A DNA stretch of 64,000 bases, taken from positions 1-64,000 of the forward strand of contig CACKYN010000003.1 of the NCBI GenBank assembly GCA_902604355.1, written 5' to 3'. A program made the translations under genes and the position numbers. Each line of letters begins with the position of its first letter. Within the stretch, counting starts at the first letter, position 1. Of this stretch, positions 1 to 64,000 are shown one piece after another. The DNA is from an uncultured Pelagibacteraceae bacterium (GTDB taxonomy: Bacteria; Pseudomonadota; Alphaproteobacteria; Pelagibacterales; Pelagibacteraceae). Under the pieces are notes generated by a model, which did no database searches, had not been told where the DNA came from, and was given only the letters and a program-made list of their open reading frames with translations.

Positions 1-1459
1 CTGTATCAGCAGCTTGCCCAACGGTAGTTTTTCCTTTTTCTTCAATTTTAACACTTACTGTAGCTTGTGCGTCAGTTCCCTCTGTTACAGCATGCACTTG
101 ATATAATTGTAAATTAACATCATGTGGAAATAGTGTTTTAATACATTTAAAAATTGCATCAACTGGACCATCTCCAGTTTCTGATGCTTTTTTAACATCA
201 CCATATACGTCTAAAGTCATTTCAGCTCTTTGAGGTTCACCTGTTCCGGCAAAAACTTTTAAAGATTTAAGACTGATTGCGTTAACTTTGTTATCAATAA
301 TTAAACTATCATCTATAAGTGCAACAATATCTTCATCGTAAACATGTTTTTTCTTATCTGCTAATACTTTAAACTTAGCAAAAGCATTGCCAACAACGTC
401 ATCAGTCAAGTCTGGATAACCTAAACTATTTAATTTGTCCTTAAATGCGTGTCTGCCAGAATGTTTACCCATTACTAATGAGGTTTGTTTCACACCAACA
501 CTTTCAGGTGTCATAATTTCATAAGTTTGTCTATTTTTAAGCATACCATCTTGATGAATGCCTGCTTCATGAGCAAAAGCATTTTTACCAACAATTGCTT
601 TATTGTATTGCACGGGAAAACCTGTTGCGTTTGACACAATTTTAGAAGCTTTACTTAAAAGTGTTGTATTAATTCCTGTTTCATAAGGCATCAAATCTGG
701 CCTTGTTTTGATTGCCATTACAACTTCCTCAAGCGCTGCATTTCCAGCTCTTTCACCTAAACCATTTATCGTACATTCAATTTGTCTAGCACCAGCCTGA
801 ACTCCTGCTAAAGAATTTGCAACTGCTAAGCCTAAATCATTATGACAGTGAGTAGATAAAACTGCTTTATCTATATTTGGAACTTTATTTAACAAAGTTT
901 GAATTATTTTTGTAAACTCAGATGGAATAGTATAACCAACTGTATCAGGAATATTTATTGTTGTTGCTCCATTTTTAATAGCAAGCTCTACTGTTTTGCA
1001 CATAAAATCCATATCTGTTCTTGTTCCATCTTCGCATGACCATTCAACATCATCTGTAAATTTTCTAGCATAGGCTACATGTTGTTTAATTGACTCGTAG
1101 ACATCTTCTGGTGACATATTTAATTTATGTTTCATATGAAGAGGACTTGTTGAAATAAATGTATGTATTCTAAATCTTGGAGCATGCTTTAATGCCTCAT
1201 AAGCTCTATCAATGTCTTTTTTAGAATGTCTTGATAATCCTGCTGGAATTGATTTTTTTAAAATCTTACTAACTTCAGTTACTGCTTCGAAATCTCCAGG
1301 TGATGCAATCGGAAAACCAGCTTCAATAATATCTATGCCCAATTCATCAAATACTCTAGATATTTGGATTTTTTCTTCCAAACTCATAGATGCACCTGGT
1401 GATTGCTCACCATCTCTCATAGTAGTATCAAAAATTATTACTCTATCTTTACTGCTCAT
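1..1459 (-). CDS. leuA: 2-isopropylmalate synthase (C-terminus runs off the window start)
   Basis: Hand translation of the minus strand from CAT at 1457-1459: MSSKDRVIIFDTTMRDGEQSPGASMSLEEK...; HCHNDLGLAVANSLAG motif; open to window edge. Confidence 0.95.
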   Translation of the reverse strand, partial: MSSKDRVIIFDTTMRDGEQSPGASMSLEEKIQISRVFDELGIDIIEAGFPIASPGDFEAVTEVSKILKKSIPAGLSRHSKKDIDRAYEALKHAPRFRIHTFISTSPLHMKHKLNMSPEDVYESIKQHVAYARKFTDDVEWSCEDGTRTDMDFMCKTVELAIKNGATTINIPDTVGYTIPSEFTKIIQTLLNKVPNIDKAVLSTHCHNDLGLAVANSLAGVQAGARQIECTINGLGERAGNAALEEVVMAIKTRPDLMPYETGINTTLLSKASKIVSNATGFPVQYNKAIVGKNAFAHEAGIHQDGMLKNRQTYEIMTPESVGVKQTSLVMGKHSGRHAFKDKLNSLGYPDLTDDVVGNAFAKFKVLADKKKHVYDEDIVALIDDSLIIDNKVNAISLKSLKVFAGTGEPQRAEMTLDVYGDVKKASETGDGPVDAIFKCIKTLFPHDVNLQLYQVHAVTEGTDAQATVSVKIEEKGKTTVGQAADT

Positions 1460-1565
1460 AAATAAATTTTATTGAAGACTTATATTACAATCTATGAGTG
1501 AGATTGCAAAATAAATGTTAAATTTTGACTATATTTTTAGGACCTTTTTGGGTCTTTATAAAAAT

Positions 1566-2600
<1,035 letters not shown>

Positions 2601-2606
2601 TTATAA

Positions 2607-3155
2607 TTAACTAAATATTTTGGCACCTCTTGTCATTGCCACAGCCCCGGTTCTAGAAGCGCTAATAAGTCCCCAAGGTTTTAATTTTTTACTAAGTTTA
2701 TCAATTTCTCTTCTAAGCGCTGTTATTTGAAAAACTTTAGATGTTTTGGTTTCATCTAAAATAACTAAATCAAATTTTTTACAAGCATTTAGACACTTTT
2801 CCATTTTATTTTTTTTTCCAACAATTTTAAACAATGCCATTTCTTTAAATATTACATTTTTGTCTTCTCTTTTAAATTCTGCGACTTTATGAACAGGTAC
2901 TAATTTAGTTAATTGAAGCTTGATTTGATCAATTACTTGGAGTGTTCCTGTTGTAACAATTGTAATTCTAGAAATATTTTTAACTGCATCTACTTCTGCA
3001 ACAGCTAATGATTCAATATTATATCCTCGACCAGAAAATAGTCCAACTACTCTTGCAAGCACACCGGCTTCGTTATCAACCCAAACCACAAAGATATAAG
3101 TATCAGATTTCTCTTTTTTAGTTGGGATACTATAAGCTGATTTAGATTTTGGCAT
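2607..3155 (-). CDS. ilvH: Acetolactate synthase small subunit
   Basis: ACT-domain sequence VDNEAGVLARVVGLFSGRGYNIESLAVAEV; adjacent to ilvB. Confidence 0.95.
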   Translation of the reverse strand: MPKSKSAYSIPTKKEKSDTYIFVVWVDNEAGVLARVVGLFSGRGYNIESLAVAEVDAVKNISRITIVTTGTLQVIDQIKLQLTKLVPVHKVAEFKREDKNVIFKEMALFKIVGKKNKMEKCLNACKKFDLVILDETKTSKVFQITALRREIDKLSKKLKPWGLISASRTGAVAMTRGAKIFS

Positions 3156-3160
3156 TCTGA

Positions 3161-4927
3161 TTAGACTAAGGCTTTGCCTTTTCCTTTGATTTTGTTCTCA
3201 TCTTGATCATTGGGTCCTAATATCATCTGATTGTGAGGTTTTCCTGAAGGTATCATTGGGAAACAATTTTCATTAGGGTCAACATGACAATCAAAAATAA
3301 CTGGGCCTTTATAATCTATCATTTCTTGAATTTTTTCATCTAACTCAGATGGGTTTTCCGCCTTAATTCCCTTACAGCCATAAGCTTCAGCCATTTTTAA
3401 AAAATCAGGAAGTGCTTCAGAATAACTCTCTGAATAGTTTTTTTCATGTAAAAGCTCTTGCCATTGCCTAACCATACCCATGTACTGATTATTTAAAATA
3501 AAAATTTTAATTGGTAAGTTGTATTGAACTGCAGTAGACATTTCTTGCATTGTCATTAATACAGAGGCTTCGCCAGCAATATCAACTACTAACTTTTCAG
3601 GATGTGCAATTTGTACACCTACTGCTGCTGGTAATCCATAACCCATTGTGCCCAAGCCTCCTGAAGTCATCCATCTATTTGGTTTATTAAACTTGTAATG
3701 TTGCGCTGCCCACATTTGATGTTGACCTACTTCAGTAGTTACATAAGTATCTTTATCTTTGGTTAACTCATACAGTCTTTGAACTGCATGTTGAGGCTTG
3801 ATACTATCATTACTGTTAACAAAATTAAGGGAGTCTTTGCTTCTCCATTTTTGTATTTGTTCCCACCACTTGGCAATATTTGATTTATTAGATTTGCTGT
3901 GGCCATTTTTTTTCTTCAATATTGTTTTATTTACTTTACTGATTACTTTCGTAACATCACCCACTATAGCAAGATCAACTTTTATAATTTTATTTATAGA
4001 CGAAGGATCTATATCAATGTGAACCTTTTTTGAGTTTGGAGAAAATTCATCTATTTTTCCAGTGATACGATCATCAAATCTTGCACCAATGTTTATTAAA
4101 AGATCACAATCATGCATAGCATTGTTGGCTTCATATGTTCCATGCATGCCTAACATTCCAAGAAATTGATTATCATCCCCAGGATATGCACCTAAACCTT
4201 GAAGTGTAGAAGTTATTGGAAAGCCAGTTAATTCTACAAACTCTCTTAATGCATCACTTGCCTTAGGGCCTGAATTAATTACTCCACCACCACTGTAAAT
4301 AACCGGTTTTTTTGCATTTTTTAATAAATCAATTAATTGATCTATTTGTTTTTGAGAAAATTCATTTTTAGATTTTCCATTTAATTTTTTTTCTTTTTTA
4401 GGTTTTTTATATTTAGTTTTCGCAAATTGAATATCTTTTGGAATATCGACTAAAACTGGACCAGGTCTTCCTGTGGTTGCAACTTTAAATGCTTCGTGCA
4501 TTATTTCTGATAAATCATTTATATCTTTTACTAACCAATTATGTTTTGTGCAGGGCCTAGTAATACCAGTAGTATCACATTCTTGAAATGCGTCAGTTCC
4601 TATTAAATGTGTTGGAACCTGACCAGAAATACAAACCAATGGAACCGAGTCCATATAAGCATCTGTTAACGCAGTTACAACATTGGTTGCACCAGGACCA
4701 GATGTAACTAGAACAACTCCAGGCTTACCTGATGATCTTGCATATCCCTCAGCTGCATGACCAGCACCTTGTTCGTGTCTCACTAAGATATGTTTAATAG
4801 TGGAATGATTTTTAAGTTCATCATAGATTGGTAAAACTGCTCCACCAGGATATCCAAAAATATGTTCTACCTTTTGATCTTTAAGACATTTAAAGACAAT
4901 TTCTGCACCTGTGTATAATTTTGGCAT
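3161..4927 (-). CDS. ilvB: Acetolactate synthase large subunit
   Basis: FGYPGGAVLPIYDEL, HEQGAGHAAEGYARSSGKPGV, ThDP-binding region. Confidence 0.97.
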   Translation of the reverse strand: MPKLYTGAEIVFKCLKDQKVEHIFGYPGGAVLPIYDELKNHSTIKHILVRHEQGAGHAAEGYARSSGKPGVVLVTSGPGATNVVTALTDAYMDSVPLVCISGQVPTHLIGTDAFQECDTTGITRPCTKHNWLVKDINDLSEIMHEAFKVATTGRPGPVLVDIPKDIQFAKTKYKKPKKEKKLNGKSKNEFSQKQIDQLIDLLKNAKKPVIYSGGGVINSGPKASDALREFVELTGFPITSTLQGLGAYPGDDNQFLGMLGMHGTYEANNAMHDCDLLINIGARFDDRITGKIDEFSPNSKKVHIDIDPSSINKIIKVDLAIVGDVTKVISKVNKTILKKKNGHSKSNKSNIAKWWEQIQKWRSKDSLNFVNSNDSIKPQHAVQRLYELTKDKDTYVTTEVGQHQMWAAQHYKFNKPNRWMTSGGLGTMGYGLPAAVGVQIAHPEKLVVDIAGEASVLMTMQEMSTAVQYNLPIKIFILNNQYMGMVRQWQELLHEKNYSESYSEALPDFLKMAEAYGCKGIKAENPSELDEKIQEMIDYKGPVIFDCHVDPNENCFPMIPSGKPHNQMILGPNDQDENKIKGKGKALV

Positions 4928-4978
4928 TTCTCAATCTAGCTGAAGTTGTACTGATTGGTCAAGTTTTGATTGAGAAAT
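4926..4978 (-). promoter_or_regulatory. 11-bp perfect inverted repeat filling the miaA-ilvB gap and reaching the ilvB start codon
   Basis: ATTTCTCAATC (4926-4936) and GATTGAGAAAT (4968-4978) are exact reverse complements. Confidence 0.55.
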
Positions 4979-5887
4979 TTAAATTTTTTTTAAAAAATTA
5001 TCCAACTCATTTGGTTTTAATTTGAACCAAGAATTCATATTACCTCTTGCCCAAGTACTTTGTCTTTTAGCGTATTGCCGAGTTTTTATTGATATATTCT
5101 CAATAATTTCTCCCAATTCTTTTTCATTATTTAAATATTGTCTTATTTCATTTATCCCAATGGCCTTATTAACGCTTTTGTCTTTTCTGACCTTTAGTTT
5201 GATAAAAGTTTTTACCTCTTTAATTGCTCCATTTTTAATCATTTCCTTAGATCTGACATTAATTCTCTCCATTAGTTCCATACGTGGAAAATCAATGTAG
5301 ATTTTATAAAAGTCACTTTTTTGAAAATTAGATTTAGTATTTTTGTACCATTCATGAATTGATTTCTTGGTATAAAATTTTACTTCATAGGCTCTGATTG
5401 ATCTATGAGAGTCTGTTGGATTAATCTTATTTTTAGAAGCTGGGTCAAGTTCCAAAAGTTTTTTATAAAATAGTTTTTGACCTATTTTTAATTGATGAGC
5501 TCTTATTTGATTTCTAATATTTATCGGTATATTTGGAATTTTTACAAGTCCATCTATTAATCCCTTAAAATATAAACCTGTACCACCGACGAGTATTGGA
5601 GTTTTTTTTCTTCTTTTTATTTCCTCAATTTTTTTTAAAACTAACTTCAGCCAATTTCCAATTGAAAAATTTTTTTTGACATCATGAAAACCGTATAAAT
5701 GATGTTTAATTTTTTGATATTTTTTTTGATCAGGTCTTGCAGAAAGAATCTTTAATTGCTTATAAACCTGCATACTGTCCGCATTGATAATTTCTCCATT
5801 TAATTTTTTTGCAAGTTTAATTGCAAAACTAGATTTTCCCGAAGCAGTTGGTCCAGAAATTAATATTATCTTGGATTTAAAATCCAT
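4979..5887 (-). CDS. miaA: tRNA dimethylallyltransferase
   Basis: ISGPTASGKSSFAIKLAKKLNGEIINADSMQVYK. Confidence 0.95.
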   Translation of the reverse strand: MDFKSKIILISGPTASGKSSFAIKLAKKLNGEIINADSMQVYKQLKILSARPDQKKYQKIKHHLYGFHDVKKNFSIGNWLKLVLKKIEEIKRRKKTPILVGGTGLYFKGLIDGLVKIPNIPINIRNQIRAHQLKIGQKLFYKKLLELDPASKNKINPTDSHRSIRAYEVKFYTKKSIHEWYKNTKSNFQKSDFYKIYIDFPRMELMERINVRSKEMIKNGAIKEVKTFIKLKVRKDKSVNKAIGINEIRQYLNNEKELGEIIENISIKTRQYAKRQSTWARGNMNSWFKLKPNELDNFLKKI

Positions 5888-5889
5888 GA

Positions 5890-7299
5890 TTAGTCTAACT
5901 TAATTCCGATATATCTTCTCTGGTTTAGATTATTATAAATTGCAAGTAATATCGTTTTCTGATTTGAATTTAAAACTTTTTTTGTAATTTGTTTTAAATC
6001 CTCAATAGTTTTTATTCTTTGTTTTTGGGCCTCAACAATAATGCTATTGACTTCAATTGAACCAGATAAAGGACTATTATTTTGAATACTAGTTATCACA
6101 AGTCCAGTAGTCTGATTTGGTAGTTTACGATTTTTTATATCTTCTTTGTTGAGTTGTCTTACAGTTATTTTTAAATCTTCAATTTGATCAGTTGTATCTG
6201 TTGTTTTTTGTTTCTCACTCAATTTAAAATCTTCAGATGTTTCAAGTCTTCCTAAGACAACATTTTTTATAATTTCTTTTTTATCTCTCCATATTTTAAC
6301 TTCTACATTTTTACCGACTTGTGTCTTGGCAACTATCGATGGTAGTTCTTTCATTTGATTAATTCTTTGGCCATTGAATTCTAAAATAATATCACCAGCT
6401 TTTATTCCAGCTTTTTCTGATGGACTGTTTTCTGCAACACTTGCAACCAAGGCTCCTCTTGGTTTGTCTAATTTTTCAACCTCTGCAATTTCTTTAGTGA
6501 CATCTTGTATTCTTACACCTAACCATCCTCTTTTAGTTTCTCCAAATTCTATTAGTTGATTAATTATAACTTGAGCACTGTTTGATGGAATTGAAAATCC
6601 AATACCAATTGAACCGTTTCGACCTAAAATAGCAGTATTGATCCCTATAACATTTCCCTGCATATCAAACAAAGGTCCGCCAGAATTTCCTGAATTAATT
6701 GATGCATCAGTTTGAATGAAATCTTCATATCTAGATAGACCAATTGATCTGTTTCTTGCTGAAATAATTCCAGCTGTAACTGTTCCCCCCAAACCAAATG
6801 GGTTTCCAATTGCAATCACCCAGTCACCTATTCTGGCTCTGTCTGAGTCACCAAAAGCAACAGGTATAAACTTTTCATCAGTTTCTAATTGTAAAACAGC
6901 TATATCCATTAGTGGATCAGCTCCTAATACTTTTGCCTTAAACTCTTGATCACCATTTACTCTAACGATTATATCATCTGCATCTTGAATTACATGATTG
7001 TTAGTTATAACAATACCTTTTTCATCTATTATAAATCCTGATCCTAATGCAGCTGATTGCCTTTCTTGAGGATCTCCAAACTCTTTAAACATGTCTCCAA
7101 AGGGTGATCCTGGAGGAAATTGAAATGGAAGTGGATTAGACTTTGTAACTACTGTTGTTGATGTAGAAATATTTACAACAGATGGCATTAATTTTTCAGC
7201 AAGGTCAGCAAAAGACTCTGGAACAGGTTTTGAATAAGATTTGTTAAAAAAACTAAGAGATATAATTATGGTAATAAATATAATTTTAATTTTTTTCAT
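5890..7299 (-). CDS. degP: Do/DegP-family periplasmic serine protease with PDZ domains
   Basis: ALGSGFIIDEKGIVITNNHVI, TDASINSGNSGGPLF, PDZ region. Confidence 0.93.
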   Translation of the reverse strand: MKKIKIIFITIIISLSFFNKSYSKPVPESFADLAEKLMPSVVNISTSTTVVTKSNPLPFQFPPGSPFGDMFKEFGDPQERQSAALGSGFIIDEKGIVITNNHVIQDADDIIVRVNGDQEFKAKVLGADPLMDIAVLQLETDEKFIPVAFGDSDRARIGDWVIAIGNPFGLGGTVTAGIISARNRSIGLSRYEDFIQTDASINSGNSGGPLFDMQGNVIGINTAILGRNGSIGIGFSIPSNSAQVIINQLIEFGETKRGWLGVRIQDVTKEIAEVEKLDKPRGALVASVAENSPSEKAGIKAGDIILEFNGQRINQMKELPSIVAKTQVGKNVEVKIWRDKKEIIKNVVLGRLETSEDFKLSEKQKTTDTTDQIEDLKITVRQLNKEDIKNRKLPNQTTGLVITSIQNNSPLSGSIEVNSIIVEAQKQRIKTIEDLKQITKKVLNSNQKTILLAIYNNLNQRRYIGIKLD

Positions 7300-7485
7300 T
7301 TAACTTTTTATATAATAAATAATTATAAATCCTATAATTGCAAAGATAAGTCCTCCTGTTCTTAATTGACTATCTTTTAAGAATTCTAATTTTTTTAACA
7401 TATTTTTCATTTTTGCCGGAAATATGGCGTATAAAATTCCTTCTATGAATAAGAATAAACCAAAAGCTATGGCTAGCTCATTCAT
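7300..7485 (-). CDS. DUF2065 family small membrane protein
   Basis: 61 aa, two TM segments; sits between hflC and degP as in other proteobacteria. Confidence 0.75.
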   Translation of the reverse strand: MNELAIAFGLFLFIEGILYAIFPAKMKNMLKKLEFLKDSQLRTGGLIFAIIGFIIIYYIKS

Positions 7486-7492
7486 TTAAAAT

Positions 7493-8365
7493 TTATTGTT
7501 GAATTTCAGGTTTTATATTGCCAAAAAATTTGAAGAATTCACTATCAGGAGATAAAATTAAAGATGTTTCTCCGCCAATCAATGCTTTTTCATAAGCTTG
7601 CATTGCTCTATAAAATGCAAAAAATTCAGGATCTTGACCAAATGCATCTGCAAAGATTTTATTTCTTAAACCATCCCCTTCACCTTTCATTATCTCTGAC
7701 TGTTTTTGAGATTCTGCTAGTATAACAGTGACTTCTTTGTCTGCAGTTGAAGTAATTGTGACTGCCATCTCTGCACCTTTTGCTCTAAATTCTTTTGCTT
7801 CTCTTTCCCTCTCGGTTTGCATTCTTCTATAAATCGCATCACTATTTGCTTGTGGAAGATCAGCTCTTTTTATCCTTACATCAACAATAGTAATACCAAA
7901 GTTTTTCGCTTCGTTATTAACACCTTCTTTAATCAAAGCCATTTGTTTTGATCTGTCCTGAGAAAGTAATGTTTGTAGTTCTTCTTGACCTAGAACATTT
8001 CTAATTCTTGAGTTTATAATTGTAGATAATCTTGATCTCGCTACCCTTTCGTCACCAACAGAAATATAAAACTGAAGTGGATCAACAATTTTAAATCTTG
8101 CAAATGCATCAACAATTAAACGTTTTTGATCAGATGCGATAACCTCTTCTGGTGGTGTATCCAAGTTTAATATTCTCTTATCGAGATAAACTACGTTTTG
8201 AATAAAAGGAATTTTGAAATTCAAGCCAGGTTTTGTAATTATTCTTTTTGGATCACCAAATTGAAGAATTATTGCCTGATTGACTTCCTTAACGATTATT
8301 ACTGATAAGAAAGCTAAAAGACCTATTGCAATAATTAATCCACCTAAAATTTTTCCAGCTCTCAT
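7493..8365 (-). CDS. hflC: Protease modulator HflC
   Basis: SPFH/prohibitin-like ORF downstream of hflK. Confidence 0.92.
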   Translation of the reverse strand: MRAGKILGGLIIAIGLLAFLSVIIVKEVNQAIILQFGDPKRIITKPGLNFKIPFIQNVVYLDKRILNLDTPPEEVIASDQKRLIVDAFARFKIVDPLQFYISVGDERVARSRLSTIINSRIRNVLGQEELQTLLSQDRSKQMALIKEGVNNEAKNFGITIVDVRIKRADLPQANSDAIYRRMQTEREREAKEFRAKGAEMAVTITSTADKEVTVILAESQKQSEIMKGEGDGLRNKIFADAFGQDPEFFAFYRAMQAYEKALIGGETSLILSPDSEFFKFFGNIKPEIQQ

Positions 8366-9469
8366 TTAATTAGTAACTTTCTTTTTTAATTCAGGGAGTG
8401 GTAAGTAAGGCACTACTCCTGAACCTGCGTTTTTTTCAATAATAACTTTATCAATATCGGCTAAAACCTTTTCCATCGTTTCTAAATACATTCTTTCTTG
8501 AGTCACTACTTTTGCATTTTTGTATTCATTATATATAGATACAAATCTGCTCGCTTCACCTTCCGCTTTAGCTACAACCTCTTTTTTGTAAGCTTCAGCA
8601 GCTTGTAAGATTTTTTGACCTTCTCCTCTTGCTCTCGGAATAACATCGTTTGCATAAGCTTCTGCCTCGTTTTTAGATCTTTCCATATCTGCTCTTGCAG
8701 CTTGTACATCTCTAAATGCATCAATTACTTGATCTGGTGGATCAGCTTTTTGAGTTTGAACCTGTGTAATTTGAATTCCACTTTCATAATCATCTAAGAT
8801 ATTTTGTATAATCTCTTGTGTTTCTACCTCAATTTTTGATCTTCCCTCTGTTAAAATTGGTTGAATATCACTTTTTGCTATAACTTCTCTCATAGCTGTT
8901 TCAGCAGCTGCTTTGACTGTACCTTCTGGGTCTTGTATCTTAAATAAAAAATTTCCCGCGTCTTTAATTACCCAAAATACTGAGAAGTCTATGTTCACAA
9001 TATTTTCGTCACCAGTCAGCATTAAGCTTTCTTGTGGAACATCTGCAACTCCTCCACCAGTTGAAAAACCACTGTCTCTCTCAGATCTAAAGCCAATATC
9101 TATTCTATTAACTTTAGTAACTTTAGGTGTAAGCACATTCTCTACAGGAAAAGGTATGTGATAATTTAATCCTGGTTGAGTGGTTTTAATAAATTTACCA
9201 AATCTTAACACAACACCTTGTTCATCAGGTAGAACTCTATAAAGCCCACTTGCCAACCAAACAAAAGCTAAAACTAGTAATATTAATCCAACAGATTTAC
9301 CGCCTGATGATTTTCCACCAGGTAAAAATTTTTTAATTTTATCTTGTATCTCTTTTATAATTTCATCTATATTCGGAGGTCTAGGACCTCTTCCTGAACC
9401 ATTATTATTTCCACCACCTGGAGGTGATCCCCATGGGCTTCCACCCCTACCTCTGAAATCATCTGACAT
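8366..9469 (-). CDS. hflK: FtsH protease activity modulator HflK
   Basis: Gly-rich N-terminus, SPFH domain, adjacent to hflC. Confidence 0.93.
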   Translation of the reverse strand: MSDDFRGRGGSPWGSPPGGGNNNGSGRGPRPPNIDEIIKEIQDKIKKFLPGGKSSGGKSVGLILLVLAFVWLASGLYRVLPDEQGVVLRFGKFIKTTQPGLNYHIPFPVENVLTPKVTKVNRIDIGFRSERDSGFSTGGGVADVPQESLMLTGDENIVNIDFSVFWVIKDAGNFLFKIQDPEGTVKAAAETAMREVIAKSDIQPILTEGRSKIEVETQEIIQNILDDYESGIQITQVQTQKADPPDQVIDAFRDVQAARADMERSKNEAEAYANDVIPRARGEGQKILQAAEAYKKEVVAKAEGEASRFVSIYNEYKNAKVVTQERMYLETMEKVLADIDKVIIEKNAGSGVVPYLPLPELKKKVTN

Positions 9470-9520
9470 ATGCCAAAGTATATAGTGTCTTTATTACAAA
9501 AAACAAGTAATGATAGTTGT

Positions 9521-10345
9521 ATGTCAGATAAAAAGCCTGAACTTAGTGCCGCAATGAAACAGAAGCTTCAGCCTAAGAAATTCACAAAAAATCCTATATT
9601 AGGAACCAAATTTACAATCGCTATTTCAAGTGCAAAAGGTGGTGTTGGAAAATCTACTTTTGCTACAAATTTAGCTTTAGCCTTAAAACAAGTCGGTTGT
9701 AAAGTGGGATTATTGGATGCTGACATTTATGGTCCTTCTATTCCGAAAATGTTAGATATTAATGAAAAACCTAAAAGTGACGGCCAAAAATTAGAACCTA
9801 TTGTTAAGTATGATATTCAATGTATGTCCATTGGTTTCTTAGCTGACCAACAGACACCAATGATATGGCGTGGACCAATGGTTACAAGCGCAATTAAAAC
9901 TTTCACTCAAAAAGTTAATTGGAAAGATTTAGATTTTATAATTGTTGATATGCCACCTGGCACAGGAGATACACAGTTAACTTTTTCACAAGAAATAAAA
10001 ATGGATGGTGCAATAATAGTTTCTACCCCACAAGAGGTTGCTCTTTTAGATGTTAAAAGAGGTATAAAAATGTTTGATAAACTTGGGGTAAAAATCTTAG
10101 GGTTAGTAGATAATATGAGTTTTTTTATTGGAGATGATGGTAAAAAATATAAAATATTTGGCGAAGGTGGTGTTAAAAAAACAGCAGAAGAATTTGAAAA
10201 AGAATTTTTAGGAGAAATACCAATTAATCCTGAAGTGGGAAAAACTTCAGATGATGGAAAACCCTTAGTAGAATCAAATCCAAATCACGAAATTTCAAAA
10301 ATATATTTAGATTTTGCTAATAAAATCAAATCAACTTATCTTTAA
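9521..10345 (+). CDS. mrp: Mrp/NBP35 family Fe-S cluster carrier ATPase (ORF-track start 9470 probably too early; MSDKKPEL at 9521 preferred)
   Basis: [46 protein letters not shown]. Confidence 0.92.
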
Positions 10346-11273
10346 GATCAAAGGCAATCATTAACTCATTCCACTCTCTTTTTGAAAGACCTGAGCTATC
10401 TAGATCAATATTTTTGCCCTTTATAAGTTTTTGAATAATTAATTTTCCTTTAGCTGAAACTTCTGTGCCTCCAACCCTATAATCCAAAAATGCTTCATAA
10501 GTTGTTGGAACCCATTTTTTAAGAGTATCTAACATTATATCTGCGTAAACTCTTATTTCATACTGTGCATGGCTATCTGCTCTAAGCCTTAAAAAATTCA
10601 TAAGGTTTAGAAGGTCAGTTTTCCAGTACCATTGGGTATAAGTATTTAAAGTTAAATTCATTCTTGCAAGTTCTCTTGCTAGACCTTTTTTATTTTCATC
10701 TATAGTTGAGCCATCAAATCTTTCATTAAGCATTGTTTCATAATTGTCGTAGGTTCTCTCAGCATCACTTTTTAAAAGTTCTAAAACCTCTTCTGCTTGT
10801 TTACCCTCCAACACATCTCCTCTGCCTTGCCTATTACTGGTAGATTGAGCAGCTAAGTTTTCTTGCGTGGGTAAGTAAAATTCTTTATCTAAAATAGAAT
10901 ATCTTGCAGAGTATTCATTAACATTAGCTGTTCTGTGTCTAATCCATTGTCGAGCAATAAATATTGGTAACTTTATATGATATTTTATCTCACACATTTC
11001 AAAAGGAGTGCTGTGCCAATGCCTCATTAAATACTTTATCAACCCTTTATCTGTAGATACTTGTTTTGTGCCTTTCCCATAAGAAACTCTTGCAGACTGA
11101 ACAATTGAGCTATCATCTCCCATATAATCCACCACTCGGACAAAACCATGGTCTAATGCAGGAATTGCCTCATAAAGAATATCTTCAAGCTCTGATACTG
11201 TAACTCTTTTAGTTTGATTACTTTGAGATTGTTGATTTTTTATTTCTTCCGCTTGTTCTTTGGTAAGTTTCAT
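10326..11273 (-). CDS. thyX: FAD-dependent thymidylate synthase (start corrected to 11273; the ORF-track start at 11396 runs into the tmRNA gene)
   Basis: ThyX signature [18 protein letters not shown] at 11271-11273 gives [13 protein letters not shown]. Confidence 0.93.
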
Positions 11274-11310
11274 GATTATTATTGAATCTATTGTAATTCC
11301 TTTTATATTA

Positions 11311-11572
11311 ATAGTGTTGGTTTTCCAACTACGACGATAAACGAATTTCGTAATAACCATTGCGGACGTGGGGGCAGTACCCACCACCTCCACCATACAA
11401 CTTATGGGGGTGAACTAGATTCGACGGATGACTAAAAGCTATTCTTTCGTTCGGGATTGTTCCACCGTGACGGGCTAATTTATAATTGCTAACGAAAGTT
11501 ACGCACTTGCTGCATAATTAACTTAGTTAATTAAGCACGGGGTCCGGGGCACCTGGCAACAGAACGCCCCTT
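11311..11572 (+). ncRNA. ssrA: Circularly permuted two-piece tmRNA: acceptor piece ending CCA at 11395, intervening segment about 11396-11405, coding piece from 11406; outer ends approximate
   Basis: GTGGG-loop-CCCAC T-arm then CACCTCC-A-CCA; GGGGGTG at 11406 pairs with CACCTCC to form the acceptor stem; conserved GGGGGTGAACTAGATTCGACGG; tag GCTAACGAAAGTTACGCACTTGCTGCATAA (11488-11517) = ANESYALAA*. Confidence 0.93.
11546..11572 (+). repeat. Copy 1 of 27-bp near-identical direct repeat (3' end of tmRNA coding piece)
   Basis: GGGGCACCTGGCAACAGAACGCCCCTT; 26/27 identical to 12294-12320. Confidence 0.95.
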
Positions 11573-11660
11573 CTCATTTGTTAATTTAGTTTGCAACATC
11601 AACGTTATTTAAAAAATACAACCAAAGGATTCGGCCTGTGTTCGGAATTATTTTTAAATT

Positions 11661-12176
11661 TTATCCAGGATATCTAATTGGACAAATAGAAACTTTAGAA
11701 ACAGTAATTGCTTTTTGACCAGTAGGAGTATTGTAAGTACAAACTTTTGTTAAGCCTGCCATATTGTGAGAGTGTGTCAGTGGACAAATAGAAACTCTTG
11801 GAACAGTTATTGCAGTTTGACCTGTAGGTCCATTGTAATAGCATACTTTTGTAAAACCTGTTGTGGTTGAATATCCAGTGCTAGTAGTTGGAGTTGGAGT
11901 ACTCAATGCTTGTCCTAAACCTATTAGACCTTCAGTTAATCTTTTATCTCTTAATGCCTTTGCCACATAAGGAGTACAATCAATACCTCTTCTTTGAATT
12001 GAGGCAGCTCTATCTGGTTTCCATATGTTATAGTCTGGTGTACTATAATAATCATAACATAATTGTGATGCCGGTTGAGAATCAAATTTCATAGCTGCTT
12101 CTTGTGCTGTCATGCAGCCATTAAGACCTAAAAAAATTATTAGTAAAAGTAATCTTCTCATGATTAATGTTACCAA
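11661..12176 (-). CDS. Putative lipoprotein with internally duplicated C-terminal motif, unknown function
   Basis: Signal peptide with lipobox-like LGLNGC; two copies of TKVCxYNxPTGQxAITVxxVSICP. Confidence 0.7.
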   Translation of the reverse strand: MVTLIMRRLLLLIIFLGLNGCMTAQEAAMKFDSQPASQLCYDYYSTPDYNIWKPDRAASIQRRGIDCTPYVAKALRDKRLTEGLIGLGQALSTPTPTTSTGYSTTTGFTKVCYYNGPTGQTAITVPRVSICPLTHSHNMAGLTKVCTYNTPTGQKAITVSKVSICPIRYPG

Positions 12177-12293
12177 CTTAAAAATTAAATTACGAGTCGA
12201 TTTTGACTCGGAATCTATTCGGAATTATTCGATTATTTGCATAATTTGATTGTTGCTAATTGTTGAAATATGAGGATTATTGAAACAAAGTTT

Positions 12294-12320
12294 GGGGCAA
12301 CTGGCAACAGAACGCCCCTT
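12294..12320 (+). repeat. Copy 2 of 27-bp tmRNA-derived direct repeat
   Basis: GGGGCAACTGGCAACAGAACGCCCCTT; one mismatch to 11546-11572. Confidence 0.95.
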
Positions 12321-12333
12321 TAAATTTTCATGT

Positions 12334-14286
12334 ATGAATAAATATTTCACTTTTATCGATGGGCTTAGAGGATTATCAGTAATATTAGTTTTTTTTTTTC
12401 ATATAAAGATACTTGAAAAAAATATTTTTCTTGAGGGAGGTTTTTTAGGTGTCGATATATTTTTTGTTATTTCTGGATTTGTAATTACCCATATACTATT
12501 AATTGATAACCTTAAACTTTTAGATAATAAAAAAGTTTTTTTTATTAGACGTTTTAGAAGATTAATTCCAGCATTAATAATAGTCTTATGCCTAGTATTA
12601 TTGATATCTATTTTTTATACCTCTTTAAATGGAATAGAAAGAATTAATCAATCGGCTTTTGCTAATTTTTTTCAACTACAAAATTTTTTATTTTTTTTAC
12701 AAACTGGTTATTTCGAATTAAATAGTAATGAGAGACCCCTAATACACACTTGGTCATTAGCAATAGAATGGCAATTTTATATTTTTTTTCCGCTTATTTT
12801 AAGAATATTAATTAATAATAGAAAACTATTTAGACTTATCATAATCATCTTGATTTTTATATCTGAATTTTTATCTAGAGTGGATAGTAACTTAAATTTC
12901 TATTTCACAATACCAAGAATATGGGAATTACTTTTAGGTTCATATATATATACGTTAGAAAATAAAGAGTTAGATTTTTTAAAAAAGATAAAAATAATTT
13001 TTTATCCATCTTTATTAGCTTCAGTCTTAATTTTGCTTAACGCAAATGAATTTGACAGACATCCCTCAATTATGACATTTATTTTTTTTATACCTCTAAT
13101 TTTTATTCTTAAAGAAGAAATTTTATATAAAGAGAAAAAGTTTATTTACTTATTTATTGATAATAGAATTTTGACTAAATTGGGTAAAATATCTTACTCT
13201 TTTTACTTGATTCATTATCCCACTCTGTATTTTTTGAGATTGCACTTTAATAATTTAAGTGTGGTTGAATCTGCTGCTTATTCATTATTAATAATTTTAT
13301 TTGTATCAGTTTTGTTTTATCATTTTGTTGAAACAAAATTTAGAAATACCAACATAATCTCAGATACTAAATTTTTTAAAATTTTTATCCCCTTAATTCT
13401 TGTACTAGTCATTCTAACATTTTCCAATCAACATTATTTAAACAAAAAAAAGTTGAATTTACCTGAAAAAATCATTTCTGAGTATGAAAAAGAATTTCCA
13501 ATACAAAATTGTTTTGATGTAAAAAAGTCTCACCTTAAAATAAATGACTGGTATTGCGAATTAAATCCTAAAGCAGGTAAAGCTAAATTTATTGTGTTAG
13601 GTGACAGTCAAGCTTTTTCAACACTTCCTGGTTTTTTAAATTTTTCAAAAAATAAAAACATCAACGGAATTGCTATAACTCAATCAGGATGTATTCCTTT
13701 TCTACAAATTCATCTGAAAAATAAAAAAAATAAATTTGATTGTTATTTACATAATAAAAAAGTTTATGAATTTATAAAAGATAATGGTATTAAAAATATA
13801 TTTTTAGTATCAAGATGGAATTACTATACAAGGTTTAGTAAATTAATTGATTTATATAATTCAAAACTATTTCCATCTGATGAAAATAAAAGACTGAAGA
13901 TATTTGAAGCTGGTTTTAAAAAAAGTATAAATTTCTTAAAAAATGATGAAACTAACATCTATGTATTACAACAAATTCCAACTGCTAGCAAATACCCCTA
14001 TGGTCAATATTTAGATCTTTATAGTAATGAATTTAATCTTAAAAAAAGATTTTTAAAATTAAGTACAAAAGAAATTGATTATATAGAAGAAACAAAAGAA
14101 ATTAATGAGATTTTTAATAAAGATAAAAATTATGTTAACATTTTAAATACATCTAATGTTTTTTGCGATAACAATAGATGTAATATAGGTACTATTGACA
14201 GTATATATTATAGTGACGAACACCATTTGACATATAAGGGTGGAGAAAAAATATATGATGTTATTTCACATTTATCTTTTGATTAG
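12334..14286 (+). CDS. OafA/YrhL-type acyltransferase with C-terminal SGNH-like domain (surface glycan O-acylation)
   Basis: IDGLRGLSVILVFFFHI, HTWSLAIEWQFYIFFP, C-terminal VLGDSQAF and DEHHLT; ATG at 12334 preferred over the upstream start inside the repeat. Confidence 0.88.
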   Translation: MNKYFTFIDGLRGLSVILVFFFHIKILEKNIFLEGGFLGVDIFFVISGFVITHILLIDNLKLLDNKKVFFIRRFRRLIPALIIVLCLVLLISIFYTSLNGIERINQSAFANFFQLQNFLFFLQTGYFELNSNERPLIHTWSLAIEWQFYIFFPLILRILINNRKLFRLIIIILIFISEFLSRVDSNLNFYFTIPRIWELLLGSYIYTLENKELDFLKKIKIIFYPSLLASVLILLNANEFDRHPSIMTFIFFIPLIFILKEEILYKEKKFIYLFIDNRILTKLGKISYSFYLIHYPTLYFLRLHFNNLSVVESAAYSLLIILFVSVLFYHFVETKFRNTNIISDTKFFKIFIPLILVLVILTFSNQHYLNKKKLNLPEKIISEYEKEFPIQNCFDVKKSHLKINDWYCELNPKAGKAKFIVLGDSQAFSTLPGFLNFSKNKNINGIAITQSGCIPFLQIHLKNKKNKFDCYLHNKKVYEFIKDNGIKNIFLVSRWNYYTRFSKLIDLYNSKLFPSDENKRLKIFEAGFKKSINFLKNDETNIYVLQQIPTASKYPYGQYLDLYSNEFNLKKRFLKLSTKEIDYIEETKEINEIFNKDKNYVNILNTSNVFCDNNRCNIGTIDSIYYSDEHHLTYKGGEKIYDVISHLSFD

Positions 14287-14395
14287 TTTATTCAGCGTTC
14301 AGACATCCAATTAAAATTAAAATTTTAAAAATTAGTGAAAAAATTTTGATGTGTCATCATCTGTAATAAATCTATATCCCTTCATAAAATTCTCT

Positions 14396-17056
14396 CTATT
14401 TATCTTTTAATTCGGCTTGTGCAGCAGCCAATCTTGCTACAGGAACTCTGTACGGAGAACAAGAAACGTAATTTAATCCTGCTTTCGCACAAAAAGAAAT
14501 ACTTTTAGGATCGCCTCCGTGCTCTCCACATATCCCTAATTTGATTTTTTTATTTTGGCTCTTACCTTTTGCAACAGCAATCTCAACTAAATCTGAAACC
14601 CCTTCGTCAATTGATACGAAAGGATCAATAGAAAATATTTTATTTTCTAAGTAATCATTTAAAAATTTTCCACTATCATCTCTACTTATTCCAAATGTAG
14701 TTTGAGTTAAATCATTTGTTCCAAAACTAAAGAATTCTGCATGTTTTGCTATTTCTTTTGCCTTTATAGCTGCTCTTGGAAGCTCAATCATTGTACCAAC
14801 CATAAATTCTATTTTTAATTTATTTTCTTTTTGAACCAAACTTGCTATTCTTTTAACTAAGTCTTTCATTATTTTAATTTCAGCCTCTGTAGAAACTAGA
14901 GGTATCATTATTTCAGGAAAAGCAGACTTAATTTTATTTTTTTTAAGCTCACATAATGCTTCAAAAATTGCTCTACATTGCATCTCATATATTTCAGGAA
15001 ATGATATAGCTAATCTACAACCTCTGTGACCTAGCATTGGGTTTTGTTCATGAAGTTCCTCAATCCTTATTTCAATCTCTTTTACTGACAGATTAACAAT
15101 TTCTGCTAATTCGCTAATTTCTTTATTTGTTCTTGGCAAAAATTCATGTAGAGGAGGATCTAACAATCTTACTGTAACTGGTAAGCCACTCATAATCTTA
15201 AAAATTGCAGTAAAGTCTTTTTTTTGATGTGGTAAGAGTTTATCTAAAGCTTTTGCTCTGTCCTCTTTAGTTTTAGAAAGAATCATTTCTCTAACAGATA
15301 AAATTCTCTCTTCATCAAAAAACATGTGTTCAGTTCTACAAAGTCCAATGCCTTCAGCACCAAAATCTTTTGCAGTTTTAGTATCCTTTGGGGTTTCTGA
15401 ATTTGTTCTTATATTTAATTTTCTATAACTATCAGCCCACGACATTAATTTTGAAAAATCACCCGATATTTCTGGCTTTACGGTTGCAACACTACCTTCG
15501 ATTATTCTTCCTGTAGAGCCATCTATTGTTATTATCTCTCCCTCTTTAATTTCCATAGATGAAGTTTTAAATGACTTATTTTCATAATTTATATCAATTT
15601 CACTCGACCCTGAAACACAAGGCCTTCCCATTCCTCTTGCTACAACCGCTGCATGGCTTGTCATTCCACCTCTTGCGGTTAAGATTCCTTTGGCTGCATG
15701 CATTCCTTGTATATCTTCGGGAGAAGTTTCTACTCTAACTAAAATTGTGTCCTGCATCATGGATGTTAGCCTTTCTGCTTCTTCAGATGTGAATACAACT
15801 TTACCACTCGCAGCACCTGGTGATGCAGGCAAGCCATTTGCAATTACATTTATTGTGCTTTTTTCATCTAAGGTTGGATGGAGAAGTGTATCAAGTGAGT
15901 GTGGATCAATTCTTAACACAGCCTCTTTTTTTGAAATTAATTTTTCTTTAACCATATCAACTGCGATTTTAACTGCAGATTTTGCAGTTCTTTTTCCAGA
16001 ACGTGTTTGAAGCATCCACAGCTTTTTATTTTCAACTGTAAACTCCACATCCTGCATATCTTTGTAATGTTTTTCTAATTTTTTTAAGATCTTATAAAGT
16101 TGTATATAAACTTTAGGCATAGACTCTTCCATTGATGGAGCTTTAACATTAGCATTTTGTCTAGCTTTTTTAGTTATATATTGAGGAGTTCTTGTTCCAG
16201 CCACAACATCCTCTCCTTGTGCATTAATTAAATATTCTCCATAAATTTCGTTTTCACCGTCTGATGGATTTCTTGTAAAAACAACACCAGTCGCACAATC
16301 GTCTCCCATGTTTCCAAAAACCATTGATTGAACATTAACTGCTGTACCCCACTCTGCAGGTATATGATTTAATTTTCTATAGACTTTTGCCCTCTTACTG
16401 TCCCATGACAAAAATACTGCGCTGATTGCTCCCAACAATTGTTCATGAACATCTTGTGGAAAATCTCTATTTGCTTTATCTTTAACTGTTCTTTTAAAAT
16501 CTTCAATTAGACCATCCCAGTCATTTTCATCTAAGTCAGTGTCCAACAAAACACCCTTTGTAAGTTTATAATTCTCAATTAATTCCTCAAAATGATACCC
16601 TTCAACACCCATTACTACATTGCCATACATTTGAATAAATCTTCTATAACTATCTTTGGCAAATCGACCATTAGAGGTTTTTGATGCTAGGGCTTTAACA
16701 GTTTTATCGTTTAATCCTAAATTTAAAATTGTATCCATCATACCAGGCATAGAAACTCTCGCTCCAGATCTTACTGAAAGTAATAATGGATTTTTTAAAT
16801 CACCAAATTTTTTTGAAACTTCTTTTTCAACAGCCTTTAATTCTTTTTTAATTGATATAATTATATTTTTATTAAGTTTTTTTTTATCTTTATAAAATAA
16901 ATCACACACTTTTGTAGAAATAGTAAATCCAGGTGGAACTGGTAATCCCATTCGACCCATTTCTGAAAGATTAGCACCTTTTCCACCTAAAAAATTTTTG
17001 GGGGTTTTAATTTTTTTGCTGTCTTTAGATTTAAAATTTAAAATTAGTTTTTTCAT
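14396..17056 (-). CDS. ppdK: Pyruvate, phosphate dikinase
   Basis: GGKGANLSEM, ILTARGGMTSHAAVVARGMGRPCV. Confidence 0.97.
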   Translation of the reverse strand: MKKLILNFKSKDSKKIKTPKNFLGGKGANLSEMGRMGLPVPPGFTISTKVCDLFYKDKKKLNKNIIISIKKELKAVEKEVSKKFGDLKNPLLLSVRSGARVSMPGMMDTILNLGLNDKTVKALASKTSNGRFAKDSYRRFIQMYGNVVMGVEGYHFEELIENYKLTKGVLLDTDLDENDWDGLIEDFKRTVKDKANRDFPQDVHEQLLGAISAVFLSWDSKRAKVYRKLNHIPAEWGTAVNVQSMVFGNMGDDCATGVVFTRNPSDGENEIYGEYLINAQGEDVVAGTRTPQYITKKARQNANVKAPSMEESMPKVYIQLYKILKKLEKHYKDMQDVEFTVENKKLWMLQTRSGKRTAKSAVKIAVDMVKEKLISKKEAVLRIDPHSLDTLLHPTLDEKSTINVIANGLPASPGAASGKVVFTSEEAERLTSMMQDTILVRVETSPEDIQGMHAAKGILTARGGMTSHAAVVARGMGRPCVSGSSEIDINYENKSFKTSSMEIKEGEIITIDGSTGRIIEGSVATVKPEISGDFSKLMSWADSYRKLNIRTNSETPKDTKTAKDFGAEGIGLCRTEHMFFDEERILSVREMILSKTKEDRAKALDKLLPHQKKDFTAIFKIMSGLPVTVRLLDPPLHEFLPRTNKEISELAEIVNLSVKEIEIRIEELHEQNPMLGHRGCRLAISFPEIYEMQCRAIFEALCELKKNKIKSAFPEIMIPLVSTEAEIKIMKDLVKRIASLVQKENKLKIEFMVGTMIELPRAAIKAKEIAKHAEFFSFGTNDLTQTTFGISRDDSGKFLNDYLENKIFSIDPFVSIDEGVSDLVEIAVAKGKSQNKKIKLGICGEHGGDPKSISFCAKAGLNYVSCSPYRVPVARLAAAQAELKDK

Positions 17057-19122
17057 TTTTGGGAGTCTACTAAAGAAAAATTAACATAGTTGTTGAAGGT
17101 TTTACATAAGATTTGAATAAGTTCTAGTCTATTTTTTCGAATACCTGGGTCAACGTCATTAACTATAACATTGTCAAAAAATTCGTTAATTACTTTTTTG
17201 GCATCTAATAAGTTATCTAGACTTTCAGAATAAACTTCATCTTTATTGATTGAAGAAAAATATTTTCTTAAATCATTTATTTTTTTATACAAATTTTTTT
17301 CAAAATCTGTCTTGAAAATACCAGGGTCAGTTGTATTTGAAAGATCAAAATTCTGTCCTTTCAACTCACTTTCCAAGATGTTTGAGGCTCTTTTGTAGCT
17401 TGATATTATTTCGTTTCCATTTGATTTAGAAATTATTTTGTCTAAATATTTTGCCTTTTCAAAAATTACTACAAGTTGATCTAAATTATGTGAATTGATA
17501 GATGCTCGAATAATATCATTTCGAATATTTTCTTCCTTCATATAGAATTTTAGTCGGTCCATAAGAAATTCGAAAAGTTCTTTTTGAAGAAGTTTATTTT
17601 CAAATTTGAAGCCTTGATCAATATAAAGTGAAGCTGAATAATTGATCAAATCTCTTATTTTAATATGATTTTTATTTTCAACAATTATTCTAATCACTCC
17701 TAAAGTTAATCTTCTAAGAGCAAACGGGTCCTTAGAGCTTGTTGGCTTTTGGTTAATTCCAAAAAAGCCTACAAGGGTATCTATTTTGTCTGATAGAGCT
17801 AGTGCTATACTAAAAGGTTTTTTGGGAACCTTAGACCCATACCCTGAAGGTAAATATTGTTCACTTATTGATAGCGCTACATCCTTGTCAAAACCTTGTG
17901 CCTCAGAAAAATAACCACCCATTATCCCTTGAAGCTCAGGAAACTCACCCACCAGTTCAGATAATAAATCGACTTTAGAGATCGTTGCTGATAATTCTAC
18001 TTTTTCTTTGCTTATTAATAGCTCATCTGAAAGCATTCCTCCGAGCTTTCTCATTCTTTGAACTTTATCAAAATAACTTCCCAAACCTTTAAAATAATTC
18101 ATAGATTTTAAATTTGAGACTTGTTTTACTAAGTTTTGAGATTTGTCTTTTTGCCAAAAGAATTTAGCATCGGTAAGTCTTGCTTCTACTACTCTCTCGT
18201 TGCCAAGCTTTATTAACCCTTTTAGATCTTTTTTGTTTGAAACAACTAAAAATTCGTTCGTAATACTACCCTTATTATCAAAGGTAGGGAAATATTTTTG
18301 ATGGTATTGCATGGTGATTATTAAAATCTCTTTTGGTATTTTTAAAAACTTTTTATCAAACTGACAAACAAGAATATTGGGCTGATCTATTAAGTCAACA
18401 ACCTCTTCTAACAACTTTGGGTTTTGCTCTATAACAATATTTTTCTTTGTTAAAAGTGAATGAAATTTTTTTTCAATAATTTTTTTTCTTTCGACAGGGT
18501 CAATTATTATTTGTTTCTTTTTAAAGAAATTTTTATATTTTTTAAAATCAGAAAATTTTATTTTCTTTTCTTCAAAATCTTTATCTACAAAAGTTAAATT
18601 AGACGACTGAATATGATGAAATTTAAATATTAGTGTTTTTTTATTAAAGATTGCCAAAATAGACTTTAGCGGTCTACCCCAATTTAAACTAAAATCTCCC
18701 CAGCGCATTGATTTTTTCCATTGAATTTTATCTAATATTTTTGGAATAAACTCTTCTAATAACTGGTGGGTATAAAGTTTTTTTGATTTCGTTTTAAAGA
18801 AAAAAAAGTTACCTTTTTCTGTCTCTTTTTCATAAAGATTTTGTTGTAGAGTTTGATTTGATCGTACAAAGCCCTCTATAGCTAGATCTGGGGCTTTTGT
18901 GCTGGGACCTTTTATTTCCTCAGACTTCAAAATTGTTTGTTTTTGAAGCCCTTCAAATAATATTACCAATCTATTTGGGGTTGAATAGGAAGAACTTCTT
19001 TTAAATGGAATAGATTTCTCTTCAAAGAAATCATTAAAAGATTTCAATAGGTTTTCCCTTAAATTTTTTTGAAGACCTGCAGGTATTTCCTCGCTAAATA
19101 GTTCTAAAAAAAACTCAGACAT
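17053..19122 (-). CDS. glyS: Glycyl-tRNA synthetase beta subunit
   Basis: FFLELFSEEIPAGLQ N-terminus; adjacent to glyQ. Confidence 0.95.
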   Translation of the reverse strand: MSEFFLELFSEEIPAGLQKNLRENLLKSFNDFFEEKSIPFKRSSSYSTPNRLVILFEGLQKQTILKSEEIKGPSTKAPDLAIEGFVRSNQTLQQNLYEKETEKGNFFFFKTKSKKLYTHQLLEEFIPKILDKIQWKKSMRWGDFSLNWGRPLKSILAIFNKKTLIFKFHHIQSSNLTFVDKDFEEKKIKFSDFKKYKNFFKKKQIIIDPVERKKIIEKKFHSLLTKKNIVIEQNPKLLEEVVDLIDQPNILVCQFDKKFLKIPKEILIITMQYHQKYFPTFDNKGSITNEFLVVSNKKDLKGLIKLGNERVVEARLTDAKFFWQKDKSQNLVKQVSNLKSMNYFKGLGSYFDKVQRMRKLGGMLSDELLISKEKVELSATISKVDLLSELVGEFPELQGIMGGYFSEAQGFDKDVALSISEQYLPSGYGSKVPKKPFSIALALSDKIDTLVGFFGINQKPTSSKDPFALRRLTLGVIRIIVENKNHIKIRDLINYSASLYIDQGFKFENKLLQKELFEFLMDRLKFYMKEENIRNDIIRASINSHNLDQLVVIFEKAKYLDKIISKSNGNEIISSYKRASNILESELKGQNFDLSNTTDPGIFKTDFEKNLYKKINDLRKYFSSINKDEVYSESLDNLLDAKKVINEFFDNVIVNDVDPGIRKNRLELIQILCKTFNNYVNFSLVDSQK

Positions 19123-19125
19123 TTT

Positions 19126-20016
19126 TTAATTTTGACTATCTATCCAAATCCCAGCAGCAGACTTAGTGATGTCACGAATTCTACCAATATAACCTGCTCT
19201 TTGGGCAACACTTATTGCTCCCCTAGCATCTAAAATGTTAAATACGTGGCTTGCTTTTAAACATTGATCATACGCAGGTAGTGAAACCTTTTTTTCAACT
19301 AATGATTTTGCTTCTGTTTCATGCATATCAAACATTTTGAATAATTGTTCGATATTGGCATGCTCAAAATTATAAGCAGAAAACTCCTTTTCAGCCTGGT
19401 GAAAAACTTCCCTGTATTTTATATCCTCATCATTCCACACTAAATCGTAAACATTTTTTTGTTGTTGAGTAAACATACAGATCCTCTCTAAACCATAAGT
19501 AATTTCTACTGAAACTGGTTTACATTCATAACCAGCCATCTTTTGAAAGTAAGTGAATTGAGTAATCTCCATTCCGTCACACCAAACTTCCCAACCTAGA
19601 CCAGCTGCACCTAATGTAGGACTTTCCCAGTCATCTTCAACGAATCTTATATCATGATCATTGTGATGGATTCCAATTGTAGTAAGACTATTTAGATATA
19701 GCCTTTTTATATTTTCAGGAGAAGGTTTAATCAAAACTTGAAACTGATAATAATGTTGAAGTCTATTAGGATTTTCACCATATCTACCATCGGTTGGTCT
19801 TCTTGATGGCTGTACATAAGCAGCTTTCCAAGGTTGGGTGCCCAACGATCTAAGAGTTGTAGCAGGATGGAACGTACCAGCTCCAACTTCCATGTCATAA
19901 GGTTGAAGAATAATACAGCCTTGTTTACTCCAAAATTTTTGAAGATTTAAAATAGTTTCTTGAAAAGTTTGAAATTTTGGTTTTTGTTTTTTTTTATTTT
20001 TATTTTTAGAAACCAT
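19126..20016 (-). CDS. glyQ: Glycyl-tRNA synthetase alpha subunit (start at 20016 preferred; ORF track 20040)
   Basis: [32 protein letters not shown]. Confidence 0.95.
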
Positions 20017-20809
20017 ATCTTTGCCAGATTGACCTCTCATCTAAAATATTTGCAAATTGATCCATTTGATTAGAGGAAGAAAGTTTTTGACTTAACCATC
20101 CTTTGGTCTTTTCAAATTTTTTAATTATTACATCATCTCCAAATTTTTCTTTCAAAATTTCATGAGCGTTTCCTATTCCATCTACTAATCCCAACGTTTT
20201 TGATTTGCTACCTGACCAAAATTCACCTGAGAAAAGTTCAACTTCAGATTTTGTTAATTTAGTACCTCTGCTTTTTTCAACAACATCAATAAAATCTTTA
20301 TGTAAGTCTAACTGTATGTTTTTAAGTCTTTCTATATCTTCATTTTTTTCTTCAAGAAAAGGATCGAGAGTACTTTTATTTTTACCAGCTGTATGAATTC
20401 TTCTCTCAACACCAATTTTTTTTATTAATTCTGTAAAACCAAATGATGAATAAATAACTCCAATTGACCCTATAATAGAACTTGAATTTGCATAAATTTC
20501 ATCCCCAGCACATGCAATAAGATAGCCTCCTGAAGCAGCTACATCCTCTGCAAATACTATTACTTTTTTGTTATTTTTTTTTGCTTGATGTCTTATAAAG
20601 CTATAAATTAGATGGGATTGAACAGGAGATCCACCTGGTGAATTTATAGTAATTGCAACACATTTGGCTTTTTTCAATGAAAAAGCTTTTTTAATTATCT
20701 CCTCTTGGCCAGCAAAATCTATCCCTTGTTTAAATTTTCCTACATTTCCTATCACGCCACTAAGCTTTAAATGAGCTACAATTTTTTTCTTTTTAAAAAA
20801 AGAGAACAT
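20006..20809 (-). CDS. S49 family signal peptide peptidase (SppA/SohB-like)
   Basis: [39 protein letters not shown]. Confidence 0.9.
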
Positions 20810-20923
20810 AAATATTTATTATAGAATTATTAATTGAATATAAAGACTACTTATAATTGAAGAATAAGGTGCGTCAATTGATAAGTAATAAATAAAAGTT
20901 AATTATACTAGTTTAAATTTTAT

Positions 20924-21937
20924 ATGGGATCGGTCGTTCAGCTTAAAAATCAGATAAATAATTCATATTTTCAGTTAAAGGACTCTCTTGAGGACAAGCT
21001 TATTTTAACTGAGGAAAAAATTAAAACTAAATTAATCAGTGATGTAGAACTAGTTCAAAAAATGACTAACTATCATATTAAAACTGGTGGCAAAAGGCTG
21101 AGAGCTCTTCTGACTTTAGGATCTGCAAAATTATGTGGTTATACAAAAGGTTCAAGAGATGTGAATTTAGCAGCATGTGTTGAATTAATTCACAGTGCAA
21201 CTTTAATGCATGATGACGTTATAGATCAGGGTGAAGTTAGGAGAGGAAAGGAAACTCTAAATAAAGTTTGGAATAATCATTCTTCAGTTTTAGTGGGTGA
21301 CTATTTGCTAAGTAGATGCTTTGAGATGATGGTTGAAGATGGCAACATAGAAGTTCTGAAATTATTATCATCTACTTCATCAAAAATAGCTCAAGGAGAA
21401 GTTTTACAGCTTCAACATAAAGGTGAAGTCGATATGTTGGAAGAGACTTATCTAAAAATTATTTCTGCAAAAACTGCTGAATTATTTGCAGCAGCAACAA
21501 AAGTTGGTGCAATTTTATCTGATAGTAATAAAAAAGAAAAAGATGCACTTGAATTTTATGGTAGAAATCTTGGACTTACTTTCCAAATTGCTGATGATAC
21601 ACTTGATTACAACGCTGAACTTAAATTATTTGGAAAGAAAATAGGACAAGATTTTTTTGAAGGAAAAATTACACTTCCAATAATTTTACTTTATCAAAAG
21701 CTAGAGATCGAAGAAAAAAATAATTTAATTAATATGTTCAGTAAAAATACTAGAGATAAAGATGATTTAGATAAAATAATTGCTTTAATTAATAAGCACA
21801 AAATTATAAATGAGTGCTACCAGAAAGCTCAACATTATATTAATCTTGCTTCAAATTCATTGAGTGTTTTCGAAGATACTAAAGAAAAAGAAATTTTAAA
21901 AAATCTAACAACATTTAGTTTATCCAGAAGTTTTTAA
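20924..21937 (+). CDS. Polyprenyl diphosphate synthase (IspB-like)
   Basis: LMHDDVIDQGEVRRG and QIADDTLDY motifs. Confidence 0.92.
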   Translation: MGSVVQLKNQINNSYFQLKDSLEDKLILTEEKIKTKLISDVELVQKMTNYHIKTGGKRLRALLTLGSAKLCGYTKGSRDVNLAACVELIHSATLMHDDVIDQGEVRRGKETLNKVWNNHSSVLVGDYLLSRCFEMMVEDGNIEVLKLLSSTSSKIAQGEVLQLQHKGEVDMLEETYLKIISAKTAELFAAATKVGAILSDSNKKEKDALEFYGRNLGLTFQIADDTLDYNAELKLFGKKIGQDFFEGKITLPIILLYQKLEIEEKNNLINMFSKNTRDKDDLDKIIALINKHKIINECYQKAQHYINLASNSLSVFEDTKEKEILKNLTTFSLSRSF

Positions 21938-22560
21938 GGACTTAAAAGAGATCTGATCCATTCTCCTGTAGAATTTTTTGTATATTTTAATCTTTCATGA
22001 ATTCTATTATCTCCATCAAGCCAAAATTCAATACTTGAGGGATTTAAGTTCCATCCTGACCAATAATTTGGTCGTGGAACTTTATTCTTATCTGCATATT
22101 TTTTTTTGTATTCTTGGATAGAATTTTCTAACTGTTCTCTATCTTTAAGTTCTTTACTTTGTTTAGATGCCCATGCTCCAATTCTGCTTTCATAACTTCT
22201 TGAATTATAGTAATTATCTGCAACCTTATTGGGCACCAATGAAACTGTGCCATTAACTCTAATTTGTCTTAGTAAACTTTTCCAATGAAAACACATTGCT
22301 ACATTTGGATTTTGTTTTAATTCATGTCCTTTTTGACTATCTAAATTTGTATAAAATACAAATCCATTTTGATTGAAGTCTTTTAATAAGACCATTCTTA
22401 CAGAAGGGACGTTATTTTTATTTGATGTTGCTAACGCTACTGCGTTTGGGTCGTTTGGCTCAGTTTTTTTTGCCTCTTCCATCCAAGTATCGAATAAATG
22501 TATTGGATCATCTAGATCCATAAAACAACTATTAAGCCCAAGTGAGTTTTTTTGATTCAT
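21934..22560 (-). CDS. pdxH: Pyridoxamine 5'-phosphate oxidase
   Basis: FVFYTNLDSQKGHEL; C-terminal EFWLDGDNRIHERLKY. Confidence 0.93.
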   Translation of the reverse strand: MNQKNSLGLNSCFMDLDDPIHLFDTWMEEAKKTEPNDPNAVALATSNKNNVPSVRMVLLKDFNQNGFVFYTNLDSQKGHELKQNPNVAMCFHWKSLLRQIRVNGTVSLVPNKVADNYYNSRSYESRIGAWASKQSKELKDREQLENSIQEYKKKYADKNKVPRPNYWSGWNLNPSSIEFWLDGDNRIHERLKYTKNSTGEWIRSLLSP

Positions 22561-22593
22561 AATTTAAACAAAATAATCTATATAATATAAATA

Positions 22594-23676
22594 ATGTCAT
22601 TTAATACATTTGGAAAGCTATTTCGTTTCTCTACATGGGGTGAATCTCATGGTCCTGCTATTGGCTGTATCGTTGATGGATGCCCACCAAATATTAATTT
22701 AAATGAAAAAGATATACAAAAAGAACTGGATAAGAGAAAACCAGGACAATCAAAATTTACAACACAAAGAAAAGAGGAGGATAAAGTTCAAATATTATCT
22801 GGAATTTTTGAAGGTAGAACTACTGGTACACCAATATCCTTAATTATTTATAATAAAGATATGAGATCTAAGGATTATGGAAAAATTAAGGATAAATTTA
22901 GACCTGGACACGCTGACTTTACTTACTTCAAAAAATATGGGATTAGAGACTATAGAGGTGGTGGAAGATCATCTGCAAGAGAAACTGCATCAAGAGTCGC
23001 GGCTGGTGCAATAGCTAAGTTGGTCTTACAAAATAAATTAGGTAAAAAATTCAAAGTTGTTGGTGCAGTTACACAATTAGGTATATTGGGGTGCGATACT
23101 AAGAAATGGAATGATAAAATAATTTCAAAAAATCCATTTTTTTGTCCCGACAAATCGATGATCAAACTTTGGGAAAAATATTTATTAGGAGTAAGAAAAT
23201 CTGGATCATCATGTGGTGCAGTGATTGAAATAAGAGCGAGAGGAATTCCGGTAGGATTGGGCGCACCTATTTACTCAAAACTAGACTCTGATATAGCATC
23301 TAGTTTCATGAGTATTAATGCTGTTAAAGGAGTTAATATTGGTGCAGGGATGAACTCTGCTCAACTAAGTGGTGAACAAAACTCAGACGAAATTTCACAA
23401 AAAGGTCAAAAATTAAAATTTAATTCAAATAATGCGGGTGGAATATTGGGTGGTATATCAACTGGACAAGAAATTATTGCTTCATTTGCTGTAAAACCAA
23501 CATCTTCAATTTTAACAACTAGAAATACTGTCGATAAATTTGGAAAAAATACAACAATATCTGTTACAGGAAGGCATGATCCATGTGTTGGAATAAGAGC
23601 TGTACCTGTTGGTGAGGCAATGATGAATTGTGTTTTATTAGATCACTATCTAATGAATAAGGCTCAGTGTCAGTAG
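22594..23676 (+). CDS. aroC: Chorismate synthase
   Basis: [41 protein letters not shown]. Confidence 0.97.
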
Positions 23677-23681
23677 AACAA

Positions 23682-25598
23682 CTAATTTTTTACAACTTTG
23701 ATAGAATTTTTGTTAAATAAAATATCTAAAATTTTCTTGGAAATTTGAGAAGCATTTAGTCCAGCAATTTCATACATCTTGTTGGGGGTATCGTGTTCAA
23801 TAAACTTATCTGGTAAATGCATTGATCTAAACTTTAAACCTTTGTCAAATATCCCTTTCTCAGCTAGTAAGTTTTTTACATGCGAACCAAATCCTCCAAT
23901 TGAACCCTCTTCAATAGAGAGTAAAATTTCATGCTCTCTAGCACATTTCATTATTAATTCTTCATCTAAGGGTTTAGCAAATCTTGCATCAACAATAGTA
24001 GTCGAAACTCCTTTTTGTTTTAAATGTTCCGATGCTAGCTTGCATTCTTCAAGTCTTGTTCCTAAGCTTAAAAGGCATACTTGACTTCCATTTTGAATTA
24101 TTCTTCCTTTCCCAATTTCAATTTTTTCTTCTATTGATGGAAGTTCAACTCCAACGCCTACTCCTCTTGGGTATCTGATTGCACTTGGTCTATCGTTAAT
24201 ATCTACTGAAGTATTTATCATTTTAACCAGTTCAGCTTCGTCACTTGCAGCCATTACAATAAAATTTGGTAAAGTTGATAAATAAGTAATATCAAATGAA
24301 CCAGCGTGTGTTGATCCATCAGCCCCAACTAATCCAGCTCTGTCAATTGCAAATCTTACTGGTAAACTTTGAATAGCTACATCATGAACAACTTGATCGT
24401 AAGCTCTTTGTAAAAACGTTGAGTAAATTGCAGCATAGGGCTTGTATCCTTCTGTTGCCATACCAGCGGCAAATGTTACGGCATGCTGCTCAGCTATGCC
24501 AACATCAAACATTCTATTTGGAAACTCTTTGCCAAATATATCCATTCCTGTTCCACCAGGCATTGCTGCTGTTATTCCAACTATTTTACTATCTTTTTTT
24601 GCATGCTTTACAAGAGTATTAGCAAATACTTTTGTATAGGATGGTAAATTAGATCCACTTTTATTCTGTTCTCCCGTGTCTACATTGAATTTCGAAACTC
24701 CATGATAATGATCTTTGGCTTTTTCTGCGTAACTATACCCTTTACCTTTTTGTGTTTTAATATGTATCATGATAGGACCTTCATGATTTGAGTCTTTTGC
24801 ATTTTTTAAAATTGGAATTAAAGTTGATAAATCATGTCCATCAATTGGTCCCACATAATAAAAACCTAATGAATTAAACATAGTACCACCGGTAAATGCA
24901 GATCTTAAAAAATCCTCTGCTTTTCCTGCCTTCGCACTAAACCTCTTTGAAAATGCAGAAGTAACTAATTTAACAGTCTCTCTAAAGCTAAAATATATTT
25001 TTCCAGTCAATAATTTTGCAAGATACGTCCTCATTGCTCCAACAGGTTTTGCGATTGACATATCGTTGTCATTTAAAATAACGATCATTTTTGTTTTTGA
25101 AGCACCTGCATTATTCATTGCCTCATAAGCCATACCAGCACTCATCGCACCGTCTCCTATTACTGCAATTACATTTGAAGATTTATTCTCTAATTTATTT
25201 GCCTCGGCTATACCTAGTGCAGAAGAAATTGATGTTGAACTGTGAGCAGCGCCAAAAGGATCATATTCACTTTCAGTTCTTTTTGTAAAACCTGATAATC
25301 CATTACCTTGTCTTAATGTTCTAATTTTATCTTTTCTTCCTGTTAAAATTTTGTGTGGATAAGATTGATGTCCTACATCCCAAATTAATTTATCATTCGG
25401 TGTATCAAATACATAATGAAGTGCCACAGTTAGTTCTACAACACCTAAACCTGCTCCTAGATGACCACCTGTTTGAGATACAGCATCTATCATTTCATTT
25501 CTAACTTCATTTGCAACTTTTGGTAAATCCTTTTCAGAAATTTTCCTTAAATCAGATGGGAAATTTATATCTTTTAAAAATGTACTTTTGTGTATCAT
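23682..25598 (-). CDS. dxs: 1-deoxy-D-xylulose-5-phosphate synthase
   Basis: [33 protein letters not shown]. Confidence 0.97.
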
Positions 25599-26467
25599 CT
25601 ATCTCTGTTTAAAATATATTCCAAAGTTTGTTTTATTTTTTTTGAATTAGAGCTGTATTTTTGCAATTTTTTATTAGTATTTATAATTAAACTATTACAA
25701 TATTTAACTGCATTATTATAACCAAGTAAACTAATAAGTGTTGCTTTACCTTTTTTTTGATCTTTTCCTGTTTTTTTGCCAGCAATTTTTGAATTTCCCT
25801 TATGGTCAATTAGGTCGTCAGAAATTTGAAATAATAAGCCTATATCAGATCCAATATTTTCAAAAAACCTAATCTCTAAATTTTTTTTATTTTTTATTAT
25901 TGCTGGGGCTGCACAACAAAAACTAAATAACATTCCCGTTTTCTTAATTTCCATATCAATAATCTTATTCCTTGATACTTTTTTTTTCTCATAATTCAAA
26001 TCTAGGTATTGACCACCCGCTATTCCAAGATGTCCTGAGCATTCAGATAATTTTTTTATTAAGTTAACTTTAGTCTTTTCAGATAAATCTAAATTTTTGT
26101 TTGCTAAAATTTCAAATGCCATTATCAAAAGTGAATTACCGGCTAGCACCGCTGTAGACTCTCCATATTTTATGTGCGTTGATGCTTTTCCCCGCCTAAT
26201 TTTATCATTATCCATACAAGGTAAATCATCATGTATTAGAGAATAAGCGTGTATACATTCTACTGCTGCACCAATCTGTATTAAAGTTTTATATTTAATT
26301 GAAAATAAAGAACCAAAGTCTATTAGTATTTTTGATCTAATTTTCTTTCCTCCAGGAAATAAACCATATTTCATTGCGTTGATAAGATGAGAGCTATTCT
26401 GATTATTAATAAATTTTTTTAAAAAATAATTTGTATCTTTTACAATTTTATTAACTTCATTTTTCAT
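25595..26467 (-). CDS. ispA: Farnesyl/geranyl diphosphate synthase
   Basis: [18 protein letters not shown]; between dxs and xseB. Confidence 0.92.
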
Positions 26468-26699
26468 TTTTTTTTACAATTTCCTTGATTTTATTATTAG
26501 TAGTTTCACTTATAGATTTGAGTTTTTTTTGAAATTTTTTTTCAATAAGATTATTTAATTTTAATAACTCTTGATAACTATCAACAGAATTATTTAAATT
26601 TTTTTCATTCTCTAATGACTCAATTATACTATTTGCTTTTTCAGTAAGCTCCTCTAAAGAGCTGTGTTGATAATCAAGTGGTAAATTTTTTTCTTTCAT
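26457..26699 (-). CDS. xseB: Exodeoxyribonuclease VII small subunit
   Basis: Short coiled-coil ORF in conserved xseB-ispA-dxs context. Confidence 0.75.
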   Translation of the reverse strand: MKEKNLPLDYQHSSLEELTEKANSIIESLENEKNLNNSVDSYQELLKLNNLIEKKFQKKLKSISETTNNKIKEIVKKNEK

Positions 26700-26716
26700 A
26701 TATTAATAATTATTAC

Positions 26717-27649
26717 ATGAAATCTAATCAATCAAATATCAAAAAAGCAAAAAAATATTTAGACAGTAACGAATGTATAGCAGTACCAACAGAAACAGTT
26801 TATGGATTAGCTGGGAATGCTTATTCTGATTTCTCTGTAAAAAAAATATACAAATTAAAGAAAAGACCCTCTAACAACCCTTTAATTGTTCACTACTATA
26901 ATCTCAAAGCTCTCGAACGCGATTGTATAATTAATGAGGATTTTAAAAAACTGTATAATAAATTTTCACCTGGTCCAATAACATATATTTTAAAATTAAA
27001 AAAAAATTCAAAAATATCAAAATTTGTAACCAATAATAAAAATACAGTTGCTATTAGATTTCCCAAACATCAACTGCTGCGAAGATTACTTAAAGTTTTA
27101 AGTTATCCGTTAGCTGCGCCAAGTGCAAATATTTCCTCAAAACTAAGCTCAGTACAGCCTTCGGATGTAAAAGAAGAATTTGGAAGAAAATTAAAATACA
27201 TACTTAAAGGGGGAAGATGTTCAATTGGAGTAGAGTCTACAATTATTAACCTTGCAGATAATCCATCAATATTAAGACTTGGAGGTTTAAGTGTTTCAAA
27301 AATTAAAAAAATAATAAAAAAACAAATATTAATTAAGAATAAATCTAAGAACAAGATTTCACCAGGTCTGTTTTCTCTTCATTATTCGCCTGGAATACCT
27401 TTAAGGATGAATGTAAAAAAACCAAATGAAGGAGAAGCATTTGTATTGATAAAAAAAAGAAAAAAAAATTCCAAAAATTATTTCTTTCTTAGTAAAAATA
27501 ATAATTTGATCAAAGCCGCGAGAAATTTATATCCTCTCATAAGAAAAATCAAAAATAAAGGATACAAAAAAATTGCTGTTGAAAAAATTCCTAATATTGG
27601 GATAGGACAAACAATTAATGATCGACTAGAGAGAGCGTCAAAATATTAA
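26717..27649 (+). CDS. Threonylcarbamoyl-AMP synthase (Sua5/TsaC family)
   Basis: CIAVPTETVYGLAGNAY, KKRPSNNPLIVH, C-terminal Sua5 domain; start at 26717 preferred. Confidence 0.9.
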   Translation: MKSNQSNIKKAKKYLDSNECIAVPTETVYGLAGNAYSDFSVKKIYKLKKRPSNNPLIVHYYNLKALERDCIINEDFKKLYNKFSPGPITYILKLKKNSKISKFVTNNKNTVAIRFPKHQLLRRLLKVLSYPLAAPSANISSKLSSVQPSDVKEEFGRKLKYILKGGRCSIGVESTIINLADNPSILRLGGLSVSKIKKIIKKQILIKNKSKNKISPGLFSLHYSPGIPLRMNVKKPNEGEAFVLIKKRKKNSKNYFFLSKNNNLIKAARNLYPLIRKIKNKGYKKIAVEKIPNIGIGQTINDRLERASKY

Positions 27650-28378
27650 ATGACAAATTCAATTGAAGTAATAAATCTCTCAAAAAAGTATAAATCAAAG
27701 AATGCTGTCAGTAATATAAATTTTAAAATTGGTGAAAATGAAATTGTAGGCTTATTGGGTCCTAATGGATGTGGAAAGACAACCACCATTGGAATGATAT
27801 TAGGTTTATTAAAACCTTCTAATGGTGAAGTTTTAATTAATGGAAAAAATATTGAAACAAATAAAATATCTCTTCTACATAGAATGAATTTTATATCCCC
27901 TTATATAGAGCTACCTAAAAAATTGAAAGTTAAACAAAATTTAATTGTTTATGGAAAATTATATAACATTCACGATTTAGAAAATCGAATTAATTATCTT
28001 TCAGAGAAACTTAGACTATCTGATCTTTTAAATAAAATAACAGGTGAACTTTCATCTGGGCAAAAAAATAGAGTCAGTTTGGCAAAAGCATTAATAAATG
28101 ATCCTACAGTACTGCTACTAGATGAGCCAACAGCTTCATTGGATCCTGAAACAGGAGATTTTGTAAGAACATTTTTGGAAAATTACAAAAAAGAAAAAAA
28201 AATTTCAGTTTTACTTGCTTCACATAATATGGATGAAGTTAAAAGATTGTGTGATACTGTTTTAATGATGAAAGATGGAATTATTGTAGATAGAGGAACG
28301 CCTAATGATTTAATATTTAAACATGGTAGAAAAAATTTAGAAGAAGTGTTTTTGGAAATAGCAAGAAATAAAAGATGA
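27650..28378 (+). CDS. ABC transporter ATP-binding protein
   Basis: Walker A GPNGCGKTT, LSSGQKNRVSLAKAL, LLLDEPTASLDPE. Confidence 0.93.
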   Translation: MTNSIEVINLSKKYKSKNAVSNINFKIGENEIVGLLGPNGCGKTTTIGMILGLLKPSNGEVLINGKNIETNKISLLHRMNFISPYIELPKKLKVKQNLIVYGKLYNIHDLENRINYLSEKLRLSDLLNKITGELSSGQKNRVSLAKALINDPTVLLLDEPTASLDPETGDFVRTFLENYKKEKKISVLLASHNMDEVKRLCDTVLMMKDGIIVDRGTPNDLIFKHGRKNLEEVFLEIARNKR

Positions 28379-29166
28379 ATTTTACAAGAATATATGGACT
28401 TTTTCTAAGACATTTTTACTTAATCACTAGATCATTTCCAAGAATTCTTGACTTAATATATTGGCCCTCAATTCAAATAACTTTATGGGGATTTATTTCA
28501 AATTTTTTTGCAGAGCATAGCACTTACTATAGTGGTGCTGTCGGTGTAATTCTATCATGTGCAATTCTCTACGATTTTTTATTTAGAACAAGTATTGGTT
28601 TCAACATGTTATTTTTAGAGGAAATATGGAGTAGAAATTTTACTAACCTTTTCATTGCTCCTATGAAAATTAGTGAAATTATTATTTCTTTAGTCGTTAC
28701 AGCTTTAATAAGAGCTTTGATAGGACTGGTCCCAGCTATATTGCTCACTTCTCCTTTGTTTGGAATTTCTTTATTGGAATTAGGAATGCCTTTGGCTTTT
28801 CTTTTTTTAAGTCTATATATTTTTGGGATTACTCTTGGCTTATTTGTATCTGCTGGATTGCTTCGATTTGGACCCTCATTTGAAAACATAGCATGGTCTA
28901 CAATGTTTTTGCTAGCTCCGTTTGGTTGCATTTATTACCCTGTTGAAATTTTACCAGGAGTCTTTCAATCTATTGCTTATGCTCTACCACTCGTTTACAT
29001 ATTTGAAGAGACAAGAAATATTTTAGTAAATAGTCAGGTAAATTATGAAAATATCTTTAATGCCCTTTATCTTAATATTTTTTATATAATTCTTGCAATA
29101 TCAATTTTTTATTACTCGTTTGATAAAGCTCGTGACAAAGGAACTTTAATTAATATAGGAGAATAA
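28375..29166 (+). CDS. ABC-2 type transporter permease
   Basis: Multi-TM protein overlapping the ATPase gene by 4 nt. Confidence 0.88.
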   Translation: MNFTRIYGLFLRHFYLITRSFPRILDLIYWPSIQITLWGFISNFFAEHSTYYSGAVGVILSCAILYDFLFRTSIGFNMLFLEEIWSRNFTNLFIAPMKISEIIISLVVTALIRALIGLVPAILLTSPLFGISLLELGMPLAFLFLSLYIFGITLGLFVSAGLLRFGPSFENIAWSTMFLLAPFGCIYYPVEILPGVFQSIAYALPLVYIFEETRNILVNSQVNYENIFNALYLNIFYIILAISIFYYSFDKARDKGTLINIGE

Positions 29167-29167
29167 T

Positions 29168-29244
29168 TGGTGCGCCTGCTAGGAGTCGAACCCAGAACCT
29201 CCTGATCCGAAGTCAGGCGCTCTATCCAGTTGAGCTACAAGCGC
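29168..29244 (-). tRNA. tRNA-Arg, anticodon TCG
   Basis: Minus strand GCGCTTG...CCTGA-CTTCGGA-TCAGG...CAGGCGC-ACCA; encoded CCA. Confidence 0.95.
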
Positions 29245-29267
29245 ATATAGTATTAATATTATATTTT

Positions 29268-30248
29268 ATGGAAAAAAACATTAATTTTATTGTTCAACAA
29301 GAGGAAAATAATTCAAGAGTTGATATTTTGATAAACCAAAGAGAAAAGTTAATTAGTAGAACTAGAATCAAAAATTTAATATTAAAAAACAAACTCAAAT
29401 TAAACAATATCATCACAAATAATCCTTCTAAAAAAGTTAATACTGGAGATCAGGTTGTTCTAGAAATTCCAAAACCGAAGTCATTATCATTAAAACCATT
29501 TGATTACAAATTAGACATTGTACATGAGGATGAAGACTTAATGGTTATCAACAAGCCAGCTGGTATAATTATGCACCCTGGAGCAGGCAACTATGATCAA
29601 ACAATAGTTAATGCTTTAATGCATTATGATAAAGATTCTTTATCTAATATCGGTGATGAATTAAGACCAGGGATTATTCATCGAATTGATAAAAATACTT
29701 CAGGATTAGTAGTAATTGCTAAAAACAATCAAGCCCATGAAAATTTATCAAAGCAATTTAGCGAACATACTATTCTAAGGGAGTACCAGCTACTAATATG
29801 GGGAAAATTAAGACCATCAAAAGGACAAATAGTTACTTTCCTGACTCGTAGTTCAAGAAATAGGCAGCTAATGGAAGTCAGTCGCTCAAAGGGAAAGAAA
29901 GCAATTACCAATTATAAAACTCTTGAAATTTTTGAAAATAATAAGATACCCACATTAAGTCTAGTAGAGTGCAAACTAGAAACAGGTCGTACTCATCAAA
30001 TTAGAGTCCATATGAACTATAAAGGAAACAGTATATTGGGTGATGATAAATATAAAAAAAAATATAAAAAACTAAAAAATATAGACTTGGAAGTTCAAAA
30101 TTTGATATCTAACTTAACTAGACAATTTTTACACGCTAAAACTATTGGTTTCATGCATCCAAAAAATAATAAAAAAATGTATTTTTCCTCAAATTTGCCA
30201 TATGAGCTAAATATTATTTTAGAAATGCTTAGAAACACTAATAAATAA
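29268..30248 (+). CDS. RluA-family pseudouridine synthase (RluD-like)
   Basis: NKPAGIIMHPG, GIIHRIDKNTSGLVVIAKN. Confidence 0.93.
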   Translation: MEKNINFIVQQEENNSRVDILINQREKLISRTRIKNLILKNKLKLNNIITNNPSKKVNTGDQVVLEIPKPKSLSLKPFDYKLDIVHEDEDLMVINKPAGIIMHPGAGNYDQTIVNALMHYDKDSLSNIGDELRPGIIHRIDKNTSGLVVIAKNNQAHENLSKQFSEHTILREYQLLIWGKLRPSKGQIVTFLTRSSRNRQLMEVSRSKGKKAITNYKTLEIFENNKIPTLSLVECKLETGRTHQIRVHMNYKGNSILGDDKYKKKYKKLKNIDLEVQNLISNLTRQFLHAKTIGFMHPKNNKKMYFSSNLPYELNIILEMLRNTNK

Positions 30249-30289
30249 AACATTGAAAATTATTTTAAATTAATTAAATAAATCCTGCT

Positions 30290-31183
30290 ATGAATACTTC
30301 AGTAAGTAATAATTTACCCACCCTATCTAATGAAGGGGGTTTGTCGGCATACTTAGATCAAATCAAAAAATTTCCAATGCTTGCTGCAGAGGAAGAGTAT
30401 ATGTTAGCCAAAAATTGGAAGACTACAGGCAACATTAAGTCTGCTGAAAAATTAGTTACGAGCCATCTTAGATTGGTTGCTAAAATTGCAATGGGTTATA
30501 AAGGCTATGGTCTACCAGTTAATGAAATGATTTCGGAAGGCAATGTAGGTTTAATGCAGGCTGTTAAAAAATTTGAACCTGAAAAAGGTTTTAGATTAGC
30601 GACATATGCTATGTGGTGGATTAAAGCTTCAATTCAAGAGTATATTTTAAGATCTTGGAGTCTTGTAAAAATTGGAACTACAACAGCCCAAAAAAAATTA
30701 TTCTTTAATTTAAAAAAGATTAAAAATCAAATTGCTCCACAAGCAGAGGGAGATTTAAGAAATGAGCATGTTGATCATATTGCTAACAAGCTTGATGTAA
30801 GTAAAGAGGAAGTTGTATCAATGAACAGAAGATTATCAGGTAAAGAGTTTTCTCTAAATGCTCAAGTTGGTGAAGATGGAGAAGAGTGGCAAGACTGGTT
30901 GGTTGATAAAGAATTAGATCACGACCTAAAGTATGCTCATCATGAGGAAATGGAGCAAAGAAAAGATTTATTAAAAGATTCTATTAAAGTCCTAAATGAT
31001 AGAGAAAGAGAAATTTTATACTCAAGAAGATTAAATGATAATCCAACAACTTTGGAAGATTTAAGTCAAAAGTATAAAATTAGCAGAGAAAGAGTAAGAC
31101 AAATTGAAAATAAAGCATTCGAAAAACTTCAAAAGCATATGCTTATTTTAGCAAAATCAAAAAATTTATTGCCAGCCAATTAA
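30290..31183 (+). CDS. rpoH: RNA polymerase sigma-32 factor
   Basis: [41 protein letters not shown]. Confidence 0.96.
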
Positions 31184-32472
31184 ATATCAAACGGATTTTC
31201 AATTAATATCGTATCTTCTCTCTCTGGACTTGTAGATATACTTGAAATTTTTGCACCTATAAAATCTTCAATTGCAAAAATATATTTTTTTGCATTTTCT
31301 GGTAAAGCATTCATATTTTTTATACCACTTGTTGAAGCTTTCCATCCTGGAAAAATTTTAAATATTGGCTTTATTTTTAATTGATCCTCGACAGCTGCTG
31401 GCAAATAATCAATTTTTTTTCCATCTAGCTCATAATGTATACACATTTTAATTTCATCCAATTCATCTAATACGTCTAATTTAGTAAGTGCAATTCCATC
31501 AATCCCAGAAATTTTAATAGTTTGCCTAACTAAAACACCATCGAACCAACCACATCTTCTTTTTCTACTAGTTACAGTTCCAAATTCTTTCCCTCTAACA
31601 CCCAATAATTCTCCAATATTATCTTTCAACTCAGTTGGAAAAGGTCCTTCTCCAACACGAGTGGTATATGCCTTTGTTATTCCTAAGACATAATTAATTG
31701 AATTTGGTCCACAACCAGTACCTGTTGCAGCACTTGAGGCTACTGTATTAGAAGATGTAACATAGGGATAAGTACCATGATCTACATCTAATAAAATTCC
31801 TTGGGCTCCTTCAAATAAAATTTTCTTTTTTTGTTTTTTAAATTGATCAATTTTATGCCATACAGGTTGTGAAAATTGTAATATTTTTGGCGCAATTTTT
31901 AATAATTCATCCTTCAATTTTTCTTTCTCAAAAATTTTTTTTCCTAAGCCTTTTCTTATAGCATTGTGATGAATCAAAACTGACTCTAACCGGTGGTCTA
32001 AATTTTGTTCAGACCTTAAATCCATTACTCTTATGGATCTTCTACCAACTTTATCCTCGTAAGCAGGTCCAATTCCTCTTCTTGTAGTACCAATTTTTCC
32101 TTTTCCCGCTGCGTCTTCTCTTATTTCATCCATTTCTCTATGAAATGGTAAAATTAAATTTGCAGATTCTGAGATAATAAAATTATCAACATTTACATCT
32201 ACTCCTTTTAATTTGATTTCCTCTACCTCTTCAAGTAGTGCCCAAGGATCAACTACCACCCCATTACCAATTATTGAAATCTTGTTTCTTCTCACTATTC
32301 CTGAGGGAAGTAATCTTAATTTATAAGTTACACCATCAATAACTAGAGTATGACCGGCATTATGTCCTCCTTGGAATCTTATCACAACATCAGCCTGTTC
32401 AGATAACCAGTCAACTATCTTCCCTTTTCCCTCATCTCCCCATTGAGACCCAACAACAACTACATTTTTCAT
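31180..32472 (-). CDS. purA: Adenylosuccinate synthetase
   Basis: [33 protein letters not shown]. Confidence 0.97.
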
Positions 32473-33284
32473 TATTTAAATTTTTTGTTTATCCTCATAG
32501 AGTTTAAATGATTTATAGGACCATGACCCTTGCCATAATTAGGATTAGATTTAATGGCCAAATTTACAAACTTAATTCCAAGCTCACAAGACTTCTTTAC
32601 TGTTTTTCCACATGATAAAAATGTTGCCACGGCACTGGATAAAGTACAACCAGTCCCATGAGTATTTTTTGTTTTAATTCTTTTGCTATTAAAAATTTCA
32701 ATATCTTTATTATTTACATACATATTATGAACTAATTTTCCTTTTAAATGTCCGCCTTTAATAAGAACATTTTTAGCTCCTAATTTTATTAACTTTTGTG
32801 CAGCAAAAATCATGTCCTGTTTGGTTTTTATTTTTAAGTTAGTTAAAATTTCTGCTTCAGGAATATTTGGAGTTATTATTAATACTCTCTTTATCAAAGC
32901 TGATTTGAGTAAATTGATTGCTTTACTATTAATTAATTTTGCTCCTCCTTTTGCAACCATAACTGGATCTAAAACAATATTTCTTACATTAATTTGATCT
33001 AAAGATTTGATAACTGATCTTATTACCTTTGTTGAATGTAACATTCCAATCTTTATAGCATCTGGTCTAATATCATTTGAGGTAAACATAATTTGATTAT
33101 AAATTTCCTTTGGATTGATTGGAACAATTGATTTAACTCCAGTGGTATTTTGAATTGTCACTGCTGTAATTGTGGTCATTGCGTATGACCCTAGCGCTGT
33201 TGCAGTTTTTATATCTGCCTGTATTCCTGCGCCACCAGAAGAGTCAGATCCTGCAATAATTAATACTTTGGATTGTGGTTTCAA
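32472..33284 (-). CDS. thiD: Hydroxymethylpyrimidine (phosphate) kinase
   Basis: [40 protein letters not shown]. Confidence 0.95.
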
Positions 33285-33285
33285 T

Positions 33286-34617
33286 TTATTTGATTTTTCT
33301 TGTAATTATATTTATGCACTTTGCTAAGAGATCTAAATTTTCACTTTCACCCATCACTCTAATCTTTGACTCTGTTCCTGACTTCCTTACTAAGACTCTT
33401 CCATGCCCTTTAATTAATTTTTCAGCAAATTTAACAGATTTTTTTATATCTGGTTTGCTTATTATATTTTTGTCTTTTACGTCTATATTTTTTAATATTT
33501 GTGGGATTTTTTTAAAATTTGAAAAAAATACACTAGCTTTTTTACCTTTTCTCAATGCAAATAAGACTTCTAAGGCAACTAACAAGCCATCACCAGTGGT
33601 AGCGAATTTTCCTAGAATAATATGTCCTGACTGTTCTCCACCTAAGTTAAATTTATTTTTTTGCATTTTTTCTTTAACATACCTGTCACCAACATTTGCC
33701 CTTATAAATTTAATATTAAGAGTCTTTAAATATTTCTCTAAACCATAATTAGACATTAAAGTGCCAACCACTCCTCCTTTTAGCATATTTTTATTTTTCC
33801 ATCTTGAAGCTAGAGCAGCAACAATTTGATCACCATCTATTATATTACTTTTTTCATCACACATTATAATTCGATCAGCATCACCATCCAATGCAATTCC
33901 GATATGAGCATTGTGTTTTTTTACGGCCACTTTAATATTTTTAGGATAAACTGATCCACAGTTTTTATTAATATTTAAGCCATTTGGACACGTCCCAATA
34001 GCTATAACTTTTGCACCCAGTGATTTTAATAATTCAGGACCAGCTTTATATCCTGCTCCATTAGCGCAATCTATCACAATCCTAAGTCCTCTTAAGTTAA
34101 ATTCCTTAGAAAAGTTTTTTTTTAAAATATTAATATAATCTCTTGTTCCCGTTTCTAGTCTTTTAACTCTTCCTAATTTTTTAGGTTCAGATAAATTTTT
34201 TTCAATATTTTGATCTATTAGAAATTCGATTTTTTTTTCTATTTTGTCAGATAATTTCAGTCCATCTGGGCCAAACAATTTTAATCCATTATCGTAATGT
34301 GGATTATGTGATGCGGTTATCATAATCCCCATATTGGCTTTCATGGCTTTAGTAAGCATCGCTAAACCATTTGTTGGTAGTGGGCCTAAAGTATAGACGT
34401 GCATACCAGCTGAAGTTAATCCTGATACCAAGGCTGGTTCGAGCATATAACCTGATAATCTTGTGTCTTTGGCAATTATAGCAACTTGTTTGTTCTTTTT
34501 TTGTGATCTGAAAAAAGTTCCTGATGCGAGGCCGAACTTAAAAAACATATCTCCATTAATATTTTTACTATTTATTGCACCTCTAATTCCATCAGTTCCA
34601 AAATATTTTTTTGACAT
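33286..34617 (-). CDS. glmM: Phosphoglucosamine mutase
   Basis: KYFGTDGIRG, ITASHNPHYDNGLKLFGPDG. Confidence 0.96.
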   Translation of the reverse strand: MSKKYFGTDGIRGAINSKNINGDMFFKFGLASGTFFRSQKKNKQVAIIAKDTRLSGYMLEPALVSGLTSAGMHVYTLGPLPTNGLAMLTKAMKANMGIMITASHNPHYDNGLKLFGPDGLKLSDKIEKKIEFLIDQNIEKNLSEPKKLGRVKRLETGTRDYINILKKNFSKEFNLRGLRIVIDCANGAGYKAGPELLKSLGAKVIAIGTCPNGLNINKNCGSVYPKNIKVAVKKHNAHIGIALDGDADRIIMCDEKSNIIDGDQIVAALASRWKNKNMLKGGVVGTLMSNYGLEKYLKTLNIKFIRANVGDRYVKEKMQKNKFNLGGEQSGHIILGKFATTGDGLLVALEVLFALRKGKKASVFFSNFKKIPQILKNIDVKDKNIISKPDIKKSVKFAEKLIKGHGRVLVRKSGTESKIRVMGESENLDLLAKCINIITRKIK

Positions 34618-35669
34618 TAATTTTTGATCATTTCTTTATAAACTTTAATACCTTGAATAGTTTCATTGACATCGTGCACTCTTAAAATTTGAACTCCTTG
34701 GGTCATCAAATAAATTGAGGATGCTACTGTGCCTCCAATCCTTAATTTACTATCATTTATTTTAGATATATCTTTAATAAACTTTTTTCTTGAGTTTCCC
34801 ACCAGTACAGGAAAACCAAGTGAATGGAAAATAGAAATGTTCTTTAATAAATTCATATTATGTTTCAAATTTTTTCCAAAACCTATTCCAGGATCAATAA
34901 TTATTTTGTTGTGATTTATTCCAATTGATCTTAAAAATTTTAATTTCTTCTCAAAAAAATCATAAATATCCAATAATTCATTTTTGTAAGAGGGATTATT
35001 TTGCATGTTTTCAGGGCGGCCTTGGGAATGCTGTAATACAAATGGAATATTAGTAACCTTTAATACATTTGTAGTTTCTGGGTCATATTCTAAACCTGAA
35101 ACATCATTTATTAATTTTACACCAAAATGAATCCCTTTTTTCATAATATTTGATTTTCTAGTGTCTAAAGATATTGGTAACTTTTTGCTCAATAGTTTTA
35201 AAATTTTATTTATTCTACTCCATTCTAACTTTTCACTTATAGATTTAGATCCTGGCCTTGTAGACTCTCCTCCAATATCAATTAAGTTTGCGCCAGATTT
35301 AAATAAACTTATAGCTTGTTCTATAGCTTGATCTTTTTGATTAAATTTTCCACCATCTGAAAAACTATCAGGTGTCAAATTTAATACTCCTAATAAATTA
35401 GGAAATAAATTAAATTTTAAATTACAAAAACCTTTTTTTTTTGGAGTAATTTTCCTTAAATCAGAATTGATTTTTTTTCTTAACAAGTGAGGTAATTTAT
35501 TAATTTGATTAATAAATATTTTTTTTTTTGATTTTCTTGTAATTATTTCAATTTGATCAAAAGAAATTTCCTTAATACCGTTAAGTGGCAGTGATTTTTT
35601 TTTTTTTACAAGAATTTTCGATTTAGCACCATAATAGAAATTACACACCCTAGTGTAATATCTTATCAT
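34617..35669 (-). CDS. folP: Dihydropteroate synthase
   Basis: LGVLNLTPDSFSDGGKF, IDIGGESTRPGS; N-terminal boundary uncertain. Confidence 0.92.
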   Translation of the reverse strand: MIRYYTRVCNFYYGAKSKILVKKKKSLPLNGIKEISFDQIEIITRKSKKKIFINQINKLPHLLRKKINSDLRKITPKKKGFCNLKFNLFPNLLGVLNLTPDSFSDGGKFNQKDQAIEQAISLFKSGANLIDIGGESTRPGSKSISEKLEWSRINKILKLLSKKLPISLDTRKSNIMKKGIHFGVKLINDVSGLEYDPETTNVLKVTNIPFVLQHSQGRPENMQNNPSYKNELLDIYDFFEKKLKFLRSIGINHNKIIIDPGIGFGKNLKHNMNLLKNISIFHSLGFPVLVGNSRKKFIKDISKINDSKLRIGGTVASSIYLMTQGVQILRVHDVNETIQGIKVYKEMIKN

Positions 35670-35676
35670 CTATTAG

Positions 35677-37569
35677 TTAGTGAACTATCTTTGGTTTAAG
35701 TCCTAATGAACTTAATGCAGAACCCTTTTCATTATCCTCAACTTTAATGTCTTCTTTGTCTTTTGGATAAACATTTTTATTAATCAGGTTTTCTATTTCT
35801 TCTCCTGACAGTGTTTCATAAGTTAAAAGTGCTTTGGCTAACTTGTGCAAATCATCAATTTTTTCTGTTAATACTTTTCTTGCTCTTTCGTAACCTTTAT
35901 CAACTATTTTTCTAATCTCTGAGTCAACTTTTTGTGCTGTTTCTTCGGACATATTTTGTTGTCTTGCAACAGACCTACCTAAGAAAACTTCTTCCTCATT
36001 TTCTCCATATGCAACTGGTCCAAGTTCTTTACTCAATCCTGCTCTCATAACCATTGCTCTAGCTCGTTTAGTTGCTTGTTCAATATCGCTTGATGCACCA
36101 GTAGTAACTTTATCATCACCAAATATTATTTCTTCAGCAACTCTTCCCCCCATAGCAATAGCAAGTTGAGCATGTAATTGTTCACGTGTTTGTGATAATT
36201 CGTCTCTTTCAGGTAATTGCATTACCATACCAAGAGCTCTTCCTCTTGGTATAATAGTAGCTTTATGAATTGGATAAGCTGCACTTTCATTAATCGTTAC
36301 AATAGCATGTCCAGCCTCATGATAAGCTGTTAAAGTTTTCTCTTCTTCTGTCATTACCATCGATCTTCTTTCAGACCCCATCATTACTTTGTCTTTAGCA
36401 TCCTCAAATTCTACTAAAGTAACAATTCGTTTGTTTTTTCTAGCAGCTAGCAAAGCTGCCTCATTAACTAAATTTGCTAAGTCTGCCCCTGAAAAACCTG
36501 GAGTGCCTCTGGCTACAGTTCTCAAGTTAACATCTGGTGCCATCTTAATTTTCTTAACATGGACTTTAAGAATTTTTTCTCTACCAATTATATCTGGATT
36601 TGAGACAACTACTTGTCTATCAAATCTCCCAGGTCTTAATAATGCAGGATCTAAAACATCTGGTCTGTTAGTTGCAGCAATTATAATAACTCCCTCGTTA
36701 GTATCAAAACCATCCATTTCGACTAATAATTGGTTTAAAGTTTGTTCTCTTTCATCATTACCACCTCCTAAACCTGCGCCACGACTCCTGCCAACAGCAT
36801 CAATCTCATCTATAAAAATTATGCACGGAGAATTTTTCTTTCCTTGTTCAAACATATCTCTCACTCTCGATGCACCAACACCAACAAACATTTCAACAAA
36901 ATCTGAACCTGAAATGGTAAAAAATGGCACTCCCGCTTCACCAGCAATCGCTCTAGCTAAGAGAGTTTTTCCTGTACCAGGAGGTCCAACTAATAGTGCT
37001 CCTCTAGGTATTTTGCCTCCAAGTCTACTAAACTTTTTAGGATCTTTTAAAAATTCGACAATTTCCTCAACTTCTTCTTTAGCCTCTTCTACCCCTGCAA
37101 CATCGTTGAATGTAACCTTTCCTTTAAGTTCATTCATCATTTTTGCTTTTGATTTTCCGAAGCCCATTGCTCCACCTCTTCCACCTTGCATCTGTCTCAT
37201 AAAGAAAATCCAAACAGCAATTAACAGCAACATTGGGAACCATGAAAGTAACACCCCAAATAAAGATGGCATTTTTTCTTCCAATGGTGCAGCTGAAATA
37301 CTGACACCTTTCTCAGAGAGTTTTTCTATCAAATTTGGATCACTTGGAGAGTAAGTGGAGAAGGAATTACCGTTAGAATAAACACCTTTAATATTGTTAC
37401 CTTGTATCTCAACCTTTAAGACTTCTCCATTATCTACTGATGTTAAAAAATCTGAAAAAATTATTTGATTACCTCCTCTAGGAGTTGGTTGAGGATTTTT
37501 AAACATATTGTAGAGACCTATAGTCAGAAAAACTATAATTCCCCACATGGCAAGATTTTTTAAATTCAT
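35677..37569 (-). CDS. ftsH: ATP-dependent zinc metalloprotease FtsH
   Basis: [32 protein letters not shown] zinc motif. Confidence 0.98.
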
Positions 37570-37632
37570 AGGTTTAAAATAAGAATTATTATCAATTAAA
37601 CAAGTGACAAAATATCAATAAAAATATTGTAT

Positions 37633-38667
37633 TTAGTGCTCATTTACAACAATGATTGACTGATTCGCTTTATGTATGACACAATTTCCGAGTGTAAATT
37701 TGAGAGAAGTTTTATTCTCACCTTTTAATTTATCAATAATGGTATCAACTTTCTTTCCTCTAACAGAGTAATAATTTTTACCGACAAATTTAATTATTTC
37801 CATAAAAGATCTAAAAATTATTTCATGAGGTTGTCTAAAAAATTCCTGATTTAAAATAATTTTTCTTTTATCTTTATAAATATATGAATTATCTTTTAAA
37901 TTTTTTGAAACATAAAATTTTATAGTCTCATTAGAATCTGATAAATTTTTAATTGTTAATAGAAATTTATTCTTATCCAGCCCATCGTTCTGAAGATTTT
38001 TTATAAACTTTCTTATTCTTACTCTCTTAAATTTATTATCCTCATTAGATGGGTCCTCAATATAAAACCTAAAAATTTTTGTTGTGACGTAATTTAAATC
38101 TTTTTTTTCAAAACTTAACAGTGGTCTAAGTATATTCAATTTATTTCTCTGGGTTTTTTCACTAAAAGAAACTAAGCCCTTAAGACCACTTCCTCTAGAG
38201 AACCTTATAAAAAAATTTTCATACAAGTCGTCTATGTGATGCCCTGTTAAAATATTTTTAACATTTAATTTTTTAGCTTGTTTAATTAAAAGACTATATC
38301 TTTTATTTCTAGCTAAAGACTGGACATTACTGTTAGGTTTTTTTCCATACCACCTCAAGATATCTGACTTTATCTTGTGCTTTTTTAGCAAATTTTTGAC
38401 TGATAGCGCCTCAGAGGATGAATTTTTTCTTAGTTTATGATCAACGATATAATAATAAACATTTAATGATTTTTTAATCGAGTAAATTTTAGTTAAGAAG
38501 CATAAGGCTAAACTGTCTAGACCACCTGAAACCCCAACAATAAAATCTTGATTTAAATTAAGAATATTTTCAAATTTTCTATAAATTTGAAATATTCTTT
38601 CGTCACTTAATTTGTTCAGTAAATTTTTATGAGTCTTGTTTGATACATTCAAATTTTTTGGACTCAT
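37633..38667 (-). CDS. tilS: tRNA(Ile)-lysidine synthetase (start uncertain; ORF track 38721)
   Basis: VGVSGGLDSLALCFL PP-loop motif; GHHIDDLYENFFIR. Confidence 0.9.
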   Translation of the reverse strand: MSPKNLNVSNKTHKNLLNKLSDERIFQIYRKFENILNLNQDFIVGVSGGLDSLALCFLTKIYSIKKSLNVYYYIVDHKLRKNSSSEALSVKNLLKKHKIKSDILRWYGKKPNSNVQSLARNKRYSLLIKQAKKLNVKNILTGHHIDDLYENFFIRFSRGSGLKGLVSFSEKTQRNKLNILRPLLSFEKKDLNYVTTKIFRFYIEDPSNEDNKFKRVRIRKFIKNLQNDGLDKNKFLLTIKNLSDSNETIKFYVSKNLKDNSYIYKDKRKIILNQEFFRQPHEIIFRSFMEIIKFVGKNYYSVRGKKVDTIIDKLKGENKTSLKFTLGNCVIHKANQSIIVVNEH

Positions 38668-39634
38668 ATTTTGCTTTTTGTATAACTGATTGATTTGCAT
38701 TAGGATATTGTAGCTCCACACCTTGTATCATTTTACATCCTTGATCTTTCTCCCCAATTTGTACCATTGATACACCTAGTTTTAATAGATTAATTGGTGC
38801 TTTTTTACCTTTTGGATATTTTTGATATCCCTCTAAATAAGCTGTTGCAGCATCTGTATATAATTGTCTTATTCTAAATGTTTCTGCATACCAATATTGT
38901 GCACTTCCTGCTAACTCATGATCAATATTAGTTAAAACAAATTCTCTAAAAGCTCTCTCAGCTGTACTATAGTCCCCAACTTTTAAAAAACTAGTTGCAA
39001 ATTCATACTGCTTTTCTGGCGAAACATCTTGGGGTAATATTTTATCTTCTGATTGAAAATTTTCAGTTAAGATTGTTGCAGTAGTTTCAACTGATTGAAT
39101 TTGTTGAGATGTATCTGAAGTTTCTGTATCTTTATATGATATTGAACCAAGATCTTGAGGCTCAGAACTTCCTGGAAGAATTTTATTTTCATTTATTTTT
39201 GGTTTTAAACTTAACTTAGATGAACTTTCAGTTAACGCACCTGAGTTAAGTGATGACTCAATATCTTGAAATCTTACTTGATTATCAGCCTGAATTTTTG
39301 ATTGTCGACTGGAAAGCTTATCTAATTTAAAATTTATTTCTTCAAACTTATTTGTTAACTCTCTAAATTGACTTTCGATTTCAGACAATTTAAGTAAATG
39401 TCTTGTAAGGACGTCCTCTGAATTTGGATCTATATTTAAGTCTGAGCTACTAATTTCTTTATTTTCTATTTCAATTGATCCTGAATAAACTGCTCTCTCA
39501 AGAGTTTTGAGGTCATTTTTAATAATTTCTAAAGTTTCATAAATATTATGATTGTCTGCAAAAGTATTACTGATTATGAGAAAATTAAAAACAACGATAA
39601 TTTTTAATATAAATATTTTAAATATAAGTTTCAT
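38627..39634 (-). CDS. Tol-Pal system coordinator CpoB/YbgF-like TPR protein
   Basis: Signal peptide, coiled coil, C-terminal TPR; follows pal. Confidence 0.88.
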   Translation of the reverse strand: MKLIFKIFILKIIVVFNFLIISNTFADNHNIYETLEIIKNDLKTLERAVYSGSIEIENKEISSSDLNIDPNSEDVLTRHLLKLSEIESQFRELTNKFEEINFKLDKLSSRQSKIQADNQVRFQDIESSLNSGALTESSSKLSLKPKINENKILPGSSEPQDLGSISYKDTETSDTSQQIQSVETTATILTENFQSEDKILPQDVSPEKQYEFATSFLKVGDYSTAERAFREFVLTNIDHELAGSAQYWYAETFRIRQLYTDAATAYLEGYQKYPKGKKAPINLLKLGVSMVQIGEKDQGCKMIQGVELQYPNANQSVIQKAKYESKKFECIKQDS

Positions 39635-39664
39635 TAAATTTTTAACTTATGATTATAAAAATGG

Positions 39665-39706
39665 CAAAAAAAAGACCCCAAAACTACCGATGTAGTTGGG
39701 GTCTTT
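39665..39706 (-). terminator. Rho-independent terminator downstream of pal
   Basis: Minus strand AAAGACCCCAACTAC-atcg-GTAGTTTTGGGGTCTTTTTTTT. Confidence 0.9.
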
Positions 39707-39718
39707 ATATTAATATTT

Positions 39719-40210
39719 CTAATTTGCTTTAACAGTAACTGATCTTCTGTTTTTTGACCAAGACAATGGATTTGAACCAGAGTCAACTGGTCTTTCTTTT
39801 CCATAACTTAATACTGTAATTCTGTCAGAAGATATCCCATAAGTCATTAAATAATCCTTAGCTGCATTAGCTCTTCTTTCTCCAAGTGCTAAATTGTATT
39901 CTCTAGTTCCTCTTTCATCAGCATGGCCTTCAAGTACTACATTAATACTTGAATTTTTTCTTAACCATGCGGCTTGTGCTCTTAAAGTTTCTCTAGAAGC
40001 AGTAGTTAAAATTGACTCATTTGTTGCAAAGAAAACTCTGTCAGGAACACCCTCAGCTAGATATTCAACTGTATCTGTTCCAGTGTAAACATCACCCTGC
40101 ATTGAACCTTTAATATCTGATGCAATTTCTTTTTTAGTTGCACAGGCTGATAAAACTAGGCATGCTGTTAATATAAGAAGTGTGTTTTTAAAAATTTTGC
40201 TTAATATCAT
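39719..40210 (-). CDS. pal: Peptidoglycan-associated lipoprotein
   Basis: Lipobox LSACA; OmpA-like VVLEGHADERGTREYNLALGERRANA. Confidence 0.96.
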   Translation of the reverse strand: MILSKIFKNTLLILTACLVLSACATKKEIASDIKGSMQGDVYTGTDTVEYLAEGVPDRVFFATNESILTTASRETLRAQAAWLRKNSSINVVLEGHADERGTREYNLALGERRANAAKDYLMTYGISSDRITVLSYGKERPVDSGSNPLSWSKNRRSVTVKAN

Positions 40211-40317
40211 TAAATTGCTCCTTGCTGATAATTTCTAAGTATTACTTTTTCACAACTAGTTAGAGGTTTCAAGTCTAAAAATCAAGAAATTTTAATAATT
40301 CTATGGTTAAATTTATA

Positions 40318-41658
40318 TTAATTACTCAATAAAGATGACCATGATGGGTCAGATGCATCAGTACTCGTCTTTATTTGACGCTCATTATAGCCAGTTAGAT
40401 CAATAGACCACAACTTTGCAGTAAACCCCTCCCCTTTGTCGTTGGTTTTAGTCTCTCTATAAAAAATTAAAACTCTACCATTTGGTGACCATGAAGGAGC
40501 TTCTTGATAATAATTTTCTGTCAACAATCTCTCACCTTTTCCATCTGTTCTCATAACACCAATGTAAAATTTACCCTTATGTAATTTTGTGAATGCTATT
40601 AAATCTCCCCTAGGAGACCAAACCGGTGTTCCGTAAAGCCCATTTCCAAAAGAAATTCTTTTAACATTACTACCATCATTTTTCATTATATAAATCTGCT
40701 GATAGCCACTTCTGTCAGAGTTAAATGTTATATATTTTCCATCTGGCGAGTAAGAAGGTGATGTATCAATTGATGGATGATTTGTAATCCTTTCTACAAT
40801 TCTATTTTCTAGGTCCATTGTGTAAATATCGGACTTACCATCTTTTGCAAAGCTCATAATAATTTTTTTTCCATCAGGAGAAAATCTTGGTGCAAATGTC
40901 ATTCCAGGAAAATCTCCTACGACCTCCTGTGTTCCTGTCTCAATATCTAATAAGTAAACTCTTGGAAGATTTTTAAAATAAGATAAGTATGTAACCATTT
41001 GACTTGTAGGATTAAATCTTGGAGTGAGCACTAATTCGTTACCTAAAGTTAAGAATTTATTATTGGATCCATCTTGATCCATGATTGCTAATTTTTTTAT
41101 TCTTTGTGTTTTAGGACCTTCCTCAGCAACATAAATAATTCTAGTATCAAAATACCCTTTTTCTCCAGTCAATCTTTCATAAACTTTATCAGAAATGATA
41201 TGACCTACTCTTCGCCAATTACTTGGAACTGTGGTGAATGCTAAAGCCATCATTTCTTTGGCAGCAAGTACATCCCATAATCTAAATTCAACTCTTAATT
41301 TGTCATCTATATAATTTACTTTTCCTGTTATTAGGGCTTGTGCTTTAATCAAATTCCAATCTTCAAATCTTGGTTTAAGATTAGCAATATCAGGAGCTTG
41401 TAAAAAAGCCTCCTTATTTAAAGGATTGAATAATCCAGATGTACTCAAATTATTTTCAACGATAGTTGAAATTTCTTCTCCAATATTTTCTTTTTTAAGG
41501 GCTTGTTCAAAACTTTTTCTTGATTTTTCATCAATAGATAAAGGCGATACTGCTATAGGAAGAGGATTTAGATTACCTCTGGTAATATCTACCTCAATTA
41601 ATGCATATGAATTAATTGGAATTAAAACTAAAAATAATGTAATAATTTTTTTTATCAT
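40318..41658 (-). CDS. tolB: Tol-Pal system beta-propeller protein TolB
   Basis: Repeated SPDGKxI / SPRGDLI motifs; Tol operon context. Confidence 0.95.
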
Positions 41659-41670
41659 ATTAATATTATA

Positions 41671-42531
41671 TTAGCCTTCTAACATCTCTCTTGCATCAAA
41701 ATTTAACTGTAATTCTTTCCATCTTTCATAACCTGTTGTTGGAACTCTTAAAGGCTGACATAACTTTACAGCCCTTAAAGCGCTTTCAGCTAAAACTTTA
41801 TAAAAGCCTTGTCCAGGTTTGTTCATCCTTGCATGATCTAAAATTTCAGTTTTTGTTACTGATCCATCTGGTTTTAATTTTAATTTAATTCTAACTAGCA
41901 AGTTTTCATTATAAGGCAAGCCTAATGGAATACTCCAACAACCAAAAATTTGTGCTTTAAGTGCATCTTCTTCACTTAATGTAAGTCCTGAATTCTCAAT
42001 ATTTCTTTCCTGGTCTTGAGAGATGTCGTTATTTTTTTTTATCACATCAGCACTTTCCTCCTTAGATTTATCAATTAATGCTGCAATATTATTTGGATCA
42101 AATAAGTCTTTTTTTTCAAACTCTGAAACCTGTTTTATTTCTTTTTCAACTTTTTCAGGATTTTGCTTATTTTCCTCTTTTGTTTTAATTTTTTTGACAG
42201 TTTTATCTGGAAGAGGAATTGCTTCAGGTGTCTGATTTTCAATTTTTTTATTATTTTGATCTGGGGAAACTACAGTTTTTGTCTTTGTTTTTTTGACTTT
42301 TTTTGGTGGAGCTTGTTCAGAAACCAATTTTTCTTTTTCTTTAACTTTCTCTATAATTTTTTTTGCTTTTGGGGCAAATGGAACATTTGTTTTCTCAGCT
42401 ATCTGAATTAATTCAACCGATACAATAGGGGGGATATCTAAGGGCTTTTTTTTCAAAAAAGGAAGACTCATTGCTGTAACAATAATCAACAGAACATGAA
42501 AAACAGAAGAGATAATTATACTTCTATTCAC
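41671..42531 (-). CDS. tolA: TolA-like protein
   Basis: N-terminal TM, Lys/Glu-rich linker, C-terminal TolA/TonB-like domain; between tolR and tolB. Confidence 0.85.
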   Translation of the reverse strand: MNRSIIISSVFHVLLIIVTAMSLPFLKKKPLDIPPIVSVELIQIAEKTNVPFAPKAKKIIEKVKEKEKLVSEQAPPKKVKKTKTKTVVSPDQNNKKIENQTPEAIPLPDKTVKKIKTKEENKQNPEKVEKEIKQVSEFEKKDLFDPNNIAALIDKSKEESADVIKKNNDISQDQERNIENSGLTLSEEDALKAQIFGCWSIPLGLPYNENLLVRIKLKLKPDGSVTKTEILDHARMNKPGQGFYKVLAESALRAVKLCQPLRVPTTGYERWKELQLNFDAREMLEG

Positions 42532-42536
42532 TTTAA

Positions 42537-42953
42537 CTACCTCTGTTTATAAGGTTCTGATATTAAGGCTACCTTTGTAAATCCTGATCCAGAAAGAAGC
42601 CCCATTATTTCAAGCACTCTTCCATAATTTATTGTTTTATCGCCTCTAACATAAATTCTTGTATCAGTTCTATTTTTTGAAACTGCCAAAACTTTTGCGA
42701 TAATATTATTATACTCAACTTTAGTTTCTTGAATAAATATTTCTCCTTTTGCATTTATAGATAATGTAAGTGGCTCTGTTTCCTCTGGAAGAGAGTCTGC
42801 TGAACTTTCTGGTAAATCTACTTGAACGCCAACAGTTAGTAGGGGTGCTGTTACCATAAATATAATCAAAAGCACTAACATTACATCTACAAATGGAGTC
42901 ACATTAATTTCACTCATTGGTTCTTTTGAGGAGCGATTTAATTTAAACGCCAT
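42537..42953 (-). CDS. tolR: Biopolymer transport protein TolR
   Basis: SEINVTPFVDVMLVLLIIFMVTAPLL. Confidence 0.95.
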   Translation of the reverse strand: MAFKLNRSSKEPMSEINVTPFVDVMLVLLIIFMVTAPLLTVGVQVDLPESSADSLPEETEPLTLSINAKGEIFIQETKVEYNNIIAKVLAVSKNRTDTRIYVRGDKTINYGRVLEIMGLLSGSGFTKVALISEPYKQR

Positions 42954-43628
42954 TTAAATTATAGTTAAAAATCTTTTTGAAAAATTTTCTAATTTTTCAG
43001 AATATTTTTTAGAATCGTTATTAAATTTATTATACGCAACAACCGCAGGTATTGCTGCTAATAAACCTAATGCAGTTGCAAATAACGCCTCGGCAATTCC
43101 TGGTGCCACTATAGCAAGACTAGTATTTCTCGAAATTGCTATTGATTGAAATGAATTCATTATTCCCCAAACAGTTCCAAATAAACCTATAAATGGTGCA
43201 GTGGAACCAACTGTAGCTAAAAAAGTAAAACCTTTATCAATTTTTGCCATTTGTTTCTCAATTCCGCTTTCTAAAAGTGCGCTCATTCTTTCACTTAAAT
43301 TATTTCTTGTTTTTTTCTTCAACAAACCTTCCATCGCATTTTGAAAAACTAACGCCATAGGATCCTCGATTTTAGATGGTAAACTATTATATAAGTTTTC
43401 AGCAGACTTAGAATTCCAAAATTTTTCCTCAAATTCTTGAGAGGATTTATTTATTTTTTTAAATAACCTAAATTTATCTATAATAACTGCCCAAGAATAC
43501 ACTGAACAAAGAATCAAAATAATCATTACTAATTTTACGATTATGTCAGCTCTAATAAATAAACTAAATAAAGAAAAATCTGTGTTGGTGCCAAGTTCTA
43601 CAGCTTTTGCTGCTATGTCTGCTTCCAT
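42954..43628 (-). CDS. tolQ: TolQ proton channel family protein
   Basis: GSTAPFIGLFGTVWGIMNSF; TolQRAB-pal order. Confidence 0.95.
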   Translation of the reverse strand: MEADIAAKAVELGTNTDFSLFSLFIRADIIVKLVMIILILCSVYSWAVIIDKFRLFKKINKSSQEFEEKFWNSKSAENLYNSLPSKIEDPMALVFQNAMEGLLKKKTRNNLSERMSALLESGIEKQMAKIDKGFTFLATVGSTAPFIGLFGTVWGIMNSFQSIAISRNTSLAIVAPGIAEALFATALGLLAAIPAVVAYNKFNNDSKKYSEKLENFSKRFLTII

Positions 43629-43681
43629 AGTTACTCTTCACACTTAAATGTGTCATGAATTTGACTTGAATTATGCTGATA

Positions 43682-44176
43682 TTACTCTTCTTTATATGTT
43701 TCATAGAAAAAACTAGCTATTAGAATAGCGTCTGCCTTATTAGAATCCTTTTTCTTAGAAAGATGAGACGAATAATATGGAAAAATTTCAATTGCCCTTG
43801 TTCTGCTCGCATCTTTTTCAGAATTAATCAAATTAAAATATTTTTTCCACTTTGCAGGCCTAACATAATAGACTGGAAGTTGCATTGCGCTACAAATTCC
43901 TTTGAGTATTCCAAAAGATTGACCAAAATTGAACATGCTAGTTACGCCTTGGCCTGGCATTGCTGTAACATGTTCTATCACCACTTTTATATTTTTTTTG
44001 TCAATATTTTTTATTTTCTCTGATATTTCATTAAAAATCTGAGATCCATTCACTTGCTTCTTATTCTTTTTACCTTCAATCATAGTTGGCATTTCCAAGA
44101 CATCTTGTATTACCCCATCTTGAAAGAAACAAACTGAACCTGATATTCCCGGATCAATTCCTATTATAAGCATCAA
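43682..44176 (-). CDS. RuvC-like Holliday-junction nuclease, divergent (phage-like) type
   Basis: IIGIDPGISGSVCFF, VVIEHVTAMPGQGVTSMFNFGQSFG, C-terminal acidic KADAILIA; adjacent to yebC. Confidence 0.8.
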   Translation of the reverse strand: MMLIIGIDPGISGSVCFFQDGVIQDVLEMPTMIEGKKNKKQVNGSQIFNEISEKIKNIDKKNIKVVIEHVTAMPGQGVTSMFNFGQSFGILKGICSAMQLPVYYVRPAKWKKYFNLINSEKDASRTRAIEIFPYYSSHLSKKKDSNKADAILIASFFYETYKEE

Positions 44177-44897
44177 TTACCCCTAAATTTACATTAGAAA
44201 AAACATTTTGCACATCTTCATCATCTTCTAAACTATCCAGAAATTCTATTACTTTATCTTTTTTTTCGTTATCAATGTCTATACTATTTAGAGGTATCCA
44301 TTCAATTTCTGTAGAAATAAAATTATTTATTTTATTTTCTAAATTTTTTTTAACATTATAAATCTCGCTCATGGGACAATGAATTTCATGAAAATCCATA
44401 TGAGATTTACATTCATCAGCTCCAGCTTCAATTGCTAATTCCAGAATATTGTCATCAGAAATTTCTTTTTTATTAATTTTAATAACTCCCAATTGTTTAA
44501 AATTGTGAGATGCAGATCCTTGGGTTCCTAAACTTCCCCCATTTTTTTGAAAAATCGTTCTAATATTTGAGGCAGTTCTATTTTTGTTATCGGTTAATGT
44601 CTCTACAATAACAGCTATTTTATCTGGTCCAAATCCCTCATATCTTAAATTTTCAAAATTAGAGCCAATTGCTGTGGAAGATTTGTCAATTGCTCTCTCA
44701 ATATTATCCTTAGGCATATTTGCAGACCTAGCTGCTTGAACAGCAGATCTTAACCTGGGGTTCATCGTTGGATCTTTATCACCAAGTTTTGCAGCAACTG
44801 TAATTTCTTTTGATAATTTTGAAAAAATTTTAGAACGCTGTTTATCTACTTTTCCTTTTTTATGTTTTATTCCAGCCCAATGAGAATGTCCTGCCAT
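44154..44897 (-). CDS. yebC: YebC/PmpR family protein
   Basis: MAGHSHWAGIKHKKGKVDKQRSKIFSKLSKEI. Confidence 0.96.
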   Translation of the reverse strand: MAGHSHWAGIKHKKGKVDKQRSKIFSKLSKEITVAAKLGDKDPTMNPRLRSAVQAARSANMPKDNIERAIDKSSTAIGSNFENLRYEGFGPDKIAVIVETLTDNKNRTASNIRTIFQKNGGSLGTQGSASHNFKQLGVIKINKKEISDDNILELAIEAGADECKSHMDFHEIHCPMSEIYNVKKNLENKINNFISTEIEWIPLNSIDIDNEKKDKVIEFLDSLEDDEDVQNVFSNVNLGVIDAYNRN

Positions 44898-44907
44898 AAG
44901 TTTTTAT

Positions 44908-45708
44908 TTAATTAGCAAATTGATTTCCATATATGTAACTTTGGATACTATTCGCTAAGCCTGTATTTATATTACATTCAACTATAACACCACACAATGT
45001 AGCATCACCAATGGCAGGAAAATGTTTGGTAGAATCTTTTTTTAAAAATCTATTTAATGAATTTTCTTTATTCATACCAATAACAGAATCATAGTCACCA
45101 CACATACCAGCATCGGTTAGATAGCCTGTACCACCTTTTAAAATTCTTGCATCATTAGTTGGAATATGAGTATGAGTTCCTACTACAAGCGTAGCTTTAC
45201 CATCAAAAAAATGGCCTATAGCATTTTTTTCACTTGTAATCTCACCATGAAAATCAACAATAAGAATATCATAATCTCCTTTTAATTTATTCTCATTTAA
45301 AAATTTTTTTGAAACTTCAAATACATCTTCACACTTTTTCATAAAGACGTTTCCCATTAAATTAAGAACACCAATTTTTAAATTGTTACCTGTTGTATAA
45401 ATATTAAATCCTTTTCCTGGTGCAGGTTCGAAAAGATTTTTAGGACGTAATAATTTTTCCTCCTTATCAATATACTCCATGATTTCTTTTTGATCCCAAA
45501 CATGATTGCCTGTTGTAATAACATTTACTCCACAATTAAAAAAATCTTTACATATTTCTTTTGTAAGTCCTACTCCTTGAGACGCGGCGTTTTCACCATT
45601 AACAATCACAAAATCAATATTTTTTGATTTAATTTCACCTATAAGATTTTTACTCAACTTTGAACAACCAGCATCTCCAACCACATCACCTAAAAATAAT
45701 ATTTTCAT
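44908..45708 (-). CDS. YmdB family metallophosphoesterase
   Basis: ILFLGDVVGDAGC, TGNHVWDQKEI, VVGTHTHIPTNDARIL. Confidence 0.9.
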   Translation of the reverse strand: MKILFLGDVVGDAGCSKLSKNLIGEIKSKNIDFVIVNGENAASQGVGLTKEICKDFFNCGVNVITTGNHVWDQKEIMEYIDKEEKLLRPKNLFEPAPGKGFNIYTTGNNLKIGVLNLMGNVFMKKCEDVFEVSKKFLNENKLKGDYDILIVDFHGEITSEKNAIGHFFDGKATLVVGTHTHIPTNDARILKGGTGYLTDAGMCGDYDSVIGMNKENSLNRFLKKDSTKHFPAIGDATLCGVIVECNINTGLANSIQSYIYGNQFAN

Positions 45709-46250
45709 TAAATAGTATCTTTCTCAGTTATGATTATATCTAATTTCTTATCATGTTTGTTTACTGGAATTTTTTTAAGTTTTTGAAAAGAAAAAGCAAG
45801 ACCAACTTTTACTACTTTTTTTTTCTTTGATATCTTTTGAATATAACGGTCATAAAAACCGCCTCCATAACCTAATCTATTTAATTTTTTATCAAATGCC
45901 ACCAAAGGAATAAATAAGATATCAGGGTAAACTCTATTGGTGGTTTCTGGTTCTGGGATACCGTATTTATTTATTAGCAAAGGATCATTTTTATACCATT
46001 TATAAAATTCCATTTGATTTTTTTTTTCAATTTTTGGGAGTGAAATTGTAGAACCTCTTTTAAAAAAATAATTTAAAATTTCTAAATCGTTAATCTCATA
46101 GTTTGATGGATAGTATCCACCGATTATTTTTAAATTATATTTTTTTTTTTTAAGATATGAATAAATATTACTTGGATTTATATTAATTGATTTTTTTGAC
46201 TTACTTTTTCTTAATTTTAATACTTTATCTCTTAACTTTGATTTAATCAC
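45708..46250 (-). CDS. 5-formyltetrahydrofolate cyclo-ligase
   Basis: FIPLVAFDKKLNRLGYGGGFYDRYI. Confidence 0.92.
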   Translation of the reverse strand: MIKSKLRDKVLKLRKSKSKKSININPSNIYSYLKKKKYNLKIIGGYYPSNYEINDLEILNYFFKRGSTISLPKIEKKNQMEFYKWYKNDPLLINKYGIPEPETTNRVYPDILFIPLVAFDKKLNRLGYGGGFYDRYIQKISKKKKVVKVGLAFSFQKLKKIPVNKHDKKLDIIITEKDTI

Positions 46251-46254
46251 AATT

Positions 46255-46701
46255 TTATTGGGATAGATTATCTATTTTAGACTTTTTGACAAAATTTGAT
46301 ATTTGATCAGCTGCTTCATCAATTAACTGCTCATATCTTTTTTGATTATTTTCAATCTCAATTCTAAAATCTTCATGATTTAAATTAAGTTTTTTTATCT
46401 CATCCTCTTTCTTGTCTCGATATTCATAAATTAAAGATTTAAGTTCTTTAAATTTATTTGACAAATTTTTGAATTCATCTTTTCTTTGCTCTACCTTCTT
46501 TTTAGTCTCATAATACTCATCCATAATTTTCACTGCTGTAATCAATAGAAGTTTATTTTCACCTAAATTGCCTAAATCATTTTTTAAATTATTAAACTTT
46601 TGACTTATTTGGATTAGTAATTCTTCTAAATGTTCTTCTTGTCCATCCTCACAGGACAATATGAATTCTTTATTATTGAATTTAATAGTTATATTTCCCA
46701 T
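46255..46701 (-). CDS. zapA: Cell division protein ZapA-like
   Basis: Short ORF with ZapA-type N-terminus, followed by the cyclo-ligase gene. Confidence 0.8.
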   Translation of the reverse strand: MGNITIKFNNKEFILSCEDGQEEHLEELLIQISQKFNNLKNDLGNLGENKLLLITAVKIMDEYYETKKKVEQRKDEFKNLSNKFKELKSLIYEYRDKKEDEIKKLNLNHEDFRIEIENNQKRYEQLIDEAADQISNFVKKSKIDNLSQ

Positions 46702-47012
46702 TTATCAATTTCTTCCAATAAAGTATCTGTTTCTTGATTTAATTCATCAATTTTCTCGGAAAATTCGATTTGTTTTCTTTCTTCTTGTTTTTCTTTATTT
46801 TTAATTTCCTCTAATTTCTTCGATAGCAAGCCATGTTCATCTAGTAGTTCTTTATATTTTATTTCTAACTCATTTTTTTCAATTTCTAATTGATTTTTTT
46901 GCTTACTTAAATTTTCAATATCATTTTGTAATTTTGGATTGGTTATGTCTAAATTTTTTAATTCATCTAAAACTGAAATTAATTTTTTTTCTTTTTCGTT
47001 TATAGAATTCAT
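46689..47012 (-). CDS. Coiled-coil hypothetical protein
   Basis: Heptad-like Lys/Glu-rich ORF upstream of zapA. Confidence 0.55.
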   Translation of the reverse strand: MNSINEKEKKLISVLDELKNLDITNPKLQNDIENLSKQKNQLEIEKNELEIKYKELLDEHGLLSKKLEEIKNKEKQEERKQIEFSEKIDELNQETDTLLEEIDKWEI

Positions 47013-47063
47013 ATATATAGATATAGTATTAAATAGATTCTTCTTAGTCTAGTCAGGATAATT

Positions 47064-49022
47064 TTGAATAAACTACATAATGATTTAGCAAATTGCATCA
47101 GATTTTTATCAATAGATGCAGTTCAAAAAGCTAATTCTGGACACCCAGGCATGCCAATGGGTATGGCGGATGTTGTAACTGTACTTTTTAAGAATTTTTT
47201 AAGATTTAATCCTAAAAATCCAAATTGGATGAATAGAGATAGATTCGTTTTATCTGCAGGTCATGGATCAATGCTTTTATACTCTTTGCTGTTTTTAACT
47301 GGATATAAGAGTGTTTCATTAAATAGTATAAAGAAATTCAGACAACTAAACTCAATATGTGCCGGTCATCCTGAATACCATCCAAATTCAGGTATCGAAA
47401 CAACAACTGGACCTCTTGGACAAGGAATAGGAAACGCAGTTGGATTTGCAATCTCAGAGGAAATTTTAAAAAAAAAATTAGGAAATAATTTAATTAATCA
47501 CAAAACTTATGTTTTAGCTGGAGATGGGTGTTTAATGGAAGGAATAAGTCATGAGGCAATGAGTTTGGCGGGACATTTGAAGCTTAAAAATTTAGTAATG
47601 CTTTTTGATAACAATTCAATTTCAATTGACGGTCCAACTAATCTTGCTGTTTCAGATAATTTTAAAAAAAGATTTGAGGGTTATGGTTGGGATTATATTT
47701 TAATAAATGGACATAATGAAAAAGAAATATTTAAAGCGTTAAAAAATGTTCAAAAAGCAAAAAAACCAACTGTTATTTCTTGTAAAACAAAAATAGGATA
47801 TGGCTCACCAAATAAATCAGGTAAAGCGTCCTCACATGGAAGTCCCCTAGGTTTAGAGGAGATTGAACTTGTTAGAAAAGCCCTAAATTGGAACAATAAA
47901 CCTTTTAATATTCCAGATCAATTTTTGAAGGAGTGGAGAAAAATTGGTCGAAGATGTGAAACTCAAGAAAAAAAATGGATCAAGATATTTAACAAAAACA
48001 AAACAAAATTTAAAAATATAAAAAAAAATAATTTAATAAGTATTTTAAAAAAAGAAAAAAGAAATGCAATTTTGGACCCGAAAAATTTGGCTACAAGAAA
48101 ATGTTCTGAGATGACTCTCAATGCATTAACAAAACAAAATCATAACTTAATTGGTGGCTCTGCTGATTTAGCAGGATCTAACAATACAAAAACAAAACAT
48201 CAAAAGATAATTAAGCCTGGAGATTTTAGTGGAGATTATATTCACTACGGAGTAAGAGAGCATGGAATGAGCGGAATAATGAATGGTATTGCACTCTATG
48301 GGAATTTAATTCCATATGGCGGAACTTTTTTAATTTTTTCTGATTATTGTAAACCTTCAATTAGGTTATCTGCGTTGATGCAAAAAAGAGTGATATATGT
48401 AATGACGCATGACTCTATAGGACTTGGAGAGGATGGGCCAACCCATCAGCCAATCGAGCAGCTCTCAGGTTTAAGATCAATTCCAAATTTAAATGTTTTT
48501 AGGCCAGCAGATAGAGTTGAAACAATTGAATGCTGGGAACATGCTTTAAAAAGTTCTAAAACACCAAGTATTTTATCTTTAACTAGACAAGGCCTAAATC
48601 CCATAAGAAAATCATTTACAAATATAAATAAATGTTCTCTAGGAGCCTATGAAGTTTTGAGAACTAGTAATAAAATTAATTTAACAATATTTGCAAGTGG
48701 TTCAGAGGTTAATTTGGCAATTGAAGCTAGTCATAAATTAGCCAAAGATAAGATATACTGTAAAGTCATATCAATGCCGTCTATGGAGCTTTTCGATCTA
48801 CAATCAAAATTATATAAAAATAAAATTTTAAACGAAACTAAATTCAAAATTTCAATAGAAGCTGGATCAAGTGATTGTTGGAAAAAATATGTAGGGAGTT
48901 CAGGTTTAACATTTGGAATTAATGAATTTGGCAAGAGTGCACCCTACAAAGATATTTTTAAACACTTTGGACTAACAGTTTCAAATATCGTCAGCAAAAC
49001 CAAAAAAATGATAGGTAATTAA
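47064..49022 (+). CDS. tkt: Transketolase
   Basis: ANSGHPGMPMGMADV, GDGCLMEGISHEAMSLAGHL. Confidence 0.96.
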   Translation: MNKLHNDLANCIRFLSIDAVQKANSGHPGMPMGMADVVTVLFKNFLRFNPKNPNWMNRDRFVLSAGHGSMLLYSLLFLTGYKSVSLNSIKKFRQLNSICAGHPEYHPNSGIETTTGPLGQGIGNAVGFAISEEILKKKLGNNLINHKTYVLAGDGCLMEGISHEAMSLAGHLKLKNLVMLFDNNSISIDGPTNLAVSDNFKKRFEGYGWDYILINGHNEKEIFKALKNVQKAKKPTVISCKTKIGYGSPNKSGKASSHGSPLGLEEIELVRKALNWNNKPFNIPDQFLKEWRKIGRRCETQEKKWIKIFNKNKTKFKNIKKNNLISILKKEKRNAILDPKNLATRKCSEMTLNALTKQNHNLIGGSADLAGSNNTKTKHQKIIKPGDFSGDYIHYGVREHGMSGIMNGIALYGNLIPYGGTFLIFSDYCKPSIRLSALMQKRVIYVMTHDSIGLGEDGPTHQPIEQLSGLRSIPNLNVFRPADRVETIECWEHALKSSKTPSILSLTRQGLNPIRKSFTNINKCSLGAYEVLRTSNKINLTIFASGSEVNLAIEASHKLAKDKIYCKVISMPSMELFDLQSKLYKNKILNETKFKISIEAGSSDCWKKYVGSSGLTFGINEFGKSAPYKDIFKHFGLTVSNIVSKTKKMIGN

Positions 49023-49024
49023 AT

Positions 49025-50032
49025 ATGGCAATCAAAATTGGAATTAATGGAATGGGTAGAATTGGTCGTATGATTGTCAGGTCAATTTTTGAAAATCGAA
49101 ATAAAAATTTAAAGATTCAACATATTAATAATAGATCAAATTCAGAGGCTACAGGTAAGCTAATTAGATACGATTCTATACATGGAAAGTTTGATGCTGA
49201 TATTAGATTTGATAAAAATAATTTAATAATAAACGAACAAAAAATTTCATTTTCTCACCAGCCTAAGATTGAAAAAATTAATTGGAAAAAATATGATGTT
49301 GACTATGTTTTAGAATGCACGGGTAAATTTAACTCAAGAGAAAAACTTGTAACTCATATTAAAAATGGTGCAAAAAAAGTGATTGTGTCTGCTCCATGTA
49401 AAAATGCAGACAAAACAATAGTTTTTGGTGTTAACGAAAGCACCTTATCTAAAAAAGATAAAATAATCTCAGCTGCCTCTTGTACTACGAATTGTTTGGC
49501 ACCACTTGTAGATGTAATTCACAAAAAATTTGAAATTGAAAAAGGTTTTATGACTACGATTCATTCTTATACTAGTGACCAAAGAATTTTGGACAATTCT
49601 CATAAAGATCCAAGAAGAGCTCGATCTGCAAGCCAGTCGATTGTTCCTACATCAACTGGAGCATCAAAAGCAATAGGTGAAATAATCCCAAGTTTGAAAG
49701 GAAAATTAGAAGGTGTGGCGATGCGAGTACCTACACCAAATGTTTCTCTTATAGAATTAGTTTTTTGTACTAAAAAAGAAATTAATATCAAAAATATAAA
49801 TAATGAATTTGAATTAGCTTCAAAAAAAAAATTAAAAAGAATTCTAGAAGTTACGTATGAAAAATTAGTTTCTGTTGATTTCAATCATCATTCAGCCTCT
49901 GCAATCGTTGATGCATCTTTAACGAGTGTGGTTGGAACAAATATGGGCAAAATTTCAGCTTGGTATGACAACGAATGGGGTTTTTCTAACAGAATGTGTG
50001 ATATAGCTGAAAATCTGCATAAAATCTCTTAA
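49025..50032 (+). CDS. gap: Glyceraldehyde-3-phosphate dehydrogenase
   Basis: INGMGRIGRMIVRS, SAASCTTNCLAPL. Confidence 0.97.
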   Translation: MAIKIGINGMGRIGRMIVRSIFENRNKNLKIQHINNRSNSEATGKLIRYDSIHGKFDADIRFDKNNLIINEQKISFSHQPKIEKINWKKYDVDYVLECTGKFNSREKLVTHIKNGAKKVIVSAPCKNADKTIVFGVNESTLSKKDKIISAASCTTNCLAPLVDVIHKKFEIEKGFMTTIHSYTSDQRILDNSHKDPRRARSASQSIVPTSTGASKAIGEIIPSLKGKLEGVAMRVPTPNVSLIELVFCTKKEINIKNINNEFELASKKKLKRILEVTYEKLVSVDFNHHSASAIVDASLTSVVGTNMGKISAWYDNEWGFSNRMCDIAENLHKIS

Positions 50033-51213
50033 TGAGAAGTATTAAAAACGAAACAAATCTACGTGATAAAAAAATATTACTAAGATTAGATTTAAATGTC
50101 CCTATAGTTAAAGGAAAAATAAGTGACACCACTAGAATAGATAAAATTCTACCTACTATAAAATTTCTTAATAAACAAAAAGCTAAAATTATTATTATAT
50201 CACATGTGGGTAGACCAAGAGGTAAGGTTTTGAAAGAACTTTCATTAAAACCAATTTGTGAAAATTTAAGGGAACAGCTAGGTTTAAATGTGAAATTAAT
50301 TACACAAAATATAAATGAAATTAAAAATAAGGATTTCTTTAATAATATTGATGAGGAAGTCCTAATGTTAGAAAATATTAGGTTTTATGCAGAAGAAGAA
50401 AAAAATGATAATAAGTTTGCAGAGCACCTAGCAAGTTTTGGTGATATTTATGTTAATGATGCTTTCTCTTGCTCTCATCGTTCACATGCTTCAATTGTTG
50501 AAATTTCTAAATTCCTGCCTTCATTTTCTGGATTACAAATAGATTTAGAAATTGATGCCCTTACTAAAATTACCTCTGAAATCACTAAACCAATATCCTG
50601 TATAATTGGAGGATCTAAAATTTCGACCAAAATTGATATTATTAAAAATTTAATACCTAGATTTGATAATATTATCATTGTTGGAGCTATGGCTAATAAT
50701 TTTATTGAGTACTTTGGTCACAATATTGGAAAATCGATTAAAGAAAAAAACTGTAATTCAGTCATTCAAGAAATTATTTCACTTTCGAAAAAAGAAAAAT
50801 GTGAAATAAGTTATCCAGAAGATGTGCTTGTATCTAAAGACTTAAATGGATCATACAAAAAAAGAAAATTAAATGAAATTTTGAACGATGAAATGATTTT
50901 AGACATTGGCCCAAAAACTATTGATAAAATAACAAATATTATTAATTCTAGTAAGACCATATTATGGAATGGACCTGCTGGATATTTTGAAAACCCTAAC
51001 TTTGCAAACGGCAGCGTTGAAATAGCAAAAACAATAATTAAAAATAATAAATTAAACAAAATTTTTTCAGTTGTTGGTGGAGGAGATACAGTCTCATTAT
51101 TAAAAAGTATACAGGCTGTTGATGATTTTAACTTTGTTTCAACCGCAGGTGGAGCCTTTTTAGAATATCTTGAAGGTAAAAAGCTTCCTGGTATAACCGC
51201 GTTAAATCAATAG
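50032..51213 (+). CDS. pgk: Phosphoglycerate kinase
   Basis: LLRLDLNVPIVKGKISDTTRI, VVGGGDTVSLL. Confidence 0.97.
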   Translation: MRSIKNETNLRDKKILLRLDLNVPIVKGKISDTTRIDKILPTIKFLNKQKAKIIIISHVGRPRGKVLKELSLKPICENLREQLGLNVKLITQNINEIKNKDFFNNIDEEVLMLENIRFYAEEEKNDNKFAEHLASFGDIYVNDAFSCSHRSHASIVEISKFLPSFSGLQIDLEIDALTKITSEITKPISCIIGGSKISTKIDIIKNLIPRFDNIIIVGAMANNFIEYFGHNIGKSIKEKNCNSVIQEIISLSKKEKCEISYPEDVLVSKDLNGSYKKRKLNEILNDEMILDIGPKTIDKITNIINSSKTILWNGPAGYFENPNFANGSVEIAKTIIKNNKLNKIFSVVGGGDTVSLLKSIQAVDDFNFVSTAGGAFLEYLEGKKLPGITALNQ

Positions 51214-52224
51214 ATGTCAGAACTAAATAAAATTGCTCTAAAAATAATTTCTAACGGTAAAGGTATACTTGCTGCAGATGAAAGCAATGGTACTATGACT
51301 AAGAGACTTAAAGCGGTAAATGTAAATTCTACACCAGAAAATAGACTATTATTTAGAGAAATTCTTTTCACATCTGAATGCATGCAAGATTGTATTGGTG
51401 GAGTTATTCTTTACGATGAAACAATAAACCAAACTACAAGTTCTGGAAAATCAATCCCTGAACTAATTTCAGCCTCAGGTGCCGTGCCAGGAATTAAAGT
51501 TGATACAGGTGCTAAAGAATTAGCAAACTCTCCTGAAGAAAAAATTACTGAGGGTTTAGATGGTCTCAGAGATAGATTGAAAAAATATTATGAACTTGGA
51601 GCAAGATTTACAAAATGGAGGGGGGTTTACTCTATTAGTAATAAATATCCAAGTATGCTAGCAATTAACAGTAATGCTCATGCACTTGCAAGATACTCAG
51701 CTTTAGTACAAGAAAGTGGTATGGTCCCAATAGTGGAGCCTGAAGTATTAATGGATGGAGCGCATTCTGCAGATGTTTGTTTAAGTAAGACATCAGAAGT
51801 TATAAGTAAATGTTTTGAAGAATTAATCTTACATAAAGTTGATCTTTCAGGAATTATTTTAAAACCAAATATGATATTGTCTGGCAATCAATCAAAAGAA
51901 AAAATCTCCAGTGAAGAGATTGCAGATAAAACACTTGAGTGTCTTAAAAGTTCAGTTCCTAGTGATGTGCCTGGGATTGCCTTTTTATCTGGAGGTCAGT
52001 CCGAAGTAGAAGCTACAGAAAATTTAAATTTAATAAATAAAAAAAATAATACTAATTTTATTATGACATACTCATATGGGAGGGCTCTTCAACAAAGCTC
52101 TCTCAGGGTATGGTCAAAAAATACACAAGATATAGAGATAACTCAAAAAACTTTTAATCATAGAGCTAAAATGTGTACATTAGCGGCTCAGGGCGAATGG
52201 ATGAGCGAACTTGAGAATAAATAA
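51214..52224 (+). CDS. Class I fructose-bisphosphate aldolase
   Basis: GKGILAADESNGTMTKR; GIAFLSGGQSEVEATENLN. Confidence 0.94.
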   Translation: MSELNKIALKIISNGKGILAADESNGTMTKRLKAVNVNSTPENRLLFREILFTSECMQDCIGGVILYDETINQTTSSGKSIPELISASGAVPGIKVDTGAKELANSPEEKITEGLDGLRDRLKKYYELGARFTKWRGVYSISNKYPSMLAINSNAHALARYSALVQESGMVPIVEPEVLMDGAHSADVCLSKTSEVISKCFEELILHKVDLSGIILKPNMILSGNQSKEKISSEEIADKTLECLKSSVPSDVPGIAFLSGGQSEVEATENLNLINKKNNTNFIMTYSYGRALQQSSLRVWSKNTQDIEITQKTFNHRAKMCTLAAQGEWMSELENK

Positions 52225-52825
52225 AAAAAAATTTATTTATCTTATTTCCCCTAATAAAATATCAAAAAGATTTTATTATAATCTTAAATTGTTACTTAAA
52301 ACTGGAAAAATTAAATACTTTCAATTGAGGCTAAAAAAATATTCATTAAATAACAAAATTTTAATTGGAAGAAAAATCAAAAATATTTGTAATAAAAACA
52401 AAGTGAAATTTTTAGTAAATGACGATCCACAACTTGCATTAAGATTGTGTGCGGATGGTTGTCATTTGGGTCAAAAAGACATGAATATAAAAGAAGCTAA
52501 GAAGATAATTGGCAAAAAAATTATAGGTGTTACTTGCCACAATTCTTTAAGACTAGCAAAAAAAGCTCTTAAGTATAAACCAAGTTATTTAGCTTTTGGT
52601 GCTTTTCATCCTTCGAAAACTAAAAAAACTAAATATGTGGCAGATATAAAAATTATAGGTAAAATTAAAAAAATTACTAAAACTCCAGTTGTAGCTATTG
52701 GAGGGATTAATTCTGAAAATTATAAAAATCTGTTATTGAACAATGTAAATTTTTTAGCTATCTCAGGCTACATTTGGAATAATAATAAATATAAACCTTT
52801 GGAAGCTTTAGAGAAATTTAAATGA
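52211..52825 (+). CDS. thiE: Thiamine-phosphate synthase (ThiE-like)
   Basis: FQLRLKKYS, LVNDDPQLALRLCADGCHLGQKDM, VVAIGGINSEN. Confidence 0.87.
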   Translation: MRINKKKFIYLISPNKISKRFYYNLKLLLKTGKIKYFQLRLKKYSLNNKILIGRKIKNICNKNKVKFLVNDDPQLALRLCADGCHLGQKDMNIKEAKKIIGKKIIGVTCHNSLRLAKKALKYKPSYLAFGAFHPSKTKKTKYVADIKIIGKIKKITKTPVVAIGGINSENYKNLLLNNVNFLAISGYIWNNNKYKPLEALEKFK

Positions 52826-53382
52826 AAATTAATGCTGGTGAAATTAGGGTTGGAATGCTTTTGGAGTACAAAAATGATTTATGGCAGGTTTTAAAAACTC
52901 AACATGTTAAACCAGGTAAAGGTGGTGCCTTCGCTCAAGTTGAAATGAAAAGTGTAGGAAAAAATACAAAGTTAAATGAAAGATTTAGGTCAAGTGAAAC
53001 AGTTGAAAAGGCTTCTTTAGAGGAAACAAAATTTAATTATCTTTATGAAAATGAAAATTTTTATTTTTTTATGAACCCAAAAAGTTTTGAACAAATAGAA
53101 ATTAAAAAAGAAGTGATTGGAGATCAAGGGAAACTTTTATCAGAAAATCTTGAAGTTTCTGTAAATTTTTATGATGAGAATCCAATTTCGGTAGAACTTC
53201 CTAATCAAGTAAAGTGTAAAATAGATACAACTGATGTAGCATTGAAAGGACAAACAGTTTCTTCATCTTATAAACCTGCGACTCTTGATAATGGATTAAA
53301 TATTCAAGTGCCTCCATTTATTGAGTCAGGAGACGAAGTAATAATTGATTCTAGAAATTTAGAATACATAAAAAAAATTTAA
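52822..53382 (+). CDS. efp: Elongation factor P
   Basis: QHVKPGKGGAFAQVEMKSV; C-terminal VPPFIESGDEVIID. Confidence 0.96.
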   Translation: MKINAGEIRVGMLLEYKNDLWQVLKTQHVKPGKGGAFAQVEMKSVGKNTKLNERFRSSETVEKASLEETKFNYLYENENFYFFMNPKSFEQIEIKKEVIGDQGKLLSENLEVSVNFYDENPISVELPNQVKCKIDTTDVALKGQTVSSSYKPATLDNGLNIQVPPFIESGDEVIIDSRNLEYIKKI

Positions 53383-53386
53383 ATAT

Positions 53387-54126
53387 ATGATTTCAATATC
53401 CTCAAATCTTAATCTAATGATAAAAGCTGTCGAGAAAGCATCCAAGTTTGTAATAAGAGATTTTGGTGAAGTTGAAAAATTACAAATATCTAGAAAGGGT
53501 CCTAGAGATTTTGTTACTAAAACAGATAAACGTGTTGAAAATATTATTATTGAGGAACTGAGTAAAACAAAAAAAAATTACTCTTTCCTTTCTGAGGAAA
53601 TTGGAAAGATAAAAAATAAAGATGAAGAAAATATTTGGATTATCGACCCAATTGATGGAACAACAAACTTCCTTCATGGTATACCTCATTTTGCAATTTG
53701 TATTGCATTACAATCAAAGAAAGAAATAGTCAGTGGTTTGATCTTTGATCCCATCAAAGATGAAATGTTTTTTGCTGAAAAAACAAAGGTTCTTATCTTA
53801 ATAATCAAAGATTAAGAGTATCAAAAAAAAATACTGTAGATGATTGTTTGTTTTCAAGTAATCATAAAGGAGTGAAGTTTAGTAATTTTAATATGCGTTA
53901 CACTGGTTGTTCAGCTTTAGACCTTGCATATGTGGCGGCTGGAAGATTTGATGGTTTCTTTCATAATGATATTAATATTTGGGATGTAGCAGCTGGATCA
54001 CTTATGGTGCGTGAGGCTGGCGGTATTGTTAATGATCTAAATAAATTCAATAATAATGCAATTAATATTAGAGCCTCAAGTGATGGAATTAACGACAAAA
54101 TGCTAAGAGAATTAGAGAACTTTTAA
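53387..54126 (+). pseudogene. suhB: Inositol monophosphatase family (SuhB-like), interrupted by a single frameshift at A6 (53778-53783)
   Basis: ORFs 53387-53815 and 53848-54126 give two parts of one IMPase (IIDPIDGTTNFLHG, then INIWDVAAGSLMVREAGG); the shifted frame reads EKNKGSYLNNQRLRVSKKNTVDDCLFSSNH continuously. Confidence 0.9.
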
Positions 54127-54161
54127 TTGTGTTCTGAATTTCCTTTGCTATAAATCTCGTT

Positions 54162-54392
54162 ATGAAAAAAGATATTCACCCAAACTACCACACGATTAAA
54201 GTTGAAATGACAGACGGTAGTCAATTTGAAACTAAGTCCACATGGGGGACTGAAGGAGACTTATTAAAATTAGAGATTGATCCTAAATCTCATTCTGCGT
54301 GGACAGGTGGGAAACAAAAATTAATGGATAAAGGTAGAATAAGCAAATTTAATAAAAAATTCCAAAATTTTAAATCAGAAAAGAAAAATTAA
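54162..54392 (+). CDS. rpmE: 50S ribosomal protein L31
   Basis: [29 protein letters not shown]. Confidence 0.95.
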
Positions 54393-54974
54393 ATGTCAAA
54401 TGCACCTTTGATGCCAATGGCTACAGCTGTTTGGCTAGTTGAAAATACAACATTAACATTCAAACAAATTGCAGATTTTTGTCAATTACATGAAGTAGAA
54501 ATTCAAGGAATAGCAGATGGTGAAGTAGCAAAAGGTATTAAAGCTTACAACCCTATAATATCAGGTCAGTTATCAAGAGAAGAAATTGAACTTTCATCTA
54601 AAGATGAAAACAGACCATTACAAATTAAAAGTAGCGACATTGAAATATCAAATTCTGAGAAAAAAATAAAAAAATATGTACCACTTTCAAAAAGACAGGA
54701 TAAACCTGACTCTGCATTGTGGCTTATACGACAACATAATTTGCTAAAGGACTCCCAAATAGCAAAACTCGTTGGAATAACAAAAAATTCAGTTACTTCA
54801 ATCAGAAACAAAAGCTATTGGAATTACAACAATTTAAATCCAAAAGATCCTGTTGCATTAAATCTATTCACTCAAAAAGATTTATTAGATGCTATAGAGA
54901 AAGCTGAAAGAAGAATAAAAAGAGAAAAGAAACTGAAGGAAAAAGAAAAACTAAGTAATCTTGCATCTGCATAA
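54393..54974 (+). CDS. DUF1013 / TrcR-type cell cycle transcriptional regulator
   Basis: MSNAPLMPMATAVWLVENTTLTFKQIADFCQLHEVEIQGIADGE. Confidence 0.9.
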   Translation: MSNAPLMPMATAVWLVENTTLTFKQIADFCQLHEVEIQGIADGEVAKGIKAYNPIISGQLSREEIELSSKDENRPLQIKSSDIEISNSEKKIKKYVPLSKRQDKPDSALWLIRQHNLLKDSQIAKLVGITKNSVTSIRNKSYWNYNNLNPKDPVALNLFTQKDLLDAIEKAERRIKREKKLKEKEKLSNLASA

Positions 54975-55025
54975 TGAATAAAATTTATAGACATAAAATT
55001 ATAAAAGTGGTACTTAACCATTTTT

Positions 55026-55232
55026 TTGGAGGTAGTTATTAAAATAGAAGTTAAAGATAATAATATTGAACAAGCCCTAAGAGTTTTAAAAAGAAAACTT
55101 CAAAGGGATGGTTTTTTTAAAGTAATAAAATTAAAAAACACTTATGAAAAACCATCAGAAAAGAAAAAAAGAATCCTTCAAGAAAATATTAAAAGAGTTA
55201 AAAAACTAAATAAACTTAAGAATAGAATTTAG
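55026..55232 (+). CDS. rpsU: 30S ribosomal protein S21
   Basis: VLKRKLQRDGFFKVIKLKNTYEKPSEKKKR. Confidence 0.9.
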   Translation: MEVVIKIEVKDNNIEQALRVLKRKLQRDGFFKVIKLKNTYEKPSEKKKRILQENIKRVKKLNKLKNRI

Positions 55233-55238
55233 GTATAC

Positions 55239-55315
<77 letters not shown>

Positions 55316-55324
55316 ATTCAAAAA

Positions 55325-56023
55325 CTAAATTATAAAATTAGATTTTTTACTATCAACTAAAAAAGCTTTAACAGTTTCTTTTGTAAGTTGATCAAAGGTT
55401 TTTCCAAATTTTTCTATTTTTTCAATAATTGCTGGTGGCGCAGTAATGATATCGCAGCCCAATTGTTTTGCTTGTAAATAATTATAAGGCTCTCTAACAC
55501 TGGCCCAAAGTATCTCAACATTTTTAAATCTTTTAGCTAATTTAATACTTTTCGCAAATTCTGGCACAGGATCCTTTCCTACGTCACCTGCTCTTCCAGC
55601 GAAAATTGAGATGATTACTTTAGTTTTTTTATTAATCAACTTTAAAATCTTTTCAGCTTGTTTGGCGTTATAAACAGCTGTTATATTAATCTTAATTTTT
55701 TGATGATTTAATTCTTTGATAATACGACCCATAAATTTACCCTTTGAATTTGAAACTGGCACTTTTACATAAACATTTTTACCCCAAGTATTTATCTTCA
55801 TTGCTTGAATTTTCATCTCACTATAGTCATCAGCAAATACTTCGAGAGACACTGGTTTGTTATTACAAATTTTTAGAATTTTTTTTGAATATAATTTGTA
55901 ATTTTTGGCTCCAGCTTTTCTCATTAAGCTTGGATTAGTTGTGAATCCTTTAACAATTTTTTTTTTATTAAATTTTCTAATTTGATCTAATTCTGCAATG
56001 TCACAAAATATTTTTGTATTCAA
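55325..56023 (-). CDS. Small transaldolase / fructose-6-phosphate aldolase family
   Basis: KGFTTNPSLMRKAG; ISIFAGRAGDVGKDP. Confidence 0.9.
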   Translation of the reverse strand: MNTKIFCDIAELDQIRKFNKKKIVKGFTTNPSLMRKAGAKNYKLYSKKILKICNNKPVSLEVFADDYSEMKIQAMKINTWGKNVYVKVPVSNSKGKFMGRIIKELNHQKIKINITAVYNAKQAEKILKLINKKTKVIISIFAGRAGDVGKDPVPEFAKSIKLAKRFKNVEILWASVREPYNYLQAKQLGCDIITAPPAIIEKIEKFGKTFDQLTKETVKAFLVDSKKSNFII

Positions 56024-56031
56024 ATTTATAC

Positions 56032-57429
56032 CTATAGATTTTTAGTAATATCCTCAGTCATTTTTTTTGCATCTGCAAACAACATTAAAGTATTTTCTTT
56101 ATAAAATAGATCATTATCGATGCCAGCATAACCAGGGGACAAACTTCTTTTAACAAACAATACTGATTTACATTTTTCAACATCAAGAACAGGCATTCCA
56201 TAAATTGGGCTTTGTGGGTCGGTTTTTGCTACTGGATTTGTTACATCGTTAGCACCAATTACAAAGGCAACATCTGCATTAGCAAAATCATTATTTATTT
56301 CCTCTAATTCAAATACCTCATCATATGGAACATTTGCTTCAGCTAATAATACATTCATGTGTCCTGGCATTCGACCTGCAACAGGGTGAATTGCATATGA
56401 AACTTTTATGTCATTTTTTTTTAAGGTATCAACCATTTCTCTTAAAGCATGTTGTGCTTGCGCAACAGCCATACCATAACCCGGAACAATTATTACGGAC
56501 GAAGCATTTTTCATTAAAAAAGCAGCATCATCTGCGTTTCCACTTTTAACAGGTTTTTGCTCTCTGTTTAATACAGAAGCTGATTGCTCGGTCGCACCAA
56601 ATCCACCTAAGATCACATTAAAGAATGATCTATTCATTCCTTTGCACATTATATAGGATAAAATTGCTCCAGAGGATCCTACTAGCGCACCAGTAATTAT
56701 TAATGCAGTATTTTCTAAAGTAAATCCAATACCAGCTGCAGCCCAACCTGAGTAAGAATTTAACATTGAGATAACAACTGGCATATCTGCTCCACCGATT
56801 GGAATTATTAATAAAAAACCAATTAAAAATGATATTGCAAGTAACACCCAAAATAAATTTGAGGATTGAGTTGAACAAAGAAGAAAAGTAATAACGATTA
56901 TTGTAATTAAAATTAAAGCATTTAATAGGTGCTGACCTTTAAATGTTATAGGGGAACCAGACATTATTCCTTGAAGTTTTAGAAAAGCAATAATTGAACC
57001 TGAAAAAGTTATTGCTCCAACAGCTGCACCAATTGACATTTCAATTAAGCTACCAAGTTTAATGTTTCCAGGTGACCCTAAATTAAAAGCTTCTGGATTT
57101 AAAAAAGCAGATATTGCAACAAACACAGCCGCAAGACCAACTAAACTGTGAAAACCAGCAACTAATTCTGGCATTGCTGTCATTGGAATTTTATAGGCAA
57201 TAAAAGCACCAATTAATCCTCCTATTAAAATAAAGATTAAAACGAATACAAATCCTGTTGAAAAATTGCCTATTGATAAAAATGTAACTGTAACTGCAAT
57301 GGCCATACCCAAAATTCCAAAAAAATTGCCTTGTCTTGATGTTTCTGGTGAAGAAAGCCCTCTTAATGCAAGAATAAATAATATACCTGAAATTAGATAA
57401 AATACTGCCGATAAATTTGAGGAAATCAT
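56032..57429 (-). CDS. pntB: NAD(P) transhydrogenase subunit beta
   Basis: IIVPGYGMAVAQAQHALREM, HPVAGRMPGHMNVLLAEA, GANDVTNPVA. Confidence 0.97.
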   Translation of the reverse strand: MISSNLSAVFYLISGILFILALRGLSSPETSRQGNFFGILGMAIAVTVTFLSIGNFSTGFVFVLIFILIGGLIGAFIAYKIPMTAMPELVAGFHSLVGLAAVFVAISAFLNPEAFNLGSPGNIKLGSLIEMSIGAAVGAITFSGSIIAFLKLQGIMSGSPITFKGQHLLNALILITIIVITFLLCSTQSSNLFWVLLAISFLIGFLLIIPIGGADMPVVISMLNSYSGWAAAGIGFTLENTALIITGALVGSSGAILSYIMCKGMNRSFFNVILGGFGATEQSASVLNREQKPVKSGNADDAAFLMKNASSVIIVPGYGMAVAQAQHALREMVDTLKKNDIKVSYAIHPVAGRMPGHMNVLLAEANVPYDEVFELEEINNDFANADVAFVIGANDVTNPVAKTDPQSPIYGMPVLDVEKCKSVLFVKRSLSPGYAGIDNDLFYKENTLMLFADAKKMTEDITKNL

Positions 57430-57737
57430 TATTTACCCTTTTTCTTTTTTTTATACATTGCAAGCATTCTTTGCGTTACTAGGAAGCCCCCAAAAATATT
57501 AATTGCTGCCAATGATATTGCTAAAAACCCAAAGATACTTGAAGTGTTAAATATATTATTAGAATTTCCAGCTAAGCCTGCAATAATTGCGCCAACAATA
57601 ATTACTGATGAAATTGCATTAGTAACAGACATTAAAGGAGTATGCAGTGATGGAGTTACACTCCAAACCACATAGTATCCTATAAAAATTGAGAGGATAA
57701 AAATACTTAATCTAAATATGAAAGGGTCTATTTCCAT
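57429..57737 (-). CDS. NAD(P) transhydrogenase subunit alpha, membrane part
   Basis: GYYVVWSVTPSLHTPLMSVTNAISSVIIVGA; split pntA arrangement. Confidence 0.95.
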   Translation of the reverse strand: MEIDPFIFRLSIFILSIFIGYYVVWSVTPSLHTPLMSVTNAISSVIIVGAIIAGLAGNSNNIFNTSSIFGFLAISLAAINIFGGFLVTQRMLAMYKKKKKGK

Positions 57738-57741
57738 GATT

Positions 57742-58830
57742 TTATTTTATTAAAGTTTTTTCTATTATCTCGTCTTCTAAATTTATATTTATTTTTTTAT
57801 TCTCTTTATCATATAAATTTGAGACAAAATTAAATACATTTTTTGCGTATAAATTTGATGCGGAAGTTGGAAGTCTATTTAAAATATTACTTTCCCCCAT
57901 TATTTTAACTCCATTTTTATCTATGATTTCATCAACTTTAGTGTGTGCTGTGTTTCCACCTTGTATTGCAGCCAGATCATAAATTATTGAACCAGCTTTC
58001 ATATTATTAATCATATCTTCTTTAATAATAACTGGCGCTTTTTTTCCAGGAATTAAAGCGGTACAAACTACAATATCTATTTTCTTTAAAGTTTCGGATA
58101 ATAGTTCTTCTTGCTTTTTTTTAAAATCATCTGATGCTTCTTTAGCATAACCCCCTTCAGTCTCAAGATTTTCTGCACCCTCAACTGTTAAAAATTTTCC
58201 TCCCAAACTTTCAACTTGTTCTTTTGAGGCCATTCTAACATCTGTAGCAAATACGACTGCTCCCATTCGTTTTGCTGTTGCGATAGCTTGTAATCCTGCA
58301 ACTCCTGCACCAACAACTAATACTTTTGCTGCAGGAATAGTACCTGCTGCTGTCATCATCATTGGGATTGCTTTTTCATAATTAGCAAATGAATCTACCA
58401 CAGCTTTATAACCAGCAAGGTTTGCTTGTGAGGATAATATATCCATAGATTGAGCTCTTGTGATCCGAGGAAGTAATTCAAGTGAAAACGCATTGATATT
58501 TTTTTTTACTAAATTATCTATTTCTTCTTTATTATCATATGGATTTAAGACCCCAATAAATGTTTGATTTTGTTTTAATATAGAATTTTTGTCCTCACTC
58601 AATAAACCTAATTGAACAATAATATCTGCATTATTTAGAATTTCTTTTTCATCATTAGAAGTTGACACTCCTAAATCTTTATATTCCTCATCTTTAATTC
58701 CAAGATGATTTCCATAATTTTCGGATAATGAAACTTCTAAACCAAGAGATATGTATTTTTTTGCAATCTCAGGAGTAATTGCTATTCTTTTTTCAACTTT
58801 TTGATTTTCTAAAATAGAGGCAATTTTCAT
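57742..58830 (-). CDS. pntA: NAD(P) transhydrogenase subunit alpha, NAD-binding part
   Basis: EKRIAITPEIAKKYISLG; VLVVGAGVAGLQAIATAKRMGAVV. Confidence 0.96.
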   Translation of the reverse strand: MKIASILENQKVEKRIAITPEIAKKYISLGLEVSLSENYGNHLGIKDEEYKDLGVSTSNDEKEILNNADIIVQLGLLSEDKNSILKQNQTFIGVLNPYDNKEEIDNLVKKNINAFSLELLPRITRAQSMDILSSQANLAGYKAVVDSFANYEKAIPMMMTAAGTIPAAKVLVVGAGVAGLQAIATAKRMGAVVFATDVRMASKEQVESLGGKFLTVEGAENLETEGGYAKEASDDFKKKQEELLSETLKKIDIVVCTALIPGKKAPVIIKEDMINNMKAGSIIYDLAAIQGGNTAHTKVDEIIDKNGVKIMGESNILNRLPTSASNLYAKNVFNFVSNLYDKENKKININLEDEIIEKTLIK

Positions 58831-58839
58831 AAGCTAATT

Positions 58840-58950
58840 TTATAGTAAGAATATTGCCATTAAAACTAAAACACAAATAACTGCGACTGTTCCCCACAAC
58901 ACAAACTTTGTAAAATTATTCCATGTATTCTTATGGTTTTCATTATCCAT
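58840..58950 (-). CDS. Probable aa3-type cytochrome c oxidase subunit IV (36 aa; absent from ORF track)
   Basis: Hand translation MDNENHKNTWNNFTKFVLWGTVAVICVLVLMAIFLL*; single TM; located upstream of pntA. Confidence 0.65.
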   Translation of the reverse strand: MDNENHKNTWNNFTKFVLWGTVAVICVLVLMAIFLL

Positions 58951-58955
58951 AAAAA

Positions 58956-59081
58956 TTACTTTTGTCTTGCTTTAAATTTAGGATTTGTTTTATTTATAAC
59001 GTAAACCCTACCTCTTCTTCTTACTAGTTTAGAGTTAAGATCTCTTTTTTTAATCGATTTTAAAGAACTTTTAATTTTCAT
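58956..59081 (-). CDS. rpmJ: 50S ribosomal protein L36 (41 aa; absent from ORF track)
   Basis: Hand translation [41 protein letters not shown]. Confidence 0.92.
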
Positions 59082-59965
59082 AATTTGTGGTTCTTAATAA
59101 AGGAACTTATATAATCTTTCAATTCTAATTTACCATATTTTTGAATTATTTTATTATTATTAGTCAATTTTGTTAAAGCAGAAGCATATCTTTCACCCAA
59201 TCTTGGTTTCAAAAACGTAAACTTGCATCTAAACATTTTAGCAACCTCTAAAATTGTGTAAGATTTTTTACTGCTAATACTGTAATATGTAGATTTGTTT
59301 AGTCTAAAGGCCTCATAACATATACTTACCGTGTCTAGAATATGAGTAAATCTCCTTGTTTGGTTACCAGGCTTTACAATCGTAAGTGGTTTCTTATTTA
59401 AATATTGATTTTCAAATATACCTATGACGGTCGCCATATCCCCAACTTTTATTTGATTTGGTCCATACACATTATAAAAAAAAATTACTTCAAATTTAAA
59501 ATTAAACCACTTTTTTAAATTTTCTAATAATTCTAAATTTTTAGATTTAGTAAATGCATAAGGTGAAAGATTTTTATCTTTGCCATTATTTCCTAAACTT
59601 GCTGATGTTGCAGAATAAATAAGTTTTATTTTATTATCTAAACAAAATTTAAAAACTGCTTTTGACCCTATTGTATTAGATTTGTAACATTCATCGAACT
59701 TTTTAAAACTTTGAAAAATTCTTGAAAATTCTCCAAAATGAAAAATAGATTTAATCTTATTTTTTTGTTTATTCAAAATTTTATTGATATTTACAGTACT
59801 ACCTTTAATATATTTCACTCTTTTATTTGCTACATGATTTTTTTTTAAACCAGTTGAATAATCGTCTAAACTTAAAATTTTAAATTTTGTTTTCTTTAGC
59901 AAGAGGTAAATTAGATTTGACCCTACAAAACCAGCACCTCCAGTTACAACGATGAAATTTTTCAT
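59078..59965 (-). CDS. NAD-dependent epimerase/dehydratase (start corrected from 60019 to 59965)
   Basis: [25 protein letters not shown] Rossmann motif; upstream codons lie in the 5S rRNA. Confidence 0.9.
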
Positions 59966-59973
59966 TTTAGATA

Positions 59974-60091
59974 TGCCTGGCAATGTCCTACTCTTCCGTA
60001 TCTTAAGACAAAGTACCATCGGCGCAGAAAGGCTTGACTTCCGAGTTCGGAATGGGATCGGGTATGACCCTTTCGCAATAATTACCAGGCA
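59974..60091 (-). rRNA. rrf: 5S ribosomal RNA
   Basis: Minus strand TGCCTGGTAATTATTGCGAAAGGGTCATACCCGATCCCATTCCGAACTCGGAAGTCAAGCC...CATTGCCAGGCA; closing stem TGCCTGG/CCAGGCA. Confidence 0.96.
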
Positions 60092-60138
60092 ATGCGTTAT
60101 ACTTAAATTAACTTTTTAAGTCCAGAAATATTTTATAT

Positions 60139-60894
60139 TTAAACTAACTTTAGTTTATCTTCTTTAGAGGGATAGTTGATTAAAACTGCGTTTCTAGAGC
60201 CTTTGTAAACAAATAAACTTCCACAAGAAATACCAATACTTCCGTATTTCTCGATAGCTTCTTTAAGATCTAGCAGACTTCCAGCTCCACCCAAAATAGT
60301 AACCGGAACTTTTATATTATTAATTATTGAGTCAATCAATTCATAATTAAAACCTTTCATTGTTCCATCTTGATCAATTGAATTAATAACTATTTCTCCG
60401 ACTCCTAATTCTTGTAATTTTTCTATCAATTCTAAAATATCAATATTTATTTTTTTTTTTCCATTATGAATAAAAATTGAAAAATTCTCATTTACCTTCA
60501 TAATATCTATAATTACAACTGCACTATTTGATCCTGAAAAATTAGATATTTCAGACACAATGTTATAATTTTCAAAAATAATTGAACTTACAGCAATCTT
60601 TTCAACACCATAACTGAATATTTTTTTAGCTTGTTCTAAATTTTTTATTCCTCCACCGTAACAAATTGGCATTCTAGACTCTCTAGCAATTTTTTTAATT
60701 AATTGAAAATTTGGCTCGTACTGTTTAACTGTTGCATCTATATCTAATAAAAAAAGTTCATCTGCTTTTTTCTCATTAAATATTTTTACAGCATTGATTG
60801 GATCTCCAATATAATTTGGATTTCTAAAATTAATAGTTTTTACTAGATCATTCTTTGAAAGTAATAAACAAGGAATAATTCTTGGAAGAAGCAT
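60139..60894 (-). CDS. HisF2/AglZ-type acetamidino sugar modification protein (HisF paralogue)
   Basis: MLLPRIIPCLLLSKNDLVKTINFRNPNYIGDPINAVKIFNEKKADELFLLDIDATV; glycan gene context. Confidence 0.88.
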   Translation of the reverse strand: MLLPRIIPCLLLSKNDLVKTINFRNPNYIGDPINAVKIFNEKKADELFLLDIDATVKQYEPNFQLIKKIARESRMPICYGGGIKNLEQAKKIFSYGVEKIAVSSIIFENYNIVSEISNFSGSNSAVVIIDIMKVNENFSIFIHNGKKKINIDILELIEKLQELGVGEIVINSIDQDGTMKGFNYELIDSIINNIKVPVTILGGAGSLLDLKEAIEKYGSIGISCGSLFVYKGSRNAVLINYPSKEDKLKLV

Positions 60895-61505
60895 TACAAC
60901 TGAGCAAAATTTTTTAGTATCTTTAAACCGCTGTCATGACTTTTTTCAGGATGAAACTGTATTCCATAGATATTATCATTTTTTATAACACATGGAAATT
61001 CATGACCATAATTTGTTTCTGCTAGAATATTTTTTTGGTTTACACAATTAAAATAATATGAATGACAAAAATAAAAATACTCATCTTCTTCTAGGCCACT
61101 TAATAATAAGTCATTGTTAGTAATTTTTATTGAGTTCCAGCCCATATGAGGCAGTCTTAAATTATTTTGATTTTCTGAATTTATTTTTCTTACATCTGCA
61201 TTAATCCATTTTAAACCAGAATTTTTTCCTTCAGAGCTATTCTTAGCAAAAATCTGCATTCCAACACAAATTCCAAGTATTTTTTTATTTTTTTCAAATA
61301 TTTGTCTCTGAATTTCTAAAATAAAGTTAGACTTATTTAATAAAGTCATCGCACTATCAAAAGCTCCAACTCCAGGAAGAATAAATTTTTCCGATTTATC
61401 AAAATCTTTAGGGGAGCTTATTATTATATTTTGAATTTTTAATTTGTTATAAATATTTGATATTGCATTAATATTTCCTAGACCATAATCTATAATTCCT
61501 ATCAT
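60894..61505 (-). CDS. HisH2-type glutamine amidotransferase (HisH paralogue)
   Basis: IIDYGLGNINAISN, LGICVGMQIFAKNSSEG, GIQFHPEKSHDSGL. Confidence 0.9.
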   Translation of the reverse strand: MIGIIDYGLGNINAISNIYNKLKIQNIIISSPKDFDKSEKFILPGVGAFDSAMTLLNKSNFILEIQRQIFEKNKKILGICVGMQIFAKNSSEGKNSGLKWINADVRKINSENQNNLRLPHMGWNSIKITNNDLLLSGLEEDEYFYFCHSYYFNCVNQKNILAETNYGHEFPCVIKNDNIYGIQFHPEKSHDSGLKILKNFAQL

Positions 61506-61693
61506 TGGATTATTCTTTTTTCTAATCTAAAAAGCCTTAATAATTTTGTAAAAAAATTAATTAATCTATAATTAGACTCATAATCTCTAAATGTCTTATT
61601 ATTTTGAGTCAAAAATAATTTTAGTTCATCAACTGATATTTCTAGCTTATTTGCATGCTTTATGATTGGATCATTTCCGGGTTCTTTATTTAA
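61502..61693 (-). pseudogene. C-terminal remnant resembling WbpG/PseA-family N-acetyl sugar amidotransferase
   Basis: 63 codons open between TGA at 61694-61696 and TGA at 61502-61504: ...DPIIKHANKLEISVDELKLFLTQNNKTFRDYESNYRLINFFTKLLRLFRLEKRIIQ*; stop overlaps hisH2 ATG (ATGA); wbpG-hisH2-hisF2 is a recurring order. Confidence 0.6.
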
Positions 61694-63269
61694 TCAAGTT
61701 ATTGGCGCTACAATAATTAGTAAAAATATTAGTTTAAGAAAAATACTTTATCCAATGTTTATATTTAGCTTAATAATTATACTATACTTATCAACAAAAA
61801 TTCCATTAGAGATTTTTGTAAATTCCTCAAATTTTTTAATTAATGATAAGCAAATTATTATTTATCTTACTTTGTTTTTTTCAATCATAGGGCTAAATTT
61901 TATGATCATAGCCCTTTATTTTAGACAAAAAAACATATTCTCAAATGTTTCAAGAGAAAATTCATTTATAGTGGATATGTATTATAGCCTAAGTATTATT
62001 TTAATTGTTCCGACAATATATTTGATATTTGGAACAAATGAAATTTATTATTCAATAGGTTTTTTAATAAGTTCAATTTTAGCGTTAATTTTTTATATTT
62101 CCCCAACTATAAATTTAAAACAAAGAAAAATTTTTAAGTTTCTTATAACTATAATTTTAATTCCATTTTTTATAGTTTACTATGATCAAGATTTAAAATT
62201 TTATCTAATTAGTTTTGATTTTATAGACTCTATAACTCTTGACAGTACAAAAAATAGGCTTAGTAATTTTTTAATTTTTTTACCTGTAATATTATATTTA
62301 GGTTTAAAAAATATTGGGAATAAAATAATTTCAACGAGTTATGTCCTTACAGCAATATTATGTATTGCAAGCCTAAATTTATTTAGAAATCAAGTTACGA
62401 TTGAAACTCATTTAAATCTTGTGCAAATTCTTATACCAATGACATTTCTAATCTTAGGTGATTTGTTTTTTAAAAAACAAGATAATATATTTATATTTTA
62501 TCTATACTCATTTTCTATTTTTTTTGCATATATTGTTACTTGTAATGTATTAACTTTTATCGATTTGGAAATATTTAGACAATATTCAAGTATCGTGTCT
62601 TCAAGATTATACCATACACAAACGTTATTTATTTTGTTTTTTTCTTTTTTTTCATTAATCAAAATTATAAAAAAAAAAATTAATAAATATATTCTTAATT
62701 TTTATATAATAAACTTATTGATTTTTTGCATCATGCAATCTGGTGCTTATTTAAATTTAGCTATTATATTTTTATATTTTTATATTTTTTTTGTTTACAC
62801 CAACAAAAAAAGCACTGTGTTATTTTCAATAATATTCATTATTTCTATTTTCTTTAATTATCAAGACATTAGTATTGTGATCAATACTTTTACAGACTCA
62901 TTTATATTTTATTTAATTAATATTTTTTCAAATTTACACTCAATACTATTTGGTTTTAATTATTTTAATGAGATGTATGAAATTCAAGCTGCAAGTAATT
63001 TTTATTTAGATTTTATTTATAATTTTGGTCTATTGGGCTTAATGCCCTTTTTGTTTTTAATAATCCATACCATTAAAAAGATAAAATCTCCCAAATCAGG
63101 ATATTTAAATTTTGATATGATTTCTTTTATTTTTTTTATTTTAGTTTTTCCTTCATTTACTTTATCTTTAGGAGATATATTCATAGGAAGTATAGTTTAT
63201 TTGCACTGGTCTATTTTATTAAAAAAAAACGATAAAAATTATTTAAAAGAAAATGTTCAGGTATCTTAA
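61662..63269 (+). CDS. Multi-pass membrane protein, O-antigen polymerase-like (N-terminus may derive from a flippase)
   Basis: Many TM segments; ILFGFNYFNEMYEIQAASNFYLDFIYNFGLLGLMPFLFLI resembles the Wzy/ligase C-terminal region. Confidence 0.6.
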   Translation: MIGSFPGSLFNQVIGATIISKNISLRKILYPMFIFSLIIILYLSTKIPLEIFVNSSNFLINDKQIIIYLTLFFSIIGLNFMIIALYFRQKNIFSNVSRENSFIVDMYYSLSIILIVPTIYLIFGTNEIYYSIGFLISSILALIFYISPTINLKQRKIFKFLITIILIPFFIVYYDQDLKFYLISFDFIDSITLDSTKNRLSNFLIFLPVILYLGLKNIGNKIISTSYVLTAILCIASLNLFRNQVTIETHLNLVQILIPMTFLILGDLFFKKQDNIFIFYLYSFSIFFAYIVTCNVLTFIDLEIFRQYSSIVSSRLYHTQTLFILFFSFFSLIKIIKKKINKYILNFYIINLLIFCIMQSGAYLNLAIIFLYFYIFFVYTNKKSTVLFSIIFIISIFFNYQDISIVINTFTDSFIFYLINIFSNLHSILFGFNYFNEMYEIQAASNFYLDFIYNFGLLGLMPFLFLIIHTIKKIKSPKSGYLNFDMISFIFFILVFPSFTLSLGDIFIGSIVYLHWSILLKKNDKNYLKENVQVS

Positions 63270-64000
63270 ATATATATTTATAACAGTATTCACAATTTTA
63301 TTTTTTATCGGATTAGATAATTATATTGGATCAAAATTATTGTATACTTTATTTAGTATTTTAGCACTAATTATGGTTTTAATTCCTTTTAAAAAGGAAT
63401 TTTATTTTTTTGAAATTTTTTTTACAATTATCATTTTTACAACTTTTTGGTTAGATTTTGTGGTTACAATATCTTTTTTAAATTCTAATTTCATTGAAGG
63501 ACGTGGAGCATTTGATTTTTCAGCAAATTCTTTCGATAAAATTTTAATTATTGTTAATTATTTATTCTTATCAATAATTATCTCAATTATTACAAGATCT
63601 TATTTTTTCCCAAAAAAAAAATTATTTTTAAATAAATTAAATTTACTGAGTCATTCACGATTATTTTTTGAAAAAAATCGATTTCTTCTTTTTTTTGGGT
63701 TAATTTCATTCGTATTTATTATTAGTTATATTAATTTTTACTTTTCGATATATCAAAGAGGTGTAATTTCAAAAATTGAAATAAACTTTTTAATAGAGGG
63801 AATAATAAAATGGCTTTTATTATTTGGGTTTTCGTCTTTTTTTTGTATTTTAATTGATCTATTGATTTCAAATAAAATTTATAAAAAAACTCATATTTTT
63901 TTTTATTCTTTTTTTCTTATTCTAGAAACATTTATGTCTAATATTTCAATTTTAAGTAGAGGTAATTTTCTTAATTCTTCCTCAATTATTTTTGCAGTTT
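63253..64000 (+). CDS. Multi-pass membrane protein, partial at window end; possible polysaccharide polymerase
   Basis: Hand translation from ATG 63253: MFRYLKYIFITVFTILFFIGLDNYIGSKLLYTLFSILALIMVLIPFKKE..., open to window end. Confidence 0.6.
   Translation, partial: MFRYLKYIFITVFTILFFIGLDNYIGSKLLYTLFSILALIMVLIPFKKEFYFFEIFFTIIIFTTFWLDFVVTISFLNSNFIEGRGAFDFSANSFDKILIIVNYLFLSIIISIITRSYFFPKKKLFLNKLNLLSHSRLFFEKNRFLLFFGLISFVFIISYINFYFSIYQRGVISKIEINFLIEGIIKWLLLFGFSSFFCILIDLLISNKIYKKTHIFFYSFFLILETFMSNISILSRGNFLNSSSIIFAV

Follow-up and report, generated by a model that had tools for sequence, protein, structure and literature searches.

The window, by which we mean the whole stretch of 64,000 nucleotides analyzed from an uncultured Pelagibacteraceae bacterium, contains a permuted tmRNA gene, ssrA, whose 3' end is present twice. 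The two copies delimit a unit of 748 bp, measured core to core, and the locus comprises the following features:

11278-11574, plus strand: permuted (two-piece) tmRNA gene ssrA (Rfam RF01849 alpha_tmRNA, 220 bits; tmRNA according to ARAGORN)
11546-11570, plus strand: core copy 1 (attL), 25 bp, GGGGCACCTGGCAACAGAACGCCCC, within the tmRNA; relatives have an identical core at ssrA
11571-11660, no strand: left end of the cassette as read from the sequence, with a TTCGG pair at 11630-11634 and 11641-11645 (11-bp spacing) that resembles arm sites
11661-12161, minus strand: cargo gene for a 166-aa lipoprotein-like protein without Pfam match; the same cassette in locus L284 encodes a homologue
12193-12225, no strand: putative right arm, TCGGAAT at 12208 and 12219 (11-bp spacing), with an inverted copy before the pair
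12283-12293, plus strand: conserved right-end motif AAACAAAGTTT, immediately 5' of the distal core; a class common to about 70 units (about 112 copies in the set)
12294-12318, plus strand: core copy 2 (attR), one mismatch, from the repeat search
12321-14404, plus strand: second insertion flush with the distal core, SGNH/AT3 O-acyltransferase (gene at 12334-14286); absent in L284, right end approximate
14396-17056, minus strand: native right flank, ppdK, where homology to L112 and L284 picks up again

The duplicated 27-mer GGGGCACCTGGCAACAGAACGCCCCTT is located at 11546-11572 and again at 12294-12320, where 26 of 27 positions are identical and C is replaced by A. With up to three mismatches allowed, exactly these two matches are present in the 64 kb, compared to none in 100 shuffles and a chance expectation of zero, and the 974-kb assembly holds no copies besides them. 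Therefore, the duplication of the tmRNA 3' end that an earlier note had described from this sequence is real. The Rfam alignment places copy 1 at the 3' end of the coding piece of the tmRNA; the stretch CACCTGGCAACAGAA agrees with the Rfam consensus, and CACCUGGCAACAGAA is the consensus of alphaproteobacterial tmRNA in the same alignment. The 25-bp core represents the 3' hairpin of this coding piece and folds as a hairpin. The same note had stated that the second copy lacks tmRNA context and that the insert carries a lipoprotein gene but no integrase. Both were borne out, as no tmRNA sequence was found around copy 2, no integrase in the window insert, and the lipoprotein ORF (12161-11661, minus strand) is the sole long ORF of the insert. 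The lipoprotein is rare, with one weak and one partial match among 300 genomes of the genus, L284 being derived from a separate collection. No exact GC-rich 7-mer pair at 11-bp spacing other than that of TCGGAAT is present in the 64-kb window.

The window turned out to be the third stage of a nested series. L112 has an empty ssrA with a single core copy that is directly followed by ppdK, L284 (SAG-MED22) has the lipoprotein cassette alone between two cores and then ppdK, and the window has the cassette plus the acyltransferase. Compared with L112, homology crosses the ssrA core, ends within about 10 bases and restarts at ppdK; compared with L284, the alignment is continuous over ssrA, the lipoprotein cassette and the distal core, and then jumps to ppdK. 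The site-specific integration at the tmRNA end that the earlier note had proposed is thus supported by both loci. The interval alignment finds the insert absent, with one repeat copy, in L112, and hence the second copy is not conserved in all relatives. The 3' end of ssrA is the primary attachment site. Since L284 goes from just past the core to ppdK, the acyltransferase, whose ATG at 12334 is 13 bases past the 27-mer, represents an additional insertion within the window and not, as its position next to the distal copy might suggest, native flank. No right-hand core of this insertion was recognized, and the acyltransferase may itself be recurrent cargo. Together with its flanks, the window cassette aligns to L284 without interruption at 89%, and therefore the window copy may have been immobile for a long time.

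The core is not restricted to this locus. The exact 21-mer core was found in 93 of 200 relatives, all of which belong to the genus of the window. It is often present repeatedly in a genome and is also found outside ssrA. When a 15-mer was searched with at most one mismatch, 51 of 121 genomes of the genus had between two and six copies, whereas the reversed-pattern control gave zero. The exact 15-mer is missing from 50 genomes of the neighbouring family, so the tmRNA end differs there, a result that bears on the tmRNA end sequence and not on cassettes. The pattern of right end plus core yielded 97 stretches in a collection of genome contigs, and the 80 that were retrieved are all titled Pelagibacteraceae, Pelagibacterales or (Candidatus) Pelagibacter. 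The set contains 283 core copies, with 96 in ssrA, 112 after a right-end motif of the (A)CAAAGTTC type and 75 others; these tallies are copies in the set and not independent events, and some genomes are present in two collections. Among the 75 others, 61 lie at most 120 bp past an ORF on the same strand, which is rnhA in 22 and pnp in seven cases. Copies outside ssrA often closely follow a gene, at rnhA for instance 2 nt past the stop codon, and no core on the opposite strand was found in 167 loci. The threshold of up to six mismatches for a core was chosen by us, many of the genomes are incomplete single-cell assemblies, and core conservation is partly ascertainment because the loci were picked by core-containing patterns.

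Counted from core to core, 109 distinct units were obtained (at least 104 non-redundant), which range from 121 bp to 6.3 kb with a median of 1059 bp; 48 are shorter than 1 kb. In Pelagibacteraceae they are found, singly or as small arrays, downstream of ssrA, rnhA, pnp and further gene ends. In units with the right-end motif, 118 ORFs are opposite to the core strand and 11 on it. The motif is missing in about one third of the units, and at least one of these, with a gene of family fam45, moved nonetheless. Empty and filled sites can be compared directly: in L044, the ssrA core and a core with three mismatches enclose a 1.6-kb insert that the empty L116 lacks, and the right flank is 96% identical across 10.6 kb, beginning at the core. 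L105 (empty) and L110 (filled) form a further pair, and at rnhA there is a locus without core (L165), one with a single core (L182) and two with two cores plus cargo (L104 and L100). Moreover, the fam102 cassette of 685 bp, which L072 has at pnp, L109 at rnhA and L074 within an ssrA array, is 98.8-99.6% identical in the three genomes, its homology being bounded at each side by a core or a degenerate core, and the fam45 cassette is 97% identical between ssrA in L068 and an array with other flanking genes in L070. By comparison of these genome sequences, the cassettes have evidently moved between loci, and insertion in the empty/filled pairs was evidently flush with the core and in a single orientation. 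The units carry a displaced fragment of the target gene at the far end like the tRNA/tmRNA-site islands of the Islander type, but not the island-encoded integrase. They share with CIMEs the attL/attR flanks without recombination or transfer genes, as judged from the integrase searches and from the Pfam matches listed for the cargo, which for the larger proteins cover 25 of 51 families.

Repeats with the appearance of arm sites are found near both ends of the units. In 68 units with the right-end motif, a GC-rich 7-mer is common to the left and right end in 55, compared to 13 expected and a maximum of 26 in 20,000 re-pairings. The re-pairing test treats related units as independent, yet we judge its conclusion unchanged by kinship because the excess is so large. 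Repeats of a 6-mer with a spacing of exactly 11 bp are present in 38 left and 52 right ends of these units and in none (0 of 68) of the mid-unit windows, and upstream of the arrays the background is 0.2 GC-rich 7-mer pairs at 11 bp per 10 kb. The pairs lie 45-60 bp past the core on the left and 56-71 bp before the core on the right. The repeat is the same at both ends of one unit and different between units, examples being GTACGGGAT, TCCGCACT, GGCGTC, TTGGCACA and GGTCGGC; in 300 genomes of the genus, GTACGGGAT arms occur solely beside cores. A core between arm repeats, with one motif on both sides, is the attP layout of tyrosine integrases, and most but not all units have it. In several loci of the genus with long tyrosine integrases (L183, L186, L188, L192, L193), 11-bp pairs also occur twice, mostly flanking the integrase. 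The repeat pairs are thus probably arm-binding sites of tyrosine integrases. In L188, L192 and L193 the pairs are about 8-9 kb apart around the integrase, and the sites are tRNA-Val or unidentified. The proteins of fam62 (106-111 aa, no Pfam match) recur in units of L053, L060, L067, L092 and L098, and these units have a left arm with three 11-bp repeats (such as ACACGAAGTT and ACATTGAAGTT).

Among the 56 larger cargo proteins, trypsin-like peptidases (six), MrcB_N (five) and GIY-YIG domains (four) recur in the Pfam matches listed, which cover 25 of 51 families. NucS, YhcG-type PDDEXK and HNH nucleases, parts of type I and II restriction-modification (RM) systems and an SRA domain were found as well. 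PADLOC detected RM and candidate defence families, although its loose matches, such as those of trypsin-like proteins to RT-protease models, are not to be counted as defence systems. PHROG matches of the larger proteins are nucleases, methyltransferases, protease-like proteins and unknowns, and the smaller proteins are mostly without match, with some adhesin-like, cupredoxin and GNAT domains. The cargo comprises putative defence genes and genes for putatively secreted proteins. A common signal peptide with unrelated mature parts was dropped as a feature, being found in only four of 1711 pairs. The fam45 proteins, a secreted-looking family of 68-80 aa, lie near cores at several loci (L053, L065, L067, L068, L075, L081, L121), and an SGNH-fused AT3 acyltransferase relative of that in the window also follows the last core in L048.

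No recombinase could be assigned to the units. In 126 genomes of the genus, no PF00589 match was near a core when contigs were compared by eye; only in two complete genomes do both lie on one contig, more than 200 kb apart. The PF00589 matches are mostly one Xer-like protein of about 325 aa, with a few longer integrases, and at the threshold used the sampled genomes mostly have this single Xer-like recombinase instead of a XerC/XerD pair. A home-made integrase HMM, which recovers four of six held-out integrases, found none in the 167 cassette loci. In viral collections, the exact core is present in eight contigs only, all with phage tmRNA genes, the 80 matches of the right-end motif are unrelated, and the left end and the GTACGGGAT arms gave zero matches. 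The phage-like contigs from IMG/VR (L003-L010), one of which is 242 kb long, carry complete permuted tmRNA genes ending in GGGGCACCTGGCAACAGAACGCCCC followed by AC. The TGGCACA arms matched 42 stretches, three of them with an integrase close by, and were rejected as a clue to a helper because the base composition was unlike that of SAR11. The CCGCACT and ACTCGTC arms gave nothing convincing as helper, and two attP-like composites produced only chance matches to phages. In none of the searched sets was there a recombinase-bearing relative sharing these arms or the core.

We consider it most likely, with a probability of about 0.75, that the window unit is a member of a family of small, recombinase-less, att-flanked cassettes of this SAR11 genus, which are moved in trans by tyrosine integrases. 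A circular unit with the order right arm, core, left arm would recombine with the ssrA core or with any resident core. Insertion at ssrA would rebuild the tmRNA end and displace the old one, which would become the distal core, and later cassettes would enter existing cores and form small arrays. Arms near both ends are the layout expected for attP if the unit circularised. Since the units have no recombinase of their own, an outside enzyme must move them, and this is probably a tyrosine integrase acting in trans, which would come from a transient phage or another element, bind the arms and recombine the cores. Because the arms agree within and differ between units, they suggest several helpers with a common core and distinct arm recognition. 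Against this explanation stand the complete cores after rnhA and pnp, which would not be expected to result from simple recombination at a secondary site of unrelated sequence.

The earlier note had regarded the insert as a decayed island or minimal remnant. Entry of one integrative island into ssrA, followed by decay to 748 bp, would agree with the core duplication, the missing integrase and the 89% alignment of cassette and flanks to L284. However, in the family of more than 100 units (104 non-redundant, median about 1.06 kb) small size and lack of integrase are the rule, the same core occurs at other loci, and arm-like pairs are retained at both ends. Integrase-less units of the same size moved recently and are near-identical at different loci, by which a decayed island is largely refuted and now appears unlikely. 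We rate as comparably unlikely an integron-like mechanism, in which an IntI-like enzyme or the Xer of the host would recombine folded single-stranded cores. It would fit the hairpin core, the one Xer-like recombinase of most genomes and the arrays of small units that each consist of a gene and a site, whereas 118 of 129 ORFs in units with the right-end motif face away from the core strand, the core has in our judgement no evident dif likeness, and double-ended arm pairs are, to our knowledge, no feature of attC.

Less probable still is a role of the core as a conserved transcription terminator of which copies reached gene ends, the insertions being incidental. A hairpin core that is often followed by T residues and has many non-ssrA copies just 3' of a gene looks like a terminator, but left and right arms agree within a unit, cassette homology ends flush at cores and cassettes change locus. 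Furthermore, conservation extends from the stem to the loop, and mismatches are denser in the stem: the 17 copies that form the least biased subset have 14 in the 10 outer and six in the 15 inner positions, the profile of all copies being biased by the search patterns. Terminator function could be an additional role, and only as the sole explanation is it refuted by the core-bordered cassettes that change locus. Transposition with terminal core repeats is equally improbable; it would account for the full cores at both ends at rnhA, a locus that is coreless in some relatives, but not for the fixed orientation and the reuse of the same few sites, and no transposase family is among the cargo matches listed (25 of 51 families in the scan of larger proteins).

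Integron cassettes are likewise small and mobile units of genes, organized in arrays and equipped with a site that forms a hairpin, and CALIN are such arrays without integrase. In contrast to these, the SAR11 units have arm pairs at both ends and a core derived from tmRNA, no IntI was found, and gene orientation is opposite in most units with the right-end motif. In an early SAR11 study, attC sites were sought in hypervariable regions and none were found (PMC2217521). The tandem ssrA islands of Dehalococcoides are bounded by direct repeats of the ssrA 3' end; an integration module is lacking in 15 of 31, which were proposed to be cis-mobilizable, while the 16 with a module have a Ccr-related recombinase near attL, and many reductive dehalogenases are carried (PMC3146451). 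In SAR11, the cassettes target the coding-piece end of a permuted tmRNA as well as other loci, the units are mostly 0.3-2 kb, none was found with a recombinase, and the arms vary between units. CIMEs lie between attL and attR, lack genes for integration and transfer, often form tandems at a single site and are described as decay products of ICEs or IMEs (PMC5704250). The SAR11 units have the same att-flanked, tandem build, but relatives with an integrase were not found and small size is the usual state. The Pseudomonas tmRNA islands I23, I44 and I55 have direct repeats, putative phage-defence cargo and no transfer genes of their own, but unlike the SAR11 units they are much larger and encode the tyrosine integrase IntY (PMC12595487). 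According to PMC10872708, tycheposons carry cargo in streamlined marine bacteria, are found at tRNA sites, have a tyrosine recombinase and measure 4-200 kb; the SAR11 units also bring cargo to RNA genes, but are mostly smaller, without recombinase and at tmRNA.

The cassette family appears, provisionally, to be unreported, as none was found in titles and abstracts on SAR11 ssrA or tmRNA integration, a search that covered few subscription papers. It is easily overlooked because no integrase flags the units. SAR11 are among the ocean's most abundant cells, and streamlined oligotrophs have been described as having few genetic defences (PMC12143481). Mobile units with restriction enzymes, nucleases and putative defence genes would account for part of the strain-level gene turnover in SAR11. 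The odds seem to us balanced on the wider idea of a distributed cassette system in SAR11, in which hundreds of tiny recombinase-less units would share a pool of defence and secreted-protein genes and the arms would serve as addresses for different trans-acting integrases. Arm repeats that are common within a unit and not between units make a testable prediction on such integrases. Apart from the ssrA locus, the window has an Rfam match to the pntA sRNA at 58893-58954 on the minus strand (84.5 bits).
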